Source: Pseudobdellovibrio exovorus JSS (GTDB lineage: Bacteria; Bdellovibrionota; Bdellovibrionia; Bdellovibrionales; Bdellovibrionaceae). Taken from it: DNA of 64,000 bases. Shown piece after piece: positions 1 through 64,000 of this stretch; the first letter of the stretch is position 1, and each line of letters begins with the position of its first letter. The notes beneath the pieces are model-generated. The model searched no databases. It saw nothing but the letters and a program-made list of their open reading frames with translations, and was not told where the DNA came from. The position numbers and the translations under genes are program-made. The stretch is from contig NC_020813.1 in assembly GCF_000348725.1 (NCBI RefSeq), positions 496,001-560,000 on the forward strand, given 5' to 3'.

Positions 1-518
1 CCTTGGATCGTCATCAGTCGAGGGCGAATAACCCACTCGGCTAGATTACGTAGCTCCATCGGCGACACTTGCTCGCTTTCAGTGGTGACGGCGATTTGTT
101 GAATTTGTCCCATCAATGACCCGATAGGACCCATGATGGGCTTAACTCCTAAGGGTAGTTGCTCTTGTGCAAGATTCAATTTTTCTTGTACAAGCTGACG
201 ATTACGATAGATGTCAGTGCCCCACTCAAACTCAACATAAATGACCGAAAGACCTATACCAGACTGTGAACGCAAGCGCTCAACACCAGGGATTCCATTT
301 AAATAACTTTCAATAGGATAGGTAACGCGTGTTTCGACTTCTTCCGGAGCCATCCCATGACCCTCAGTCATAATGGTGACTGTGGGCTTTGTGATATCGG
401 GGAAGACATCAATTGGCAGATTTAAGACGCTGATACTGCCATAGACAATCAGCAAAGCGGTCAACGAAACGACCAATAGCCGATGGTTCAGCGAAAAACG
501 AATAATAGAATTTAACAT
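1..518 (-). CDS. Heavy-metal efflux RND permease, CzcA/CusA family (partial)
   Basis: The 5' part of an inner-membrane RND pump that would export metal cations using the proton gradient. Only about the first 172 codons lie in the window; the 3' end is off the left edge. The translation begins with a short cytoplasmic start and a first membrane helix (residues about 12-30, LLVVSLTALLIVYGSISVL). The family-typical NLPIDVFPDITKPTVTIMT and GMAPEEVETRVTYPIE segments follow, then the porter-domain motif GVERLRSQSGIGLSVIYVEF. ATG is preceded by GAGGA. The gene lies 54 to 70 bases after a small His-rich ORF, as in many metal efflux operons. The metal cannot be assigned because the transmembrane charge-relay motifs are outside the window. 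Confidence 0.93.
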   Translation of the reverse strand, partial: MLNSIIRFSLNHRLLVVSLTALLIVYGSISVLNLPIDVFPDITKPTVTIMTEGHGMAPEEVETRVTYPIESYLNGIPGVERLRSQSGIGLSVIYVEFEWGTDIYRNRQLVQEKLNLAQEQLPLGVKPIMGPIGSLMGQIQQIAVTTESEQVSPMELRNLAEWVIRPRLMTIQ

Positions 519-572
519 AAATTTGTCCTCAATAGATTAAACAAAAACTAAAAATAGAGAGCGTGATTTTGT

Positions 573-947
573 TTAAGCTCGAGGTGGCTGAAATGGGCCT
601 TCAATAAACGGAGAAGGCGGCACTGACTTATTTGAAAAAGAGTTATCTAAAGGTTGGTGTAAAGACACAACAGTAAAATCAGTTGTTGGGAAAAAGTATT
701 GAAAAGCCGACGTATGGCATTTGTAGTGTGCCGGACAAGCATCTTGCGACGAAGTCTCTGTTGTTGTACTTTTCTGTGAAATTGATTTCGCTGCCGTTTT
801 CGAATCATGGTCCGTATGATCGTGTGACCATTCGCTATGATTTGAACAGTGAACCATCATATCTAAAATAGTGAAATGACTTGTGATAACAAGCGAGAAA
901 ACAAGTCCTAGTAGTAAGAGCTTTTGAAGCCTTTGAATGGTAGCCAC
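573..947 (-). CDS. Small His-rich membrane-anchored protein upstream of metal RND pump
   Basis: Unnamed small protein of about 124 residues. An N-terminal hydrophobic segment (KLLLLGLVFSLVITSHFTIL) is followed by a His/Cys-rich stretch (MMVHCSNHSEWSHDHTDHD), a second Cys pair (CPAHYKC) and a Pro-rich tail ending PFQPPRA. This layout is common in small ORFs that open copper, zinc or cobalt RND operons. A periplasmic metal-binding or metal-sensing role is inferred from the His clusters and from czcA/cusA-like DNA just downstream. The start is uncertain: I prefer GTG at 947, which has a GGGG stretch 5 bases upstream. A TTG at 986 would add 13 residues but has no visible ribosome-binding site. 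Confidence 0.6.
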   Translation of the reverse strand: MATIQRLQKLLLLGLVFSLVITSHFTILDMMVHCSNHSEWSHDHTDHDSKTAAKSISQKSTTTETSSQDACPAHYKCHTSAFQYFFPTTDFTVVSLHQPLDNSFSNKSVPPSPFIEGPFQPPRA

Positions 948-1056
948 TGTGGCCCCATCGTAAAGTATCAGGCGAAAAAATTCCAATGGTTTCTTGTAGT
1001 TTCTTAAAAAACCACAAAAGAGAACAGTCAGATTAAAACTGTTCTCTCAAGTCTTC

Positions 1057-1085
1057 TATATTTCCGGATAAGGTACGGCCTACCT
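1057..1085 (+). repeat. REP-like repeat, solo copy beside the nuclease gene
   Basis: A 29-base sequence identical to 33633-33661. Its last 26 bases match the reverse complement of 32904-32929. It contains the palindrome AGGTA-CGGCC-TACCT. On the minus strand it begins directly after the TAA of the S1/P1-type nuclease gene. The other two copies flank the REP-associated transposase 31 kb away, so this looks like a non-autonomous copy. Confidence 0.85.
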
Positions 1086-2141
1086 TTAGAGATAGTCTGG
1101 CTTAATAAAGTCCGGAGTAAACGGATACTGGTAGCTTTTATAGGCCTTTAGATCAGGACTTCCGGCGGACTTGTAAATCTCATCCCAGAAGTGGGCCAGT
1201 AGATAACTAGAACGGGCCATTTGTTTGACTAACAGAGGTTCCATTTTTTTGAAAGCTTCTGCTGGTGGGCGGCGCTTCGCTGGAGTTCTTAAGCTCATGC
1301 CTTTTTCGATACGTAAATTAGACGGAGTTGTAACTGGATCTAACTTAAGGACATCTTTCACTTCACTAGATGTGACTTCACTTAGAATTCTCATGTTATC
1401 AATAACAGTTTTTTGCTGAGTGAATGTCTGAGACTTCCACGAGCGAGCTCTTTTTACTATTTGTCCCACAATATCGGCATCAAATTCACCGACAAGGAGT
1501 TCTTCATAGTAAGCATGAATTCCACCATGGCCAGCAGAGTAACCATCGTAATCAGCGGTGCTGTGAAAAGGTTGCCCATTATCACCTACAAAGTGTCCCA
1601 TAAGGCCCATGTTCACGAACATGTCATAGACTGCTTTATTATAAGCTAAAGAATTATCTTGTTCTTCTTTCGAGCCCTTTGGTTTGTCAGCTGATTTGAT
1701 GGACTGAGCGCCTTGCAGAGCTAGGCGATAAAACTGATCGGCTCTCCACCAATTTGAACCTAACTCATCGGGTATTGAAAAAAGTGTTTGGGCTTCATTT
1801 TGCTTGTTGGGTTTTCCTGTATACGTTTCGATTATTTTTTTGTAGTCAGCGGGAAGATCTTTGAACGAGACACCGATTTTTTCGACATTGATGTAATGGC
1901 CTGGGTCACCAAGTTTGCGACTCTCTGATGAAAGTGATTTCCAGTAGATGTCGGGAATGTTGCACAGATGTCCCATGGTGTGCGGGCGGTGTAAAAGAAA
2001 CTCTTTTAATTGGGGAGACTTCACTAAATGAGTCGCGGCATCACAAATAGCGTGATGACCCCGACCGCCCCAAGCTAAAGATGTTGAGGACATTGTGAGT
2101 AACATTAATCCCACTAGAAAACTCAATACTGACTTGTGCAT
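1086..2141 (-). CDS. Secreted S1/P1-type nuclease (zinc-dependent, phospholipase C fold)
   Basis: Likely extracellular or periplasmic zinc enzyme that cleaves single-stranded nucleic acids and/or 3'-nucleotides, as S1/P1 family members do. A signal peptide ends SLA before a mature Trp (residue 24), the residue that supplies N-terminal zinc ligands in this superfamily; GGRGHHAIC follows. Further ligand-type motifs are GDPGHYINVE and MGHFVGDNGQPFHSTADYDG. Length (351) is slightly above the usual P1/S1 range. ATG has an AAAGGAG site 6 bases upstream. It is the last gene after a nucleoside-type ABC importer, 43 bases after the previous stop, which favours a nucleic-acid substrate over phospholipid. 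A lipid-cleaving relative cannot be excluded. Confidence 0.8.
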   Translation of the reverse strand: MHKSVLSFLVGLMLLTMSSTSLAWGGRGHHAICDAATHLVKSPQLKEFLLHRPHTMGHLCNIPDIYWKSLSSESRKLGDPGHYINVEKIGVSFKDLPADYKKIIETYTGKPNKQNEAQTLFSIPDELGSNWWRADQFYRLALQGAQSIKSADKPKGSKEEQDNSLAYNKAVYDMFVNMGLMGHFVGDNGQPFHSTADYDGYSAGHGGIHAYYEELLVGEFDADIVGQIVKRARSWKSQTFTQQKTVIDNMRILSEVTSSEVKDVLKLDPVTTPSNLRIEKGMSLRTPAKRRPPAEAFKKMEPLLVKQMARSSYLLAHFWDEIYKSAGSPDLKAYKSYQYPFTPDFIKPDYL

Positions 2142-2184
2142 AAAAACTCCTTTAATAATTACAGGACTTATTTAACTTAACACC

Positions 2185-3045
2185 TTATCTGAGTTCCGCT
2201 GGCGGGTGAAAGCGCGATTTCAGTAGCAATAGTGCCAGTAGCGTTGCCAGATAAGGTATCATTTGAATAAATTCAGCAGCGATATATTGCGAGACCGCCG
2301 CATTGGATTGAAGCAAGATCTGAAGTGCCTCACAAAAGCCAAAGAAAAGACAGACGATATAGGCACGATTTAAGTGCCAACCCGCAAAAATCACTGCTGC
2401 AAGGGCAATGAAACCTCGTCCTGAACTCATCATCGGTGAATAGTTAGACGAAAGCGCGGTGGATAGAACAGCTCCGCCAAGGCCAGTCACAAAAGCTGAA
2501 AGTGTTAAAGATTGCCATTGTCTTCGGATAATACTGACTCCCACAGATTCCAGCGCGAGTTTTTTTTCTCCGGCGAACTTCATCTGAAGTCCCCAGATTG
2601 TTTTTTCAGAAAGCCAATAAGAAAGACCTATAGTCACAGCCAAAACAAAATAAGGAAGATAGACATTGTAGGTTGGCGCAGCAAGAGATGGCGTCGATCC
2701 CGTTGAATTAAAAAGAGTTTTACTGACAATAGGAATAATCCCCATTGCCAGAAGATTCATACCTGTGCCCACAACGATGGAGTTTGCTTTAAATTTTAAA
2801 ATTAACAGACAGAAGATCTGTGCGAAAACGGCAGTGATGACGGCTGCCGCTAAATAGCCCACAAGGACGGAACCTGAAAAGTAAGCCACACTGGCGGCAC
2901 TGAAAGCGCCAATCAAAAGATAGGATTCAAGTGCGATTTGGGCCACACCGGCTTTTTCTGAGAAGTAAGCGCCCGTAGCGGCAAAAAACAGAGGAAGGCT
3001 CAGGCGTAATGTTGAAAGAAGTAAAAGCAAATAGACCGAATCCAT
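2185..3045 (-). CDS. ABC importer permease, BMP/nucleoside type (second permease)
   Basis: Inner-membrane permease of a BMP-family importer (NupQ/YufQ-like). It is almost entirely hydrophobic. It contains the family motif RLSLPLFFAATGAYFSEKAG near the N terminus and AGEKKLALESVGVS in the cytoplasmic coupling loop. The next segments, LSAFVTGLGGAVLST and SSGRGFIALAAVIFAGW, are also typical. I start it at ATG 3045, which overlaps the TAA of the preceding permease by one base (TAATG) and has AAAGGA upstream. A TTG at 3078 would add 11 hydrophilic residues inside the upstream gene and is unlikely. It should pair with the permease at 3045-4106 to form the transmembrane channel. Confidence 0.9.
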   Translation of the reverse strand: MDSVYLLLLLSTLRLSLPLFFAATGAYFSEKAGVAQIALESYLLIGAFSAASVAYFSGSVLVGYLAAAVITAVFAQIFCLLILKFKANSIVVGTGMNLLAMGIIPIVSKTLFNSTGSTPSLAAPTYNVYLPYFVLAVTIGLSYWLSEKTIWGLQMKFAGEKKLALESVGVSIIRRQWQSLTLSAFVTGLGGAVLSTALSSNYSPMMSSGRGFIALAAVIFAGWHLNRAYIVCLFFGFCEALQILLQSNAAVSQYIAAEFIQMIPYLATLLALLLLKSRFHPPAELR

Positions 3046-4106
3046 TAAGAACGTCCTTTCTTTTTGAAAGAAGGCCAAGGTCTATTGAAGATATAGTAAG
3101 AAGCCGCTACAGAAAAAATAATAATAGCTTGCAGGACTCTTGAAAAATCACGTGTTAAAAAATCTGTCTCGAGATCAAGATCGGAAGCTCCCTTATGTAG
3201 ACAGGCCATTAAAAAAGCCGAGGCGATAATACCAAGAAAATTTTGACGAGCTAGTAAGGCCACAGCTATTCCAAGGAAGCCATACTGCGGTGAAAATCCA
3301 ATTTTATATTGAAAGGTATTTCCAAAAACCTCAGTTAGGCCTACACAGGCAGAAAAGGCTCCAGCTAGTCCAAGACTAAGAAATAAAATTTTTCTTTGTG
3401 TGATCCCAAGACGTTCCGCCGCGTGGGGATTTTGTCCGAAAGCTAAAACTTGGTAACCCAGAAGAGTTTTCTTTTCTAAAAAAGCCAAAACCAGACACGA
3501 AGCTATAGCTAAGAGTAAAAATGAACTGACAGCGGAATGATCAAAGTAATTTTTAATGAAGTCATTTTGTAGAAATTGAAAGGCTGGCTGAATCGTCGCT
3601 GTTTCTGGGTTTTGCGAATCGGGATTTTGTAAATGATGAACTGTCATCCACGTGGCTATGGCCGCCAAGATAAAATTTAACATAATCGCCACTACCACTT
3701 CATGGGCTTGGCGTAATAATTTAAAGGCGGCAATGATCATCGCAGACAGAGCACCTGAAGCTAGGGTGATCGCAAAGACTAGGAACAGAGAAAAAGTTAA
3801 AGATAAAGTGTTGCTGTACGGGACGATCAGTTGACCAAAGTAAGCTGCCGCTAGGGCCGAGATGGTGATTTGACCTTCACTTCCGATATGGAACAGGCCT
3901 GCTTTCATGGGAATAGCAAAAGCTAGCCCTGTAAAGATCAAGCATGTAGTATAAAACAGAGTTAGGCCTAAATCGAATTTGGAAACCCAAAAGCTGGTCG
4001 ATAATACTTTCAATACATGCAGAGGACTTTCATTGAAAAAGACAGCAAGCCCGCAAGAAAGGGCGATGCCGAAGACTAAACCAAACCAAGGGGCTAATCT
4101 TTTCAT
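3045..4106 (-). CDS. ABC importer permease, BMP/nucleoside type (first permease)
   Basis: Inner-membrane permease of the same importer (NupP/YufP-like), 353 residues. Family segments include GLAFAIPMKAGLFHIGSEGQ near residue 60, AHEVVVAIMLNFI, and the coupling-loop motif GQNPHAAERLGITQRKIL. The start overlaps the end of the ATPase gene by four bases (ATGA) and the stop overlaps the next permease, so translation of the cassette is coupled. The substrate class (nucleosides or related compounds) is inferred from the BmpA-type binding protein that opens the operon, not from residues in this subunit. Confidence 0.9.
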   Translation of the reverse strand: MKRLAPWFGLVFGIALSCGLAVFFNESPLHVLKVLSTSFWVSKFDLGLTLFYTTCLIFTGLAFAIPMKAGLFHIGSEGQITISALAAAYFGQLIVPYSNTLSLTFSLFLVFAITLASGALSAMIIAAFKLLRQAHEVVVAIMLNFILAAIATWMTVHHLQNPDSQNPETATIQPAFQFLQNDFIKNYFDHSAVSSFLLLAIASCLVLAFLEKKTLLGYQVLAFGQNPHAAERLGITQRKILFLSLGLAGAFSACVGLTEVFGNTFQYKIGFSPQYGFLGIAVALLARQNFLGIIASAFLMACLHKGASDLDLETDFLTRDFSRVLQAIIIFSVAASYYIFNRPWPSFKKKGRS

Positions 4107-5503
4107 AGGTCACCTGCCATGTACATTCCGATTTCTTGTTCAGTTAGCTGGCCTTTGTTAAAAGGCCCATAGATTTTATTTTTATTCAAGACGATGAAAC
4201 GATCGGAAAGAAGTAACACCTCATCAAGATCTGCTGAAACTAATAATACGGTATTTCCTTGGCGGGTGTATTCATACAGTGATTGATGAATTTTCTCTTG
4301 AGCTCCAAGGTCGACTCCGCGGCTGGGGTGCGCCGCTAATAAAACTTGTGGGTGATCTAAAAGTTCGCGTCCCACGACAAACTTCTGTTGGTTACCGCCA
4401 GACAGATCGGCTAATAACTTATCCGCTTCGGGTGGGCGAACGTCCCATTCCTTTAATAGAGCTTCTGTTTCCTGCTTTAGTAATTCGGTCTGTAAAAGGC
4501 CTTTTTTCAAAAAGCGGCCTTTATGTCGTAGCAAAACATGCTCCATCAAGTTCATATCCTGAAAGACACTGAGCTTGAGGCGATCTTCAGTGATATCACC
4601 GTAGGGGATTTTGTGCTGACGTAAAGATGTTAAGAAATGCGCAATTAGCTCGTCTTGTCCATTTCCTTCAATTCCTGCCACACCGAAGATCTCATTTTTT
4701 CTCAGGTGAATATCAGAGTCAGGTAAAGAGATCGGCGTTTTTTGATTTTCTGTGGAGGAATCAAATTGGCTTTGTTGCAGCCGACGGCCGATCATCAGTT
4801 CGGCCATTTGCTCAAGAGTCAAATCCTGTTGAGCATGTTGTGACACCAAAGACCCTTGGCGAAGAATACTAATATCATCGGCAACGTATTTAATTTCGTT
4901 GAGCTTATGGGAAATGAGGATCACTGTTTTCCCATGGGATTTCAGCTGCAAAATGAACTTCATCAGCTCATGTGATTCTTGTGGAGTTAGAACCGCCGTA
5001 GGCTCATCAAAGATGATGATATCAGGGTCTGGCATCAGAGCTTTTAGAATTTCGAGTCGCTGCTGTTCGCCGACGCTGAGGTTTTTTACTTTAGCACGTA
5101 AGTTTATTTTCCAGCCAAACTGTTTCAGCAGAGCATCCGCGCGAGCGGCCACATCTGTAGCGGGCTTAGTCTTTAAAGAGAAATTATCTGAACTAAAGCT
5201 CAAGATTAAATTATCCAGAGCGCTGAGTTGATCCGCCAGTACGAAATGCTGATGGATAAAGGCGATTTTATTATGAAAAGCATCTTGAGCTGAATGGGGA
5301 GAATACAACTGACTATTCAAATAGATTTGTCCACTCGAGGCAGGGAAAAGTCCGCCCAAAAGCTTCATCAGCGTAGATTTGCCGGCGCCATTTTCACCGA
5401 TGATTGCATGCACTGTGGAACGCTTAATCGACAAAGAAATATCGCGGCAAGAGACGCAGGTTCCGAACGCTTTAGTGATATTTCTAAATTCGATGTACGA
5501 CAT
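4103..5503 (-). CDS. ABC importer ATPase with two nucleotide-binding domains, BMP/nucleoside type
   Basis: Cytoplasmic energising subunit (NupO/YufO-like) with tandem ATP-binding cassettes. Domain 1 is complete: Walker A GENGAGKST at about residues 37-45, signature SVGEQQRLEIL, Walker B IIIFDEPTAVLTP. Domain 2 has the family-typical altered P-loop (GVAGIEGNGQDELI), the signature LSGGNQQKFVVGREL and AAHPSRGVDLGA in place of a canonical Walker B. This asymmetric pattern is usual for sugar/nucleoside double-cassette ATPases. At 466 residues it is shorter than the common 500-515, mainly between P-loop and signature in domain 2. ATG overlaps the BMP gene stop by one base (TAATG). Confidence 0.92.
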   Translation of the reverse strand: MSYIEFRNITKAFGTCVSCRDISLSIKRSTVHAIIGENGAGKSTLMKLLGGLFPASSGQIYLNSQLYSPHSAQDAFHNKIAFIHQHFVLADQLSALDNLILSFSSDNFSLKTKPATDVAARADALLKQFGWKINLRAKVKNLSVGEQQRLEILKALMPDPDIIIFDEPTAVLTPQESHELMKFILQLKSHGKTVILISHKLNEIKYVADDISILRQGSLVSQHAQQDLTLEQMAELMIGRRLQQSQFDSSTENQKTPISLPDSDIHLRKNEIFGVAGIEGNGQDELIAHFLTSLRQHKIPYGDITEDRLKLSVFQDMNLMEHVLLRHKGRFLKKGLLQTELLKQETEALLKEWDVRPPEADKLLADLSGGNQQKFVVGRELLDHPQVLLAAHPSRGVDLGAQEKIHQSLYEYTRQGNTVLLVSADLDEVLLLSDRFIVLNKNKIYGPFNKGQLTEQEIGMYMAGDL

Positions 5504-6507
5504 TACTTGGTCACGTAATAATCCGGAACTTTAATTTTTTTAGCGACGATTTGTTTTTTTATATCTTCAAGCTTTTGCTTTTCAGCAGCACTCCAAAGAC
5601 TTTCATTGTTTTTATCTAAAGCCCAGTCAACGCCAGAGTCTTTTAAGCCGAAGCGCACGATACCGGCTTTGAATTCTTTTGCCTGTGCAGCTTTGATGGT
5701 ATCGTAGACAGCCACATCCACGCGTTTAAGCATACTTGTTAAGACTGTTTTTGGTTTTAACCAGTTTTGATTTGAGTCCACACCGATCGCAAAAACTTTC
5801 TTTTCAGCCGCAGCATCAAATAATCCTGACCCTGAAGCGCCAGCGGCGTGAAAAATCACATCTGCTTTTTGTCCGATTTGAGTTAAGGCGATCTCTTTTG
5901 CTTTTGCAGGGTTGTTCCAAGCTTCACCTGTCACACCGATATAGTTGATAAGGATCTTAGCTTTTGGATTTACGTGTTTAACACCAGCCTCATAGGCGCG
6001 TTGAAAACGACGGATCAGTGGAATATCCATTCCACCTAAGAAACCGACAACACCTGTTTTCGATTTAATGGCTGCTGCGGCACCCACAAGAAAGGCCCCT
6101 TCGTGCTCTTCAAAAAGAAGTGAGCGAACATTCGGAGCATTAACTTCGCCGTCGACGATAGCGAATTGTGTATTAGGAAACAAAGCAGCTACTTTGCGAA
6201 CGGTATCGGCCTGTGCAAAGCCAACTCCGATAACAAGGTCATATTTTCTTTGAGCAAAGTTGCGATGTAGAATTTCAAGCGAGTTGTTATCAGAGGCTTC
6301 GACATATTTCAGATCGATGCCCAGTTCTTTTTGTGCCTTGGTCGCACCTTCGTAAGCTGAGGTATTAAAAGACTTATCGTCTTTGCCACCTTTGTCTAAA
6401 ACTAAACCCACTTTGATGTTGGCGAAAGCGGAGGTGCTGATCAGAGTAGAGCTAAGAAGGAAAAGGATGAAGGTTAACCAACGACTTTTGAACATGCTTT
6501 TACACAT
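5503..6507 (-). CDS. BMP/PnrA-family substrate-binding protein
   Basis: Periplasmic receptor that delivers substrate, most likely nucleosides, to the importer encoded downstream. A signal peptide ends near TSAFA before NIKVGLVLDKGGKDDKSFN, the family N-terminal signature. Later motifs include VIGVGFAQADTVRKVAALFPN, GFLGGMDIPLIRRFQRAYEAG and a ligand-site-like VIFHAAGASGSGLFDAA. Many relatives are lipoproteins, but no lipobox Cys is visible here, so it is probably soluble. The first ATG (6507) has a strong AGGGGG site, so I keep it rather than Met5. It opens a coupled four-gene operon that is followed by the secreted nuclease. Confidence 0.92.
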   Translation of the reverse strand: MCKSMFKSRWLTFILFLLSSTLISTSAFANIKVGLVLDKGGKDDKSFNTSAYEGATKAQKELGIDLKYVEASDNNSLEILHRNFAQRKYDLVIGVGFAQADTVRKVAALFPNTQFAIVDGEVNAPNVRSLLFEEHEGAFLVGAAAAIKSKTGVVGFLGGMDIPLIRRFQRAYEAGVKHVNPKAKILINYIGVTGEAWNNPAKAKEIALTQIGQKADVIFHAAGASGSGLFDAAAEKKVFAIGVDSNQNWLKPKTVLTSMLKRVDVAVYDTIKAAQAKEFKAGIVRFGLKDSGVDWALDKNNESLWSAAEKQKLEDIKKQIVAKKIKVPDYYVTK

Positions 6508-6628
6508 GGGGCCCCCTACTAAAAACGCTTAAAAACGTAACAAACAAGTTTTAAGTGTTTGTAAAATCCGGCCCTGTTTTAGTCAAGAGAGAAGTGGCTT
6601 TTTTGAAACAGTAAAATCTGTCCTTATC

Positions 6629-7861
6629 TTAAATGCAGATACCTGCATCACGCGCATCTTGAAGGATGCGTTCTAAGAAGGCGTCATATGCCTCATATAC
6701 GCTTTGATCACGCACTTCGATTAAAACTTCATCATTTGTGCGCAAAGAAAACAGATCTAAGTTATGTGATCCTGTCAGCACCACAGGAACTTTTTCTGAA
6801 GAATTGTCGATTGAGGCGTTAATCAGCACGATTTTCGTATGAATGCTATTTTCCGAGCGATCTTTTTCTTCTTGTCCGCGGTATGGCAGAATAACTAAGT
6901 CTTCGCTTCTTAAACTACGAATGACTTTTTTACCTGGAGACTTTTGCACGGGATCCACACGTGTGATGACTTGCAAATCACAGCCTTCAGCTTGTAGGCG
7001 CGCCATTTCACGAGCTACTCCTCCACGGGTAAAAGCGGACTGTGAAGCTTTAATGCTTGAGTTGGGAAGTTTGCAGTTCACTTTTTTAAGTAATGAAAGC
7101 ACGGGGTCTTTTGACACCAGTCGTGGGAAGAAATAAGACTTTAATTTTCCAGATTCATCGCTAATGGTAGGATGGGATTTTTTAAAAAGAGCCGTCTGAT
7201 CCCCTTTTAGTTTTTGCCAATAATTTAAAAAGTCCTCAAAGAAATCAGGATTGTTTTTGATCAGTAAAAGATCGTTGTACATTTTAAGTTGTCCATCAGC
7301 CATATTGGCTGATGTTTGTGCGACAACATGACTGTTCCCATCATTTAGATCCGAGAATAAAAAGAATTTATTGTGATTGGCAATCAGACCGCGACAGGCA
7401 TTCCCTAAATCATGATTCTTTTTCAATTTTAGAATAGAAAGCGGGGCTGCCAGTGGACCTTTACAGAGCTTCAGACACACTTCATCCTCGGCACATTTAA
7501 GTCCTTCGCTGTATCCGGAAAAGCCATAAGCTAAAATATTTAATGGGGAGCCGTTCTCTTCTATTTCGTGCGCGGTTCCGCCGTCCAATACGATTTGCAC
7601 GTCAACACCGCGATGGGAAGCGATCACAAGTTCCTGTGCTAAGTTGGCACGACTAATATGATAAAGAGCTACACGAATTTTTGAGCCTTCGCGTGCATCA
7701 CGGATCATCTCGATTAAGCGATCTTCAATCGTTGTGGTGGCATCACCATGAAAGCCAGGGGTGTTAAACAGTGGCTCAACATCAAAGCTGAATGCTGGTA
7801 AACTGTTTAGTAAAACCAAAAACGACAACTGGGCTTTTAAAATACGGAAAACTTTATGCAT
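6629..7861 (-). CDS. Secreted phospholipase D-like (HKD) protein
   Basis: Exported PLD-superfamily protein; members hydrolyse phosphodiesters in lipids or nucleic acids. A signal peptide ends LPAFS before FDVEPLFNTPG. The first HKD-like motif is HNKFFLF at about residues 163-169 with AQTSANM downstream; the spacing to the Asp is one residue longer than canonical. The second is HTKIVLI at about 341-347, with a GSHNLD segment following. Several Cys in the middle (KCAEDEVCLKLCKG) suggest disulphides. It has its own promoter candidate (7916-7944) and is probably monocistronic. The substrate cannot be read from the sequence; nuclease and lipase are both possible. Confidence 0.78.
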   Translation of the reverse strand: MHKVFRILKAQLSFLVLLNSLPAFSFDVEPLFNTPGFHGDATTTIEDRLIEMIRDAREGSKIRVALYHISRANLAQELVIASHRGVDVQIVLDGGTAHEIEENGSPLNILAYGFSGYSEGLKCAEDEVCLKLCKGPLAAPLSILKLKKNHDLGNACRGLIANHNKFFLFSDLNDGNSHVVAQTSANMADGQLKMYNDLLLIKNNPDFFEDFLNYWQKLKGDQTALFKKSHPTISDESGKLKSYFFPRLVSKDPVLSLLKKVNCKLPNSSIKASQSAFTRGGVAREMARLQAEGCDLQVITRVDPVQKSPGKKVIRSLRSEDLVILPYRGQEEKDRSENSIHTKIVLINASIDNSSEKVPVVLTGSHNLDLFSLRTNDEVLIEVRDQSVYEAYDAFLERILQDARDAGICI

Positions 7862-7915
7862 GACCTTTTGTTTAGCAAGGGAAGGGCCACTTTATAGTGC
7901 TGTGGGATGCTATTA

Positions 7916-7944
7916 AATAGAATCCGGCATATAGAGGCTGTCAA
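7916..7944 (-). promoter_or_regulatory. Sigma-70-type promoter candidate for the PLD-like gene
   Basis: On the minus strand TTGACA (7944-7939) is a perfect -35 box. A 17-base spacer leads to TCTATT (7921-7916), a 4-of-6 match to TATAAT. Transcription would begin near 7909, about 48 bases before the ATG at 7861. No activator site was recognised. Confidence 0.45.
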
Positions 7945-7964
7945 ACTATTGGTCAGTCTATCAG

Positions 7965-9011
7965 CTACTTTAAGTTCATGGTACGGATACGGGAATTTAG
8001 CGCTAACAGAGTGTTGGGTTCGTCATCTTCGTCATACATTTCACCGACGACTTCTTCAAAAATATCTTCGATGGTTACAATTCCTAAAATGCGATTATTT
8101 TCTTTAATAATGGCTAAGTGACTTTTTTCATTTTGAAGCTTTTTAAGCGCATTTAAAATCGGCTCTTTTGGATTGAGTGTGATGATCGAGCGAATTAATT
8201 GTTTCCAATCAATTTTTGTGATTTCAGCTTCGGACACAAATTCTTTTGTGTGCAATAGTCCAATGACCTCATCATTGTCGTTCACGACAGGAATACGGGT
8301 GTGGCGTGACGAACGTATTTTTTCTAAAACTTCATAGTGGTGTTTGTTCTCGTTGATGATGGTGACTTGCTCCCAAGGAACCATGACATCTTTGACTGTG
8401 CGTTTATCGATATTAATCAAATTTAAAACGTATTGTTTGTGAGCTTCGCTTAAACTGTCTAAGTCCACACCATCTTCTGAATTGATAGAGCCTTCTGATT
8501 TGATACGCGCAAAAACAAATTTAGTTAGGAAGCGTGTGGAAGACTCTAGTAAAATCACAAAAGGATAGAAGATGCGATCCATGGCCAGTAGTAAGTAGCC
8601 ACCAGCAAGAACCACTTTTAAGGGAGAACGCAGAGCGATTGATTTCGGAACCAGCTCACCAATGACCACACTGATATAAGTCAGCGGCAGAACAATCAGT
8701 GCAATGGCGATAAACTCTGAAGTTTCACGGCTGACATTGAGGTAGGGCAGAATCTTAGGACCCAAATACTCTTCCGCACTAGCTCCGCTGACGGCTGCCG
8801 AGATAGCCCCGACTAAAGTAATACCAATTTGCAAAACAGATAAGGTGCGCTCGGGATTCTGTTTGAGTTGCAGGACTCTTTTGGCTGCAATTTGACCGCT
8901 TTGTGAAAGTTTTTTGATATGGGCCTTAGAAACTGTAACAAAGGCCATCTCGATACACGACAACATCGCATTCATCAAAAGACATAATGCGATAATAAGA
9001 AATTCGCTCAT
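7965..9011 (-). CDS. CNNM/CorC-type membrane protein with CBS pair (HlyC/CorC family)
   Basis: Integral membrane protein of the DUF21-CBS family, linked to magnesium/cobalt homeostasis in other bacteria. The N-terminal DUF21 domain has about four hydrophobic segments and the diagnostic ALCLLMNAMLSCIEMAFVTV and VVIGELVPKSIALRSP motifs. Two CBS domains follow (about residues 205-330), including TVKDVMVPWEQV, SRHTRIPVVNDNDEVIGLL and GIVTIEDIFEEVVGE. The usual C-terminal CorC/HlyC transporter-associated domain is missing: the protein ends about 20 residues after the second CBS. It is transcribed divergently from the tricorn protease gene, 74 bases apart. Confidence 0.9.
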   Translation of the reverse strand: MSEFLIIALCLLMNAMLSCIEMAFVTVSKAHIKKLSQSGQIAAKRVLQLKQNPERTLSVLQIGITLVGAISAAVSGASAEEYLGPKILPYLNVSRETSEFIAIALIVLPLTYISVVIGELVPKSIALRSPLKVVLAGGYLLLAMDRIFYPFVILLESSTRFLTKFVFARIKSEGSINSEDGVDLDSLSEAHKQYVLNLINIDKRTVKDVMVPWEQVTIINENKHHYEVLEKIRSSRHTRIPVVNDNDEVIGLLHTKEFVSEAEITKIDWKQLIRSIITLNPKEPILNALKKLQNEKSHLAIIKENNRILGIVTIEDIFEEVVGEMYDEDDEPNTLLALNSRIRTMNLK

Positions 9012-9085
9012 TGAGTAAGTAAAACATAATTATTATATTGAGTACATAGCAATTTTGTTTCGCTATTTCATAACAAGGAAGTTCT

Positions 9086-12000
9086 ATGAACCAAGGATAC
9101 TTTTCTCAGCCGACTATTTCTGGATCTCAAATTGCGTTTATAACAGACGATGATCTTTGGATCGTTGAGCGTCATCGCAACATGGGCGCAGCAGTCGCGC
9201 GTAGAATAACAGCGAATAAAGGGAATATTCTGTCACCATGTTATTCTCCGGATGGACAGTGGTTAGCTTTTATCAGTACTGATACAGCGGCAGAGGGTGA
9301 TATTTATGTGATGCCAGCTCAAGGCGGCGAAGCAGAACGTATGACATGGTTAGGCGTTCAGCGTATCATCAACTGGAAAGATAATAACACTCTCCGTTTT
9401 GTCAACGGAATGGACGGATACCCAAATCGTGAAGCTCATGTGTACGAACTGAATGTGAAGACACGTGATTTTTCTAAGGTCAATCTAGGACCAGCTTCTT
9501 ATTACTATGCGGGAAAAAACTTTCAAGTGTTAGCTCGTAACTCAGGGGACTCTGCTCGTTGGAAGCGCTATCAAGGTGGTACCGCAGGTGTTCTGTGGGT
9601 GCAAAAAGAAAAGGGTAAGTTCCAACGTATTCTAAAAGACATATCAACTAACATCACACGCCCCGAAATCATCGGCACCAATATCTATTTCATATCAGAC
9701 CATGAAGGTGTGGGGAATGTGTACACTTGTGATTTGGCAGGGAAGAAACTACGTCGTTTGACAGATCATATTGATTACTATTGCCGTAACTTGCGTTCAG
9801 ATGGGCAGACTTTGGTTTATCAAGCCGGTGCCGATATCTACACCTATGATTTAGCAACAGAGGTCGAAGAAAAAGTAGAAATCGAATGCCATACAACAGC
9901 GATGCAATCCATGCCTCGCTACGAAAACTGGAGCCGCTTTTTTCATGGAATGGAGCTACACCCAAAATCTTCTGAGTTATGTTTAGCTTCTCGTGGGCGT
10001 CTTTTTGAAATGGCTCCGTTCAGTGGGCCTGTAAAAGAATTAGATGTACAAAAAAGAATACGTTATTCTTATCCCAGCTATAATTTTGATGGAACAAAGC
10101 TTTTAGCAGCGGCTTCAGATGCGGACTCGGATGAGGCCTTGGTTTTATTTGATTTAAAAACAGATAAATATAAGACATTATTTCCTCAAATTAAGTGGGG
10201 AAAAATCTGGGGTATTAAATGTTCGCCTATTCACGAAATGGCAGCGATTATTACTAACAGAAAAGAAGTTTACATTGTCGATTTTAAAAAGAACTCATCT
10301 AAAAAAATCGAAACGAATATGTTTAATCGTCCGGCTGATTTAGAATGGTCGGCAGATGGACGCTATTTAGCTTATACAGCGAATGTCGATGCTCGTCGTA
10401 CAGGAATCCGCATCTATGACACGAAGAAGGCCAAGCTGACGTTCTTGTTGAATCCAGTTGTGAGTGATTTCTCTCCGTCATTTGATCCAGAGGGAAATTA
10501 TCTTTATTTCCTAGGTATCCGTAGTTTTGCTCCTAACTACAACGAGACTCATTTCGATTTAGGCTTTCCATTTGCAACTCGTCCTTACGTAGTAGCTTTA
10601 AATGATAAAGTCCTTAGTCCTTTTGAGGCGACTTTGAAAAGTCCTCAAGTGGATAACTCTGTTGAAAAGCCAGCAACCGGAAAAAATAAAAAAGCAAAAT
10701 CAACTCCGACTTTCCAAGAGATTCAGTTTGAAGGACTTGAAAATCGCGTCCAGGCCTTTGAACTTCCGCTTGGAGGATATGGCCGGATATCAGCAATTAA
10801 AAACGGCGTGATTTACACAAAACAAAATGTGGCGCCGATTGAAAACTTTGATCGCAATCAAGAGCCACCGGCTCCAGATTTATATGTCTATCGGTTTGAT
10901 GATGGGACTCAAGAAGTTTATCATAAAGCAGTAAAAGCTTTTGCTGTGAACACAGCAAAGACCCATGTGCTCCTTCATCATGATGTTAAAATCAGATTAT
11001 TAGATGTGAAACTGAAGCCTAGCCAAGAAAGTAAAATTGGCAAAAAAGATGGCTATGTTGATGTCAGTCGTATCAAATTAAAAGTAGAGCCTCGTCTTGA
11101 GTGGAAGCAGATGTACCATGAAGCATGGACTTTACAAAAAGAACATTTCTGGCGTCAGGATATGTCGAAAGTTGATTGGAACTTGGTTTACAAGCGCTAT
11201 CACAAATTATTAGGACGAGTTAAAACAAGATCTGAGTTTTCAGACTTGATGTGGGAAATGCAAGGCGAGTTAGGAACATCCCACTGTTACGAGATGAGTG
11301 GACAATACACGCGCGTCGGTAGTGGTGTTCCACACGCCCGTTTAGGAGCATACTTTCAGTACCGTCCATCAGCTCAGGCTTATGAAATCACACGCATCTT
11401 GGCTGGGGACTCGTGGTCGAATGCTGATGGTAATTCCCCACTGACGTCTATGGGAGTCAGTTTGAAAGTGGGAGATCGTATTATGGCCGTCGATGGCATT
11501 CGTTTTGTTCAGGCCTCTGACCTATATGAGCTTATAGAAAATAAAGCGGCGATGAAGGTCGAACTGACCGTTCATCGCAAAGGGGCGAAGTCGGAAGAAA
11601 AAGTGGTGGTCAAAACCAACAGACAGCAAAAAGCTGCGTGGTATCGTGAATGGGTTGAAAAAAATAAAAAATACGTTCACGAAAAATCGAAAGGCAAGCT
11701 GGGATATGTACATGTGCCGGATATGGGAGCCTATGGTTACTCGGAATTCTATCGTAACTTTGTGAACGAATCACAGTACGAGGGACTGGTTGTGGACGTT
11801 CGTTACAATGGTGGCGGGCATGTTTCGCAGCATCTACTAAAAGTTTTAGCACAAAAGGTTCTTGGGTTTGATCAAACTCGTCATCAGGGGTTAGAAAAAT
11901 ATCCTGTCTATGCGGCAGGAGTTTTAGTCGCTTTAGCAAATGAACAATCAGGAAGTGATGGAGACATATTTCCTCACTCGTTCAAACTGATGAAGTTAGG

Positions 12001-12322
12001 AAAATTAATTGGTAAGCGCACATGGGGCGGAATTATCGGAATTAACGGACAGTACTCTTTGAGTGATGGCACTTACGTGACCCAACCTGAATACAGTTTT
12101 TGGTTCAAAGACAATGAATGGTTTGTAGAAAACCATGGTGTTAATCCGGATATTGAAGTGGATATCACTCCTGAAGATTATCGCGATAAAAAAGATCCTC
12201 AGTTGGATCGCGCTATCACAGAAGCTTTATCAGACTTGAAGTCCAATCCCTCAGTGAAGTTCAAGCCAAGTTATTACCCTGATTTGAGCATTCCGAAAAA
12301 ACTAACTCGCTTGAACAGATAA
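9086..12322 (+). CDS. Tricorn protease homologue (S41 family)
   Basis: Large cytoplasmic peptidase (1078 residues, no signal peptide) expected to trim oligopeptides. The N-terminal half is WD/PD40-like beta-propeller sequence (LSPCYSPDGQWLAFIST, ADLEWSADGRYLAYTA). A tricorn C1 region, a PDZ segment (SMGVSLKVGDRIMAVDGI) and a C-terminal S41 core follow. The tetrad seen in characterised tricorn is present: Ser-His in LGTSHCYE, the nucleophile Ser in NEQSGSDGDIF and Glu in WFVENHGVNPD. AAGGAAG precedes ATG. The trmO gene begins one base after the stop, so the two are probably co-transcribed. A long acidic/basic linker (KPATGKNKKAKSTP) joins propeller parts. Confidence 0.93.
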   Translation: MNQGYFSQPTISGSQIAFITDDDLWIVERHRNMGAAVARRITANKGNILSPCYSPDGQWLAFISTDTAAEGDIYVMPAQGGEAERMTWLGVQRIINWKDNNTLRFVNGMDGYPNREAHVYELNVKTRDFSKVNLGPASYYYAGKNFQVLARNSGDSARWKRYQGGTAGVLWVQKEKGKFQRILKDISTNITRPEIIGTNIYFISDHEGVGNVYTCDLAGKKLRRLTDHIDYYCRNLRSDGQTLVYQAGADIYTYDLATEVEEKVEIECHTTAMQSMPRYENWSRFFHGMELHPKSSELCLASRGRLFEMAPFSGPVKELDVQKRIRYSYPSYNFDGTKLLAAASDADSDEALVLFDLKTDKYKTLFPQIKWGKIWGIKCSPIHEMAAIITNRKEVYIVDFKKNSSKKIETNMFNRPADLEWSADGRYLAYTANVDARRTGIRIYDTKKAKLTFLLNPVVSDFSPSFDPEGNYLYFLGIRSFAPNYNETHFDLGFPFATRPYVVALNDKVLSPFEATLKSPQVDNSVEKPATGKNKKAKSTPTFQEIQFEGLENRVQAFELPLGGYGRISAIKNGVIYTKQNVAPIENFDRNQEPPAPDLYVYRFDDGTQEVYHKAVKAFAVNTAKTHVLLHHDVKIRLLDVKLKPSQESKIGKKDGYVDVSRIKLKVEPRLEWKQMYHEAWTLQKEHFWRQDMSKVDWNLVYKRYHKLLGRVKTRSEFSDLMWEMQGELGTSHCYEMSGQYTRVGSGVPHARLGAYFQYRPSAQAYEITRILAGDSWSNADGNSPLTSMGVSLKVGDRIMAVDGIRFVQASDLYELIENKAAMKVELTVHRKGAKSEEKVVVKTNRQQKAAWYREWVEKNKKYVHEKSKGKLGYVHVPDMGAYGYSEFYRNFVNESQYEGLVVDVRYNGGGHVSQHLLKVLAQKVLGFDQTRHQGLEKYPVYAAGVLVALANEQSGSDGDIFPHSFKLMKLGKLIGKRTWGGIIGINGQYSLSDGTYVTQPEYSFWFKDNEWFVENHGVNPDIEVDITPEDYRDKKDPQLDRAITEALSDLKSNPSVKFKPSYYPDLSIPKKLTRLNR

Positions 12323-12323
12323 G

Positions 12324-13040
12324 ATGACAAAAGAGTTTGTATTTAAACCTATAGGATATTTACGTTCGTGTTACCCTGATAAGTTCGGGGTGCCACGACA
12401 GGCAGGCTTAGTCAAAAAAGCCTATTCGGAATTGCAGATCGCAGCAGAGTTTCAACCTGAAATTTCATTGCAGGGACTCGAAGGTTATTCGCATCTGTGG
12501 CTGCAATTTGTTTTTCATCTAAACTCTTCGGTACGATTTCACGCCAAGGTTCATCCGCCACGTTTGGAAGGGCAGACGATGGGGTTATTCGCGACGCGGT
12601 CTCCGCATCGTCCGAATCCGATTGGTTTGTCTTTAGTTGAAATTATTGAAATTCAAAAAGACACGTTAGTCTTAGCCGGAGCAGATCTTGTCGACGGAAC
12701 TCCGATTTTAGATATAAAGCCCTATCTTCCGCATATTGAAAGTAAACCTGAAGCCCGCGGGGGTTGGGCTACCGATGTGCAAAAAGATGAAATTCAAGTG
12801 GAGTTCAGCTCAGTAGCCATGGAAATTTTGCAAAAGTGGATTGAAAGAACGGGTAAAAAAGAGCTACCCGAGGTGATTTCCGAGGTCCTCAAACAAGACC
12901 CGAGACCTGTGATTTATCGTGGTTTTGAGTCTCAAGAGTCGCCATATCGCAATAAACACGCTTTTAGGCTGTATGATGGGGACATCCATTTTGAATTCAC
13001 TACAAAAAATCATGTAATAGTCTTTGATATTCTATTTTAA
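12324..13040 (+). CDS. trmO: tRNA (adenine(37)-N6)-methyltransferase TrmO (TsaA/YaeB family)
   Basis: Predicted SAM-dependent enzyme that methylates N6-threonylcarbamoyladenosine at position 37 of certain tRNAs. The family pattern is clear: FKPIGYLRSCYPDKFGVPRQ at the N terminus, LEGYSHLWLQFVFHLN, and the diagnostic TRSPHRPNPIGLSLVE near residue 92. LDIKPYLPHIES follows. Length (238) matches bacterial TrmO with its C-terminal extension. ATG lies one base after the tricorn stop with no own site visible, suggesting translational coupling. A weak hairpin with a T-run follows. Confidence 0.93.
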   Translation: MTKEFVFKPIGYLRSCYPDKFGVPRQAGLVKKAYSELQIAAEFQPEISLQGLEGYSHLWLQFVFHLNSSVRFHAKVHPPRLEGQTMGLFATRSPHRPNPIGLSLVEIIEIQKDTLVLAGADLVDGTPILDIKPYLPHIESKPEARGGWATDVQKDEIQVEFSSVAMEILQKWIERTGKKELPEVISEVLKQDPRPVIYRGFESQESPYRNKHAFRLYDGDIHFEFTTKNHVIVFDILF

Positions 13041-13063
13041 TTTCGATAGAAATGCTTAAACAT

Positions 13064-13089
13064 TGAACGCGATGTTCATCTATTTTTTT
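13064..13089 (+). terminator. Weak intrinsic terminator after trmO
   Basis: A 5-bp stem TGAAC/GTTCA around loop GCGAT is followed by TCTATTTTTTT. The stem is short, so termination may be partial. Confidence 0.35.
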
Positions 13090-13102
13090 GAGAGGGGATT
13101 GT

Positions 13103-14077
13103 ATGCAAACGACAACTCAAACTTCTTCAACGTTAAGAAAAGTTCCAACACTGAGTTTAGGTTCTTATTTACACGGGTCACAAGATGATAAAGTTAAGTT
13201 CATTGAACAGCTTTTCCACGGAATCAAAGACTATGGTTTCATTATCTTAAAAGATCACGATGTTTCAGCAGAGCTTTTGACTCAAGCCTATCAGGTATTA
13301 GAACAATTTTATAAACTTCCGGATGCGACTAAGCGTTCTTATATTTCTGAGTTGGGCGGCGGTCAGCGCGGTTATACAGCTTTCGGTAAAGAGCATGCTA
13401 AGGGTTCTCCGGTAATGGACTTGAAAGAGTTCTGGCATGTGGGCCGCGAAGTTGAAGATGGTCATGCGTTTGCGAAGTACTATCCTAAAAATATCTGGCC
13501 AGATGACTCTTTACCTGAGTTCCGCCCTATTTTTGAAAAGTTATACTCTCAGTTAGAGCTTGCCGGCATTCAGATGATGGAAGCTTTGTCATACCCACTA
13601 CAAGTTGAAAAAGATTTCTTCACTAAAATGGTGGTAGAAGGAAATTCAATTTTGCGTCTATTGCACTACCCACCGATTCCAGAAGGTGTTGACCCACGTT
13701 GTGTGCGTGCGGCGGCCCATGAAGACATCAACTTCATCACGATTTTACCTGCGGCGACAACTTCTGGATTGCAATTAAAAGATCGCGATGGTTCATGGTT
13801 AGATATCGAAAGCGACTACGGAACATTGATCGTAGATGCGGGCGATATGTTATCACGTATTACAAATGAAGTGATTCCTTCCACTACACATCGTGTGATC
13901 AATCCACAGGATGGAACGAATACGTCTCGTTACTCAATGCCATTCTTCATGCATCCACATCCAGAATCTTTATTAAGCTGCTTACCATCTTGCCGCGGTG
14001 AAGGTGCTAAATACGCTGATATCACAGCGCATGAGTTCTTAATGCAAAGATTGCGTGAGATCGGTCTGATTAAATAG
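13103..14077 (+). CDS. Isopenicillin N synthase-like 2-oxoglutarate/Fe(II) oxygenase
   Basis: Cytoplasmic non-haem iron oxygenase of the IPNS/2OG family, 324 residues. The N-terminal DIOX_N part contains IKDYGFIILKDHDVSAELL; GQRGYTAFGKEHAKG and DLKEFWHVGRE are family segments. The iron ligands are visible as HED in RAAAHEDINFITIL and the distal His in TTHRVINP, and RYSMPFF supplies the Arg-x-Ser cosubstrate motif. I start at ATG 13103, which has GAGAGGGG five bases upstream; a TTG at 13088 would place that site inside the gene. No biosynthetic neighbours are present, so the substrate is unknown and antibiotic synthesis should not be assumed. Confidence 0.88.
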   Translation: MQTTTQTSSTLRKVPTLSLGSYLHGSQDDKVKFIEQLFHGIKDYGFIILKDHDVSAELLTQAYQVLEQFYKLPDATKRSYISELGGGQRGYTAFGKEHAKGSPVMDLKEFWHVGREVEDGHAFAKYYPKNIWPDDSLPEFRPIFEKLYSQLELAGIQMMEALSYPLQVEKDFFTKMVVEGNSILRLLHYPPIPEGVDPRCVRAAAHEDINFITILPAATTSGLQLKDRDGSWLDIESDYGTLIVDAGDMLSRITNEVIPSTTHRVINPQDGTNTSRYSMPFFMHPHPESLLSCLPSCRGEGAKYADITAHEFLMQRLREIGLIK

Positions 14078-14093
14078 TTTCGAGCTGTTGGTC

Positions 14094-14894
14094 ATGAATA
14101 CTAAATCTGTTCTTCTTGCTGTAGGAGTTGTGGTTATCGCTACAACTCTTTATTTTTTCAACAAGTCTTCTAAGACAGTGGATTCTTCCCAACAAAATGT
14201 GGAAGTCGAAGAGGATGCGCCTCCGGCAGCGCAAGCCGATTTTGTTGCGCCTCCTGAAACTGTAGCTCAAGGTACGGCGGTATCACCTGAAGGCGTAACC
14301 GAAAATAGAGAAAAAAATAATACGACTGCTATTGATGCTATGGATTCAGAGGTGACACCTTTAACCATGCAGAAGTTTTCACAGCACCTGCAGTTTATGA
14401 CGAAGTGTTTAGGGATGGAATCGCGCATTACTCCGCCTCAGCAGGCAGAGCCTACAATAGAAAACATTATGGATCAGCTTCGTCCTAATTTGGGTGAAAG
14501 TCAGGCGCAGGTTCATGATTGGACACAAACAGAAATCGTAGGAAAAGACGGAGTCAGAAGACGTGTGCGCGTCGATTACGATTACTCCGACGAAACGGCA
14601 GAACCAGCTCGTCGTCTTTCTATGTACCAGATGAATGCCTATGGTATGCCCGAGATCGTTCAATTAACGCCAGATCAAATGGATAATCCGAATGAGGCCT
14701 ATATCCATTCTTTGATTGAAGGTAATAAGGTTGTCGTCGAAGAAAGTGCGGCTCGTGTGTATTTCGCTAATGGTGAGGAAATGATTTTCTCAATCCGTAA
14801 TGGAAACATTAACGGATTGAGTGTGACGAAGGGGCTACGCTCTTTTAATTGTCAGAATCTGGATGAAGATCGCTCAGCCTGTTCATGTCCGTAG
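14094..14894 (+). CDS. Membrane-anchored protein of unknown function
   Basis: Not recognised. About 266 residues: a single N-terminal hydrophobic helix (SVLLAVGVVVIATTLYFF) after a short basic start, then an acidic Pro/Ala-rich linker (about residues 30-80). A more structured C-terminal region follows (WTQTEIVGKDGVRRRVRVDYDY, KVVVEESAARVYFANGEEM), ending with Cys-rich CNCQ-less residues SFNCQ...ACSCP. The helix predicts an inner-membrane anchor with the rest in the periplasm. ATG 14094 is preferred over TTG 14088. It begins 16 bases after the oxygenase stop, so it may share its transcript. Its last 50 bases overlap the convergent EEP-family gene. Confidence 0.7.
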   Translation: MNTKSVLLAVGVVVIATTLYFFNKSSKTVDSSQQNVEVEEDAPPAAQADFVAPPETVAQGTAVSPEGVTENREKNNTTAIDAMDSEVTPLTMQKFSQHLQFMTKCLGMESRITPPQQAEPTIENIMDQLRPNLGESQAQVHDWTQTEIVGKDGVRRRVRVDYDYSDETAEPARRLSMYQMNAYGMPEIVQLTPDQMDNPNEAYIHSLIEGNKVVVEESAARVYFANGEEMIFSIRNGNINGLSVTKGLRSFNCQNLDEDRSACSCP

Positions 14895-15774
14895 TGTCTA
14901 TAGCGTCTTCGATAGTTTCTTCTGGAAATTGTTCTGCCAGCTGCTCTGATTCAAAAAGATTGGATGGGGCTTTCTTGAAAACAGCCTTCAAAGGCAAGTG
15001 ATCTGAACTCTTAATGTGACGTAAAAGCTCAACGGATTGCAATTCTAGTCCTCTAACGTAGATATGATCTAATTTTAAATTTCTTTTTTCATTTGTCGGC
15101 TTCAAGTGGTGCAGTCCCAAAGCGGCCGCATTCTTATCAAGGTGCGCCTGACGATCTGAATTCCATGTATTAAAGTCACCAGCCCAGATAACAGGCCCTT
15201 CTAGTTGTGCAATGAATTTAGAGATTTCGGTCATCTGACGTTTAAACTTAGAGCCTGTATTGAAGTTAAGTCCATGGGTATTGATGATATGAACCACGCC
15301 AATTTCGGGTATCTGAACAGCCGAATAACCTGACACCTTAGGTGTAAAAGTGAAGGGCTCAGTATCTGTAGAGACCAGAGTCAGATTGCTCTGTAACAGA
15401 TAGCGAGAGGCCGTCATCACGCCTGTCGCTTGATTTTCTTTATTACAGAAGCTTTTGTGAAAGCTAAAAGAAAGATCGAATTGTGATGCGAAGTAATTTT
15501 GTAAATCGTTCGAGTGCATGGCTTCTTGTATCAAAATGATATCTGAGTCCGTGCTGAGTGTTGCCAGGTCAGGTAGAAATTGGTTATCTGCAAGTTTATG
15601 TGCATTCCAAGTGATAACCGAAAGCTCTTGGCTGTGCTCGCGGCTCTGAATCTGATTCGCAAAGGAATGCTGATTGTGAGAGCTATTGCAAAGGACTGAG
15701 GTATTGGCCTGAGCAACTAAAGCAGTGAAACTCAACAAGACGACTAAACTCGATTTTAATACTGTGTTTTTCAT
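14845..15774 (-). CDS. Secreted endonuclease/exonuclease/phosphatase (EEP) family protein
   Basis: Exported metal-dependent phosphodiesterase of the DNase I/EEP fold. The signal peptide is VLKSSLVVLLSFTALVAQA. Core motifs are in order: VITWNAHKL (Asn), ILIQEAMHS (Gln-Glu), NTHGLNF, WAGDFNTWNSDR (Asp-Phe-Asn), LKLDHIYVRGL and the terminal SSDHLPLKA (Asp-His). All catalytic positions of the family appear intact, so nuclease activity is plausible, though phosphatases share the fold. I start at ATG 15774 because it gives a clean signal peptide; the longer GTG start at 15849 adds a charged leader with no ribosome site. It is separated from valS by a hairpin-rich spacer. Confidence 0.85.
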   Translation of the reverse strand: MKNTVLKSSLVVLLSFTALVAQANTSVLCNSSHNQHSFANQIQSREHSQELSVITWNAHKLADNQFLPDLATLSTDSDIILIQEAMHSNDLQNYFASQFDLSFSFHKSFCNKENQATGVMTASRYLLQSNLTLVSTDTEPFTFTPKVSGYSAVQIPEIGVVHIINTHGLNFNTGSKFKRQMTEISKFIAQLEGPVIWAGDFNTWNSDRQAHLDKNAAALGLHHLKPTNEKRNLKLDHIYVRGLELQSVELLRHIKSSDHLPLKAVFKKAPSNLFESEQLAEQFPEETIEDAIDTTDMNRLSDLHPDSDN

Positions 15775-15865
15775 ATAGAGGATGTATTTGCAATCCCACT
15801 TCCAACACACTTCTATGTCGAATCGTATTAGTTGCTTTAGAGTGTCCACTTATTTGACAGGGCGA

Positions 15866-15950
15866 CAGGAACCGGCATACACCGGACCTGTTAATGGGGC
15901 TTTGAAAGAAGGAGGTAGTAGGTCCGCTGCCCTGCGTCCGTAAACAGGGC
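15866..15950. repeat. Two intergenic hairpins between valS and the EEP gene
   Basis: Hairpin 1 (15866-15890) pairs CAGG..CCGG with CCGG..CCTG, imperfectly. Hairpin 2 (15929-15950) pairs GCCCTG with CAGGGC perfectly across a 10-base loop, 8 bases from the valS stop. Neither has a T-run on the minus strand. They could slow or end valS transcription, protect mRNA 3' ends, or be remnants of a palindromic repeat. Confidence 0.5.
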
Positions 15951-15957
15951 CTGGCAC

Positions 15958-18645
15958 CTACTGAAAACGTGTCAGAGCTTCTTTAAGAGAAACCACTTGT
16001 TCACGGGACTGTTGCAGAAGAACTTTATCCGCAGCAACGACGTCTGGATCAGCATTTTGAACAAAACGTTCGTTTGATAACTTGTTCGTTAACAGCGTCA
16101 CATCTTTTTCTAACTTTTCAATCGTCTTCTGAATGCGTTTGATCTCTTCATTGAAATCAACCAAGCCTTCCAACGGGATGATCACATTAACGCGCGCATC
16201 TTTTACTGCCACAGGAGCCACGGCACACTTCATCAGATCGCCATCTTCACCGATGGCGGCATTTTCTAAACGAGCCAAAGTCATGATAGCAGCGCGATTA
16301 TGACTTAAAATCTTTTGAGTCTCTGCATCTAGAACGCCTAATCGCACATTCAATTTGACGGCAGGGCTGATACGATTTTCACCACGAATATTACGAATTG
16401 CTGTGATGACTTCTTTTACGATATCAATTTCTAGTTCTGCTTCCGTGCTGGCAAAAGCCAAGAACTCTTTGTCGTTATCAACAGTTGGATAGCTGTCAAT
16501 AATACAAGCTTCAGACTTCAATGGAAGTTTACCATAAATTTCTTCAGTAATGAACGGGCAGAACGGATGAAGTAGGCGTACGATACGATTCAGAACGTGA
16601 GCCATCACCAATTGAGTGGTGTGTTTTTCTTCTGCCGATGCCGAAGTCATAATTGGTTTTGTGAACTCGATATACCAGTCACAGAATTGATTCCAGATAA
16701 ATTGGTAAAGCTCGTTAGCTGCATCTGAAAACTTTTCTGTTTCTAGAGCCTCTTGAACAATACGCTCTGTTTCAGCTAGCTTGGTGATAATCCACTGATC
16801 GAAAACAGAAAGCTGAGCTTTCGCTGGCATGGCTTTAATTCCCTCTGCCGGAGCTTTGAAGTCAGCTAAGTTCGACAGAACAAAGCGGGATGCATTCCAC
16901 ACCTTATTCATAAAGTTACGATAGCCTTCTACACGCTGTTCACTGAACTTAAAGTCTTTTCCTGAAAACAGATGGGCCAAGAAACTGAAACGTAAAGCAT
17001 CTGCGCCGTACTTTTCAATCATATCAATTGGATCAACAGAGTTGCCGAGTGACTTCGACATCTTACGACCTTGGCTATCACGTACAAGTCCATGGATGTA
17101 AACTGTTCTGAATGGGACATCTTTCTTAAACTCTAAGCCCATCATGATCATACGGGCTACCCAGAAGAAAATAATGTCATGCCCAGTAACCAAGTAATTT
17201 GTTGGGTAGAAAGTTTTTTGAGTTTCGATAGACTTGGTATTTTCTGCTGGCCATCCCATTGTAGAAAAAGCCCAAAGAGCCGAACTGAACCATGTATCTA
17301 AAACATCTTCTTCCTGTTTGATATTATGGCTAGAGCAGTGTTGGCAGGCAGAAGGAGTTGTTTCGCTTACAGTGTATTTTTCACAGTCACCACAAAGCCA
17401 TGCGGGAATACGATGTCCCCACCATAATTGGCGGGAAATACACCAGTCTTCGATGATGTTCATCCAGTGAAGGTAAACTTTTGTCCACGACTCAGGTTCG
17501 AATCTTAATGTACCTGATTCCACCACGCGTTTTGCTGGGATCGACAGTTGATCCATTTTCATAAACCATTGTTCAGATAGGAACGGCTCAACCACCGCAC
17601 CTGAACGAGAACAGTGACCTACCGAGTGAACATGTGGTTCTTCTTTAACAAGTAATCCCAATGCTTTTAAGTCTTCGACTACCTTTTTACGAGCGTCTGC
17701 TACTTTAAGTCCTTGGTAAGGACCTGCATGTTCGTTTAACTCACATTTCTTATTCAGAATATTGATGAACTCTAGTTTATGAGTTTTACCAATTTTGTAG
17801 TCATTGAAATCGTGAGCAGGAGTGATCTTCACAACTCCTGAGCCGAATTCGCGATCGACATAAGTGTCTGCGATGATTTTAATTTTACGATTGATCAACG
17901 GAATAGTAACTGTTTTGCCGATTAAAGCCTGATAGCGTTCGTCATCTGGATGAACACAAACTGCCGTATCACCCAACATGGTTTCAGGGCGTGTTGTGGC
18001 AATCGTCAAAAACTGATCTGAACCATCAATTGGGTAATTGATGTGATACATGGCACCTTTAACTTGTTGATGTTCTACCTCTAGATCCGAAATAGCAGTT
18101 TCTAATGGGCCACTCCAGTTCACAAGCTTTTGGCCTTTATAGATAGCCTGTTTTTCGTAAAGAGTTACGAAAACTTTTTTCACGGCATTGGAAACACCAT
18201 CATCCAATGTAAAGGTCGCACGTTCCCAGTCACATGAATCACCTAGGCGGCGCATTTGATTATAAATACGATCGCCGTATTCATTTTTCCACTTCCAGAT
18301 TTCGTCGACAAATTTTTCGCGGCCTAAATCGTGGCGTGTGATATTTTTTTTCTTTAACTCTTTTTCAACCACAGTCTGTGTCGCAATACCGGCGTGATCT
18401 GTTCCTGGTAACCACATGGTGTTGAAGCCGCTCATGCGCTTCCAGCGAATTAATAAATCTTGGATAGTATGATCCAAAGCATGACCCAAGTGTAAGAAGC
18501 CTGTGACATTCGGCGGAGGCAAAATAATTGAAAAAGGAGGCTTAGTGGATTGATCTTGGGATTTGAAATATCCTGCGTCTTCCCACCATTTGTAAATGTT
18601 AGATTCAACCTCTTGAGGACTGTAACGATCAGCTAGTGTTTTCAT
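15958..18645 (-). CDS. valS: Valyl-tRNA synthetase
   Basis: Class I aminoacyl-tRNA synthetase that charges tRNA-Val and edits mis-activated Thr. The HIGH-type motif is PPPNVTGFLHLGHALDHTI near residue 45 and the KMSKS loop is GRKMSKSLGNSVDP near residue 535. The editing domain carries ATTRPETMLGDTAVCVHP, and a Cys pair cluster (CEKYTVSETTPSACQHC) suggests a zinc site. The C-terminal coiled-coil arm (IKRIQKTIEKLEKDVTLL) is present. Length 895 is normal. It lies 14 bases after the rhodanese gene on the same strand. Confidence 0.98.
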   Translation of the reverse strand: MKTLADRYSPQEVESNIYKWWEDAGYFKSQDQSTKPPFSIILPPPNVTGFLHLGHALDHTIQDLLIRWKRMSGFNTMWLPGTDHAGIATQTVVEKELKKKNITRHDLGREKFVDEIWKWKNEYGDRIYNQMRRLGDSCDWERATFTLDDGVSNAVKKVFVTLYEKQAIYKGQKLVNWSGPLETAISDLEVEHQQVKGAMYHINYPIDGSDQFLTIATTRPETMLGDTAVCVHPDDERYQALIGKTVTIPLINRKIKIIADTYVDREFGSGVVKITPAHDFNDYKIGKTHKLEFINILNKKCELNEHAGPYQGLKVADARKKVVEDLKALGLLVKEEPHVHSVGHCSRSGAVVEPFLSEQWFMKMDQLSIPAKRVVESGTLRFEPESWTKVYLHWMNIIEDWCISRQLWWGHRIPAWLCGDCEKYTVSETTPSACQHCSSHNIKQEEDVLDTWFSSALWAFSTMGWPAENTKSIETQKTFYPTNYLVTGHDIIFFWVARMIMMGLEFKKDVPFRTVYIHGLVRDSQGRKMSKSLGNSVDPIDMIEKYGADALRFSFLAHLFSGKDFKFSEQRVEGYRNFMNKVWNASRFVLSNLADFKAPAEGIKAMPAKAQLSVFDQWIITKLAETERIVQEALETEKFSDAANELYQFIWNQFCDWYIEFTKPIMTSASAEEKHTTQLVMAHVLNRIVRLLHPFCPFITEEIYGKLPLKSEACIIDSYPTVDNDKEFLAFASTEAELEIDIVKEVITAIRNIRGENRISPAVKLNVRLGVLDAETQKILSHNRAAIMTLARLENAAIGEDGDLMKCAVAPVAVKDARVNVIIPLEGLVDFNEEIKRIQKTIEKLEKDVTLLTNKLSNERFVQNADPDVVAADKVLLQQSREQVVSLKEALTRFQ

Positions 18646-18659
18646 AGGAAGACAGAGTA

Positions 18660-18995
18660 TCAGATTTGGTCTTTATCGGTCATCATTTGCTGGTAGCCGC
18701 CATCGACAACATAGACGTTTGTATAAGCTTTTTTTGTCAGGTCAGCATAGGTTTTCATAGACTGATCGCCATTCTGGCAAAGCAATACGATAGCATAGTC
18801 TTGGGGGGCTTGGCGCGACTCGAGCTCAGCTAAAACCTGTTGAGGTTCAGCCAAGATTTCGTAGGTGTCGATGTGCATCTTATTCAAACTTGTATACCAT
18901 GTGCTCAAGGTATTTCCGCTCATATTGAAGAACAAAAATGGGACACGATTATTGATTAAGTTATCCAGCTGAAAGAATCCAATTTTGTTAAGCAT
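18660..18995 (-). CDS. Rhodanese-like domain protein
   Basis: Single rhodanese domain of 111 residues, a sulphur-carrier or redox-type fold in the cytoplasm. The active loop appears as LLCQNGDQSMKTYADLTK, with the candidate catalytic Cys at the usual place after a beta strand; VYVVDGGYQQM matches the C-terminal family strand. ATG 18995 is chosen because it overlaps the MFS stop by eight bases, leaving a compact domain; an upstream start would add a basic leader (RPLRLMRLN) read out of frame with the MFS gene. Whether it has sulphurtransferase activity is unknown. Confidence 0.75.
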   Translation of the reverse strand: MLNKIGFFQLDNLINNRVPFLFFNMSGNTLSTWYTSLNKMHIDTYEILAEPQQVLAELESRQAPQDYAIVLLCQNGDQSMKTYADLTKKAYTNVYVVDGGYQQMMTDKDQI

Positions 18996-20241
18996 GTTGA
19001 GCCTCATCAGTCGAAGAGGTCTTGGTTTTTTGACCTGCATTCGGAATAGAATGGAAAATTAAAAACACGATAAATAGAGCGACTAAAGTCATTGAGCCCG
19101 AAAGTAGAAATGGCGACTCGATACTCCATGCTCCGAAAAGAGCGCCACCAATAGCGGGACCGATAATGCGGCCAAGGGAAGACATCCCTTGAGTGGTGCC
19201 GAGTACAGTCCCTTGCTCGTCTTTGTCAGCAAGAAGTGAAATAGCCCCCAGAGTTGAGGGGTTCACTAACCCTAATCCCAAGGCCAATAAAGTCTGAGTA
19301 ATAGCCATAGCGAAAATCGAGTTAGCAAACGCAATTCCACCTAGGCCCAAGGTCATTGAAATCAATCCCAGACGCAGCACTTGTTTTTCACCTATTTTGG
19401 GAATCAGCCGTCTGACAAGGAATCCCTGAGTTACAATTAACATCACTCCGATATAGGCAAAACCAAAACTGACTTCCTTCAATCCCCAGTTGAACTTGTC
19501 TTTCATGTAAAGCACTAATGTCGCTTCCATTGTCGACATCGCTAAAGAGGCCAAGAAGAAAACTAAAATTAAAGGACCGATCGTCGGGACTTTGAAGAAC
19601 TTAGCGATCAACTGAAAGCGATTACGTGTTTCTTGTTTTACTTTTGAAAGATCGCGAGTTTCCTTTAAGAACTTCAGCGCAAACAGGAACGTGATCAGAC
19701 AAAGGCCTGACACCCAGTAAGAGCTGAAGCTGGTGCGGAAGAAAGCATCCGTTGAAATGTGTTCAGCCCATACCGTGAGTAATCCACCGATAGCGGGTCC
19801 GAATAGAAAACCCAAACCGAAGGCCGCACCGATGAGCGCCATTCCACGGGAACGCTCTTGTGGAGGCGTAATATCAGAAATATAAGCAGAAGCTGTTGAA
19901 ATCGAAGCTCCGAAAAAGCCTGAAAGTAGGCGTGCTACAAAAAGCATTTCTAAAGTGCGTGCCTGTGCGAAAAGCAAATAGGCAAAGACTTCGCCACCTA
20001 AGCAAATTAATAAAATAGGGCGGCGACCATACTTGTCGCTGAGTCGTCCCCAAAACGGAGAGAAAATAAATTGCATCAGTGAATAGGCAGAAAGTAAAAG
20101 CCCTGTTTGTAAGGCGGTAGCTCCCATTTGGGTGCTGAGAATGGGCATGATGGGGATCACGATGCCGAAACCTAAAAGATAGATAAAGACAGTCAGAAAA
20201 ATAATCGCAAGAGGTCTTTTGTTATCCGCAATAGTCGACAT
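18988..20241 (-). CDS. MFS drug-efflux-type transporter (DHA1/TetA-like)
   Basis: Inner-membrane proton antiporter of the major facilitator superfamily with about 12 hydrophobic segments over 417 residues. The family motif A is FSPFWGRLSDKYGRRPILL, and motif C-like LIGAAFGLGFLFGPAIGGLL marks it as an exporter of the 12-helix DHA1 group. A repeat of motif A is poorly conserved in the second half (GFLVRRLIPKIGEKQVL). ATG 20241 has AAAAAGGA 10 bases upstream; the earlier start at 20310 overlaps the neighbouring gene. The substrate is unknown. Confidence 0.9.
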   Translation of the reverse strand: MSTIADNKRPLAIIFLTVFIYLLGFGIVIPIMPILSTQMGATALQTGLLLSAYSLMQFIFSPFWGRLSDKYGRRPILLICLGGEVFAYLLFAQARTLEMLFVARLLSGFFGASISTASAYISDITPPQERSRGMALIGAAFGLGFLFGPAIGGLLTVWAEHISTDAFFRTSFSSYWVSGLCLITFLFALKFLKETRDLSKVKQETRNRFQLIAKFFKVPTIGPLILVFFLASLAMSTMEATLVLYMKDKFNWGLKEVSFGFAYIGVMLIVTQGFLVRRLIPKIGEKQVLRLGLISMTLGLGGIAFANSIFAMAITQTLLALGLGLVNPSTLGAISLLADKDEQGTVLGTTQGMSSLGRIIGPAIGGALFGAWSIESPFLLSGSMTLVALFIVFLIFHSIPNAGQKTKTSSTDEAQHA

Positions 20242-20294
20242 AGCAAGGAGGTCCTTTTTCAATGGGCTGAATCTGGCGATGAATATGGCACAGA

Positions 20295-20561
20295 TCAGCG
20301 GTCTTGGCAAAGTAGACGTATCACGTCGTCCACATTCGCATCATAGTCAATTTCAAGTAGTTTATTGCGCCCTGTATGTCCGTGTAAGATGGTGACATTT
20401 TTTTTCGGGATGGAAAGAGTTTTGCTGATAAAGGCGATTAGGGCCTCGTTGGCGGCTCCATCCACAGGGGGAGCCTTAATTTTAATCTTTACAGCACCAT
20501 CGTGTAATCCGATGGCTTCGCTTTTTTTTGCATTAGGTTGAATCAGAACTTTGAGTTTCAA
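20295..20561 (-). CDS. DUF167/YggU family protein
   Basis: Small cytoplasmic protein (88 residues) of the widespread YggU family, whose biochemical role is not settled. Diagnostic segments are LIQPNAKKSE, KIKIKAPPVDGAANEALIAF and VTILHGHTGRNKLLEID. It follows divIVA by 42 bases; yggS, proC and yggU genes commonly cluster, which supports the assignment. Confidence 0.9.
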   Translation of the reverse strand: MKLKVLIQPNAKKSEAIGLHDGAVKIKIKAPPVDGAANEALIAFISKTLSIPKKNVTILHGHTGRNKLLEIDYDANVDDVIRLLCQDR

Positions 20562-20584
20562 GGGGCGATAGAAGTAGCGTGACA

Positions 20585-20610
20585 GAAGTAACAGCGCTGG
20601 CTGTTACTTC
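20585..20610 (-). terminator. Perfect 10-bp hairpin spanning the divIVA stop codon
   Basis: GAAGTAACAG and CTGTTACTTC pair perfectly around a 6-base loop. The TAA of divIVA (20606-20604) lies inside one arm. There is no T-run after it on the minus strand, so it may be an mRNA-stability or attenuating hairpin rather than a full terminator before yggU. Confidence 0.5.
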
Positions 20611-21089
20611 ATATCCAATTCAGGTAGGCTCATTTTTGGCATAAATTGTTGCCCTTGATCTAACAAAGACAAGTGCGCTTGAACCATGGCTTTTAGATTG
20701 GCTTCGAACTGCATGCGTGTGCGTTTCAATTCAGAAATTTCAGAGTAAACTTTTTTCAAAGAATCCTTAGCATCACGAGTGATCAATTCTGCTTTTTGTT
20801 GAGCATCGTTAATGATCAACTTGGCTTCGCGTTCTGCGTCTGTGCGCATTTTCTCGGTCATTTGAGACGCTGAAGTGATCGTCGCCTTTAAGACTTGATC
20901 GCGATCCTTGTATTCAAGAAGTGTTAATTCTTTTTCTTTTAGAGTTTCACGTAGGGCATTGCGCTCTTGTAAAAGGGCATCCATCTGAGCTGCGATGACA
21001 GTTAAAAAATCCGAGACTTCGTCCGGATCATATCCCATCATTTTACGTTCAAATGTTTTATGTGCGATTTCTGAAGGGTAATGCTTCAT
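20604..21089 (-). CDS. divIVA: DivIVA-domain protein
   Basis: Cytoplasmic coiled-coil protein of 161 residues that would mark curved membrane at poles or septa. The N-terminal DivIVA lipid-binding domain reads PSEIAHKTFERKMMGYDPDEV followed by FLTVIAAQMDALLQERNALRE. The rest is long helical coiled coil rich in Glu/Lys/Gln (residues about 30-140) with a short Pro-containing tail. ATG 21089 has GGAGG 5 bases upstream; the 21107 start has none. As I recall, DivIVA of B. bacteriovorus affects progeny cell shape during growth inside prey. The neighbours yggS, proC and yggU match the conserved YggS/DivIVA neighbourhood. Confidence 0.92.
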   Translation of the reverse strand: MKHYPSEIAHKTFERKMMGYDPDEVSDFLTVIAAQMDALLQERNALRETLKEKELTLLEYKDRDQVLKATITSASQMTEKMRTDAEREAKLIINDAQQKAELITRDAKDSLKKVYSEISELKRTRMQFEANLKAMVQAHLSLLDQGQQFMPKMSLPELDMK

Positions 21090-21235
21090 AGGTTCCTCCG
21101 TGAACACTGATCTTTAGTATAGGGCAAAACAAACCCGACATCTACTATCTAGGTGAAATAACAGGAGGTTTTAAGAACTCTCTGGACCTAGGTCTAGCTA
21201 ATCTAGAGCCACGGCCCAGCAGCGTCAGTTGAGGG

Positions 21236-22072
21236 CTATTTCTGAGTGCGCGAGATCTCTTTTGATCTCATGGCGGCTTTTTCAAAACTGATGCGCAAAC
21301 CACGTTCAATTTCCAGCTCGCGCATAGAAGTCAGTCCCGCTGCCGTAACCCCTTTTTTAGAGGTCACGCGGGATTGCAGTTCTTCGATTTCGATGCCTTC
21401 AGATTGGGCGGCCAGTAGAGCCGCGCCCAAGAACGTTTCGATCGTCATCTTGCGTGAAACATCGTCGGCAAAACCACGCTCTGCGATCCAATCTTGCCAG
21501 TACATCATCATTTCGAAAACGAATCCTGTACCGCTAGAGCAAGAAATCATCAAGGCTTCAAATTGATCTTCGTTGTCGACTTTCATCACATAGCCTAAGC
21601 CGCCAAAGAGGTCGTCCATCAGACTGGAAACAAAACCTTCATCTTCATCGGGACTCATAAAGCCAATAACTCCACGACCGATAATAGACGGAGTGTTCGG
21701 CATCAGGCGCACAAGGCGTCCCGTGGGAATTTGCTTTTCAAGCGAGTCGAAAGGGATTCCCGCCGCCAGTGAAATCACGATTTGATGATCGCTAAATTGT
21801 CCAGTTAGGCCTTCGAGTGCCGTTGAAAAATCTTGAGGCTTCACCGCGATAATCACCACATCACATTCTGCAATGATCTCTTGGTTATGGGCTCTGGTTT
21901 GAACCTGAAACTGCTCGGCTAGTTTGAGCAATTTGCCCTGAGTCCGATTGGAAACCATGATGTGATCTGGTCTGATCTCTTTCGATTCCACCATGCCCTT
22001 CACCAGAGCCTGAGTCATGTTACCGGCTCCGATAAAGCCGATTTTCATTGTTTTCAGCAGTGGATTTTTCAT
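21236..22072 (-). CDS. proC: Pyrroline-5-carboxylate reductase
   Basis: Final enzyme of proline synthesis, reducing pyrroline-5-carboxylate with NAD(P)H in the cytoplasm. The Rossmann motif is KIGFIGAGNMTQALVKGM, followed by VIIAVKPQDF and LVRLMPNTPSIIGRGVIGF. The C-terminal dimer domain has SSGTGFVFEMM and LQSRVTSKKGVTAAGL, the family signature. ATG 22072 overlaps the yggS stop (ATGA) and has GAGG 7 bases upstream; it gives 278 residues, near the usual 265-275. The 22141 start would add about 23 residues inside yggS. A 146-base spacer separates it from divIVA. Confidence 0.95.
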   Translation of the reverse strand: MKNPLLKTMKIGFIGAGNMTQALVKGMVESKEIRPDHIMVSNRTQGKLLKLAEQFQVQTRAHNQEIIAECDVVIIAVKPQDFSTALEGLTGQFSDHQIVISLAAGIPFDSLEKQIPTGRLVRLMPNTPSIIGRGVIGFMSPDEDEGFVSSLMDDLFGGLGYVMKVDNEDQFEALMISCSSGTGFVFEMMMYWQDWIAERGFADDVSRKMTIETFLGAALLAAQSEGIEIEELQSRVTSKKGVTAAGLTSMRELEIERGLRISFEKAAMRSKEISRTQK

Positions 22073-22743
22073 GACGGACCTCGTTTCTGATCTTTCTGTG
22101 ATTCTCTTTCTCCAAATAGCGTCGTACCTAACCTGATCCATGTTGCCCCCTCTTGAAGTGCAATTTGATAGTCGTGACTGGTGCCCATTGAGTACTCGTG
22201 TAAATCGAACTTGCTTCCAATATATTTCAATTCTTTAAAAAAAGCGCGGTTTTTTTCAGGTTCATTTTCTAGCGGTGGCATGGTCATCAATCCGACGATC
22301 TGAATGCCGCTCAACGCTTGCAGACGTGTCCACTCAGACTCAAAATCCTCTTTTAAAAATCCAGATTTGGTCGGCTCCTCAGAAAGATTCAGTTGAATGA
22401 ATACTTTTTGAATGTGCTGGATAGACAGTGCAGCTGCTGAAATTTTTTCTGCTAAAGCAAAGCTGTCGATAGAATGAATATAAGTGAAATGCTTCTTTAA
22501 GAATTTAACTTTATTTTTTTGAATAGGGCCGATCAAGTGCCACTGAATATTAGAAAAATCTTTTAAGAGTTCAATTTTTTCTAAGGCTTCTTGAATGTAG
22601 TTTTCGCCAAAATCGCGCTGTCCTTCATTGTATAAAGAAATGATTTTTTCAGTGGGTTGAAGTTTACTGACCGCCAGAATTTTTTGTTTGGACGAGAGCT
22701 TTTGTGAAATCAAAGAGCGGGCGGTTGGCGCAGGAATTCCCAT
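22069..22743 (-). CDS. yggS: YggS/PLPBP family pyridoxal-phosphate homeostasis protein
   Basis: Cytoplasmic PLP-binding protein without known catalysis, involved in vitamin B6 and amino-acid homeostasis. The Schiff-base Lys is in ILAVSKLQP near residue 26; FGENYIQEALEKI, IQWHLIGPIQKNK and GLMTMPPLE are family motifs. The C terminus carries YSMGTSHDYQIALQEGATWIRLGTTLFG. The N-terminal helix is shorter than usual, so the start may be slightly different. It overlaps maf by 34 bases upstream and proC by four bases downstream. Confidence 0.92.
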   Translation of the reverse strand: MGIPAPTARSLISQKLSSKQKILAVSKLQPTEKIISLYNEGQRDFGENYIQEALEKIELLKDFSNIQWHLIGPIQKNKVKFLKKHFTYIHSIDSFALAEKISAAALSIQHIQKVFIQLNLSEEPTKSGFLKEDFESEWTRLQALSGIQIVGLMTMPPLENEPEKNRAFFKELKYIGSKFDLHEYSMGTSHDYQIALQEGATWIRLGTTLFGERESQKDQKRGPS

Positions 22744-23348
22744 GAGTTAAGTGTGAAGAGTTTTTCTAGAGCTTGCAAGGGAAGTCCCACCACATTATTA
22801 AAGTCGCCGTCGTAGTGGGTCACAAATTTTCCACCTTCCCCCTGAATGGCGTAGGCACCGGCTTTGTCGAGGGGCTCTTTGCTGGCGATGTAGTCCAGAA
22901 TTTCAGAATCCGTCAGTGAACGGAAGTGCACCACAGTTGTCTCGATATGAGACACAACTTCGTCACTGTTCAGGTTGCTGTCGAGGTCCAGTAGAACTAT
23001 TCCTGTTTTGACCTCGTGGCTGCGACCTGAAAGTGCTTTTAAGAAGTCGAAGGCCATCTGTTCGGTCTCTGGCTTGCCTAAAGTCTGGTTATCCAAACAC
23101 ACCAAGGTATCAGCAGTCAGGACTACATGATGGGGATAGCTCAGACCTTCGTCGTGTAGACGGGTGCGCACCGCCTCGGCCTTTCGTCTGGCAATGTCTA
23201 AAATTTGTTCGTTAAGACTTAGGTTTTTGTCAGGAATTTCCGATACATAAACAGGGAATGGAACAAATTGATAACCTGCTTTTTTTAGAATTTCAGAACG
23301 TCGCGGAGACTGTGAAGCCAGAATTAATGTGCGGTTCAATTTTTTCAT
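22710..23348 (-). CDS. maf: Maf family nucleotide pyrophosphatase
   Basis: House-cleaning enzyme that hydrolyses non-canonical or pyrimidine nucleoside triphosphates; Maf is also tied to septum control in Bacillus. The N-terminal motif LILASQSPRRSEILKKAGY is typical, with VLTADTLVCLDNQTLGKP and LSGRSHEVKTG following and AGAYAIQGEGGKFV near the C terminus. ATG 23348 is preferred; the GTG at 23378 lies 10 codons upstream. The gene is divergent from the tadC gene with only 45 bases between the starts, so promoters must overlap. Confidence 0.93.
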   Translation of the reverse strand: MKKLNRTLILASQSPRRSEILKKAGYQFVPFPVYVSEIPDKNLSLNEQILDIARRKAEAVRTRLHDEGLSYPHHVVLTADTLVCLDNQTLGKPETEQMAFDFLKALSGRSHEVKTGIVLLDLDSNLNSDEVVSHIETTVVHFRSLTDSEILDYIASKEPLDKAGAYAIQGEGGKFVTHYDGDFNNVVGLPLQALEKLFTLNSWEFLRQPPAL

Positions 23349-23393
23349 ACCCAATGAATTTACTGGAAAAAAACTCACTTGAAAAGAGGAGCT

Positions 23394-24305
23394 ATGGGTA
23401 GTTTAGAACTAATGCTTTTCGGCGGAATTATTTTAGCCGGTGCTGCTGTTTATCTATTCGTGTCGTCTCTGTTAGCAGGTCGTCCCGGAGAATCGCAGTT
23501 ATCATGGGCTAGCGGTAATGAACCTGTTAAATCCAAGAATGCCATTATCAATATCTGTCGTCCGATGGTGCATCAACTGACGTTGCAGCACGCAGCGCGT
23601 GTGAAGTCAGAAAAGTATCGTAAGAAAATTCGTAATCTCATCAAAGTGGGAGGATTGGAATCTGAACTCAATGAAGATGAGTTCATCGGTTTGCAATTGT
23701 TCTTAGGGGTGGCATTCCCGCTGCTATTGTTCTTTTTAAACTTTGCTTTGGACTTGGGATTGTCATGGCCCTTACTTGTGGGCTTAGGAGCTTTTGGCTT
23801 CTTCATGCCACAGATGCATTGCAAAGGAACAAAAAAACAGCGCGAGCTCAGTGTACGTGCTGATATGCCATTCTTCATCGATCTGTTAGCTCTGTCAGTG
23901 GAAGCAGGTTTAGATTTCTTCGGTGCGATTCAAAAGATCGTAGATAAAGTGGCAGATAAAGACTCAGTATTGGCGGAAGAGTTTAAGATTGTTTTAAAAG
24001 ATATTAAAATCGGTTCGTCAAAACAGGAAGCCTTAAAAGAAATGGCTGCACGTATTGATATTCCCGAGATAACGAGCTTTGTTGCCGTCCTTATTGATGC
24101 GGAAGCTTCAGGTGCGAGCATTTCACAGGTTCTTAAAGATCAGTCGGTGCAAATGCGTCTAGAAAGATTGCTTCGTGCTGAAAAAGCCGGTGCGCGAGCA
24201 TCGCAGTTGATTTTACTTCCATTGATGATGTTTATTTTGCCTGCGGTTTTCATTATGGTTTTTGGACCTATCGCAGTCAGAATGATATACGGAGGGGGAA
24301 TGTAA
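23394..24305 (+). CDS. TadC-like inner-membrane platform protein (T2SS F domain)
   Basis: Inner-membrane platform subunit of a Tad/Flp-type pilus or related secretion machine. It has an N-terminal helix, a pair of central hydrophobic helices (LFLGVAFPLLLFFLNFAL, WPLLVGLGAFGFFM) and a last helix (LILLPLMMFILPAVFIMVF). The T2SSF domain reads RADMPFFIDLLALSVEAGLD and LIDAEASGASISQVLKDQS, both typical of TadC. ATG 23394 follows AGAGGAG; a TTG at 23379 overlaps that site. No tadA, tadB, cpaC or pilin gene lies beside it here, so its partners must be elsewhere. It opens an operon continuing into DUF192 and FHA genes. Confidence 0.88.
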   Translation: MGSLELMLFGGIILAGAAVYLFVSSLLAGRPGESQLSWASGNEPVKSKNAIINICRPMVHQLTLQHAARVKSEKYRKKIRNLIKVGGLESELNEDEFIGLQLFLGVAFPLLLFFLNFALDLGLSWPLLVGLGAFGFFMPQMHCKGTKKQRELSVRADMPFFIDLLALSVEAGLDFFGAIQKIVDKVADKDSVLAEEFKIVLKDIKIGSSKQEALKEMAARIDIPEITSFVAVLIDAEASGASISQVLKDQSVQMRLERLLRAEKAGARASQLILLPLMMFILPAVFIMVFGPIAVRMIYGGGM

Positions 24306-24658
24306 TGCCTCGTCTGTATAAAACTTCAAATTCAGGAGCCGAGTTATTAGTCGACCACCTTATGGTGGCGGAAAGCTTTTGGGAGCGCGGTAAAGGTTTG
24401 TTGGGTCGCAAGGGTTTAGCGGCAGGTGAAGCTCTGTGGATTAACCCGTGCAATAACATACACACCTTTTTTATGAAATTTGCTATCGACTGTATTTTTG
24501 TCGACAGCAAAATGGAAATTAAGAATATAGCAAAAAATGTAGTCCCATTCAGAATTGCGGGACCTTATTGGCGTGCGTCTTCTGTTATCGAAACTCCATC
24601 GGGATTTGTCGATGCGAAGAACTTAAAAGTCGGAGATCATTTATATGTGGTCAATTAG
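24305..24658 (+). CDS. DUF192 family protein
   Basis: Small DUF192 protein of 117 residues. The family features are RGKGLLGRKGLAAGEALWI near residue 30, NPCNNIHTFFMKFAIDCIFVD, and ETPSGFVDAKNLKVGDHL near the end. DUF192 proteins are often exported, but no signal peptide is visible here. Function is unknown; DUF192 genes frequently sit near Tad pilus genes in delta-like bacteria. ATG overlaps the tadC stop by one base (TAATG), and the 3' end overlaps the next FHA gene by 14 bases. Confidence 0.88.
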   Translation: MPRLYKTSNSGAELLVDHLMVAESFWERGKGLLGRKGLAAGEALWINPCNNIHTFFMKFAIDCIFVDSKMEIKNIAKNVVPFRIAGPYWRASSVIETPSGFVDAKNLKVGDHLYVVN

Positions 24659-26381
24659 AATACTCTCAGGCCCGCAAGCGGGACAAATTTATGATCTGAA
24701 GCTCGGCAAGAATGTCTTTGGCCGTGGCGGCGTCAGTGACTTAAAAATTCAGTCGTTAGGAATTTCTAAAGAACACTGTGAAATTCATGTCTACAAAGAC
24801 AAAATGATGATCGTCGATTTGAAATCCAGCAATGGGACCTTTGTAAATGGTGTAAAAATTCAAAACTCGATTGTACGTGTGGGTGATAAGGTCAGTCTTT
24901 TTGATGTGATTATGGATGTTATTCCAGCGCCGGATATTCGTCCGAAGAACACTCCGAAGGTAGAAGTGGAAGCGAGTGAAGACGAAGACGTGGTGGAAAA
25001 ACCAAAGCGTCCAGCCCGTCGCCCGCGTCCGCCAGCGCCAATGGCAGGTGGATTTCCTCCTGTTCCCAATGGGGGAGCTTTTCCTGTACCTTATCCGCAG
25101 CAGGGCAATGCCGCTTTGCAGATGCAATATCCTCAAATGGGGATGAATCCTGTCTATGGAGTGCCACCGCAATTTAATCCTGCGGCAGGAGCGGCTCCGA
25201 CGCCTCCGCCAGCGGCACCGAAATTGACGTTGTCGCAGACAATTGAAAATTACATCGAAAATGTCGTGATGCCAGCGATTTATCGTCTGGGAATTATTTT
25301 TTCTTTGAAACAAATCCTCATGGGATTTGTGATGATCTTCGTTTTCGGTGTGACATTCTTGTCCGCTATCCCTTTAAGTAATTTGATCCAAGAATCTAAC
25401 TTGGCGGAAGCGACAAAAAGAGCGCGCTCTGTGGCCCGTTCGATTGCGAAGTTTAATGAGCAGTCACTTTTGTCAGGGCAATTGGGCAATTTGACAGTTC
25501 AAGAGGCCTTGAAAGAAGAAGGCATTAAAGAGGCCTTTATTATTCAACATCAGGATGGGCTTATTGTGGCTCCTGCTGATCGTGTGGGACGCGATGAAGC
25601 GAATCCATTGGTGTTGAAAGCACGTCAAGAAGAGCGTGCGACCTCTATGCGTTTGAATAAAAATACATTGGGGGCCTCGTTCCCAATTGCGGTTTATGAC
25701 CCGAATACAGGGGAAGCCCGTCCGAAATATCACTCTGTGGTGTTATATGATATCAGCTCTTTGAATGTGGATAATGAACGTGTGGTCAGTCTTCTGATGC
25801 AGACGTTGTTAATCGCTTCGTTTTTCGGTTTGATCTTGTATTACTTGTTTGCGCGACTGATTGAATATCCGATTAAGACCTTGAATCAACAAATTGATAA
25901 GGCCTTATTAGAAAAATCAGATCGTACAGAAGTGGCATTCGATTACCCTGTGTTTCAACAGTTAGTTTCTAGCGTTAACACTATTCTGAATCGTGTTTGG
26001 AATGGTGGTGGGGACGCTTCGCAGTCGCTGAAACCACAACAAAATCGAGATGTCGAGTATTCCAATTTAGTAGAAATGATCTTCCATCCGGCAGTTGTTT
26101 TGGATGTGGAACATAAAGTCAGAGCCTTGAATCCACAGTTTGAAGAGTTGGCGCAAACGTCGCGTGAAGCGGTGTTAAACCAAAGCTATCAGACCTTAAC
26201 AGATGGAGCTTTGGTGCAGAATATCGAGGCTCTAGTGGCTCGGGCTCAGCAGTCTCCGTATGAAAAACATTCGGATCGTATTCCATTTTCGCAGTTCGAG
26301 TGTGATGTTTACTGTCAGGCTTTCTTAAATACGGAAGGCCAGCCAGAAAGTTATGTGATTACATTGGTGCAAATCAGTTAA
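24645..26381 (+). CDS. FHA-domain sensor-like membrane protein
   Basis: Multi-domain envelope protein of 578 residues. The cytoplasmic FHA domain (about 1-95) keeps phospho-Thr-binding features: FGRG at 25-28, SKEHCEI at 41-47 and SSNGTFVNG at 61-69. A charged then Pro/Gly/Ala-rich linker (about 100-195) leads to membrane helix 1 (about 223-245). A periplasmic region of about 130 residues and helix 2 (LLIASFFGLILYYLFARL) follow, then a HAMP-like stretch. A PAS-like tail reads VEMIFHPAVVLDVEHKVRALN. The layout resembles a receptor without a kinase domain; the output is presumably recruitment through FHA or PAS. Function is inferred only from architecture. Confidence 0.85.
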   Translation: MWSIRILSGPQAGQIYDLKLGKNVFGRGGVSDLKIQSLGISKEHCEIHVYKDKMMIVDLKSSNGTFVNGVKIQNSIVRVGDKVSLFDVIMDVIPAPDIRPKNTPKVEVEASEDEDVVEKPKRPARRPRPPAPMAGGFPPVPNGGAFPVPYPQQGNAALQMQYPQMGMNPVYGVPPQFNPAAGAAPTPPPAAPKLTLSQTIENYIENVVMPAIYRLGIIFSLKQILMGFVMIFVFGVTFLSAIPLSNLIQESNLAEATKRARSVARSIAKFNEQSLLSGQLGNLTVQEALKEEGIKEAFIIQHQDGLIVAPADRVGRDEANPLVLKARQEERATSMRLNKNTLGASFPIAVYDPNTGEARPKYHSVVLYDISSLNVDNERVVSLLMQTLLIASFFGLILYYLFARLIEYPIKTLNQQIDKALLEKSDRTEVAFDYPVFQQLVSSVNTILNRVWNGGGDASQSLKPQQNRDVEYSNLVEMIFHPAVVLDVEHKVRALNPQFEELAQTSREAVLNQSYQTLTDGALVQNIEALVARAQQSPYEKHSDRIPFSQFECDVYCQAFLNTEGQPESYVITLVQIS

Positions 26382-26427
26382 GAGTAAAGTGTTGAGTAGA
26401 TTGGTGAATAGGGGAGTGAATTAAATA

Positions 26428-27636
26428 ATGTCGGCAGCGTTGCAACAGAAACCTGATATCAAGATCAAGATGACGGTGGTCGCAGGACCTCACGTCGGTC
26501 AGGTATTTCAGTTGAACAAATCTGGATTCACGATTGGACGTGGTCCTGAAAACGACCTTGTTTTAATGAATGACCCGATGGTCAGTCGTACACACGTGCG
26601 TATCGAGATCGTAGATCGTGATTTAGAGATCCACAATCTCAGCCAGAAGAACGCTGTTTTAGTCGATGGACAAACAGTTCAAAAATGGAAGATTGTTAAC
26701 AACTCTAACTTTATTATAGGGGATACAGAGTTCAAGGTTGAGTATGACTTGGGACAGGCCGTGGTTTCGATTCCGACCCCTAAGCCGGCTGCCGTGTTGC
26801 CATTAAAACCAAAAGCTCCTTCGCCTCAGGCGAAGCCAAAACCTAAAATGAAGAGTGCCGCACCTGCGAAAAAAGTTCCGCGTCCAGCACCTCCGATGGC
26901 CTTGCAAAATGGAGTGGCTCCTCGCGCGGGAGTTCCTACTCAGATGAAGACTCCGTTGATGGCATCTCCGGTCGGAGTGGGAATGGCCGTGGGAACACCT
27001 CGTCCACAGGTTTTTCAGCAGTCAGCGGCGGGCCTTGGTGCTCGTCCGGTTTCAGAGGCGGCTCAAGATTCGCTGATTTCAAATCCTCGGTTTAAATTTT
27101 ACATGGCGGCTCTGATAGTTTTTATCGGAGCGTACTTTTATCTTTTCAGTGGCGACGACAAAAAGAAAGCGGTTCAACAGCAGATTAATTCGACTTTGAA
27201 CTACTCAGATGCCGTGCAAATGAGTTTAAACTCGCAAACAGAAAAAGATAGAACCGCGACACTTGATGGAAAAAAACGAGATCGGAACTCGATTCAGTCT
27301 CAACGTATTGCAGAAAATCTGATGAAAGGCATGCGCGATTTCAATATGGGTAACTATGCTCGTGCGCAAGAGTTCTTTCAGTTAGTACTCAACTTAGATC
27401 CAGACAATCAGCTAGCTAAGCGGCATATTTATCTATCGCGCGTACGATTTGATGAAATCGTCCAAGAAAAATTAATGCTTGGAGAATCGTATTTTAAGAA
27501 GCATAATTTCAAAATGTGCGAGTCTATGTATCGACAAGTTGTTGTGATGTTACAGGGTAAAAACAACGACCAAAAACTCTTATTGGCAGAAAAAAAGGCA
27601 AAAGAGTGCCAGCTCGCCGATGAGGGTGTTCTTTGA
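26428..27636 (+). CDS. FHA-domain membrane protein with C-terminal TPR-like region
   Basis: 402 residues. The N-terminal FHA domain (about 15-110) has FTIGRGPENDL (35-45) and SRTHVRIE (53-60), but the usual Asn-Gly near position 75 is altered (LSQKNAVLVDG), so ligand affinity may differ. A Pro/Lys/Ala-rich linker (about 120-200) precedes one membrane helix (FYMAALIVFIGAYFYLF). The C-terminal part contains TPR-like helices (NYARAQEFFQLVLNLDPDN; SYFKKHNFKMCESMYRQVV) that would lie on the opposite side of the membrane. ATG 26428 has GGGG about 15 bases upstream. The stop overlaps the next FHA gene (TGATG). Confidence 0.85.
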   Translation: MSAALQQKPDIKIKMTVVAGPHVGQVFQLNKSGFTIGRGPENDLVLMNDPMVSRTHVRIEIVDRDLEIHNLSQKNAVLVDGQTVQKWKIVNNSNFIIGDTEFKVEYDLGQAVVSIPTPKPAAVLPLKPKAPSPQAKPKPKMKSAAPAKKVPRPAPPMALQNGVAPRAGVPTQMKTPLMASPVGVGMAVGTPRPQVFQQSAAGLGARPVSEAAQDSLISNPRFKFYMAALIVFIGAYFYLFSGDDKKKAVQQQINSTLNYSDAVQMSLNSQTEKDRTATLDGKKRDRNSIQSQRIAENLMKGMRDFNMGNYARAQEFFQLVLNLDPDNQLAKRHIYLSRVRFDEIVQEKLMLGESYFKKHNFKMCESMYRQVVVMLQGKNNDQKLLLAEKKAKECQLADEGVL

Positions 27637-29720
27637 TGTCGCGTTTGAAGGTGATGCTCCGTGGAGCATTGATCAGTGAAATTGAACTTAATCCAGAGAA
27701 AGAATATATCGGCGGCCGTAAAGAGGGCTGCGATATACGTCTACAAGCGGAAAAGGGTATTTCCCGCGAGCATTTCAAACTAAAATATGTCGAAGGCCAA
27801 TGGCAGCTCAGTGCGATCTCTCGCTTCGGTGATGTTTTTACCGGAGGCCAGAAGGTTGAGCAAACAGAGCTTCAACACAGTCAAACCTTTCAAGTTCCTC
27901 CCTATGAGTTTTCATTCCTTGATGTGCCCGATGTGGGAATCCCTTCGCCGGATAACTTGGGTGCCGATGCGGTTGCGCCTACTGTGGGCGAAAATGATAA
28001 AACGGTAATCGGGGCCGCGCCTCAGGTTCCGTATATCAAGATGGTGAATTCCACAGGTGAAGTTAGTGAAATGCTGCGCCTTGAAGTGGGCGATGTGTGG
28101 GTTGCGGGGCGAGATCCCTCTTGCCAAATTATTATTCCCGATCAACGAGTCAGTCGTCGTCAGTTTGAAATTTACAAGGTCAATGGGGCCTATACTATTT
28201 TAGATTTGGCCAGTGTGAACGGTACATTCTTAAATGGAAGCCCCGTTTCGTCGACAGATCCGCAAACACTTAAAAGTGGTGATGCTATCAATGTACTGGA
28301 TAACACCATGTACTTTGAGCTTCACGATCCTAACTTCCGCTATAAAGTTGAAAAAATCGAAGTTCCGCCTCTTCAGATGGATCAGTTCGAAGAAGAGGCT
28401 GTCTCGGAAGATTTTGTTCCTGAAGATTACGCAGAAGAGGAATATGAAGACGTACCTGAAATTGAAGAGTACGAACAATATGATGTTCCTCAGCAGATGG
28501 ATATTGCAGGGGCCGGTCCTTTTACAGGTATGCCAGGCCCTGATGTAGACCCGAATCAGTACTACACATTTCAGGCTCCTCCACCGGATCAGCAGGCAGC
28601 CGCAGCCGGTGCGGCTGCTCCGACAACGCCACTAAAAAAATTAATGGCCAATAAGCCATTGTTAATAGCTGTGGTCTTGGCCTTTTTAGGCGGGGCTTAT
28701 TACTTAAGCGAGTTACTTAACCCACCACAGGCACCGGTTATACAGCAGCCGACGGCGTCTCCGACAGGAGATCCATTTGATAGGTTGTCTCCGGCTCAGC
28801 AAAAAGAAGTGGAAGAGTTATATTCGCTAGCTATGCAGATGTATAACCAACAGAAGTATGAATTAGCGCTCGAGCAAATTCGTAAGATTAAAGAAATTCT
28901 GCCTAGCGGTTATAAAGACACAGAAAAAATTGAAAGAGACGCGGATATGGCTATGCAAGCGTTGATTCAATACGAAGAGGATGAACGTCTTCGTAAAGAG
29001 CGCGAAGCTCGTGAAGCGAAAATCCGTAGTGTTATTGCTAAGTGTGAAACGATCATTAACGAAACGGTGACTTCGGATGAAATGTCGGTATGTCTGTACG
29101 AAGTGACATCATTTGATCCAAACAATGCTGATGCAACACGCCTACGCGAAATCGTAAATAAAATCGAAATTGATCGCCGTCAGGCCGCGATTGATAAAGA
29201 AAACTTAGAACGTCGTAAAGAACAAATGGATCAGCTTTTTAAAGAAGCTGAAGACGAGCATCAAAAAGGTTATGCCTTTAAAACTATAAAAAAATATCAG
29301 GCTGTGATTAATTCTAATTTGCCTGATACCAAAAAGTATAAAGAAAAAGCTCGCGAACGAATTAAGTTTATTGAGGAAAAGATCTTAGAAAAATCTCAGG
29401 CTAGCATGACAGAAGCGGATAACTTTTTCAAAGAAGGTAAAATTCGCGAAGCCGTACAAACTCTTAGAGCCGCTGTGGTTTATGACCCTGACAACAAAAC
29501 GATCAAAGATAAGATCGAAGCTTTTACCTTAGAGCTGACACGTAAAATGAAAGTTCTTTATCAAGAATCCATTATCGATGAGAACTACGGAATTATTGAA
29601 AATACGGACAGTCGTCAAGGTGCTAAAGAAAAATGGAAAAAGATCACAGAACTCGATTTAGAAGATGGTGAATACTATCGTAAAGCTGTGATGAAACTTA
29701 GACGTTATGGAGTTTACTAA
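27636..29720 (+). CDS. Tandem-FHA membrane protein with long TPR/coiled-coil tail
   Basis: 694 residues. FHA-1 (about 1-100) shows GGRKEGCDIRL and SREHFKL but no Asn-Gly motif. FHA-2 (about 150-240) shows VAGRDPSCQIII and SVNGTFLNG, with SRRQ where SRRH is usual. An acidic Tyr/Glu-rich linker (about 245-285), a Pro/Ala-rich stretch and one membrane helix (LLIAVVLAFLGGAYYL) follow. The C-terminal half is helical, with TPR-like units (MYNQQKYELALEQIRKIKEI; FFKEGKIREAVQTLRAAVV) and charged coiled coil. ATG 27636 overlaps the previous stop (TGATG); a TTG three bases earlier is unlikely. It probably acts as a scaffold with the neighbouring FHA proteins. Confidence 0.85.
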   Translation: MSRLKVMLRGALISEIELNPEKEYIGGRKEGCDIRLQAEKGISREHFKLKYVEGQWQLSAISRFGDVFTGGQKVEQTELQHSQTFQVPPYEFSFLDVPDVGIPSPDNLGADAVAPTVGENDKTVIGAAPQVPYIKMVNSTGEVSEMLRLEVGDVWVAGRDPSCQIIIPDQRVSRRQFEIYKVNGAYTILDLASVNGTFLNGSPVSSTDPQTLKSGDAINVLDNTMYFELHDPNFRYKVEKIEVPPLQMDQFEEEAVSEDFVPEDYAEEEYEDVPEIEEYEQYDVPQQMDIAGAGPFTGMPGPDVDPNQYYTFQAPPPDQQAAAAGAAAPTTPLKKLMANKPLLIAVVLAFLGGAYYLSELLNPPQAPVIQQPTASPTGDPFDRLSPAQQKEVEELYSLAMQMYNQQKYELALEQIRKIKEILPSGYKDTEKIERDADMAMQALIQYEEDERLRKEREAREAKIRSVIAKCETIINETVTSDEMSVCLYEVTSFDPNNADATRLREIVNKIEIDRRQAAIDKENLERRKEQMDQLFKEAEDEHQKGYAFKTIKKYQAVINSNLPDTKKYKEKARERIKFIEEKILEKSQASMTEADNFFKEGKIREAVQTLRAAVVYDPDNKTIKDKIEAFTLELTRKMKVLYQESIIDENYGIIENTDSRQGAKEKWKKITELDLEDGEYYRKAVMKLRRYGVY

Positions 29721-30355
29721 TGAAAGCTGAGACTCGTTCTGCCCATAACGGACTGCAATTAGCTCAAACTCAGGTTTATCATCTTTTAGACGATCAACTG
29801 ATCTTGATTCTACGTTCGTGGGGTTCATCTGATTACAACCAAAAATTTGTAGACGAAGTGACACATTATATTTCGTCGGCACAAGCGGATTTGGAAGTGA
29901 CAACTCCGTTTGACTACCACGAGGGATTGACATCGCTAGCAAACCGCACGCGCGTGTCTTTGTTGCTAGCCCACGATCTGTTTTATAAGAATGACAACAA
30001 ATCTGAATACTCTGTTGGATTTGAAGCTATGGTTCTTTTCACGGCGAAGAATGAAGTGGCATGGTCAAGTGTCGGGCGCTTTGCTTTACACAAGATCAAT
30101 GGTTCCTCTGTCAGTCATATCCTACAGACAGGAACCGATTTAGATAGCGAAACTCTATTGCCAGTACAGTTACTAGGTGTCGAACGTGATATGGATTTGA
30201 TGTCGGGTTCTATTGCGATGACAGAGGAAAGTAAGCTGGTTATTTCATCCACTTACAACTGTGATATTGCTATCAATCCAGAACAAGATGTTCAGGCACC
30301 TGTGAGTGTTTTAGGTAATGGGTCTTATTGGTTTGCATTGGTGACAGCAGGCTGA
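29720..30355 (+). CDS. PP2C-fold-like protein, probably catalytically inactive
   Basis: 211 residues, soluble. I do not recognise it firmly, but its order of segments resembles a PPM/PP2C phosphatase. SVGFEAMVLFTAKNEVAWSS followed by VGRFALHKI mimics the GTTA..VGDSR region, and LPVQLLGVERD mimics the LG segment. GSIAMTEESKLVISST mimics the strand before the SDGL motif. The metal-binding Asp residues expected at those places are absent (VGRF, SSTYN). A pseudophosphatase or structural partner of the FHA proteins is therefore inferred. ATG overlaps the FHA gene stop (TAATG), so it belongs to the operon. Its end overlaps the convergent sulfatase-like gene by 31 bases. Confidence 0.6.
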   Translation: MKAETRSAHNGLQLAQTQVYHLLDDQLILILRSWGSSDYNQKFVDEVTHYISSAQADLEVTTPFDYHEGLTSLANRTRVSLLLAHDLFYKNDNKSEYSVGFEAMVLFTAKNEVAWSSVGRFALHKINGSSVSHILQTGTDLDSETLLPVQLLGVERDMDLMSGSIAMTEESKLVISSTYNCDIAINPEQDVQAPVSVLGNGSYWFALVTAG

Positions 30356-31821
30356 GGCCACTGTCTATCTGGATCCCAAAGTCCCCAAATATTTTCTAAA
30401 GATAAATTATAAGAGTGTCGCCGAGCTTCTTCATAAAGAGCATCTTTTTCCTGTTTTGGATTTTTAAAATAAATAAGAAGCGTTGAAAGAGGATTCGTTG
30501 TCTTATTTTTTTTCAAGCGAGAGGCTTCTTTATCGAAGACGGACGCACGGCTGTTCGGTTTTGCCCAGTATTCGCGATTATTTTGTGAAAGTTTATACTC
30601 GCTTCCGGTGTACGTACGCCATTTGTCAGCATTGGAAAGTTCGCGAATACGGCGTAGGGATCGTAGATCATCCGCAGTGACTTCATTCTGAGTAGAAATT
30701 AAATTGATCGTCTCTAAACCATCAGTAAGGCGATTGTAGAACTCATTGGTGTCTGCCTCGATAAAAAGGTAGTGTTTAAAGATCAAAGAAAATCTGAGTT
30801 CTAAAGATTTCTTCCACGTGTTGGCCGCTTCGACTAATAAAAACCGCGGCTCATTGGGAATACTGTCCAGTTCATTCGAACTCCAAAGTGCAGAAAAGCT
30901 CCAAACCGGAAATTGAGGGTCAGAGGTGATATTGATCTGCGGGGACACCGTTTTGGCTAAGCTGTATCCAAAGTCAGCTAGTGAAATAGGCGAGTCAAAT
31001 TTCCAATTGATACCTTCATCACCTTTTTGCCTTGGAGGTTTGATAAACATGGCGACCCGCGTGGCTTCGCTGTGCAAGTTAGAATAGACAGACTCATTTA
31101 ATCGCGCGTATTCAGACTTTCCCTGTAGTCCTACAACGATGACGTAGTTAGATTCCCAAAGATTTTCTTCTTTGAGTCTTTCAAAAAATAAACCAAGGCT
31201 TTCATCGAACTTTTCTAACCCCGAAATCTGTTCTTCACCTTCATTGATAGAATCCAGATCTGAGCTGTAGATGACCGAGAAAAAAGGAGCAGAGGATTCT
31301 TCAACCCAATTGAAGAATAGATCTGACTGGCGACGAAAACTGATGGAATAAGAGGATTGCAACAGAAACGAAATGTCGTCGAATAAGTCAAATCCCCTAG
31401 ATAGGCCGGTCTTTTTTAAGATAGTGGGTTTACCACTCCAGAAAGCTGTGCGGTATTTTTGAGTTTTAAATAACTCAGGTAAAGTAGGAAGATCTGGATT
31501 CAGGCGATCAAAGCTGCGATGCAGTTGGTGCTGGAACGGGTACGTAGCGGTTAACAGCGACCCCATAGCTGCGGCTGTTTGAGTCGATGTGGTGAACGCA
31601 TTACTAAAACGGATACTTTCGTGACAAAGAGTATTCAGTCCCGAGACCTCATCGCTTTTTTCTTCCGAGCAAGAAAAGGCATTAAAAGAAAGTTGATCCG
31701 CAGCCACGATGATAAAAGATGGTTTTTTGTTTTCCTTACAGGAACTCAAGGACAAAAGTCCGGCAGTGCACAAACTGATAACGATCCAGACCTTCAATAA
31801 ATCCCGTTTTGACGCTTTCAT
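30325..31821 (-). CDS. Sulfatase/alkaline-phosphatase-superfamily lipoprotein
   Basis: Lipoprotein of 498 residues: signal peptide with lipobox LSSC (Cys28). The N-terminal metal-binding strand reads PSFIIVAADQLSFNAFSC, a form of the sulfatase/LtaS N-terminal motif. The nucleophile region (TTSTQTAAAMGSLLTATYP) lacks the Cys/Ser-x-Pro-x-Arg sulfatase code and instead resembles Thr/Ser nucleophile members. KYRTAFWSGKPTI and NYVIVVGLQGKSEYA match later family blocks, although the usual Asp-His (SDHG) at the second is VVGLQG, so activity is doubtful. It is divergent from exbB by 51 bases. Phosphoethanolamine/phosphoglycerol transfer or a non-catalytic role are alternatives. Confidence 0.65.
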   Translation of the reverse strand: MKASKRDLLKVWIVISLCTAGLLSLSSCKENKKPSFIIVAADQLSFNAFSCSEEKSDEVSGLNTLCHESIRFSNAFTTSTQTAAAMGSLLTATYPFQHQLHRSFDRLNPDLPTLPELFKTQKYRTAFWSGKPTILKKTGLSRGFDLFDDISFLLQSSYSISFRRQSDLFFNWVEESSAPFFSVIYSSDLDSINEGEEQISGLEKFDESLGLFFERLKEENLWESNYVIVVGLQGKSEYARLNESVYSNLHSEATRVAMFIKPPRQKGDEGINWKFDSPISLADFGYSLAKTVSPQINITSDPQFPVWSFSALWSSNELDSIPNEPRFLLVEAANTWKKSLELRFSLIFKHYLFIEADTNEFYNRLTDGLETINLISTQNEVTADDLRSLRRIRELSNADKWRTYTGSEYKLSQNNREYWAKPNSRASVFDKEASRLKKNKTTNPLSTLLIYFKNPKQEKDALYEEARRHSYNLSLENIWGLWDPDRQWPQPAVTNANQ

Positions 31822-31872
31822 GGACAGACTCCATAATAAAGAAACAAATCAGAAAGTAAAGAGGAGTCACCT

Positions 31873-32505
31873 ATGTTATCAGAAAAGATCTTTGTAATTG
31901 CCCATTATGCCGACCAAGCGGTGCTGATTTTGTTGGTATTAATGAGTGTGGTTTCTGTAGGAATGATCTTTGAAAGATTTGTGGCCTTAAAAAAAGTGTC
32001 TCAAGACAGTGAAGCAATTCGCGCTAAAATTCGTCAGGCTTTGCACGATGGCAACTTAGCGGGTTTTGAAGACCTAGCTCGCGACACCTCTTCTTTAGAA
32101 GGTCGCGCGGCTTCGCAGGCTCTAAGACATTTAAACGAGACCGGATTAGCGGGCTTTGAAGAGGTTTTTAATACGTTCATGTTGAATGAAAAACCGGCGC
32201 TAGAAAGATATTTAGCTCCATTGGCGACGATTGCTTCCAATGCGCCATTTATCGGTCTTTTGGGAACAGTTTTAGGTATTATGAAAGCCTTCAACGATTT
32301 AGCTCAAGCTTCAGATGCAGGACAGCAGACAGTGATGGCAGGTATTTCGATTGCGCTTGTCGCGACGGCCGCGGGTCTTTTCGTGGCGATTCCTGCTGGT
32401 ATTTTCTATAACTACTACACGCGTAAAGTAAAAGGCATCTACACGAATTTAGAAAGCGTGAAAGAGCTAGGCCTAGCGTATGCTAAGAAGAAAGGTTTGA
32501 ACTAA
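31873..32505 (+). CDS. exbB: ExbB/TolQ/MotA-family proton channel protein
   Basis: Inner-membrane subunit of a proton-driven ExbB-ExbD motor, 210 residues. Three membrane helices are visible: VLILLVLMSVVSVGMIF, LATIASNAPFIGLLGTVLGIM and ISIALVATAAGLFVAIPAGIF. The APFIGLLGTVLGIMKAF stretch is the family hallmark. AGAGGAG precedes ATG by 6 bases. The stop overlaps exbD (TAATG). TolQ is the main alternative; there are no tolA/tolB/pal genes beside it, so an ExbB role or an unassigned motor is preferred. Confidence 0.9.
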   Translation: MLSEKIFVIAHYADQAVLILLVLMSVVSVGMIFERFVALKKVSQDSEAIRAKIRQALHDGNLAGFEDLARDTSSLEGRAASQALRHLNETGLAGFEEVFNTFMLNEKPALERYLAPLATIASNAPFIGLLGTVLGIMKAFNDLAQASDAGQQTVMAGISIALVATAAGLFVAIPAGIFYNYYTRKVKGIYTNLESVKELGLAYAKKKGLN

Positions 32506-32909
32506 TGGGGTTTAAATCGGATTCTCAAGACGATGTTCTGGCCGAGATTAACGTCGTTCCCTTAGTTGATATCATCTTAGTGGTACTGATCATTTTTATG
32601 GTCACCGCGCCAATGATTATGAATTCCTCTTTGAATGTGAACTTACCGAAAGCGGGGGCGGGTGACGCTACGGCTCCTAGTAAGTTAAACATTCTGATCG
32701 CCAGCGATGGGCGTCTGAGTCTTGATGGAAAAATCGTCGACGAGATGCAAATTCGCCAAGTGGCGGAAGAGGAAGTAAAAAAGAACCCAGAGGTTCAGGC
32801 GATTATCTCGGCTGACCGCGAAGTGCACCACGGGCGCGTGGTCTCTATCCTCGACACAGTCAAACTAGCTGGCGTAAAAAAATTCGCGATCAGCATCGAT
32901 AAAAGGTAG
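32505..32909 (+). CDS. exbD: ExbD/TolR-family protein
   Basis: Partner of the ExbB-like protein, 134 residues with one N-terminal helix (LVDIILVVLIIFMVTAPMI) carrying the essential Asp in VDIIL, and a periplasmic domain (KLNILIASDGRLSLDGKIV; VQAIISADREVHHGRVV). INVVPLVDI is a textbook ExbD/TolR motif. The TAG stop lies inside a REP-like repeat (32904-32929), so the last two residues (Lys-Arg) are encoded at or in the repeat boundary. A tonB-like third gene would be expected nearby but is not recognisable; a transposase gene follows instead. Confidence 0.9.
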   Translation: MGFKSDSQDDVLAEINVVPLVDIILVVLIIFMVTAPMIMNSSLNVNLPKAGAGDATAPSKLNILIASDGRLSLDGKIVDEMQIRQVAEEEVKKNPEVQAIISADREVHHGRVVSILDTVKLAGVKKFAISIDKR

Positions 32910-32929
32910 GCCGTACCTTATCCGGAAAT
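32904..32929 (-). repeat. REP-like repeat, left copy
   Basis: 26 bases whose reverse complement equals 33636-33661 and 1060-1085. The plus strand reads AGGTA-GGCCG-TACCT followed by TATCCGGAAAT-type sequence, giving a 5-bp stem and the GTAG tetranucleotide typical of REP elements. It contains the exbD stop codon (32907-32909). Confidence 0.85.
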
Positions 32930-33568
32930 TTAGAGCAGTGTCATCTCTAATATATGAGAGTTTCGGTCTTTATCGAGGCCGAAGTGGAAATGTTGTTTTC
33001 TTAGAGCATTTCGGATATCGACTTTGAGTTCTTCAGATGGATAACCTTGATTTAACCACTGCAAGTGGCTGTAAACATCTGAAAATAGAGCTTCATCATT
33101 TTCCAATGGAATTATGGTGTGAGCCTGCCCGAGCAACCCATAAAGACTCGAATAGGGATACTCTTCGACACGATAGCAAAGTCCGGCCTCGACCGGATTT
33201 CGGTAAACATATTTGTAAGCATGCAGATAATACAGCGGTGACTTCAGCAAAGACCAATAGTACGGACCTCCATAGATGTGATTGATGCGACCGGATTCAA
33301 AACCGATCACGCGACTGGTTTCGCGCATCAGATAGTTCATCGCCTGACTTAAGTTGCCATGCGGGGTTTGGATGATTAAATGAAAATGATTATTCATCAG
33401 AACAAAGCTATGAATACGCACACCATAGGAATGATGTATAAAAAAGAGATACTTCGAGTAAATATCCCAAATTGTTTCCATCGGTAACGAGAACCACTCT
33501 TTATTCAGACAGCGTGCGGTCACGTGATAAGGCCAGTCGTTATGAGCTAAAAATTTTTTTCTCGGCAT
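32930..33568 (-). CDS. REP-associated tyrosine transposase (RAYT, Y1/HUH family)
   Basis: 212-residue single-strand DNA transposase of the TnpA-REP type. The HUH motif is FVLMNNHFHLIIQTP near residue 65. The preceding DWPYHVTARCLNKEWF strand and the MNYLMRETSRVIGFESGR helix are typical. HAYKYVYRNPVEAGLC carries the presumed catalytic Tyr just before NPVEAG. IS200/IS605 enzymes are shorter (about 150), so the C-terminal extension supports RAYT rather than a full IS. ATG 33568 is preferred over TTG 33589. The enzyme would nick and possibly mobilise the 26-base palindromic repeats flanking it; it appears intact. Confidence 0.9.
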   Translation of the reverse strand: MPRKKFLAHNDWPYHVTARCLNKEWFSLPMETIWDIYSKYLFFIHHSYGVRIHSFVLMNNHFHLIIQTPHGNLSQAMNYLMRETSRVIGFESGRINHIYGGPYYWSLLKSPLYYLHAYKYVYRNPVEAGLCYRVEEYPYSSLYGLLGQAHTIIPLENDEALFSDVYSHLQWLNQGYPSEELKVDIRNALRKQHFHFGLDKDRNSHILEMTLL

Positions 33569-33632
33569 AAGAAAAGGTCTTCTAAGCAAAGCATGCCAAG
33601 TCTTAGGTCTGTATTAAATGCATAAGGACGTT

Positions 33633-33661
33633 TATATTTCCGGATAAGGTACGGCCTACCT
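33633..33661 (+). repeat. REP-like repeat, right copy
   Basis: 29 bases identical to 1057-1085 and, over 26 bases, inverted relative to 32904-32929. It lies upstream of the transposase gene, opposite in orientation to the left copy, and contains AGGTA-CGGCC-TACCT. Confidence 0.85.
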
Positions 33662-33719
33662 CCAAAAAAACTCGACAGAGGTCCTCAATCTTGTCGCACT
33701 TTCTGCCGATGAGAATGAG

Positions 33720-34262
33720 GTGAAGCAGTTCTTTATCGAATACAAACAGATACTCTTTTTTTTCGTACTTCTAACGGGAGTAACTGGATATACACTTTTT
33801 GAATCCGATCTTCATCAGGTCCAAGCCGCCTCACCTCAGTTGAAATCTTTGTATGGTCAGAATGTCGCACATGCGGCCGAGCTAACTCCAAGTCATTTTC
33901 CTACACGTCAGCCCTCATCAGTCGGAAGTGAAAACACGACAGGTATAAAAAAGCTTGAAAGTGTTTTAGATAAAAAATTCCTGTGTGCTGAAAAAACGGC
34001 TCATAAGGCAGAGCAAGTTCGCGAGCAAATGGTGATGATTCGCTTTGATCTTTGCCAGAAAAATTTAAAAGGCATGGCCAAAGAGCTACACTTTGAAAAC
34101 CAAAGTAATGGGTTTAAAGCTCAAATTTTCGTTGTTGAAAATGGAAGCTACAAAACAGATTTCATTCAATTAAATCAAGGTATCAACAAACTTAAGCTTG
34201 AAGTTGTCCTAAAAGATGGGCAAAAGCTTGAGGAATCATTGGAAATTTTATCTGGTTCTTAA
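33720..34262 (+). CDS. Membrane-anchored periplasmic protein of unknown function
   Basis: Not recognised. 180 residues from a GTG start: one N-terminal helix (ILFFFVLLTGVTGYTLF), a polar linker, then a periplasmic-type domain. That domain has two Cys (KKFLCAEKTA, RFDLCQKNLKG) and beta-rich segments (KAQIFVVENGSYKTDFIQL, GINKLKLEVVLKDGQKL). The C-terminal part could be an Ig-like or carbohydrate-type sandwich, but that is only a guess. It lies 58 bases beyond the transposase repeat, in the same direction as exbB-exbD. It may have followed exbD directly before the transposase unit arrived. Confidence 0.65.
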   Translation: MKQFFIEYKQILFFFVLLTGVTGYTLFESDLHQVQAASPQLKSLYGQNVAHAAELTPSHFPTRQPSSVGSENTTGIKKLESVLDKKFLCAEKTAHKAEQVREQMVMIRFDLCQKNLKGMAKELHFENQSNGFKAQIFVVENGSYKTDFIQLNQGINKLKLEVVLKDGQKLEESLEILSGS

Positions 34263-34331
34263 CTCAAAGCAGTAATTTCGTTTAAATTCAATAGACAGGG
34301 GGGAGCGGATTACTTAAGTTCGCCTGCTGTG

Positions 34332-34994
34332 ATGGCAGAAACGAATGTAACGCTCAGCGGTTTTAAGAATAAGTCCGACCTTCATTTGGCCCGTAAGATA
34401 TGGCACATGACAGGTGTATTTTTGATGTTTCTGGCATGGCAAGTCTTACCATTCTGGTTTTCAATTACATGTTTGATTATTGGTTGGTTGGCGTTTGTTC
34501 CCGCAGATGTCATGCGCCAAAAAAATCCTGAAGTGAACAAAGTTTTATCTAATATTTTCCGTCCGATCATGCGCAGTAGTGAACTGAATCGTTTGGCAGG
34601 TACGACATACTTGTTAACAGGGGCGTTGATCATCACACTTTTCTTCAATAAAGGCGTGGTCTCTTTAAGTTTATTATTTTTAGCTTTTGCTGATCCTATC
34701 GCCAGCTATGTAGGGATTAAGTACGGCAAAGATAAAATCTTCGGACACAAATCAGTTCAGGGTTTCATTGCAGCCTTTGTTGTTTGTGCCCTAGCGAGCT
34801 TCTTGTTTTTATTTTTCAATCAAGTTCCAGAGTTTATTTTGATCGTCAGTTTATTGGGCGGTTTAGTTGGAGCCTTGGCTGAGCTTATCCCTTTCGGGAA
34901 ATTAGATGATAACTTCACTATGCCAGTGGCGAGCAGCATTGGTTTAACCGTATTGTTTTATTTCTTTGGTTATTTCCCTTATTTCGGCTCATAA
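34332..34994 (+). CDS. Diacylglycerol/polyprenol kinase-like (SEC59/DGK1/VTE5) membrane protein
   Basis: Integral membrane protein of 220 residues with about six to seven helices, of the CTP-dependent lipid kinase family that includes DGK1 and dolichol kinase. Family motifs are HLARKIWHMTGVF near residue 18, LAFADPIASYVGIKYGKDKI near 117, and FGHKSVQGFIAAF after it. GGLVGALAELIPFGKLDDNF contains the conserved acidic cluster. It is immediately upstream of pssA, consistent with a phospholipid-related role, for example making phosphatidate from diacylglycerol or phosphorylating a prenol. ATG 34332 and GTG 34329 are adjacent; a GGGGGGAG site is rather distant. Confidence 0.8.
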   Translation: MAETNVTLSGFKNKSDLHLARKIWHMTGVFLMFLAWQVLPFWFSITCLIIGWLAFVPADVMRQKNPEVNKVLSNIFRPIMRSSELNRLAGTTYLLTGALIITLFFNKGVVSLSLLFLAFADPIASYVGIKYGKDKIFGHKSVQGFIAAFVVCALASFLFLFFNQVPEFILIVSLLGGLVGALAELIPFGKLDDNFTMPVASSIGLTVLFYFFGYFPYFGS

Positions 34995-35041
34995 TAATTT
35001 TGATTATTTGATTCAACACAAAGATACAAAAGAGGTTCGTA

Positions 35042-35872
35042 ATGGCTGATAGCTATGATTTGTCAGATGAAGGATATTCTAAGTCAGGAAAACGCCTAGG
35101 AATGTACATTTACATTCTTCCGAATTTGATGACGATCGCCAATTTATTCTGTGGATTTATCTCTGTTATTTATTCCATTCAAGGTGAATTCAAAATGGCA
35201 GCCATCGCGGTGGTTATCGCGGCTGTCTTTGACCAGTTAGATGGTCGTTTGGCGCGATTGACTCACGCGACAAGTAAGTTTGGTGCCGAGCTAGATTCTT
35301 TATGTGACTTAGTGAGCTTCGGTTTAGCTCCAGCGATGTTGATGTACCTATGGGCATTGCAACCGTATGGACGCATTGGATTGATGGCTTGTTTCTTATT
35401 TGTGGCTTGTGGTGCTTTGCGTTTGGCACGCTTCAATGTGCAGGTGGGCGTAGTTGAAAAAAACTATTTCCAAGGTCTTCCTATCCCAATGGCAGCCGGT
35501 ATTGTGACAACATCTTTCTTAGCATTTAATGACTTAGGATGGACTCCAGATAAGTTCCGCAGTCTTTTGTGCTTCATGGTTGTTTTGATGGCCTTTGTAA
35601 TGGTTTCGAACTTCCGTTATCGCTCTTTCAAAGATCTTGATTTAAAAGAAAGAAAAGCCTTTAAATATTTAGTAGCTGGATTGGTGATACTTGTCGTGGT
35701 GGCCATGTATCCAGAGATTATGCTTTTTGTATTATTCTTGTCGTACGGAACTCTTGGGGCCGTTTTCGGTATTTTGCAGTTGGGTAAAAAGCGTAAGTTA
35801 ATGAAAGCTAATGCCTATGCTCCAGAGGCAACGAAAGAAGAAGACCTTCAAGAAGAACAGGACGAAGAATAA
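35042..35872 (+). CDS. pssA: CDP-diacylglycerol-serine O-phosphatidyltransferase
   Basis: Membrane enzyme that makes phosphatidylserine, the precursor of phosphatidylethanolamine. The CDP-alcohol phosphatidyltransferase motif is complete: DQLDGRLARL, then G and two Asp in KFGAELDSLCDLVSFG (about residues 64-92). About seven to eight hydrophobic segments and an acidic Glu-rich C-terminal tail follow. N-terminal LPNLMTIANLFCGFISV is typical of the type II (Bacillus-like) enzyme. AGAGG precedes ATG. The asd gene begins two bases after the stop. Confidence 0.93.
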   Translation: MADSYDLSDEGYSKSGKRLGMYIYILPNLMTIANLFCGFISVIYSIQGEFKMAAIAVVIAAVFDQLDGRLARLTHATSKFGAELDSLCDLVSFGLAPAMLMYLWALQPYGRIGLMACFLFVACGALRLARFNVQVGVVEKNYFQGLPIPMAAGIVTTSFLAFNDLGWTPDKFRSLLCFMVVLMAFVMVSNFRYRSFKDLDLKERKAFKYLVAGLVILVVVAMYPEIMLFVLFLSYGTLGAVFGILQLGKKRKLMKANAYAPEATKEEDLQEEQDEE

Positions 35873-35873
35873 T

Positions 35874-36878
35874 ATGAAAACATGGAAAAGACCTTTAAAA
35901 GTCGGTTTAGTTGGTGCCACAGGAGTTGTGGGCGAAACATTCATTAATATCTTAGAAGAGTACGCTCAGCCGATCGCAGAACTAAGACCATTTGCGAGCC
36001 AAAATTCATTAGGACTGAATATTGAATTAGCTGGTAAGCAATGGCCAGTGCAAGTGTTGAAGCCGAATTGTTTTGATGGTTTGGATATGGTGTTCTTTTC
36101 TTCTGGAGACGACATTTCCCGTGAATGGGCTCCTGAAGCAGTTAAGGCCGGAGCCTTTGCTGTTGATAACTCTAATGCTTTCCGTATGGATCAGGATATT
36201 CACTTGGTTGTACCAGAAGTGAATGGTCACTTACTCAATGCAGATTCGAAACCACAGGTGATTGCAAATCCGAACTGCTCTACAATTCAATTGGTCGTAG
36301 CTTTAAAGCCGTTGTTGGATAAATTCGGAATTGAAAATGTAACGGTAGCGACTTACCAAGCGGTGAGTGGTGCGGGCTTGCCTGGTTACGAAGAGTTGTT
36401 GAATCAAACAAAAAATTTCCAACAGCCAGATCACGAACCAAAAGCATTTTCAAAACAAATTTTGTTTAACTGTATTCCACAAATCGGTAGCTTTGGCGAA
36501 GATGGTTTTTCATCTGAAGAAGCGAAAATCATGAGCGAGACTCCAAAAATTTTAGGAGTTAAGGACTTGAACGTTTCTGCATTCACAGTTCGTATTCCGG
36601 CTTTGAATTCTCACTCGGAAGCTGTATGGGTCACTTTAAATAAAGAAGTAGCAAAAGAAGATGTGGTGAATGCTCTTGGTAATTTCGAAGGTATCGCTGT
36701 TATGGATCAAGACTTTCCGACGGCACTTGAGGTTTCTGGTGAAGAGCCTGTGTTTGTTGGTCGTATTCACCAAGATCGTCACAATAAAAAACGTTGGTTG
36801 ATGTGGGTTGTGTCTGACAACTTGAAAAAAGGTGCCGCTCTTAACGGATTACAAATCGCGGAACGTCTATTCTGCTAG
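35874..36878 (+). CDS. asd: Aspartate-semialdehyde dehydrogenase
   Basis: Reduces aspartyl phosphate to aspartate semialdehyde, feeding Lys/diaminopimelate, Thr and Met synthesis. The NADP-binding motif is VGLVGATGVVGETFINIL; the active-site Cys is in VIANPNCSTIQLVVALKP (about Cys130). GAGLPGYEELLNQ and RIPALNSHSEAVWV are further family blocks. ATG 35874 gives 334 residues, the usual size; a longer frame from 35811 runs inside pssA and is not plausible. The kinase for the previous step is at 54853-56064, not next to it. Confidence 0.96.
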   Translation: MKTWKRPLKVGLVGATGVVGETFINILEEYAQPIAELRPFASQNSLGLNIELAGKQWPVQVLKPNCFDGLDMVFFSSGDDISREWAPEAVKAGAFAVDNSNAFRMDQDIHLVVPEVNGHLLNADSKPQVIANPNCSTIQLVVALKPLLDKFGIENVTVATYQAVSGAGLPGYEELLNQTKNFQQPDHEPKAFSKQILFNCIPQIGSFGEDGFSSEEAKIMSETPKILGVKDLNVSAFTVRIPALNSHSEAVWVTLNKEVAKEDVVNALGNFEGIAVMDQDFPTALEVSGEEPVFVGRIHQDRHNKKRWLMWVVSDNLKKGAALNGLQIAERLFC

Positions 36879-36946
36879 ACTAGACGTTTATCTTCTGGTC
36901 TTTGCTCAGATAGACAGGGACCATTTCGCCATGATGCAATAAAAAG

Positions 36947-39043
36947 GTGATTCAACATCTTGTCCTCATCTTTCTTAGTTTTGTTTTTCTAAATCCAGTA
37001 TGGGCAGCCTCTATTGTCGATACCAATACGATTACAATATCAGGCATTTCGGCCTTTGAAGGTGGTACTGTCTATGGCGGTGTCGCTGGCACCTGCACTG
37101 GGGATGGTGTTTCGCCGTGTAACAGTTGTACGAATACGTCCACGCCACCTAAAGCCTGCAATCAAAGTAATATCTATGGTTCTTTAGCCTTTCAAATTCA
37201 GTTCAAGACATCTGCGGCTCGTAACAATGCGATGGCGCAAATTCTGATAGAAAGCACTCCGCTAATTGTTAATCCTGAAACGAAAAATTGGACCTCTGGT
37301 GAAACAGTGGTGTTGAACACGACGTGGGCGGCCATTTGCTCTGCAATGGGAGTTGCGAATTTAGATGGGAATTGCAATATCTCGGGACTGAGTCAAATCG
37401 TAGGTTCTAAAACCATAAAGTTTGGGATCGCAGCTGAAGGCGGTGGAACTTTGGCTGATGCCGAAGCTTCGACTTTACAGTTGAAGTTTCATGGAATTCC
37501 ATCAGGTGCCAGTGATGTGACACAAACTCTGTGCGCCGACAGTGGTGGTGGCTTTGGTGCCTGTAATCTGACATTTGTTGCTGGTGATGGAAAAGCCTTC
37601 ATTGATGCGGCCATCTTCAATCCCACAGAGCCTGGTGGAACGGCATGGGATTCGATTGCGATTTTTCCTATTGCGACACCAAACGGAGGCGAATCAAATG
37701 CCTACACGTCATTTACCAGTGGGGCTGTATCTCCGACCTTTAAAAAAATAGACAATGACGGAACGATTCCCGACTCTCAAGTCGGAGGACTCGCGAACTA
37801 TCAAAAGTATTGTCTGGTCTACGGGATGAAAAATAAGGCGCAGAATATTTATAAATTTGTGAATGATCCGGCGGCGGCTTCTGCAGGGTGTATTACTCCT
37901 TCTGTGGTTGTGGGCATCCTTGATGATAAAAGATGTTTTATTTCAACGGCGGCATTCGGTTCCTCTGATATGTCAGAGGTCGAAACTTTCCGTAAGTTTC
38001 GCGATCAGTTCTTAGTTACAAATAATCTAGGGAAAGCGTTTGTAGGTTTTTATTACGACATGAGTCCACCTATCGCGAACATGATCTCAGGCAGTGAACC
38101 ACTGAAGGCTCTTACGCGTGGACTCCTTTATCCATTTTTACTATTTGCAACGATGGCGTTACAAATAGGTTTCGTATGGGCCATCGTACTCAGTCTGGGC
38201 ACAGTGATTGGCCTTGTGACGGCTTTTCGTATCTTGAGATTCCGTTCAGTGTTGATGGTGATGCTGCTTGTGCTGGTGTCTCCGCATTTAAAAGCAGACC
38301 TTCTGAGCACTGAAGAAAAAATCGATCATCCGAATGCGAAAGAGGGCCTGATTCGCATTAAGAAAGATGGCACTTACGTTTACGATGTGAAAAGAACACC
38401 TAAAAATCAATCCAGTCATTTGCGCTTTGGTCAGGCGAATCAGCCGCAGATCACGATCGGTATTGAGCAGACAGACGCCAGTGGGAATCCTACCGGCACA
38501 TTTAAAGAGTATAGCTTTGAAGATTTCTATGGAAGTGCCTCGGGCGTTATCATTGGATACGACTACGAATGGTTTCCTTGGGGTATGGAAGGTGACGGCG
38601 GCCGCTTAGGGGTACAGGCGGGTGGTGCAGGGATGTTTGTAACTGGGAATGGTCGTCTTGTGGCCGATCCAGATACACAGTCAAAAGAAAGTTACACGTT
38701 TGTGACATTGCCGTTGAATCTAGGTGCGGTCTATCGTCTTGAGTGGAAAGAACAACAGATGTTTGTTCCCTACGTATCAGGTGGAGGAACGTACTTAGTA
38801 CTTTTAGAAAAACGTGAAGATAAGGCGATGCCCAGTGCGACAGGCGGCTTTGGATTCTATGGTGCTGGAGGAATTCTTTTTAATTTGAATACGTTTGATC
38901 GTGAAGCGGGTTTAAAATTAGACAGTGAGTACGGCATTGGAAACTTGTGGCTGTCGCTTGAGTTCCGTGTCACTGAAGTGCAGAACGCGGCTTTCGGTTT
39001 TTCTAATCGCTATGTTAATGCTGGTCTTTCATTTGATTTTTGA
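36947..39043 (+). CDS. CFI-box secreted protein with internal helix pair and C-terminal barrel-like domain
   Basis: 698 residues from a GTG start. Signal peptide ends PVWA before ASIVDTNTITI. Residues about 20-325 are an extracellular-type Cys-rich region (CTGDGVSPCNSCTNTST). At Cys329 the CFI-box starts (CFISTAAFGSSDMSEVETF), with the RDQFLVTNNLGKAFVGFYY and SPPIANMI blocks that follow it in this family. Two hydrophobic segments follow. Then at about 430-447 comes a signal-peptide-like RSVLMVMLLVLVSPHLKA before DLLS. The remaining 250 residues alternate beta strands (GVQAGGAGMFVTGNG, FGFYGAGGILFNL, NAGLSFDF), ending in Phe like outer-membrane barrels. A fusion of two secreted proteins is inferred. 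Confidence 0.75.
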   Translation: MIQHLVLIFLSFVFLNPVWAASIVDTNTITISGISAFEGGTVYGGVAGTCTGDGVSPCNSCTNTSTPPKACNQSNIYGSLAFQIQFKTSAARNNAMAQILIESTPLIVNPETKNWTSGETVVLNTTWAAICSAMGVANLDGNCNISGLSQIVGSKTIKFGIAAEGGGTLADAEASTLQLKFHGIPSGASDVTQTLCADSGGGFGACNLTFVAGDGKAFIDAAIFNPTEPGGTAWDSIAIFPIATPNGGESNAYTSFTSGAVSPTFKKIDNDGTIPDSQVGGLANYQKYCLVYGMKNKAQNIYKFVNDPAAASAGCITPSVVVGILDDKRCFISTAAFGSSDMSEVETFRKFRDQFLVTNNLGKAFVGFYYDMSPPIANMISGSEPLKALTRGLLYPFLLFATMALQIGFVWAIVLSLGTVIGLVTAFRILRFRSVLMVMLLVLVSPHLKADLLSTEEKIDHPNAKEGLIRIKKDGTYVYDVKRTPKNQSSHLRFGQANQPQITIGIEQTDASGNPTGTFKEYSFEDFYGSASGVIIGYDYEWFPWGMEGDGGRLGVQAGGAGMFVTGNGRLVADPDTQSKESYTFVTLPLNLGAVYRLEWKEQQMFVPYVSGGGTYLVLLEKREDKAMPSATGGFGFYGAGGILFNLNTFDREAGLKLDSEYGIGNLWLSLEFRVTEVQNAAFGFSNRYVNAGLSFDF

Positions 39044-39056
39044 TGTATAAGACCGC

Positions 39057-39842
39057 ATGCCTCGGATTAAATTTACAGTCTCTTATGATGGAACGGATTA
39101 TTGTGGTTGGCAGCGCCAAAACCACGGCGATAAGTCCAGTGTTAGCCAGACCATCCAATCCGGTTTAGAAAAAATTTTTGGTCATCCTATTTCGCTATTT
39201 GCTTCCGGTAGAACCGATGCGGGTGTTCATGCTTTGAATCAGGTTTGTCACTTCGATACAGAGTGGCCAGAATCGCGTTTAGAGGGCTTTGATTTAAAAA
39301 GGGCTATGCGAGCCCACTTGCCCACAAGTATCTTAATTAAGCGAGCGTGGTTAGCTCCAGATGACTTCCATTCAACACTTTCACCTGAAAAAAAGACGTA
39401 TCGCTACCTGATTAATAACACGCCGAGTCAAAGCGTTTTCCTTGGACGCTATGCCACTTGGGAGAGAACTCCGTTAGATTTAGATTATTTGAACTCGTGT
39501 TCCAGTTTTCTTGTGGGAAATCAGGATTTTAAGAGCTTTCAATCCGTTGGGACACCAGTAGCTCACACCATTAGAACCATCGAAAGCGCCATTTGGGAGT
39601 GGAGACGCCCCCAAATTGCTCAATTTACGATCACAGGAACCGGCTTTTTGAAGCAAATGGTACGTAATATAGTGGGGACTCAGCTTCTTTTGGCCCGAAA
39701 AGGGCTGCCGGCGGAAACAATGCGGGAAATCCTGTCGGCTCAGGACCGTAGGCGGGCTGGACCGCCGGCTCCGCCGCAGGGTCTATTTTTAATGCGAGTT
39801 TACTATCCTACAGGCCTTGACAATAAGTGCCGCGAACTTTAA
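39057..39842 (+). CDS. truA: tRNA pseudouridine(38-40) synthase
   Basis: Converts uridines 38-40 of tRNA anticodon arms to pseudouridine. KFTVSYDGTDYCGWQRQ opens the protein, and the catalytic Asp is in ASGRTDAGVHALNQVCHF (about Asp55). KKTYRYLI and GTGFLKQMVRNIVGTQLL are conserved blocks. Length 261 is normal. It lies 13 bases after the CFI-box gene and 30 bases before rplM; truA-rplM-rpsI is a classical order. Confidence 0.95.
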   Translation: MPRIKFTVSYDGTDYCGWQRQNHGDKSSVSQTIQSGLEKIFGHPISLFASGRTDAGVHALNQVCHFDTEWPESRLEGFDLKRAMRAHLPTSILIKRAWLAPDDFHSTLSPEKKTYRYLINNTPSQSVFLGRYATWERTPLDLDYLNSCSSFLVGNQDFKSFQSVGTPVAHTIRTIESAIWEWRRPQIAQFTITGTGFLKQMVRNIVGTQLLLARKGLPAETMREILSAQDRRRAGPPAPPQGLFLMRVYYPTGLDNKCREL

Positions 39843-39872
39843 AACACTCATTCATCTATTTTCGGAGTAACT

Positions 39873-40307
39873 ATGAAGACTTGGAATGCAAAAACTGAAG
39901 AAGCTGACCGTAAGTGGTTCGTTGTAGACGCCACTGGTTTAAGATTAGGTCGTTTGGCGACTCACATTGCTAATATCTTGCGTGGAAAAAACTTACCTAC
40001 TTTCACACCAAACGCAGATGCTGGCGGGTTCGTTGTTGTTATCAATTCAGACAAAATCGAAATGACTGGTGATAAATGGAATACTAAAAAGTATTACCGT
40101 CACTCACGTTTCTTCGGTTCATTGAAAGAAAAAACAGCTGAGCAAATGAAAGCTACTGATTCAGAATTTATTATCTCTGAAGCAGTTCGTGGTATGTTAC
40201 CAGTGAACAAGCTTTCAAAATCATTGATCGGCAAATTGAAAGTTTACAAAGGTGCTGAGCACCCTCACGCAGCTCAGAAGCCTGAAGCTTACGTAATCAA
40301 ACACTAA
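39873..40307 (+). CDS. rplM: 50S ribosomal protein L13
   Basis: Large-subunit ribosomal protein. The full length (144) is normal, with KWFVVDATGLRLGRLATHIA, YRHSRFFGSLKE and VRGMLPVNKLSKSLIGKLKV as family blocks. CGGAG precedes ATG. Codon choice is strongly biased (frequent GGT, AAA, CGT), as expected for high expression. It is followed by rpsI after 15 bases. Confidence 0.97.
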   Translation: MKTWNAKTEEADRKWFVVDATGLRLGRLATHIANILRGKNLPTFTPNADAGGFVVVINSDKIEMTGDKWNTKKYYRHSRFFGSLKEKTAEQMKATDSEFIISEAVRGMLPVNKLSKSLIGKLKVYKGAEHPHAAQKPEAYVIKH

Positions 40308-40322
40308 TTAAAGGGATAGAAA

Positions 40323-40721
40323 ATGGCAGCTACTGAAAAAATGTATTATGCAACTGGAAGAAGAAAAACGAGTTCAGCTCGTGTTTACTTAAAACCAGGT
40401 AAAGGACAAGTTTCTATCAATGGTAAGAAATCTGATGATTACTTAACTCGTTTGCAATCACGTATGGTGATCATGCAACCTCTTGATGCTGTTAACTTAA
40501 TGGGTAAATTTGACCTTAAAGTTATGGTAAGCGGCGGCGGTGAGTCAGGACAAGCTGGTGCAATTCGCCACGGTGTTACTCGCGCTTTAATCGCTTTTAA
40601 CCCTGAGTTAAAAGATGTATTGAAAAAAGCTGGATTTGTTACGCGTGACCCTCGTATGGTTGAGCGTAAAAAATACGGTAAACACGGTGCACGTCGCAGC
40701 GGTCAGTACTCTAAACGTTAA
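40323..40721 (+). CDS. rpsI: 30S ribosomal protein S9
   Basis: Small-subunit ribosomal protein of 132 residues. YYATGRRKTSSARVYLKPG, GGGESGQAGAIRHGVTRALI and the C-terminal GARRSGQYSKR that reaches the P site are all present. AAAGGG precedes ATG. A strong terminator follows, ending the truA-rplM-rpsI unit. Confidence 0.98.
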   Translation: MAATEKMYYATGRRKTSSARVYLKPGKGQVSINGKKSDDYLTRLQSRMVIMQPLDAVNLMGKFDLKVMVSGGGESGQAGAIRHGVTRALIAFNPELKDVLKKAGFVTRDPRMVERKKYGKHGARRSGQYSKR

Positions 40722-40752
40722 TCGTATTGTAAAAATTATAGTCAAAAGTCTA

Positions 40753-40780
40753 GGGGAACCATTTGGTTCCCCTTTTTTTT
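40753..40780 (+). terminator. Strong intrinsic terminator after rpsI
   Basis: Perfect 8-bp stem GGGGAACC/GGTTCCCC with loop ATTT, followed by eight T. It ends the ribosomal protein operon 32 bases after the rpsI stop. Confidence 0.95.
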
Positions 40781-40797
40781 GTTCATTATCAAGAATT

Positions 40798-40818
40798 TGT
40801 TAAAAAACTGTTAAAAAA
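40798..40818 (+). promoter_or_regulatory. 11-base-period direct repeat before the XRE regulator gene
   Basis: TGTTAAAAAA occurs twice, at 40798-40807 and 40809-40818, one helical turn apart. The tract runs into very AT-rich DNA with two TGATAA copies before the XRE gene start at 40887. It could be an UP-like element or an autoregulatory site. Confidence 0.35.
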
Positions 40819-40886
40819 ATTTGATAATTTTGAAATAAATGATAACCTATTTCTAAACGGACGTAAATTTACCAAGAAGGTCATTT

Positions 40887-41183
40887 ATGCAATATGAAGC
40901 AAATAAGTTAGCGCAGTTTTTAAAGGAAAAACGTACTCAATCAGGTCTTTCACAAAAAGACGTGGCGACGAAGTTGGGATACAGCACATCTCAGTTTATC
41001 TCAAACTGGGAAAGAGGTATCTCTCAACCGCCAATCAACACATTAAGAACTCTAGCAAACATGTACAATGTTACTGCTGAGCAAATGTTTAATGTTTTGT
41101 TGGAAGAAACCATGTTGCAAGTGCAAGTGGATCTGAAAAGAAAGTTTTACGGCGAAGGCCGCGAAAATCACCCGACAGCTTAG
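40887..41183 (+). CDS. XRE-family helix-turn-helix regulator
   Basis: 98-residue DNA-binding protein. The HTH_3 domain (about residues 8-62) reads LAQFLKEKRTQSGLSQKDVA, LGYSTSQFISNWERGISQPP and LRTLANMYNVTAEQMF. The last 30 residues are a short helical tail without a recognised ligand domain. AGAAGG precedes ATG. It stands alone between two hairpins, so it is probably monocistronic. Direct repeats upstream are candidate autoregulatory sites. Targets are unknown. Confidence 0.93.
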   Translation: MQYEANKLAQFLKEKRTQSGLSQKDVATKLGYSTSQFISNWERGISQPPINTLRTLANMYNVTAEQMFNVLLEETMLQVQVDLKRKFYGEGRENHPTA

Positions 41184-41193
41184 TGCTGTCGGG
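41171..41193 (+). terminator. Perfect 9-bp hairpin enclosing the XRE gene stop
   Basis: CCCGACAGC and GCTGTCGGG pair perfectly around loop TTAGT, which contains the TAG stop. It lacks a T-run (CTCCGATTTCCC follows), so termination may be inefficient or factor-assisted. Confidence 0.55.
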
Positions 41194-41305
41194 CTCCGAT
41201 TTCCCTCTCAATTTCATTCTCAAATTGAGTCAGATATTTTCACGATTTTAAGTTAAGCTGGAATCAATATTAGACGATAAGCCCTACATAGGGGTTTTTC
41301 GTCTT

Positions 41306-42475
41306 ATGTCTGAAGTTAAGGTTTATAAAAAAGGTCAGTTTCTTTTCAAGGCTGGCGACAAAATTCAATCTGTGTTCGTTATTCAATCTGGTCAGGTTAA
41401 TCTCTGCTTACAAAAAAATAATAAGATCTTTGATATCATGACTGTGGGTAATGGTTATGTTTTTGGTGACCTTGTTGTCTTAGGAACAAATCAATATCTT
41501 TATTCGGGGTTAGTGCAGTCAGAAGTTAAAGTGACAGAAATTCCAGTAGAGATTTTTAAACTGCAATACGAAGCCTTGAATCCTTTAAATAAGACTTTCA
41601 TTAAAACAATGGCCGAGCGTTTGAAGTGGGCTGTGAATGAAGTGAAGAACTCAAAGCAAGATAAGACGGCTCAACCATGTGCAGAAGATGCGGTTCCTAG
41701 AGTTTTTGGTGCTATCTTCCACGTGTTAAATCACAAAGGTGTAAAAGTCGGAAATAAAGTAAAGACGGACTGGCTAACACTACGCAATTACTCACAAAGA
41801 ATTTTTGGTGAGTCTTTAAAACGTATCGAACAGGCAACGCAGATTTTAGTGAAGACTAAGCAGGGCGAGTATATCATGGGTAAAGACCCTAATATGCCAG
41901 AGAGCGAAGCTGAAACTGAAATTCAAGGTTTCCAAATTTACGATCTTCCTGCGCTGGAAGCTTTCTTTGAATTCTATCAGTACTACTATTACAAGGGTGG
42001 AAAGTCAGAACTTATCAAATACGATGAAGCCAATTACAATACACTGCGCTTGTTATTGATGGCGTATGAAGGTGTCGAGTGTGATAAGTTTGGTGTTGTT
42101 TCTAAAGAGTTCAACCAAGTGGTGGAGTTCTTCAAAGAATATGGTGTGAGTTTAGGAGCGGGTCACTTTACCGCTTTAGAGGCTAAAGGTCTTTTCTGTA
42201 AACGTAAAAATACGTCTGACGGAACTGTTCAATTACAATTTGATATTAAAGAATTTGCGAACCAAATTAATATGTGGGCGCTCATTCGCGAAGTCGATAA
42301 GTTAAATGAAAAAGGTTATGTGGACATGGACGACATTGATGAAGGGCCGAAGAAAAAGGCTGTCATTGAAGGCGGACAGGAATGTACAGCATGTCACACT
42401 ATCGTAGCATTGGAGGCTAAGTTCTGCAGCGAGTGCGGTGCTCGCATGGCTGCATCTGAAAGAAAGGCGGCTTGA
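41306..42475 (+). CDS. Cyclic-nucleotide-binding-domain protein with C-terminal zinc ribbon
   Basis: 389 residues. The N-terminal CNB domain (about 1-110) reads YKKGQFLFKAGDKIQSVFVI, QSGQVNL and GYVFGDLVVLG, but the Arg of the phosphate-binding cassette is not obvious, so ligand binding is uncertain. The middle (about 125-330) is helical and unrecognised. The C terminus carries a two-Cys-pair zinc ribbon (CTACHTIVALEAKFCSEC). No HTH of the CRP type is recognised with confidence. The following lipoprotein gene overlaps its stop (TGATG). A regulatory role is inferred only from the CNB domain. Confidence 0.8.
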   Translation: MSEVKVYKKGQFLFKAGDKIQSVFVIQSGQVNLCLQKNNKIFDIMTVGNGYVFGDLVVLGTNQYLYSGLVQSEVKVTEIPVEIFKLQYEALNPLNKTFIKTMAERLKWAVNEVKNSKQDKTAQPCAEDAVPRVFGAIFHVLNHKGVKVGNKVKTDWLTLRNYSQRIFGESLKRIEQATQILVKTKQGEYIMGKDPNMPESEAETEIQGFQIYDLPALEAFFEFYQYYYYKGGKSELIKYDEANYNTLRLLLMAYEGVECDKFGVVSKEFNQVVEFFKEYGVSLGAGHFTALEAKGLFCKRKNTSDGTVQLQFDIKEFANQINMWALIREVDKLNEKGYVDMDDIDEGPKKKAVIEGGQECTACHTIVALEAKFCSECGARMAASERKAA

Positions 42476-43059
42476 TGAAAGCAGCTTGGGCTTATGCGCT
42501 TGCAGTGTTAGTTCTTTTGGTTTCTTTTCAAAACTGTCAGAAACCTCCGCACCCTGATGAACTGGGTTCGCAGAATGTCTATGCGGCAGGTGTTGTCAGT
42601 AAAGTGGATTTAAGTCATGAATCTGTGAAGTCTGTGGAGTTTATTATCACAGATCTGAAGTCGATTGTTCACACAACAGGAAATACAATTCAGGTTAAGT
42701 ATCACAAGGTACTCGATATCGATATGGTCTCTGGGAATATAACAGTGACGAACGATATGGACCCTTCGGTTGAAAACTACTGTCTGACGTCAGAGTTGAA
42801 GGCCGAGTTAAACTCGATCTTACATGCATCAGAAGTGTGTAAACGTGGACCAGTGGCCTCTGCGGATACAAATATGTGTGCGCAGGTCGTTCATAATGCC
42901 TATGCGAATCTATTCACTGATCGTGAGCAATTTAGCTTAGGGTATGCTTCAGATGCCTGTGGAAGTAATGCGATTGATCTTTGCGGAGAGCAAGCAGATC
43001 TTCTAAGAGGCTATATCCAGAATTTAAAATCTGAATACAGCACTCTTTCTTGTAATTAA
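42475..43059 (+). CDS. Putative lipoprotein with FQNC-type lipobox, unknown function
   Basis: About 194 residues. A hydrophobic signal segment (AYALAVLVLLVSFQNC) ends in a Cys preceded by Gln-Asn, not the canonical Ala/Gly/Ser. This resembles the variant lipoboxes I associate with Bdellovibrio proteins. The mature part is beta/alpha mixed with five or more Cys (YCLTSELK, SEVCKRG, MCAQVVHN, DLCGEQ, TLSCN). No domain is recognised. ATG overlaps the upstream stop. It is directly tail-to-tail with alaS: its TAA ends at 43059 and the alaS stop begins at 43060. Confidence 0.7.
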   Translation: MKAAWAYALAVLVLLVSFQNCQKPPHPDELGSQNVYAAGVVSKVDLSHESVKSVEFIITDLKSIVHTTGNTIQVKYHKVLDIDMVSGNITVTNDMDPSVENYCLTSELKAELNSILHASEVCKRGPVASADTNMCAQVVHNAYANLFTDREQFSLGYASDACGSNAIDLCGEQADLLRGYIQNLKSEYSTLSCN

Positions 43060-45780
43060 TTACTGTAATATCTTTTTGGAAATCAGATCGTAGGCTTGCG
43101 AAAGCTTGCTACGATCTGGCACAGCCCCTTGCGCGAAGTCAGGGCGACCTCCGCCTTTTCCACCCATAGCCTGCGCAAAATCCTTCAAGAGATCACCGGC
43201 TTTTAACTGCGGATTCAAATCTTTACTGACCGAGATAATCACTGGATGGGACGCGTCCCCAGTTCCTACAGTGATGACCACTCCTTTTTGGATTTTGTTT
43301 TTCAACTGGTCCGAGATCTGAGAAAGCACATCGCGATCGTCAATCGGCAAATCAGCAAAGACCAACTGCGCTTGTCCGGCTGCTGTGTTGAATGTCTGCG
43401 CTGCTTTCAGAAGATCATCGATATTGATCTGGTTGGATTGAGCTTTTTTGATTTGCTTGTGTAAATCCTTGATCTCGTTACGGCGCTCTTCAGCCCACTG
43501 AGATAAAGTTTTATCGGCAGGAACACCCGTCAGTTGACGGGCTGCCAGAAGCTCTTCTGTATTCTGCATCAGATACTGAATGGCATGGGAACCCGTGATG
43601 GCTTCCACACGGCGCACGCCGGAACTGACACCTGATTCAGAAATAATTTTGAAGGCGCGAATTTCAGCAGTGTTCTTCACATGCGTTCCGCCACAAAGTT
43701 CGCACGAGAAACTGCCCATAGTCAGGACGCGAACCTGATCGCCGTATTTCTCTCCGAAAAGAGCCATGGCACCTTTATCAAGGGCCTCTTTGTGGGGCAT
43801 GACTTCTGCGCTGACAGGATTAGCTTTGGCGATTTCGTCATTCACCAGTTCTTCGATTTTACGAATTTCTTCAGACGATAAGGGTTTGTTGTGAGTGAAG
43901 TCAAAGCGGGTGCGTGTGCTATCGACCAGTGAACCCGCCTGCGACACATGATCACCCAGTACTACGCGTAGGGCTTTGTGCATCAGGTGAGTCGCCGAGT
44001 GATTGGATGTGGTCTGACGGCGTTCTGAGGCTTCAACCGCAGCTGTTACTTGCTCACGGTTTTTTAGTTGACCAGAAACGACTTCAATTTGGTGTAGGAA
44101 GACGTCTGCATGTTTGGTGCAGTTTAAAACGCGAACCTCGGATTTTTCAGAGCGAATAGCTCCATGATCGCCAACTTGTCCGCCACCTTCTGCGTAAAAC
44201 GGAGTTTGATCCAAAATCAAAAGACCGGTTTGTCCCGTACTCAGAGAATCCACTTCCTGAGTTCCATCGGAAAGAGCAAGCACATAGGCTGAAGATTCTA
44301 ATGAATCATAGCCGACAAACTTGGTCGGCGTTTTTGAAAATTTCTGACTTAGTTCAATCAGGTGTTTTTCATCCGTTTGTAAAGACTTGCCTTTCCACGA
44401 GGCTTTCGCTTTTTCTTTTGCCGCCTGCATTTGTTTTTCAAACGCAGCTTCGTCGACTTGTAAACCTTCTTCTGCCGCCATAAGAGCCGTCAGATCCAGC
44501 GGGAAGCCGTAGGTGTCGTAAAGTTTGAAAAGTGTTTCGCCCGAGATGATATTTTTGTTTTGCGATTTCAATTTTTTGATCTCGTCGGTCAAAATCTGAG
44601 TTCCGTTATCCAGTGTCTGTAAGAAACGGGCCTCTTCGTCGCGGATAGTGCTGAGGATGTGAGACTTGCGAGTTGTCAGTTCCGGATAGAACTCAGACAT
44701 TTGCGCAATCAATACTTCGCTCATGGCAGACAGAAATGAATGCTGTGTCGAAAGTTTGCGACCATAGCGAATCGCCCGACGCATGATACGACGTAAGACA
44801 TAACCACGGCCTTCATTGGAAGGAAGTGCGCCGTCTGCAATCAAAAAAGAAACGGCACGACAGTGATCGGCCAATACACGTAAAGCAGACAGTTGCTCTA
44901 AAGCCTGTTTGGTGTCTGCTTGTCCTGCAAATTCTTTGTCGCCAAGGCAGCGATCTTCAATGCCATGGAAGTACTCTAAAGACTGCGAGCTGAAAAAAGA
45001 AAGACCCTTTTCCATAATGGCTTTGAAGATATCGGTCTTGTAGTTGTTGTGACGGCCTTGAACGGCGGCAACAAGGCGTTCGAAACCCGCACCTGTGTCA
45101 ACAGAGGGTTTCGGTAAAGACGTACGCTTACCCGGAGCTTCTTCGTAGAACTGCATGAAAACCAGATTCCAGATTTCGATGTAGCGATCTTCGCCGGCAG
45201 CGATACTTTTGTAAGGGTCAGCAATGGTTCCGTACTGTGGTCCGTGATCGAAAAAGATTTCACTGCAAGGGCCGCAAGGTCCCACGTCACCCATGCGCCA
45301 GAAGTTGTCTTTTTCGCCAAAGCGGAAGATGCGATCTTTCGGTACACCTTCCTGTTGATGCCAGATTTCAGCCGCTTCATCATCTGTTTCAAAAACAGTG
45401 ACGTACAGTTTGTCTTTTGGAATTTGTAACTCGTTAGTTAAGAAATTCCATGCAAGACGGATCGCCTCTTTTTTAAAGTAATCACCAAATGAAAAATTCC
45501 CCAACATTTCGAAGAAGGTGTGGTGGCGTGCCGTGAAGCCGACGTTATCTAAGTCATTGTGTTTACCACCGGCGCGGACACACTTTTGTACAGTCACCGC
45601 GCGAGTATAAGAGCGAGGTTCCAAACCAAGGAATGTATTTTTAAATTGATTCATCCCCGCATTGGCGAAAAGCAATGTAGGATCATTTTCAGGGATCAGG
45701 CTTGAGCTAGGGACATGCTCGTGCTGATTCTTTTTGAAGTAATTAATAAAGCTGTTGCGAATATCAGTACTCGTCATCAT
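43060..45780 (-). CDS. alaS: Alanyl-tRNA synthetase
   Basis: Class II synthetase charging tRNA-Ala. The N terminus (TSTDIRNSFINYFKKNQHEHV, PSSSLIPENDPTLLFANAGM) is diagnostic. The editing domain has the zinc-binding HSATHLMHKAL and CELCGGTHVKNT motifs. The C-Ala domain ends with GKGGGRPDFAQGAVPD. About 906 residues. I start at the ATG at 45780, with GAGG 9 bases upstream; 45795 would put that site inside the gene. The start is within the last codons of recX, giving a coupled recX-alaS pair. Confidence 0.97.
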   Translation of the reverse strand: MMTSTDIRNSFINYFKKNQHEHVPSSSLIPENDPTLLFANAGMNQFKNTFLGLEPRSYTRAVTVQKCVRAGGKHNDLDNVGFTARHHTFFEMLGNFSFGDYFKKEAIRLAWNFLTNELQIPKDKLYVTVFETDDEAAEIWHQQEGVPKDRIFRFGEKDNFWRMGDVGPCGPCSEIFFDHGPQYGTIADPYKSIAAGEDRYIEIWNLVFMQFYEEAPGKRTSLPKPSVDTGAGFERLVAAVQGRHNNYKTDIFKAIMEKGLSFFSSQSLEYFHGIEDRCLGDKEFAGQADTKQALEQLSALRVLADHCRAVSFLIADGALPSNEGRGYVLRRIMRRAIRYGRKLSTQHSFLSAMSEVLIAQMSEFYPELTTRKSHILSTIRDEEARFLQTLDNGTQILTDEIKKLKSQNKNIISGETLFKLYDTYGFPLDLTALMAAEEGLQVDEAAFEKQMQAAKEKAKASWKGKSLQTDEKHLIELSQKFSKTPTKFVGYDSLESSAYVLALSDGTQEVDSLSTGQTGLLILDQTPFYAEGGGQVGDHGAIRSEKSEVRVLNCTKHADVFLHQIEVVSGQLKNREQVTAAVEASERRQTTSNHSATHLMHKALRVVLGDHVSQAGSLVDSTRTRFDFTHNKPLSSEEIRKIEELVNDEIAKANPVSAEVMPHKEALDKGAMALFGEKYGDQVRVLTMGSFSCELCGGTHVKNTAEIRAFKIISESGVSSGVRRVEAITGSHAIQYLMQNTEELLAARQLTGVPADKTLSQWAEERRNEIKDLHKQIKKAQSNQINIDDLLKAAQTFNTAAGQAQLVFADLPIDDRDVLSQISDQLKNKIQKGVVITVGTGDASHPVIISVSKDLNPQLKAGDLLKDFAQAMGGKGGGRPDFAQGAVPDRSKLSQAYDLISKKILQ

Positions 45781-46306
45781 ATGAAAGATCCTCATCTTGT
45801 ATCGCTGTTTGTGTCACAGTGTTAAAATCATTTTTTAAAATTGAGCTGATCACGGCACCTTCGTAGCCGCGAGTTGTAAGAAACCTTATAATTTTAGCGC
45901 GTAACTTTTGCGAGTCTTTAACGTTCAGACCGCGAAAGTCATCCGCATTCCATTTGGAAAAAGTCAGGCGTCTGGCTTTCTCAAGTTCATTGTCAAAATC
46001 AGCTTTGACGGATTCAAGTCCAAGCTCTTTTAACTTTTGATTAATGTTGTGAATACCTTTGCCGCGACGACCAAGCTGTGTAGCGAATTGCTGCTGTAAC
46101 GTCTCGGGTGCAGAAAGCCAATTCTGTTCGCGCGCCCATGTGATTGTCTGTTGGACAATATCGGATTCGCAGTAGCGGGCTAGTTTTTGCGAGAGTTCTT
46201 TTTCAGAGTGATCACGGCGTGCGACAAAATCCATCAGCTTTCTTTTAGCCTGAATCAGTGTCAGGGGCTGTTTGATTTGTTTCTGTGCACGTCTGGTAAA
46301 AGGCAT
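45764..46306 (-). CDS. recX: RecX family regulatory protein
   Basis: Small cytoplasmic modulator of RecA filaments, 180 residues of three-helix repeats. Family-type segments include AKRKLMDFVARRDHSEKELS, WLSAPETLQQQFATQLGRRG and KIIRFLTTRGYEGAVISSIL. It is rich in basic residues. It overlaps alaS by about 17 bases. In many bacteria recX lies between recA and alaS in one direction; here recA is 2.2 kb away and divergent, with an SPFH gene, pgpA and cinA in between. Confidence 0.85.
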   Translation of the reverse strand: MPFTRRAQKQIKQPLTLIQAKRKLMDFVARRDHSEKELSQKLARYCESDIVQQTITWAREQNWLSAPETLQQQFATQLGRRGKGIHNINQKLKELGLESVKADFDNELEKARRLTFSKWNADDFRGLNVKDSQKLRAKIIRFLTTRGYEGAVISSILKNDFNTVTQTAIQDEDLSYDDEY

Positions 46307-46387
46307 CGAGATATACTAGACAATCTAGCCTCAGAAGACAATAAAACAGTCTATTGAAACAGCTAGTCCCTAGCTGGAAATCCAAGA

Positions 46388-46413
46388 ATTTGTCTTAAAT
46401 GATTTGTCTTAAA
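46388..46413 (+). promoter_or_regulatory. Tandem 12-base direct repeat upstream of the SPFH gene
   Basis: ATTTGTCTTAAA occurs at 46388-46399 and again at 46402-46413, a 14-base period, 53 to 78 bases before the GTG start of the SPFH gene. Such spacing suits a dimeric regulator binding one DNA face. No factor is known. Confidence 0.45.
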
Positions 46414-46465
46414 GTCTTGATGTGGTAGCTTTCTGGGACAAAAGATCGTTTTTAAAGGAGGAACT

Positions 46466-47407
46466 GTGGAATTTGGTTTGATTACAATGGCTCTGATTTT
46501 AATCGGAATAGGCTCAGTTGTTGGCGGAATCTTTGTGACCGTTCAGCAAGGAACAGTCAGCGTGATTACAATGTTCGGAAAGTACCGCCGAATCATGTAT
46601 CCGGGTTTAAATTTTAAAATCCCATTTCTTGAAGTGGTTTTTCGTCGTATTTCCATCCAAAATCAATCGGTAGAGTTACAGTTTCAGGCGATCACTCAAG
46701 ATCAGGCCAACGTAAACTTTAAAGCGATGTTGCTTTACTCGGTTATTGATCAAACAGAAGAGACGATCAAAAGCGTGGCTTTTAAATTCATCGATTTCGG
46801 CAGCTTGATGCAGACTCTTAATCGCACAGTTGAGGGTAGTGTTCGTGGATTCGTGGCAACGAAAAGACAAAATGAAATTTTAGGTTTACGTCGTGATATT
46901 GTAGAAGCGGTTAAAGCCAATTTAGATGAAGATCTAAAAAGCTGGGGATATCATCTTATCGACTTACAATTAAATGACATTTCATTCGACGAAACGATTA
47001 TGCAATCTATGGCGCAAGTTGTGGCTTCAAGTAATTTAAAAGCCGCGGCAGAGAATGAAGCACAGGCGTTATTGATTCGTAAAACAAAAGAGGCTGAGGC
47101 CAGTGGTTTGGCTGTGAAAATCTCGGCTGATGCGGAAAGAGCAGCTGCACAGATGCGCGGTGAAGGTATTGCACTTTTCCGTGAAGAGGTTGCAAAAGGT
47201 ATGAATAAAGCCGCTTTAGAAATGAAAGCGGCTGGCTTAGACAGTTCATTTATCTTATTTTCTATGTGGACAGATGCGATTAAGCATTTTGCAGAAAATG
47301 GTAAAGGCAATGTGATTTTCTTGGATGGCTCGAATGAAGGTCTTGATAAAACCATGAAACACATGATGGCTTTAAGCCATGTTCAAGATAACAAACTTCA
47401 AAAGTAA
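46466..47407 (+). CDS. SPFH/Band 7 membrane protein
   Basis: 313-residue membrane-anchored SPFH protein (stomatin/prohibitin/HflK-like), which forms scaffolds in membrane microdomains. One N-terminal helix (LITMALILIGIGSVVGGIFV), then the SPFH core (QGTVSVITMFGKYRRIMYPG, LNFKIPFLEVVFRRISIQNQ). Next are WGYHLIDLQLNDISFDETIMQ and an Ala/Glu-rich coiled coil (EAQALLIRKTKEAEASGLAV). GTG is the start, preceded by AAAGGAGG with 5 bases between, one of the strongest ribosome sites in the window. There is no NfeD partner, so it is not a classical NfeD operon. Confidence 0.92.
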   Translation: MEFGLITMALILIGIGSVVGGIFVTVQQGTVSVITMFGKYRRIMYPGLNFKIPFLEVVFRRISIQNQSVELQFQAITQDQANVNFKAMLLYSVIDQTEETIKSVAFKFIDFGSLMQTLNRTVEGSVRGFVATKRQNEILGLRRDIVEAVKANLDEDLKSWGYHLIDLQLNDISFDETIMQSMAQVVASSNLKAAAENEAQALLIRKTKEAEASGLAVKISADAERAAAQMRGEGIALFREEVAKGMNKAALEMKAAGLDSSFILFSMWTDAIKHFAENGKGNVIFLDGSNEGLDKTMKHMMALSHVQDNKLQK

Positions 47408-47410
47408 TCT

Positions 47411-47905
47411 ATGTTGCTCAATTCGTTGCTGATACAGATCGCGACATTTTTTTCGGTAGGTAAATTTCCCAAGGCACCCGGAACAGTCGGGACCTTGGCG
47501 ACTATTCCGCTGTGGTACTTGCTGTCTCAGACAGGTCCTCTGATCTATATGTTGGTGACCTTTCTATTATTTCCGTTAGGGGTAATGGCGGCTCAGGCTT
47601 ACGAAAATCATATTGGTAAGCACGATTCAAAAGAAATTGTGATTGATGAAGTCGTGGGCTTTTTGATTACTATGACGTGGTTGCCCTTAACATGGCAAAG
47701 CGTCGTGATTGGTTTCTTGGTCTTTCGCGTCCTCGATATTGTAAAGCCCCCTCCAATTCGTCAATTGGATCAAAAGGTTCAAGGTGGCTTTGGGGTTATG
47801 GTAGATGATGTGGTTGCTGGCGTAATAGGCAGTATTATAATGCAGCTCATCTATACCCAGACTAATTGGCTGGGTGTGCAAATTTCTGTTTTGACATCCA
47901 ATTAA
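47411..47905 (+). CDS. pgpA: Phosphatidylglycerophosphatase A
   Basis: Membrane phosphatase that makes phosphatidylglycerol from its phosphate, 164 residues. FFSVGKFPKAPGTVGTLATI near the N terminus, KEIVIDEVVGFLITMTWLP (the catalytic Asp-Glu cluster) and FRVLDIVKPPPIRQLDQKVQ are family blocks. VMVDDVVAGV ends the conserved part. It starts four bases after the SPFH stop. Together with pssA and the kinase-like gene it is part of phospholipid synthesis in this window. Confidence 0.93.
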   Translation: MLLNSLLIQIATFFSVGKFPKAPGTVGTLATIPLWYLLSQTGPLIYMLVTFLLFPLGVMAAQAYENHIGKHDSKEIVIDEVVGFLITMTWLPLTWQSVVIGFLVFRVLDIVKPPPIRQLDQKVQGGFGVMVDDVVAGVIGSIIMQLIYTQTNWLGVQISVLTSN

Positions 47906-47933
47906 TTTACATACATTGTACATATGTAAATTA
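47903..47933. promoter_or_regulatory. 11-bp-arm palindrome before cinA-recA
   Basis: TAATTTACATA (47903-47913) and TATGTAAATTA (47923-47933) pair perfectly around a 9-base centre. It begins at the pgpA stop and ends one base before the cinA ATG. A TTGACA is present at 47891-47896, so an operator overlapping a promoter is plausible. It does not match the TTAC-N3-GTAA LexA box I recall for Bdellovibrio. Confidence 0.6.
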
Positions 47934-47934
47934 T

Positions 47935-48468
47935 ATGAAAACAAATGCGGTAAAATCTAAATCTGAACTTCAAAATACGCTACAGTCCTCAGTTGTAGGC
48001 ACTGTGCGGGTTCTTCGTGACAACGGTCTGACAGTGGGCTTTGCTGAGAGCTGCACAGGTGGACTTTTGTCTAGCTCGTTTACCGAGTTGGCAGGGGTTT
48101 CAGATGTTTTTACCGGATCCATCATTAGTTACGACAACAGTGTAAAAAAACAGCTTCTACAGGTTTCAGAGGAAACTTTGCAAACACGCGGAGCTGTCAG
48201 TTCTGAGACCGCACATCAGATGGCTGAAGGCGCTTTGCGCTCTTTAGGCGTATCGATTGCGGTATCGGTAACGGGCATAGCTGGTCCGAGCGGCGGAACA
48301 GCAGAAAAGCCAGTGGGAACTGTCTTTATTGCTATTGCTGGTTCGGGACGTGAAGAGATGGAAACCCATGTGCGGCAGTATCTTTTCGCGGGTGATCGCA
48401 AAGAGGTGCAGCTTCAAACATGTATTGAAGCGATTAAATTTTTAAATGAGTTTATTAACAAAAAATAA
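47935..48468 (+). CDS. CinA/PncC family nicotinamide-nucleotide amidohydrolase
   Basis: 177-residue stand-alone CinA C-terminal domain; such enzymes deamidate nicotinamide mononucleotide and support NAD recycling. [20 protein letters not shown] near residue 40 carries the ESCTGG motif. [17 protein letters not shown] and [20 protein letters not shown] follow, both diagnostic. The N-terminal molybdopterin-like domain of full CinA is absent. ATG 47935 is used; the longer frame from 47866 runs through the pgpA end. No strong ribosome site precedes it, so leaderless or coupled translation is possible. recA starts 15 bases downstream. Confidence 0.92.
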
Positions 48469-48482
48469 AAGGAGAGAACGAT

Positions 48483-49628
48483 ATGGCAGCCAACACAACA
48501 GCACAAGATACAAAAGCACAAAGTGAAAAACTAAAAGCCTTAGATCTAGCAGTCAGCACGATCGAGAAACAATTCGGTAAAGGTTCAATCATGAAATTGA
48601 ACGCTGGCGATGCTCTTGTAAAAGATGTCGAAATCATCCCAACAGGTGCTTTGTCATTGGATATCGCTTTGGGTATTGGCGGGTTCCCTAAAGGTCGTAT
48701 CATTGAAATCTTTGGCCCAGAGTCTTCTGGTAAAACAACATTAGCCCTTTCTGCTATTGCGCAAGCACAGAAAAAAGGTGGAGTCGTTGCCTTCATCGAT
48801 GCGGAACATGCATTAGATGTTAACTACGCTAAAAAATTAGGTGTAAACATTGAAGATCTTTTGATCTCTCAACCGGATAACGGAGAGCAAGCACTAGAAA
48901 TCACAGAAACATTAGTTCGCTCAGGAGCTATTGACGTGTTGGTTGTCGACTCAGTAGCGGCTTTAACACCAAGAGCTGAGATTGAAGGTGAAATGGGTGA
49001 TTCTCATATGGGTTTACAAGCTCGTTTGATGTCACAGGCTTTACGTAAATTAACAGCGTCAATCAATCGTTCAAAAACATTGGTTATTTTCATCAATCAA
49101 ATCCGTATGAAAATCGGTGTTATGTTTGGTAACCCAGAGACAACAACTGGCGGTAATGCATTGAAGTTCTACTCTTCAGTTCGTTTAGATGTACGTCGTA
49201 TCGGTGCGATCAAGAATGGTGAAGATGTTGTTGGTAACAGAACGGCTGTTAAAGTCGTGAAAAACAAAATGGCTCCTCCATTCACAAAAGTGGAATTTGA
49301 CTTAATGTACGGTGAAGGTATTTCTGCTGAAGGTGATATCTTAGACTTAGCGACAACTGCGGCTATGGTTGAAAAATCAGGTGCATGGTACTCTTACAAA
49401 GGTGAGCGTCTAGGACAAGGCCGTGATCAAGCAAAAGAATACTTACGCAACAATCCTGCTGTTCGTGAAGAATTAAGAAATATGGTTTTAGCTAAAAACG
49501 GAATCGGTCAGTTGTTAATGACAAATGACATGAGTGAAGCTGTTGCTGATGATGCTTCTGTCGAGTTGGATAAACCAAAAAGAGCAAAAAAAGCAGCTAA
49601 AGAAGATACAAAAGAAAAAATGAACTAA
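48483..49628 (+). CDS. recA: Recombinase RecA
   Basis: Strand-exchange and SOS recombinase, 381 residues. Walker A is [17 protein letters not shown], Walker [14 protein letters not shown], and [33 protein letters not shown] and [14 protein letters not shown] are invariant blocks. The C-terminal tail is Lys/Ala/Glu-rich and extended. AAAAGGAG precedes ATG. It is co-transcribed with cinA, a common pairing. As I recall, canonical SOS genes of B. bacteriovorus, recA included, have been reported not to be LexA-repressed; the palindrome before cinA is therefore of interest. Confidence 0.99.
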
Positions 49629-49669
49629 GACTTAGTTTCAAGTTCAGATTGAACTCAGATTCAAATTCT

Positions 49670-49710
49670 AAAAAGCCATATCTTTAAAAGGGTATGGCTT
49701 TTTATTTTTT
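49670..49710 (+). terminator. Intrinsic terminator after recA
   Basis: Stem AAAAAGCCATA/TATGGCTTTTT with a 12-base loop, followed by ATTTTTT. Being A-rich on one arm and T-rich on the other, it could also act toward the minus-strand genes. Confidence 0.85.
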
Positions 49711-49723
49711 GATGGCTAGCGTT

Positions 49724-49816
49724 CTACACCAATTGGGACCCAGCAAAGCCCAGCAAGAATACGACTAAAAAAGAAAGCAATCCTAGATTAATTAAACGTA
49801 AATGAATCAGATTCAT
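49724..49816 (-). CDS. Putative 30-residue membrane miniprotein
   Basis: A 30-codon ORF with ATG 49816 and TAG stop, preceded by GAGGTGG 4 bases upstream, a good ribosome site. The peptide starts MNLIHLRLINL and continues as one hydrophobic helix (GLLSFLVVFLLGFAG) before SQLV, which fits an inner-membrane small protein. It lies 77 bases after gpx on the same strand. An 8-bp inverted repeat (CTTGTTTG at 49834-49841, CAAACAAG at 49861-49868) lies between them. It could be chance, but the site plus helix is suggestive. Confidence 0.45.
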   Translation of the reverse strand: MNLIHLRLINLGLLSFLVVFLLGFAGSQLV

Positions 49817-49892
49817 AGGCCACCTCGTTGAGACTTGTTTGTTCTTACTTCAAGAGTCTTCAAACAAGGGGCCATGTCTTATTTTGGGAAAA

Positions 49893-50384
49893 CTATTTCA
49901 GTGCGGCTTCTATGTCGGCTTTAATATCTTTTGGCTCTGTATTAGGTGCATAGCGTTTTAACACCTGCCCATCTTTGCCAATTAAGAACTTGGTGAAGTT
50001 CCATTTAATAGCTTCAGTGCCTAAAACACCAGGGGCTTTTTCTTTCATAAACTGATAGACAGGATCAGCTTCGCCACCATTCACATCGACCTTACTTAAA
50101 ACGGGGAAAGTCACGCTATAAGTTAATGAGCAGAACTGTTGGATTTCGCTGTCAGAGCCGGGCTCTTGAAAGCCGAATTGGTTGCAAGGAAAGCCTAGGA
50201 TAACAAATTGATCGTGTGAAAAGTTTTGGTAAAGCTCTTCAAGTCCTTTGTACTGTGGAGTGAATCCACACTTACTGGCCACGTTCACGACCAAAGCGAC
50301 TTTTCCGCGGTGCTGTTCTAAGTTGTAGTTGCTGGCACCAGCTGCTTTTACTGAGTAATCGTAGAAGTTTTTTTCTGTCGACAT
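49893..50384 (-). CDS. Glutathione peroxidase family protein (Cys type)
   Basis: Thiol peroxidase of the GPx/BtuE family, 163 residues, cytoplasmic or periplasmic without visible signal. The catalytic tetrad appears as Cys in NVASKCGFTPQYKGLEELY, Gln in FPCNQFGFQEPG, and Trp-Asn in KWNFTKFLIG. The active residue is an ordinary Cys, not selenocysteine. Such bacterial enzymes usually accept thioredoxin rather than glutathione. GAGGA lies 8 bases before ATG. It detoxifies organic peroxides in other bacteria. Confidence 0.93.
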   Translation of the reverse strand: MSTEKNFYDYSVKAAGASNYNLEQHRGKVALVVNVASKCGFTPQYKGLEELYQNFSHDQFVILGFPCNQFGFQEPGSDSEIQQFCSLTYSVTFPVLSKVDVNGGEADPVYQFMKEKAPGVLGTEAIKWNFTKFLIGKDGQVLKRYAPNTEPKDIKADIEAALK

Positions 50385-50555
50385 ATATTATCCTCGCTGG
50401 ATTTTTTTAGTTTGAGTTAGGGAAGTCTTTTTAAGATTAGTTTTTTCATCACTAAATAGCAATAAAGAGCTCGTCGCATTAGATATGTCTTATTCTGAGA
50501 CGCATCTCAAGTTGGACCAGAAAGTCTCCGATAAACAGGGATGAGGTTCTGTAAT

Positions 50556-52520
50556 ATGAGGGAAAAAAACAACCAACCGAATTTTACAATTTTATGGGGA
50601 TTCAGCCTCTTTGTGTCTGCTGTGCTGATTTTTTCTTTCCCGTTTGAGGCTTCTGCTAATGGAAGTTCATGTGATATCAATGCATTACAAAATTACTCAT
50701 TTGCTGGGCAGAAATTTCAATCTCAACTAGGTAGCAGACGTGCATTCTGCGTAGAGGCAAAAGATGATGATACAGCAAGACGTGCATGTAGCAATCAGCG
50801 TGGTGAAGGTTATCGCTTCATGGACCCAGGAAGCACTCAATATACGAGCAGTGCTACTTCCGATCAAAGCTTAAACTATTATTACTGTATTCCAACTACG
50901 AATAACCAAGTGTTGCGTCGAGAGATGTGTAATCAAGCCAATCAAAATAATCCAAGACCAAATGAGTTACATAGTTATCGATGGATTAATGATAAATGCC
51001 AGTGCTATCAACATAACCCTCCAGAAGGAAGAGGTTTAATTGAAGACTGTAGCCAGCCAGACCGTGTTCAGATTGCGGCAGCGGAACCACCTCCACCGAC
51101 TGAACAAAATCTAACGGAATCTGATGAGGCCACGGTTGCGTCAGCCCCAGCTGTACCACAGCAGGGGGTGATGCAGAGATTCTTAGCCTGCGTTGAGCAG
51201 CAGCAGTCTTTTGCCAATGATTGTAAAACTGTTGCGACTTCTGCGCGTACAACTTGTGATCCGGATAATGGAAGTAATGGCAATACGATGCGTGATATCG
51301 CGTCGGGAGTGTTAAGCGGTGCCGGTGCTATGTACACTATGGCTAATGCTAATTCAGGAACACAAGGAAATTGTTTTAAAGCAGGTTTAGTCGCAAACGG
51401 CGCACGTCTTTTATTAGAGCAGACAAGTGATAAGTGTTCGAGTGAAGTGAGTGAATGTAACAATCTTTGCGGAGACCCAGAAGAAAAATATAGTGAATTC
51501 AAGCAGGCATGCTCGGTTCTTCTTCCAAATGGCATAGGGTGGGAACAGGTCGAATCAAATAACTATGAGGTAGCTGAAGGTGCTGTTCGTGTGGTTAGTG
51601 AGGCAGAACTTACGACTGCACATGAGGCCTTAACAGTTGCTAATACAGCTATTCGTGATGGCTATCGCTTAGGTGATGAGATCTGTCGAGGTGACAGTGC
51701 CAATCGTAAAAATCTTTTGGATGATCTGTTGAATGGGGTGGGTAATGCTCTACAACAATCCATGATTTGCGCTTGTCAAACAGCTTCCACAGGAACAGGT
51801 AATGGCAGTTGTGATATTCCAACTGTGAATCAGTGCGAAACGAATCCTAACTTAGCCAATTGTAATGTGTATCCTCCTTTGAATGTTTGTACTCCCGGAG
51901 CGGGATACGATGCAGCCGCTTGTAACTGTCAGTTAAATCCGACAACGGCAGGCTGTTCGAATCAAGTGAGCAATGGTGTTTCAAGTTTTGCAGGCGGAGC
52001 GATTCGTCCAGCATCTGGAGACACAGTTTCTTTCGGAGCTTTAGCGGGATCGGGAACTAGTCGCGCAGCGAATTTAGATTTAAGCACTCCTGCAGAAGGA
52101 AGTACTTTAGACTTCTCTGGCCGTGGTGGCGGTAGTGGTCTTGCTGAGCGTCTACCTGGAGCTGGCCTCGGAGGAGGCAGCGGCGGTGGCATGGGCGGCG
52201 GTTCTGGTGGTGGCTCCGGTGAGCCAGCTGCAGGCGAAGCTGTGGTGGCTGCGGGCGAAGACCAAGGTGGAATGTTCGGACAACTGAAGAATACAATGGG
52301 CCGTTTCTTTGGCGGCGGCGGTGGTAAATCTAAAGACAATGGCAGCATACGCGTGAATAACAAGAAGCCAACAGATGGAGCCAGCCGAATTCGAGGTCGA
52401 GGGGTCGCGAGCAACAATGGCGTCGGTTCGAAGAATATGGACATTTGGCGCATGATGAACCAGTGTGTGCAGGGCGATACGTGTAAACGCAATATAAATA
52501 ACTATATCTTAACGCCTTAG
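50556..52520 (+). CDS. Secreted Cys-rich protein, paralogue 1
   Basis: Unknown function, about 654 residues. Signal peptide (FSLFVSAVLIFSFPFEASA) then a Cys-rich ectodomain. It contains C-rich modules (MICACQTASTGTGNGSCDIP, VCTPGAGYDAAACNCQLNP), a Gly/Ser-rich hinge (about residues 530-575) and a conserved tail KNMDIWRMMNQCVQGDTCKRN ending NYILTP. The same tail closes the neighbour at 52571-54844, so they are paralogues. Start uncertain: ATG 50556 has GAGG 9 bases upstream; ATG 50541 would add five residues but has its Shine-Dalgarno directly abutting. The role may be an outer-surface or periplasmic structural protein. Confidence 0.75.
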   Translation: MREKNNQPNFTILWGFSLFVSAVLIFSFPFEASANGSSCDINALQNYSFAGQKFQSQLGSRRAFCVEAKDDDTARRACSNQRGEGYRFMDPGSTQYTSSATSDQSLNYYYCIPTTNNQVLRREMCNQANQNNPRPNELHSYRWINDKCQCYQHNPPEGRGLIEDCSQPDRVQIAAAEPPPPTEQNLTESDEATVASAPAVPQQGVMQRFLACVEQQQSFANDCKTVATSARTTCDPDNGSNGNTMRDIASGVLSGAGAMYTMANANSGTQGNCFKAGLVANGARLLLEQTSDKCSSEVSECNNLCGDPEEKYSEFKQACSVLLPNGIGWEQVESNNYEVAEGAVRVVSEAELTTAHEALTVANTAIRDGYRLGDEICRGDSANRKNLLDDLLNGVGNALQQSMICACQTASTGTGNGSCDIPTVNQCETNPNLANCNVYPPLNVCTPGAGYDAAACNCQLNPTTAGCSNQVSNGVSSFAGGAIRPASGDTVSFGALAGSGTSRAANLDLSTPAEGSTLDFSGRGGGSGLAERLPGAGLGGGSGGGMGGGSGGGSGEPAAGEAVVAAGEDQGGMFGQLKNTMGRFFGGGGGKSKDNGSIRVNNKKPTDGASRIRGRGVASNNGVGSKNMDIWRMMNQCVQGDTCKRNINNYILTP

Positions 52521-52570
52521 AAGCCTCTTAAATACTCAAGAACAGCCTTCATTTCACCGATAAGCAGTGT

Positions 52571-54844
52571 ATGAAGGCACATCGTCGTTCTTATATTTTT
52601 AATTTCATATTTTCTTTAATATTCTTTTCCTCTGGGCTGGTTTTCGCACAGGCGACAAATCCACCTCCCACAGCAGCTCCAAGCTCTGGGGCTCCTTTAC
52701 CAACACTGGAAAATACGCCTCCTCCTACAGGAATGTCTCTTGGAGGTATTACTGCTAATCTTGGTCCTGCGGCTCAAGGCTTTGTAGAAGCCAATAGAAA
52801 TCAAACGAATTTCACAAGCAATTTAGATCAAATGGATGAGTCTCAGGCCAACAGAGCTAAAACAGATCCATGTGGTTACTTTTATAGAGAGCAAGGATGG
52901 GATTTAACAAAATTGGATTACATGGGAGTCCCTTTTTCTAAAAATGAAGCAAACCAAACAATCACACCTACTCGTTGTGTTGAGGCAAAAACAGATGCAG
53001 AGGCTGCCGATAAATGTGGTGGGCGCTTTGTAAATCCTGCGAACCCTCAGTATTTCAGTTCACAGGGGCAAGCTCGTCTAAGAGAGATCGCGAATGGACT
53101 TTTTGCGGATATACCTCTGGCTCGGGATAGTAACCCCTTTGGTTTTTATTTCTGTTTGGCAAGTCATGGTGCTAATGCGCCCACAGGTAAGGGACGTATT
53201 TGTCAAAATAGACGAGTTTTAGAATCACGATCCACTTGGCCAGCAGAGTATGTTCAAAATTTAGATGTTCAGTGGGCTGGTCGAGGTCGCGACGGAGATT
53301 GTAATTGTCGTTCTGATAGTGATGACTATCAGCTTTGTGTTCGACCCGATACGGATGAAGGCGCTGCTGCTATACAAAATCAAGTGAAGACAGATACTTG
53401 TGAAGCGAGAGGCTTTAGACGTGATCCTGGGCCAAGTTCGCGCAGCAATCAGAAAATGTGCCAATGTCCTAATGATGATCGTGTCTTTGCGCAGGGTAAT
53501 ATGGCTCAGTGTAATACCCCTGTACAGGCCCTAGTTCCACCGACAGAGCCTACAGACAGATTGAAAAGCTGCGTAGACAATTGGAAAGCACGTGCGGATC
53601 GCTGTGTACAAAGTTCGAATGTGGCGCGTACAGCGTGTGCGTCTTCGGATGCACAAAATGCAAATTCTAACAGCGCCATTGGTGTTTTAGAAACTGCCAG
53701 CGCATTTCACAATCAGCTTAAAACAGGTTCCGGAGCTCAAAACCAATGTTTCTTGGCGAGCTTGGCCAGCAGCTCTGGTTCAAAAGTTTTAGGGCGCTCG
53801 CAAGTGAGTTGTGATGATGAATACAATGCTTGTATAGGAAGTTGCCAGAATCAACTGCAAGAATTTGAGCAAGAGTGCCGTCAGTTTATTACATCGACAG
53901 AGGCCACCGGGCATGAAGCGGTTCAGACTCAATTGAATCAACAGTATTTTGATCAGCATCGTCCAGATATCGCGTCTCAGTTCACACGTGGGCAAGAGGT
54001 TTGTTCCGGAGAAGTCGCTCGCAGTAAAACTGCGCTCGAACAGACATTGGACAGTTTAGGTGATGCGACGACGACAGCAACTCGTTGTATGTGTCAGTTG
54101 TCTGCTTCAGGAGGCCAAAACTGTAACTCGATACCATCGGTGGCAACATGTAATGCAAATCCAAATGCTGCAGGTTGTGCGATTTATTCTTCTATTTCGG
54201 CATGTACACCAGGAGCTGGTTACAACGCTTTTGAATGTAATTGCCAAATAAACCCAAGTACTCCGGGTTGTGTAGGTAAAGTAGATCCTCAAACGAATCT
54301 TTCGAAGTTCGCTGGAGCCGATGTAAAAGCTGCGGCAGCAGCGAGTGTTGCGGGATTAACAACCTCAGGAATTGCAGGACAAACTTTCCGTACTTCTAAT
54401 GTGGATTTAGCGGCGGGTGGAACTCCATCTGCGACAGATCCTGAGTCTCTTCGACAAGGAGATTCGCTTTCTGCAGATGGTTCTGGTGGAGCTGGTGTGA
54501 TGTCTGTCGGTGGCGGTGCTGGTGGCGGACTTGCTGGCGGAAGTGGTGTTGGCCTAAGTGACGGTGTTCCTGTAGAAGGCGGTGAAGTCGACGCTTCTAA
54601 AGGCAGCATGATGGGGCAATTAAAAACATTAGCTTCGCGACTGCTGAATAAAAGTAAAGACAGTGGTAACGGATCTTTGCAAAATCAAAAGGCCTTACAA
54701 GAGCGAATGGCAGCACAACGTGGTATTGCGAGCGCACGAAAAGGTGTTGGTTCGAAAAATATGAATATCTGGCAAATGATGAATCAGTGTGTTCAAGGTG
54801 AAACTTGCCGTACAAATCAAAGCAACTATATCCTTTCACCATAA
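52571..54844 (+). CDS. Secreted Cys-rich protein, paralogue 2
   Basis: Unknown function, 757 residues. Signal peptide (FIFSLIFFSSGLVFA) before ATNPPPTAAP. It shares with its upstream neighbour the Cys modules (TRCMCQLSASGGQNCNSIP; ACTPGAGYNAFECNCQINP), the Gly-rich hinge, a QLKTLASRLL-like amphipathic segment and the tail KNMNIWQMMNQCVQGETC...NYILSP. N-terminal halves are more divergent (first Cys pattern in PCGYFYREQGWDLTKLDYMG). The two genes lie 50 bases apart in tandem, so they probably arose by duplication and are co-expressed. No enzymatic motif was seen. Confidence 0.75.
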   Translation: MKAHRRSYIFNFIFSLIFFSSGLVFAQATNPPPTAAPSSGAPLPTLENTPPPTGMSLGGITANLGPAAQGFVEANRNQTNFTSNLDQMDESQANRAKTDPCGYFYREQGWDLTKLDYMGVPFSKNEANQTITPTRCVEAKTDAEAADKCGGRFVNPANPQYFSSQGQARLREIANGLFADIPLARDSNPFGFYFCLASHGANAPTGKGRICQNRRVLESRSTWPAEYVQNLDVQWAGRGRDGDCNCRSDSDDYQLCVRPDTDEGAAAIQNQVKTDTCEARGFRRDPGPSSRSNQKMCQCPNDDRVFAQGNMAQCNTPVQALVPPTEPTDRLKSCVDNWKARADRCVQSSNVARTACASSDAQNANSNSAIGVLETASAFHNQLKTGSGAQNQCFLASLASSSGSKVLGRSQVSCDDEYNACIGSCQNQLQEFEQECRQFITSTEATGHEAVQTQLNQQYFDQHRPDIASQFTRGQEVCSGEVARSKTALEQTLDSLGDATTTATRCMCQLSASGGQNCNSIPSVATCNANPNAAGCAIYSSISACTPGAGYNAFECNCQINPSTPGCVGKVDPQTNLSKFAGADVKAAAAASVAGLTTSGIAGQTFRTSNVDLAAGGTPSATDPESLRQGDSLSADGSGGAGVMSVGGGAGGGLAGGSGVGLSDGVPVEGGEVDASKGSMMGQLKTLASRLLNKSKDSGNGSLQNQKALQERMAAQRGIASARKGVGSKNMNIWQMMNQCVQGETCRTNQSNYILSP

Positions 54845-54854
54845 GGATATAGTT
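54824..54854. terminator. Perfect 12-bp hairpin at the paralogue 2 stop, facing lysC
   Basis: AACTATATCCTT and AAGGATATAGTT pair perfectly around a 7-base loop (54836-54842). The TAA of paralogue 2 lies at the loop edge. The lysC stop begins at 54853, inside the outer arm end, so it may serve both convergent genes. No long T-run on either strand. Confidence 0.6.
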
Positions 54855-56064
54855 AAATTAACGAATGAAGTGCCTGAATAGCCTGCGATCTTTTTTCTGC
54901 AGGCACAATAAAATGTAAACTCAAATCAGATACAGTCGATTGAATGACGGGGATAGCAGCGCCTTTTAGGATAGCGGCTGTTTCGTGTAAATCGCTGTCC
55001 GTTACACTTTGTGTGAACGTTGTGGAAACACTGCTTAATTCAGACTGAGTGATCCTTGCGGGATGTGAACCTGAAGACATGAAGTCCTGCAATGAGGATA
55101 GAGTTTCTTCCGGTGCTGTGATCCAAACAGTTGAATTCTGTTGATGTAGAATCTGTATTTGGCCGACTTGGTGAAACTGCAGATACTTTTGAAAATCAAC
55201 AAGTGAAAATGTATCTAATTGAATTTCAAAAACACGTTGATAGGAATTGATTGCCAGCAAATGTTTTCTTTCAAAGGCAAACTCATGCGTGATAAGAGTC
55301 CCTGTGCTTTCCGTATCATTTGAGGTGTCGGTATTGGCTGCACCCACAAATAAAATCACCTGCTTTTGCGCAGCTAAATCGACTGAACGTTGATGTAAAA
55401 CTTTGGCTCCCCACTGGGTCATTTCAAGCAGATGACGATAGTTCATTTGCGGGATAGAGCGAGCGTTCAAGACAAGCTTGGGATCTGCGGTGTACACACT
55501 GTCCACGTCTTTTAGAATTTCACAGCGATCTGCTTTCAAATAGTCTGCAATCGCCACCGCGGATATATCAGAACCACCGCGCCCAAGAGTCGTGATCTCT
55601 TTTGTTTTCGGAGACACTCCTTGGAATCCAGCTAAGATCACGACTTTATCCTGCTCAAGAGCTTCCTCTACACGGAAAGCTTTGACTTCTAAAATGTTTG
55701 CATTGACGTGTGAATCATCTGTCAAAATTCCAGCTTGGCTTCCGGTGAAGCTGATAGCCGTACAACCTAGATCATTTAGGGCCATACTTAACAAAGACAT
55801 ACTCATGCGTTCGCCCACGCTTAAAAGCATATCCATTTCCCGTAGAAGCGGACGTGGTGATACTTGCTTTGCTAAATCAATTAATTGATTTGTGGTTTTT
55901 CCCATAGCGCTGACGATAACAACAACTTTTGCGCCTGATGTGTGTAAAGAGCAGATACGTTGTGCGACCTGTTTGATTTTTTCAGGATCAGCAAGTGTAG
56001 CTCCGCCATATTTTTGTACTATAAGCGGTTGGCGTTTTAGAGAAATACCTGTGGGTGTAGACAT
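54853..56064 (-). CDS. lysC: Aspartate kinase
   Basis: First enzyme of the aspartate pathway, phosphorylating Asp for Lys/DAP, Thr and Met. VQKYGGATLADPEKIKQVA opens the kinase domain. MDMLLSVGERMSMSLLSMAL, TLGRGGSDISAVAIADYL and CEILKDVDSVYTADPKLV follow. The C-terminal ACT pair (about 270-400) is shorter and divergent (VGQIQILHQQNSTVWIT), so allosteric control may differ. Length 403 is normal. It starts five bases after the MltD-like stop; asd is elsewhere in the window. Confidence 0.95.
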   Translation of the reverse strand: MSTPTGISLKRQPLIVQKYGGATLADPEKIKQVAQRICSLHTSGAKVVVIVSAMGKTTNQLIDLAKQVSPRPLLREMDMLLSVGERMSMSLLSMALNDLGCTAISFTGSQAGILTDDSHVNANILEVKAFRVEEALEQDKVVILAGFQGVSPKTKEITTLGRGGSDISAVAIADYLKADRCEILKDVDSVYTADPKLVLNARSIPQMNYRHLLEMTQWGAKVLHQRSVDLAAQKQVILFVGAANTDTSNDTESTGTLITHEFAFERKHLLAINSYQRVFEIQLDTFSLVDFQKYLQFHQVGQIQILHQQNSTVWITAPEETLSSLQDFMSSGSHPARITQSELSSVSTTFTQSVTDSDLHETAAILKGAAIPVIQSTVSDLSLHFIVPAEKRSQAIQALHSLI

Positions 56065-56069
56065 GAAAA

Positions 56070-57098
56070 CTAGTCTAGCGCATATTTTTTGTTTTGATCA
56101 CGGAAAAATTGGCGTGCCATGCCGAGTGATCCCAATGGAATGCGTATATGATGACCATCCACTTGTCTTGGAACGTAACCTAAAAGCAATTCTGCATTCA
56201 AATCACGGATGGCTTTCTTCGTTACATTCAGATGCTCAGCTAAATTTTCTAAATCTGTTCCTGCTGGCGCCCAAACCACCTCGTACTGTAATGGATACTG
56301 CGCATCTAAATCGCGAAAGCCGTACAAATTAGGCGCTTTCGCAATCATCATCGCAGCTAGAATTTTAGGAACATAATCCTGAGTTTCTTGAGGAAGGGCT
56401 TTAAGGCGGACAAGTTCCCAGTAGTCATTGGTGCCATGTTTTCTGATCTGACGACGCAGTCCATTTTCGCCCATATTGTAGCTAGCGGCTACGAGGTACC
56501 ACGAGCCGAACTCTTGACGAAGATCTTTTAGGTAACGAATGGCGGCTTGAGTGCTTTTTTTGATATCGCGTCGCTCATCTAACCACCAGTTCTTTTTTAA
56601 ACCATAGTTGCGACCTGTGGATTCAATGAACTGCCAAGGACCGACTGCTTTTGCAGTACTGACTGCAGTCGCAGAAAATCCACTTTCGATCATCACCATG
56701 TAGGCTAAATCTGTAGGTAAGCCGGCTTTTTTCAATTCACTTTGTAATAGCGGCATATACTTCGTCGATTTTTCCAGCCAGTTACGGAAAAAATTCTTAC
56801 CACGTGTTTGAAAAAAAGAAATCCATGTGGCTACTTTTTTATTGTACGTCACAGGTAAATCGAAAATGAAATGATCGCTAGTATTAGTTTGCTTCTTTTC
56901 CAGAAGCTTGAGCTTTTGTTTTAATGTCAGATCGGCTTGTGCTTGCGTCTGCGCAGCTGTAGCAGATCCAGAGTTAGCTACAGCCGGTGTGCGAGCACTA
57001 GCTGCGCCACCAGTTTGTGTAGAGGCAAAAGCCACTGAACTTAGTCCCAACTGAAAAGTTAGTATCATTGATAGAGATAGTTTTAAAAACTCACGCAT
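56070..57098 (-). CDS. MltD-like lytic transglycosylase with LysM-like tail
   Basis: Exported murein-cleaving enzyme, 342 residues. Signal peptide (LSLSMILTFQLGLSSVAFA), Ala/Thr/Gln-rich linker, then the SLT domain (about 105-240). The catalytic Glu is in YMVMIESGFSATAVSTAKA, followed by GPWQFIESTGRNYGLK and VAASYNMGENGLRRQI. The C-terminal region (about 290-335) resembles a LysM domain (GTDLENLAEHLNVTKKAIRD). It is divergent from flgF by 235 bases and may open peptidoglycan for the flagellar rod, or act in predator wall turnover; neither is shown. Confidence 0.88.
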   Translation of the reverse strand: MREFLKLSLSMILTFQLGLSSVAFASTQTGGAASARTPAVANSGSATAAQTQAQADLTLKQKLKLLEKKQTNTSDHFIFDLPVTYNKKVATWISFFQTRGKNFFRNWLEKSTKYMPLLQSELKKAGLPTDLAYMVMIESGFSATAVSTAKAVGPWQFIESTGRNYGLKKNWWLDERRDIKKSTQAAIRYLKDLRQEFGSWYLVAASYNMGENGLRRQIRKHGTNDYWELVRLKALPQETQDYVPKILAAMMIAKAPNLYGFRDLDAQYPLQYEVVWAPAGTDLENLAEHLNVTKKAIRDLNAELLLGYVPRQVDGHHIRIPLGSLGMARQFFRDQNKKYALD

Positions 57099-57151
57099 GT
57101 ATCTTAAAATTATGACATAAATATAGCTTTGGTCGATAGGTCATTTTTGAC

Positions 57152-57219
57152 AGTCGAGTTCGACTCCGTCGACAAATATATGACAGGCCTTAGACTCAGG
57201 TCTAGGTGACAGAAGACCT
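57152..57219. promoter_or_regulatory. Inverted repeats upstream of the flgF promoter
   Basis: AGTCGA-GT-TCGACT lies at 57152-57165, and AGGTCT/AGACCT arms lie at 57198-57203 and 57214-57219. They are 70-140 bases upstream of the sigma-54 candidate, at the distance expected for activator (enhancer) sites of the NtrC/FlgR type. The rest of the 57099-57333 spacer is AT-rich with no convincing gene. Confidence 0.35.
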
Positions 57220-57290
57220 TATCGGTCGTCAGATGCAAACAATAAAGTCTAGATTCTTTCCCATATCCTTATGTCGAGTCGAGGTCTTGG

Positions 57291-57306
57291 TGGCACTTGG
57301 GTTGCT
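57291..57306 (+). promoter_or_regulatory. Sigma-54 (RpoN) promoter for the flagellar operon
   Basis: TGGCAC-TTGGG-TTGCT matches the -24/-12 consensus: both GG and GC cores, correctly spaced. Transcription would start near 57316, before flgF ATG at 57334 (RBS AGGAG). Sigma-54 with an enhancer protein commonly drives hook/rod genes in epsilon- and deltaproteobacteria-type flagellar systems. Confidence 0.8.
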
Positions 57307-57333
57307 AATTTAATTATTTAGGAGAAAAGCATA

Positions 57334-58152
57334 ATGAGTACAAAAGGTATATTTACAGCTTTGAGTGGAGCATTAGCACAAACTCAAAAGATCGATACGA
57401 TTGCGAATAATATAGCTAATGTGAACACGACAGGCTTTAAACGTGATCAACAGACCTTTGGCGAGTACCTCACGGCATTTGAAAAAGAGCCGCAAGTTAT
57501 TCAAGTACCACGTGTGCCAGCTTCAATCGAAAGTTTTTACGACATGAATGGTGGAGACAAAGCATTTGTTAATTCCACTGGTACCTACACGAACTTTGAA
57601 CAGGGCAGCTTAAAACATACTGGTGGTAAGCTAGATGTGGCTATTGATGGTGCGGGTTTCTTCGAAGTTATGACTCCCTCTGGTGTGCAAATTACTAGAG
57701 CTGGTAATTTTACGTTAGATGGCGATGGACAATTAGTAACGAAAGATGGTTTTCCTGTGCTGATGGATGCTGCGGATGATACTCCACCGGAAGATCGCAT
57801 TATGCGTTTTACTGGGCAAGGTCAGCCTTCGATCTCGGACGCGGGTGAAGTTTTTGACGGAGCTCAGAATCTAGGTCGCTTGTCGCTTATTCAAGTGTCT
57901 AACCCAGACAGCTTATTAAAAGTAGGAAGCAATAACTATACATTCAAACCCGAGTTGCCATCTGAGGTCACTCGTGTAGCCACGCCGAATCTTAAACAGG
58001 GCTTCTTGGAAACAAGTAACGTGAACATCGTGCAAGAAATGACCGAGATGATTTCCGCACAAAGAGTTTTTGAAGGAACGCAAAAAGCGATCAGTGCGTA
58101 TGACTCAATGGCTGATAAATCGATTAATGTAATTGGAAATACAAAGGGGTAA
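57334..58152 (+). CDS. flgF: Flagellar basal-body rod protein FlgF
   Basis: Proximal rod subunit, exported through the flagellar type III apparatus, 272 residues. The N-terminal flg_bb_rod motif is IDTIANNIANVNTTGFKRDQQ, and the C-terminal assembly motif is QEMTEMISAQRVFEGTQKAI. Middle region GSLKHTGGKLDVAIDGAGFF is typical. AGGAG lies 12 bases before ATG. First gene of the operon under the sigma-54-type promoter. Confidence 0.95.
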   Translation: MSTKGIFTALSGALAQTQKIDTIANNIANVNTTGFKRDQQTFGEYLTAFEKEPQVIQVPRVPASIESFYDMNGGDKAFVNSTGTYTNFEQGSLKHTGGKLDVAIDGAGFFEVMTPSGVQITRAGNFTLDGDGQLVTKDGFPVLMDAADDTPPEDRIMRFTGQGQPSISDAGEVFDGAQNLGRLSLIQVSNPDSLLKVGSNNYTFKPELPSEVTRVATPNLKQGFLETSNVNIVQEMTEMISAQRVFEGTQKAISAYDSMADKSINVIGNTKG

Positions 58153-58157
58153 GCTAG

Positions 58158-58943
58158 ATGATTAAAAGTTTAAATACGGCGGCTACAGGTATGTTGGCTC
58201 AACAGAATAACATGGATGTTATTTCCAACAATATCGCCAATGTGAACACAACTGGCTTTAAAAAAGGCCGTGCTGAGTTTGAAGATCTAGTTTATCACAA
58301 TCTAAAAGACCCAGGTGCCGCTTCAGGAATGAATTCAATCACTCCGACAGGCGTACAGACAGGTTTAGGTGTCAGAACTGCTGCTATTCAAAAAGACTTC
58401 ACAGGTGGAAGCGCGATCATCACGCGTAATCCTTTAGATCTACAAATTGAAGGCGCTGGTTTTTTCCAAGTTAGAACTCCGGATGGGGAAATTTCTTACA
58501 CACGTGATGGCTCTTTTAAAAAAGATGCGGGTGGCCGTGTTGTGGATAAAAATGGAAATGCTTTGATTCCAGAGATCGTTGTTCCGCCGAATACAATGGC
58601 TTTAGAAATTTCACCATCAGGTGAAGTGCGCAGTATTACAGATCAAGCCGGAGAACCACAGGTTCTAGGGCAAATTGATCTAGCGAGTTTTATTAACCCA
58701 GCAGGATTAAAAAATGTAGGTAAAAATCTATTCTTACCTACGGCAGCTAGTGGTCAGCCACAGCAAGCACGCCCAGGAACTTCTGGTCTTGGTTACTTAG
58801 CTCAAGGTGAGCTTGAAGGAAGTAACGTGAATATCGTAGATGAAATGGTGAATATGATCAGTGCGCAAAGAGCGTACGAAACCAATTCAAAAGTTGTTCA
58901 GACTGCGGACCAAATGATGCAAACGGCGGTAAACATCAAATGA
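58158..58943 (+). CDS. flgG: Flagellar basal-body rod protein FlgG
   Basis: Distal rod subunit, 261 residues. ATGMLAQQNNMDVISNNIAN with VNTTGFKKGRAEFEDLVYHN, PLDLQIEGAGFFQVRTPDG and NIVDEMVNMISAQRAYETNSK are all FlgG hallmarks, with the YETNSKVVQTADQMM end. GGGG precedes ATG. It lies five bases after flgF. FlgE-like hook insertions are absent, excluding the hook protein. Confidence 0.97.
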   Translation: MIKSLNTAATGMLAQQNNMDVISNNIANVNTTGFKKGRAEFEDLVYHNLKDPGAASGMNSITPTGVQTGLGVRTAAIQKDFTGGSAIITRNPLDLQIEGAGFFQVRTPDGEISYTRDGSFKKDAGGRVVDKNGNALIPEIVVPPNTMALEISPSGEVRSITDQAGEPQVLGQIDLASFINPAGLKNVGKNLFLPTAASGQPQQARPGTSGLGYLAQGELEGSNVNIVDEMVNMISAQRAYETNSKVVQTADQMMQTAVNIK

Positions 58944-59839
58944 TGAATAGGGTTCTGTCTGTTTTTATTCTCATGATCAGTTCTTTGGCTTGGGCGACAA
59001 CTGAGCCCGAGATTACTATTCCTTCAACGGTAGAGGTGTCGCCACGTCAACAAATCAGCTTGAATGATGTTGTTGAGGCCCGCAATTTAGATGAAGGCAC
59101 AATGAAGAGCTTACAGGAAATCGTGATTGAAACTGATAAGCAAAATGGCATTAGCAAGACAGAGCTAGCACGTCTTTTAAGAAGCGTAAAAGCGCGTTTT
59201 ATTTTACCGAGTGAATTAAAAGTCATTCGTAGCCGTGGTGCGATTTCGCGCATGGAAGTTGAACGTAAAATTAAAAATAAAATCTATTCTGATTGCAATG
59301 ACTGCGAAGTGCAGATTCAAATCGCATCGGTACCGACTCATATTCAAAGTGATTGGGCTATGGATTTGAATATCGACATGTCAAAAAACAATGTCATGAT
59401 TCCTGTTTATTCGACTTCAAATACAGCTCAAAAAGGCTGGATCATTGCGGATATTAAAAGATATCAGAATGTTCCTGTATTGCGCCATTCTGTAAAAATT
59501 GGCGATGTTTTGACAGAGGATATGTTTGTTACAGAAAAGCGTCAGTTGATGCATACACGCGATACAGTGCAATCTGTTGAAGCGGTGGTGGGAATGCAAG
59601 CGAATCGCTTTATCAGTGCAGGACAATTACTACGTTACAGCGATGTCAAAAAAGAACAGGTATTACGCCGCGGCCAAATGGTAAAAGCTATGTTTGGCGG
59701 CCCTGACTTCGAGGTCATGATCTCGGCTGAGGCTCAAGAGGCTGGCGCTATTGGTGATGTTGTTAAAATTAAAAACATGGATTCACAAAAAGTATTTGCA
59801 GCTCGAATTGTAGAACGTGGACTAGTAAGGATTGAATAG
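58940..59839 (+). CDS. flgA: Flagella P-ring assembly chaperone FlgA
   Basis: Periplasmic chaperone for FlgI, 299 residues. Signal peptide (VFILMISSLAWA) before TTEPEITI. The C-terminal SAF/FlgA domain has VPVLRHSVKIGDVLTEDMF, RFISAGQLLRYSDVKKE and DVVKIKNMDSQKVFAARIV, the family end motif. The N-terminal part is longer than in E. coli (about 219 residues). ATG overlaps the flgG stop (ATGA). Confidence 0.92.
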   Translation: MMNRVLSVFILMISSLAWATTEPEITIPSTVEVSPRQQISLNDVVEARNLDEGTMKSLQEIVIETDKQNGISKTELARLLRSVKARFILPSELKVIRSRGAISRMEVERKIKNKIYSDCNDCEVQIQIASVPTHIQSDWAMDLNIDMSKNNVMIPVYSTSNTAQKGWIIADIKRYQNVPVLRHSVKIGDVLTEDMFVTEKRQLMHTRDTVQSVEAVVGMQANRFISAGQLLRYSDVKKEQVLRRGQMVKAMFGGPDFEVMISAEAQEAGAIGDVVKIKNMDSQKVFAARIVERGLVRIE

Positions 59840-60739
59840 ATGAAAAAAATTCTGAGTGTTTTAGTTGTAGGATTATTTTTTCAAGGTTGCGCCAGTTGGT
59901 TGACGGAAGATGATCACGCGCGCATCGAGCAAGAAATGACTCCCGTTGTTCAGCCGGCACCGGTTGCAGAAGCTCCAGTGGAAGAAGACGTAGTTCCAGA
60001 TGAAGAGCCGCTGTCTCGCTATTCTCAATTGAATAATATGGCTCCGCCATCGGATCGCCAGTACAAGCGTATGACTCGTGAGCGCATGGAGTTCGAATCA
60101 GAACTGAATAGCTCGGCAGGATCTCTATGGAAAATGGAAGGTCAATCGGCTTATCTTTTTGCAGAGAACAAACATCGTCGTCAGGGTGACCCAACAGCCA
60201 TCAAGATGGAAGGTGCCGCTCTGAAGATGGTAGAAAATAAAGTGGCTGTGATTCAAGATCTGTTAGGTCGATTAGAAGAACAAAGAATTAAAGCGGAAGA
60301 AGAATCTCGCATTGCAGGCGAGGAAAAAATCCGCTTAGCTCAATACGAAGCTGAACAGAAGTTCCGTGCCGAGCAGATCGCTAAAGGAGTTATTAAGGTA
60401 GATCCTGAGCAAGAGGCCGCTTTTGCAGCCCTAGAAGCTCAGTATTTAGCCGAAACTCGTAAACCAGCATCTGTTGCGAAAGAGGCCAATCCAGATGCCA
60501 AAGACGATAAAATCGATTTGAAAGAGGTTGAGCTGATTCCGTCAAAAATTGTTGAAAAAATGGCCGGAGACACTTACCGAATCCGTGGTCAACAGTATCT
60601 AACTATTAAGAACAAACCATACAAAGTCATAGCCACTGCTGTCGTAAGAATGGAAGACTTCAGCGATGCAGGTGTCAGCTCGAATAAACTCCTAGATGCG
60701 CAATATGACGTCGTTCACGTGAAAAGGACTACAGAATGA
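59840..60739 (+). CDS. flgH: Flagellar L-ring protein FlgH (divergent, with helical insertion)
   Basis: Outer-membrane L-ring lipoprotein. The lipobox is FFQGC (Cys18), an atypical variant. SSAGSLWKMEGQSAYLFAENK and the C-terminal GDTYRIRGQQYLTIKNKPYK with VIATAVVRMEDFSDAGVSSNKLLDAQYDVV match FlgH. Between them an inserted helical stretch (EEQRIKAEEESRIAGEEKI, QAAFAALEAQY-like) of about 100 residues replaces the usual beta region, raising length to 299. It follows flgA directly and overlaps flgI (ATGA). Confidence 0.88.
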   Translation: MKKILSVLVVGLFFQGCASWLTEDDHARIEQEMTPVVQPAPVAEAPVEEDVVPDEEPLSRYSQLNNMAPPSDRQYKRMTRERMEFESELNSSAGSLWKMEGQSAYLFAENKHRRQGDPTAIKMEGAALKMVENKVAVIQDLLGRLEEQRIKAEEESRIAGEEKIRLAQYEAEQKFRAEQIAKGVIKVDPEQEAAFAALEAQYLAETRKPASVAKEANPDAKDDKIDLKEVELIPSKIVEKMAGDTYRIRGQQYLTIKNKPYKVIATAVVRMEDFSDAGVSSNKLLDAQYDVVHVKRTTE

Positions 60740-61731
60740 GATCAATCGCTGTTTTAATCCTATTGAATTTATTGGCAACAGTGACCTTTGCAGCTCGCTT
60801 GAAGGATATCGCGAGTATTCGTGGTGTGCGTGAAAATCAACTGATCGGATATGGATTAGTTGTGGGACTAAAAGGAACTGGTGACTCGAATGCGTCTTTT
60901 ACCAGTAAGTCTTTTACACGTTTGATTGAAAAAATGGGTGTCAAAATTGAAGGACAAGATTTGCAAAGTAAAAATGTGGCGGCGGTGATTATCACAGCTT
61001 CGCTACCAGCTTTTGCAAAGGCGGGTAATCCGATGGACGTCACAGTGAGCAGCATCGGTGATGCCTCTTCATTAGTTGGTGGAACGCTTTTGCAAGCTCC
61101 TTTGCGTGCAGCCAACGATGAGGTTTTTGCTGTGGCTCAAGGAGCTGTTTCTGTAACAGGTGATGGTAAAGATATTCACACGACTGCAGGAAGAATTCCA
61201 AACGGAGCCATGATTGAGCGTGATATTCAGGCGGATTTTTCTAATCGCAAAATGTATCGCATGACATTGCATAATCCGGATTTTACAACAGCAGCACGTA
61301 CTGTTCTAACGATCAATAAAGAGTTGGGTGGTCAGTACGCAACAGCAAAAGATGCAGGTACAATTGATATCGTGACACCATTTTCTTATGAAAATCGTGG
61401 TGTTGAATTGATGGCAACAATCGAAGCGATCGAAATCAATCCCGATCAAAGAGCGCGTGTTGTGATCAATGAAAAAACGGGAACGATTGTTATTGGTGAA
61501 AAAGTAAAAATTTCGAAAGTGGGATTAAGCCATGGCAATCTGACTTTAAAAGTTTCTGATGGAAAAAAATCAGGCGCTGATGATAAAGTAACCTTTTTAG
61601 ATACTGGTGCTAGCGTTGGTGATTTGGTTCAAGCCTTGAACAAGTTAGGCGTGACGCCAAAAGATTTAATTTCGATTTTGCAATCTGTGAAGGCGGCAGG
61701 AGCCTTACACGGAGAGCTAGAGACGATGTAG
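60736..61731 (+). CDS. flgI: Flagellar P-ring protein FlgI
   Basis: Periplasmic P-ring subunit, 331 residues, with signal peptide (AVLILLNLLATVTFA) before ARLKDIASIRGVRENQLIGY. GLVVGLKGTGDSNASFTSKS, NVAAVIITASLPAFAKAGNP and VSSIGDASSLVGGTLLQAPL are diagnostic. The end ALNKLGVTPKDLISILQSVK is typical. It is chaperoned by FlgA, encoded two genes upstream. The next gene starts 252 bases later, an unusually long gap in this operon. Confidence 0.97.
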   Translation: MRSIAVLILLNLLATVTFAARLKDIASIRGVRENQLIGYGLVVGLKGTGDSNASFTSKSFTRLIEKMGVKIEGQDLQSKNVAAVIITASLPAFAKAGNPMDVTVSSIGDASSLVGGTLLQAPLRAANDEVFAVAQGAVSVTGDGKDIHTTAGRIPNGAMIERDIQADFSNRKMYRMTLHNPDFTTAARTVLTINKELGGQYATAKDAGTIDIVTPFSYENRGVELMATIEAIEINPDQRARVVINEKTGTIVIGEKVKISKVGLSHGNLTLKVSDGKKSGADDKVTFLDTGASVGDLVQALNKLGVTPKDLISILQSVKAAGALHGELETM

Positions 61732-61983
61732 TTTAAAATATTTTTTGTGCTCAGTTCATGGATGAACGAGTACGACAGGGGAGGGTCCTCAAATTTCATT
61801 TACCAAGGAAGGTCTAGGTGCTGACAATGTTGAAAAGAACTCGCAGGTCGTTTCACATCAAAAGGCAAAAATATCACGGATGATATTTAAGTCGTCACTT
61901 GCACATAGAAAATTTCGCATGGATGCGAAAAGGAAAATGATGGACACTCCCCACTTTATTTATGATTCACAGGACGTGACAAA
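61732..61983 (+). other. Spacer between flgI and flgJ with possible mini-ORFs
   Basis: A 252-base gap inside an otherwise tight operon. An in-frame ATG at 61880 starts a 35-codon ORF (MIFKSSLAHRKF...) whose stop overlaps the flgJ ATG (ATGA). A short basic ORF before it also ends with an ATGA overlap. Neither has a visible ribosome site. The spacer holds AGGTCTAGGTG (61810-61820), also present upstream of flgF. No sigma-54 or clear sigma-28 promoter was found. Confidence 0.3.
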
Positions 61984-62694
61984 ATGAGTGAAATTACAAA
62001 GCTCAATCCTATTAAAGCCCCCGTACAAAGTGAAAAACCTCGTAGTGTCACTGAGGAAAAGCTGCGTGATGTTGCTAAGCTTTATGAAGGTCAATTCATC
62101 CGTGAAATGATGAAGCAAATGCGCGCCACAGTTCAAGAGGGCGGACTGATCAAAAAAAATAATGCTGAAAAAATCTTTTCTGATCAGTTAGATGGTGAAT
62201 ATGCCAACTCATGGGTAGAAGCCGGTGGGATTGGGATGTCGGATTTGATTTATGAACAATTGATGGAAAAATATGGAACGCGTTTAGGTTTAAGGCAGCC
62301 TGTGGAAAAACCTCAGGGGCCGTTGGATTTAAACACGAAGTCGAATTATTCCGGCTTTACTGAAGTGAAGTCTTCAGAAGCGCTGGCTCCTTCGGTACAC
62401 GAAGGGGGGCAGCCTGTGACTTTACAGATTCAGACGCAGTCGGAAGGACAGGCCGAATTAAAAAGTCCATGGGCCGGTGTTTTGCTAGATAAAAAGCATT
62501 TAGAGATGGATCAGATCCAATACCAAATTAAACACGACAATGGGCTGGAAAGTCTCATTATGACACGCGGGACAGGGCTGGGAAATGGGCCTAAATTGTC
62601 TTCTGGTGACAGAATTGAGGCTGGACAGAGGTTGGGGTGGGTCAGTGCAGCTAGCCCTTTGTTTTGGACGCTGAAACCTGATGTCTCAGAATGA
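61984..62694 (+). CDS. flgJ: FlgJ-type rod-binding protein with a degenerate M23/LytM domain
   Basis: 236 residues, no signal peptide. The N-terminal Rod-binding domain (about 20-105) reads LRDVAKLYEGQFIREMMKQM, KIFSDQLDGEYANS and GIGMSDLIYEQLM. The C-terminal half (about 145-236) resembles an M23 LytM peptidase fold: IKHDNGLESLIM, LSSGDRIEAGQRLGWV and SPLFWTLKP. The H-x-H that binds zinc in HLHFE-type ends is replaced by PLFW, so catalysis is probably lost. Proteobacterial FlgJ often carries a glucosaminidase there; this version may act as a wall-binding cap for the rod. Confidence 0.78.
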   Translation: MSEITKLNPIKAPVQSEKPRSVTEEKLRDVAKLYEGQFIREMMKQMRATVQEGGLIKKNNAEKIFSDQLDGEYANSWVEAGGIGMSDLIYEQLMEKYGTRLGLRQPVEKPQGPLDLNTKSNYSGFTEVKSSEALAPSVHEGGQPVTLQIQTQSEGQAELKSPWAGVLLDKKHLEMDQIQYQIKHDNGLESLIMTRGTGLGNGPKLSSGDRIEAGQRLGWVSAASPLFWTLKPDVSE

Positions 62695-62747
62695 TTTGGT
62701 ACATTCGTCCCTATATGATACACTGTAATGAGTGCTGGAGGTTGTAG

Positions 62748-63095
62748 ATGAAAATTACTCACAATAAGGTCGGACAAAACTTGAACTTGACGGACGCGAA
62801 AGCGAACAAGACAAGTGACGCGTCTAAAACAGGTGCGGCTCAAAGTGCGCAGACCAATTCATCATCTTCAGCATCGGCGGGAGCTCAAGCTTCTAAAGTT
62901 GAATTATCTCCGCGTGTACAAGATATCAAAAGAATCAAAGAACTAGCGGCGAGTGCACCTGATGTAAATGCAGAAAAAGTAGAACACTTTAAGCGTTTGA
63001 TCGCTGAAGGTAAATACAAAGTGGATGCAAAAGCAGTTGCAGATCGCATGGTCGAAGAGCACTTACGTTCTGCGGGCAGAACTGGTGACGAGTAA
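62748..63095 (+). CDS. flgM: Anti-sigma-28 factor FlgM
   Basis: Small cytoplasmic inhibitor of the flagellar sigma factor FliA, secreted when the hook is complete. About 115 residues. The N-terminal half is Ser/Ala/Gln-rich and disordered. The C-terminal sigma-binding helices read KVELSPRVQDIKRIKELAAS and NAEKVEHFKRLIAEGKYKVD, ending KAVADRMVEEHL. GGAGG lies 6 bases before ATG. Its position before flgN and flgK matches many flagellar loci. Confidence 0.9.
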   Translation: MKITHNKVGQNLNLTDAKANKTSDASKTGAAQSAQTNSSSSASAGAQASKVELSPRVQDIKRIKELAASAPDVNAEKVEHFKRLIAEGKYKVDAKAVADRMVEEHLRSAGRTGDE

Positions 63096-63154
63096 TTAAT
63101 TTATTTAACTGAACCGGATAACAAACTTTATCGCTTCAGGGACGAGGGCGAAAG

Positions 63155-63661
63155 ATGAGACAACAATCATACGAAAAATTAGTTGGAAATCTTGAGGATA
63201 TTACAAAACAATATCGTCTGTTGTTGGAATGTGTTCGCAAAGAAAAAGAATATCTTATCCAAACTAATATTGAAAAATTAAACGAAGTGAATGTTCAGAA
63301 AGAGCAGCTGTTAGGTCACACTCGTAGTTTAGACACATTACGTGTTACCTATGCGTCGGACTTAGCTCAACACTTGGGAATGAATACAAACGAGCCTCGT
63401 CTTTTAGAGCTAGCTCAACAAATGGGTGGAGCCGAAGGTGATCGTCTACGCAGTATCCATTCTGCTTTAGAGTTATTAACTAAACGTCTTATTGAATTTA
63501 ATCGTGAAAATGCAACGTATGCCGAATCTGCTTTGAAAACTGTGAACTCGGCAATGGACAACATCAAAGACTCAGTAACGGGTCAAAAAACTTACCAGAA
63601 AAAAGGAACGTATCGTCAAGGTAACGATAGTGCAGGACATTTCGTAAGCAAGGAAGCTTAA
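63155..63661 (+). CDS. flgN: FlgN-family flagellar export chaperone
   Basis: Cytoplasmic chaperone for hook-associated proteins FlgK and FlgL. 168 residues, almost wholly helical: YEKLVGNLEDITKQYRLLLE, VRKEKEYLIQTNIEKLNEVN and RLRSIHSALELLTKRLIEFN with NRENATYAESALKTVNSAMD fit FlgN. Its client flgK follows 20 bases downstream. Sequence identity is low, as usual for this family; neighbours carry much of the assignment. Confidence 0.85.
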   Translation: MRQQSYEKLVGNLEDITKQYRLLLECVRKEKEYLIQTNIEKLNEVNVQKEQLLGHTRSLDTLRVTYASDLAQHLGMNTNEPRLLELAQQMGGAEGDRLRSIHSALELLTKRLIEFNRENATYAESALKTVNSAMDNIKDSVTGQKTYQKKGTYRQGNDSAGHFVSKEA

Positions 63662-63680
63662 CGAATTAGGAAAGGCAAGG

Positions 63681-64000
63681 ATGGCCAAAATACACGGATT
63701 GTTAGATGTTGGACGTCGCGGGATGGCCGTCAGCCAAGCCGCATTGAATACGACGTCACATAACATCGCTAACAAATCGACAGAAGGATACTCTCGTCAG
63801 CGTGTAGAAACGCAGACGTCTCCTGCCGTGGATGCTGGTAATCAGCGTATTGGTACTGGTGCAAGTCTTAAATCAATTAACAGAACAAATAATCCTTGGT
63901 TAGAAAAACAGTTAGAGCGTGAAGGCTCTAACTTGGCTTTTTTAGAAGGCCGTTCGGGTGCTTTGAACAGATTAGAATCAGCATTTAATGAACAGACAGT
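63681..64000 (+). CDS. flgK: Flagellar hook-associated protein FlgK (partial)
   Basis: First 106 codons of the hook-filament junction protein; the gene runs off the right edge. IHGLLDVGRRGMAVSQAALN, TTSHNIANKSTEGYSRQRVE and NNPWLEKQLEREGSNLAFLE are FlgK hallmarks. AAGG-type site AGGAAAGGCAAGG precedes ATG. It would be exported with help from FlgN just upstream. Confidence 0.95.
   Translation, partial: MAKIHGLLDVGRRGMAVSQAALNTTSHNIANKSTEGYSRQRVETQTSPAVDAGNQRIGTGASLKSINRTNNPWLEKQLEREGSNLAFLEGRSGALNRLESAFNEQT

Follow-up and report, generated by a model that had tools for sequence, protein, structure and literature searches.

Results

The window, that is, the whole stretch of DNA analysed here, comprises 64,000 nt of the genome of Pseudobdellovibrio exovorus JSS (NC_020813.1, positions 496,001 to 560,000). 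Between exbD and the gene downstream of it lies a REPtron, composed of a gene for a RAYT (REP-associated tyrosine transposase) and two flanking REPs in inverted orientation, and a third, solo REP is found next to a nuclease gene (Table 1). In relatives, exbD and the downstream gene are adjacent, with a gap of 70-143 nt and no REPtron. The three repeats are identical over 26 bases, including the two ends of the RAYT unit (26/26, inverted), in agreement with an earlier note on this DNA, and shuffled versions of the window gave no match to the 21-base core of the repeat. The note had assigned positions 1057-1085 to the solo copy, three bases of which turned out to be flank, and had rightly placed this copy directly after the nuclease stop codon and the exbD stop codon inside the left copy. 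It had also called the repeat palindromic. The 26-mer is an incomplete palindrome that contains a hairpin of 6-7 bp, (T)AAGGTA-GGCCG-TACCTT(A), whose folding as DNA is weak (approximately -3 to -4 kcal/mol, with z ranging from about 0 to -2 according to the flanks).

Table 1. Features of the REPtron locus and of the solo repeat, in window positions
Feature	Position	Strand	Remarks
Solo REP	1060-1085	+	Same sequence as right REP; read on the minus strand, directly after the nuclease stop TAA (1088-1086), TAA|AGGTAGG
exbD (PF02472)	32505-32909	+	C-terminus ...DKR-TAG, in relatives ...DKK-TAA; stop position the same
Whole REPtron, 758 bp	32904-33661		Inserted between exbD and the downstream gene (33720-34262)
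Left REP/TIR	32904-32929	-	Plus-strand sequence AGGTAGGCCGTACCTTATCCGGAAAT; GTAG at 32906-32909 provides the exbD stop TAG (32907-32909)
RAYT gene, 212 aa	32930-33568	-	Apparently intact; TAA stop adjoins the inner end of the left REP
Right REP/TIR	33636-33661	+	ATTTCCGGATAAGGTACGGCCTACCT; identical to the left REP in inverted orientation; located upstream of the RAYT start

The reading frame between the inverted repeats is open and could begin at TTG 33589 (219 aa) or at ATG 33568 (212 aa); the latter is most likely the start, since this methionine is common to 12 of 12 aligned relatives. The protein matches Pfam Y1_Tnp above the cut-off and the NCBIfam model REP_Tyr_transpos (NF047646) with E = 7e-16 and 58.4 bits, below that model's cut-off of 80. 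Its sole sequence match in the PDB is 4er8 (TnpA-REP), which is also the best fold match of the predicted structure (pLDDT 87; TMt 0.71), followed by the IS608, ISDra2 and IS200 transposases. The HUH motif (N60-H61-F62-H63) precedes tyrosines Y118, Y120 and Y122 and an NPV triplet (N124-P125-V126); in the alignment with relatives the three tyrosines and H61 are invariant, H63 is nearly so, and the YxYxNPV motif is present. The profile, sequence, fold and motif evidence thus supports the note's identification of the transposase as a Y1 HUH enzyme of the RAYT kind. The gene is single copy, the remaining homologues in the genome being only 49% and 36% identical. The more diverged of these lies at genome positions 2322793-2323188, and inverted ends were not found there.

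The earlier note had proposed a REP family of this lineage, to be abandoned if the genome held no further copies or if the repeats were conserved at orthologous sites in strains lacking the transposase. The genome (2,657,893 bp, one contig) holds 20 copies at 16 loci, hereafter family A, and the genus mates examined carry none at the same genes. A reversed control sequence had no genomic copies at 20- or 26-base length. GTAGGCCGTACC is invariant in all 20 copies, within a nearly invariant block that runs from an A at -2 to about +26 and is followed by a looser tail, ATATA and then about NRCGAYTTGA. No copy lies inside a gene beyond the gene's last codons, and the exact 20-mer had no match in a collection of 84,980 species from which its own record was left out. 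Family A has the GTAG tag beside a hairpin, the length of 20-60 bp and the extragenic location that characterize GTAG REPs, but not their high copy number, often above 100 per genome. Unlike REPINs, for which an inverted doublet is the usual replicative unit, it forms back-to-back doublets at only two of the 16 loci (203090/203118 and 2592576/2592604). Like a TIRtron/TIRYT, the system has long terminal inverted repeats on both sides of a RAYT-like gene, and TIR copies dispersed elsewhere. One inverted pair flanks the RAYT gene and another (2601071/2601817) flanks an orphan reading frame of 157 aa. This second unit places 772 bp between inverted REPs (2601071-2601842), about the size of the REPtron; its reading frame has no match among 59 relatives, and its flanking genes are apparently neighbours in genome G008, where the insert is absent. 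It is possibly a RAYT-less, REP-bracketed cargo cassette.

The genome contains a second family, B, of 29 copies of (TA)GGTGCCAGGCCCTGTTTACGG, which is unrelated to family A and flanks a second RAYT with 26/26 identical ends. The REPtron is single copy per family. In family B inverted doublets are commoner than in family A, and the predicted hairpin is again weak. The family-B REPtron lies at 2518226-2519025, and one of its ends provides the TAG stop of a neighbouring 457-aa gene. Genus mates have other variants of the repeat, as in G006, with 11 copies in which GTAC replaces GTAG. Across the order, RAYTs are flanked by long inverted repeats, mostly starting AAGGTRC. The GTAG tag mentioned in the note applies to family A only, the sister families bearing GTAC or GTGC. 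The RAYT closest to that of the window, from G008 (64% identity), is associated with GGTACGCCGTACC, one base off the family-A core. In a RAYT tree, GTGCC, GTACC and GTA[C/G]G repeats fall largely into separate groups. A Mantel test relating the identities of the RAYTs to those of the repeats gave a weak correlation (r = 0.31; 181 of 5000 permutations as high) for 23 proteins, one of them mis-framed. The co-occurrence of repeat core and RAYT clade across the order also fits the note's proposal.

The preference for gene ends suggested in the note is really a preference for stop codons. At 14 of the 16 family-A loci the GTAG end lies on the stop codon or within about 5 nt of it, and at each of these 14 it points towards the gene's 3′-end; of the other two loci, one is a doublet and one a copy situated just past a terminator. 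The junction reads TAA|GG in atpE, pgm, hyp203 and pnp, TGA|GG in pilZ and rmt, TAA|AGG in a histone-like gene and the nuclease gene, and TAA|AAATG in asnS. In exbD, serS, coaE and the genes for an M16 peptidase and a DNA-binding protein, the stop is the TAG of the tag itself. Nine copies are at offset 0 or +1 and one at +4, with none from +5 to +70. For a random copy, the expectation in a 12-nt window is about 0.6%, an estimate for 2600 genes which, with individual genome stretches, forms the basis of our gene-end statistics. In family B, 18 of 20 copies fall between -1 and +6, 12 of them at -1, where they make TA|G. The register differs between families: 0 for A, -1 for B and +2 for the Bdellovibrio families. 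No longer fixed target motif was seen beyond a W-R-A preceding the tag. Stops carry a smaller share of the solo copies in Bdellovibrio-type genomes, between about a quarter and 40%, so the rule is a strong preference and not an absolute one. One solo REP of the P. exovorus genome (1472272-1472311) spans the stop of one gene to the start codon of the next gene in the same direction and may affect coupled translation.

Orthologues of 13 family-A genes were compared in up to five genus mates each, and the repeat was absent from all the orthologous gene ends examined. For 11 of the 13 genes, one or more relatives have the stop in the same codon position; of the others, serS is one codon shorter and coaE is too divergent. 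The family-B genes tested end within 0-2 codons of their orthologues, and for a third family, in genome G050, a nucleotide-level empty site with the same stop was found in six relatives. At this last locus (751500-752700) two tandem copies of the element, spaced by about 52 bp, stand directly 3′ of the stop, and TAATC after the first copy resembles the ancestral stop context of the relatives. The orthologues show the copies to be insertions at pre-existing stops and not gene truncations. The idea that stop adjacency merely reflects truncation by a stop-carrying element was rejected because orthologues indicate a loss of 0-2 codons, with one exception, a copy in another genome that truncated several codons.

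Other candidate interpretations were also discarded. Family-A REPs are not transcription terminators, since the native terminators lie 3′ of them (atpE, pilZ, nuc, hyp203), and repeat pairs 200 bp apart are not MITEs, since no similarity to RAYT exists between the paired copies. The copies of the atpE/pgm pair look like separate insertions, one at each of two convergent stops. At the stops of serS (four loci) and of a nifU-like gene (two loci), different repeat families occupy the same stop in different genomes; this recurrence is about at chance level by a rough estimate and was set aside as evidence.

Whole REPtrons obey the same stop rule as solo REPs. Among 62 RAYT loci with inverted ends in named Bdellovibrionota genomes, 34 REPtrons place one or both ends between -6 and +6 of the stop of a neighbouring gene, 13 of them both. 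The ends peak at -1 (12), 0 (10) and +1 (7), only single ends being found from +15 to +150. At the same loci, 1.7% of control GGT sites and 3-8% of motif-matched sites (TAGGT, TAAGGT, TGAGGT and TAAAAGGT) were near stops.

Discussion

Twenty copies, a RAYT of its own and genus mates devoid of the repeat at the same genes indicate that this is a lineage-specific REP/RAYT system. We consider, with a probability of about 0.8, that the element is a REPtron (RAYT plus two cognate REP ends) together with the REPs spread by that RAYT, inserted at stops. The copies are inserted sequences with empty sites in relatives; the stop position is conserved, the orientation is fixed, and whole REPtrons follow the same rule. 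By analogy with TnpA-REP, RAYT would bind the hairpin beside a G-G-T-R tag in single-stranded DNA, cut it and rejoin it. The whole REPtron, like the solo REPs and the back-to-back REPINs, has inserted tag end first, on the coding strand, at stops or within a few bases of them, and the outer bases either adjoin the old stop (TAA|GG, TGA|GG) or rebuild one, as AGG-TAG, as TA|G (family B) or as T|AA (Bdellovibrio families). RAYT itself probably does the inserting, presumably favouring T-R-A or A-rich single-stranded sites slightly, while insertions by which genes are lengthened, truncated or deregulated would be strongly selected against. A mild effect on host translation termination is possible.

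How the copies come to be at stops may be explained in several ways. The first, that REPs land at random and survive only at gene ends through purifying selection, is an explanation we hold as a real but tentative possibility. It fits the empty gene interiors and the sharp left edge of the distribution (losses in this genome amount to 0-2 codons at most), and purifying selection does account for absence inside genes, but not readily for the register or the single orientation: clustering at 0/+1 is a poor match for the even spread up to the terminator that it predicts. Register and orientation would be accounted for by a preference for single-stranded W-R-A sites of the coding strand, or else by a role in termination.

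A second explanation, which we regard as somewhat doubtful, is active targeting, whereby the RAYT machinery inserts preferentially at stop codons of the coding strand, for example because departure of the ribosomes from the transcript leaves the non-template strand single-stranded there, or through pairing of the flanking TRA, as a guide, with the TTA of the element. The family-specific register of a single nucleotide, the fixed orientation and the sharp fall in offsets past +6 argue for it, as does the lengthening of the family-A hairpin to TAAGGTA/TACCTTA by a preceding TAA or TGA. Against this, most copies lie elsewhere in some genomes, three bases make too short a guide to single out stops, and we know of no mechanism by which a DNA transposase senses stop codons. 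That the RAYT elements of Bdellovibrionota, REPtrons included, are stop-codon-directed transposons, which insert preferentially at stops on the coding strand with tips that restore the stop and for which every gene end is a safe landing site, is likewise a speculative generalization.

Positive selection for position, by which a hairpin at the stop would act on translation termination, ribosome stalling or mRNA decay, seems unlikely. The REPs do precede the native terminator, and in E. coli a REP lying no more than 15 nt from a stop causes ribosomes to stall and reduces translation (cited in PMC12306157). Among the host genes, however, are atpE, serS and coaE, which are single copy, look essential and share no obvious regulation; relatives manage without the repeat, and several families have weak hairpins. 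Finally, that the element is an ordinary IS200/IS605 insertion sequence, the repeats nearby being unrelated to it, is highly improbable and was refuted as formulated, since, despite the common Y1 transposase fold, the IS200 model scores 19.6 bits against a cut-off of 55, the transposase is single copy, solo ends are dispersed without it and the inverted ends are identical over 26 bp.

The spread of REPs and their choice of site are an open question, and filled and empty sites at identified genes, several independent families and REPtrons with both ends on stops provide a clear, testable insertion rule. If targeting is at work, stop codons would be a new class of safe harbour for transposons; if selection is, the rule points to a function at translation termination. 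TnpA-REP cleaves single-stranded REP DNA at CT, guided by the tag beside the hairpin, and the 2021 study of this enzyme described work on the dissemination pathway as in progress (PMC8266576). Neither REP/RAYT families in Bdellovibrio nor a near single-nucleotide stop register common to solo REPs and whole REPtrons was found described in the open-access literature.

The system resembles the RAYT/TnpA-REP elements with GTAG REPs and the REPtrons of E. coli, Pseudomonas, Stenotrophomonas and Marinomonas (PMC2817692, PMC8266576) in its single-copy HUH and tyrosine transposase between inverted REPs, the GTAG of family A, dispersed repeats outside genes, species-specific pairing of enzyme with repeat and the 4er8 fold. 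Those systems have hundreds of copies, whereas only 20-29 are found here, with a short weak hairpin, identical 26-bp ends, a near-exact stop register and, in most sister families, GTAC or GTGC tags. The TIRYT/TIRtron of Di Nocera 2013 (PMC3733652) likewise has a RAYT-like gene between long inverted repeats, with moderately abundant solo copies and inverted pairs. That paper already describes REPs downstream of genes, GTAG REPs giving TAG stops and RAYTs between long inverted repeats; in a term search of it, Bdellovibrio was not found, nor was a stop register beyond the remark that GTAG REPs often give TAG. The TIRtron motif given there, GGGGWSAS, was not seen here, where the tags are GGTAG, GGTAC or GGTGC. 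The REPINs of P. fluorescens SBW25 (PMC3116915) share the back-to-back inverted doublets, and are reported to be random in extragenic space, whereas family A consists mostly of singlets and the copies here are not randomly placed. The E. coli REPs located within 15 nt of stops (cited in PMC12306157) are similar in lying close downstream of stops with a possible effect on translation, and in a 150-kb sample of E. coli 3 of 20 GTAG ends were at -4 to +3 of stops; in contrast to them, the copies described here adjoin or form the stop in a fixed register.
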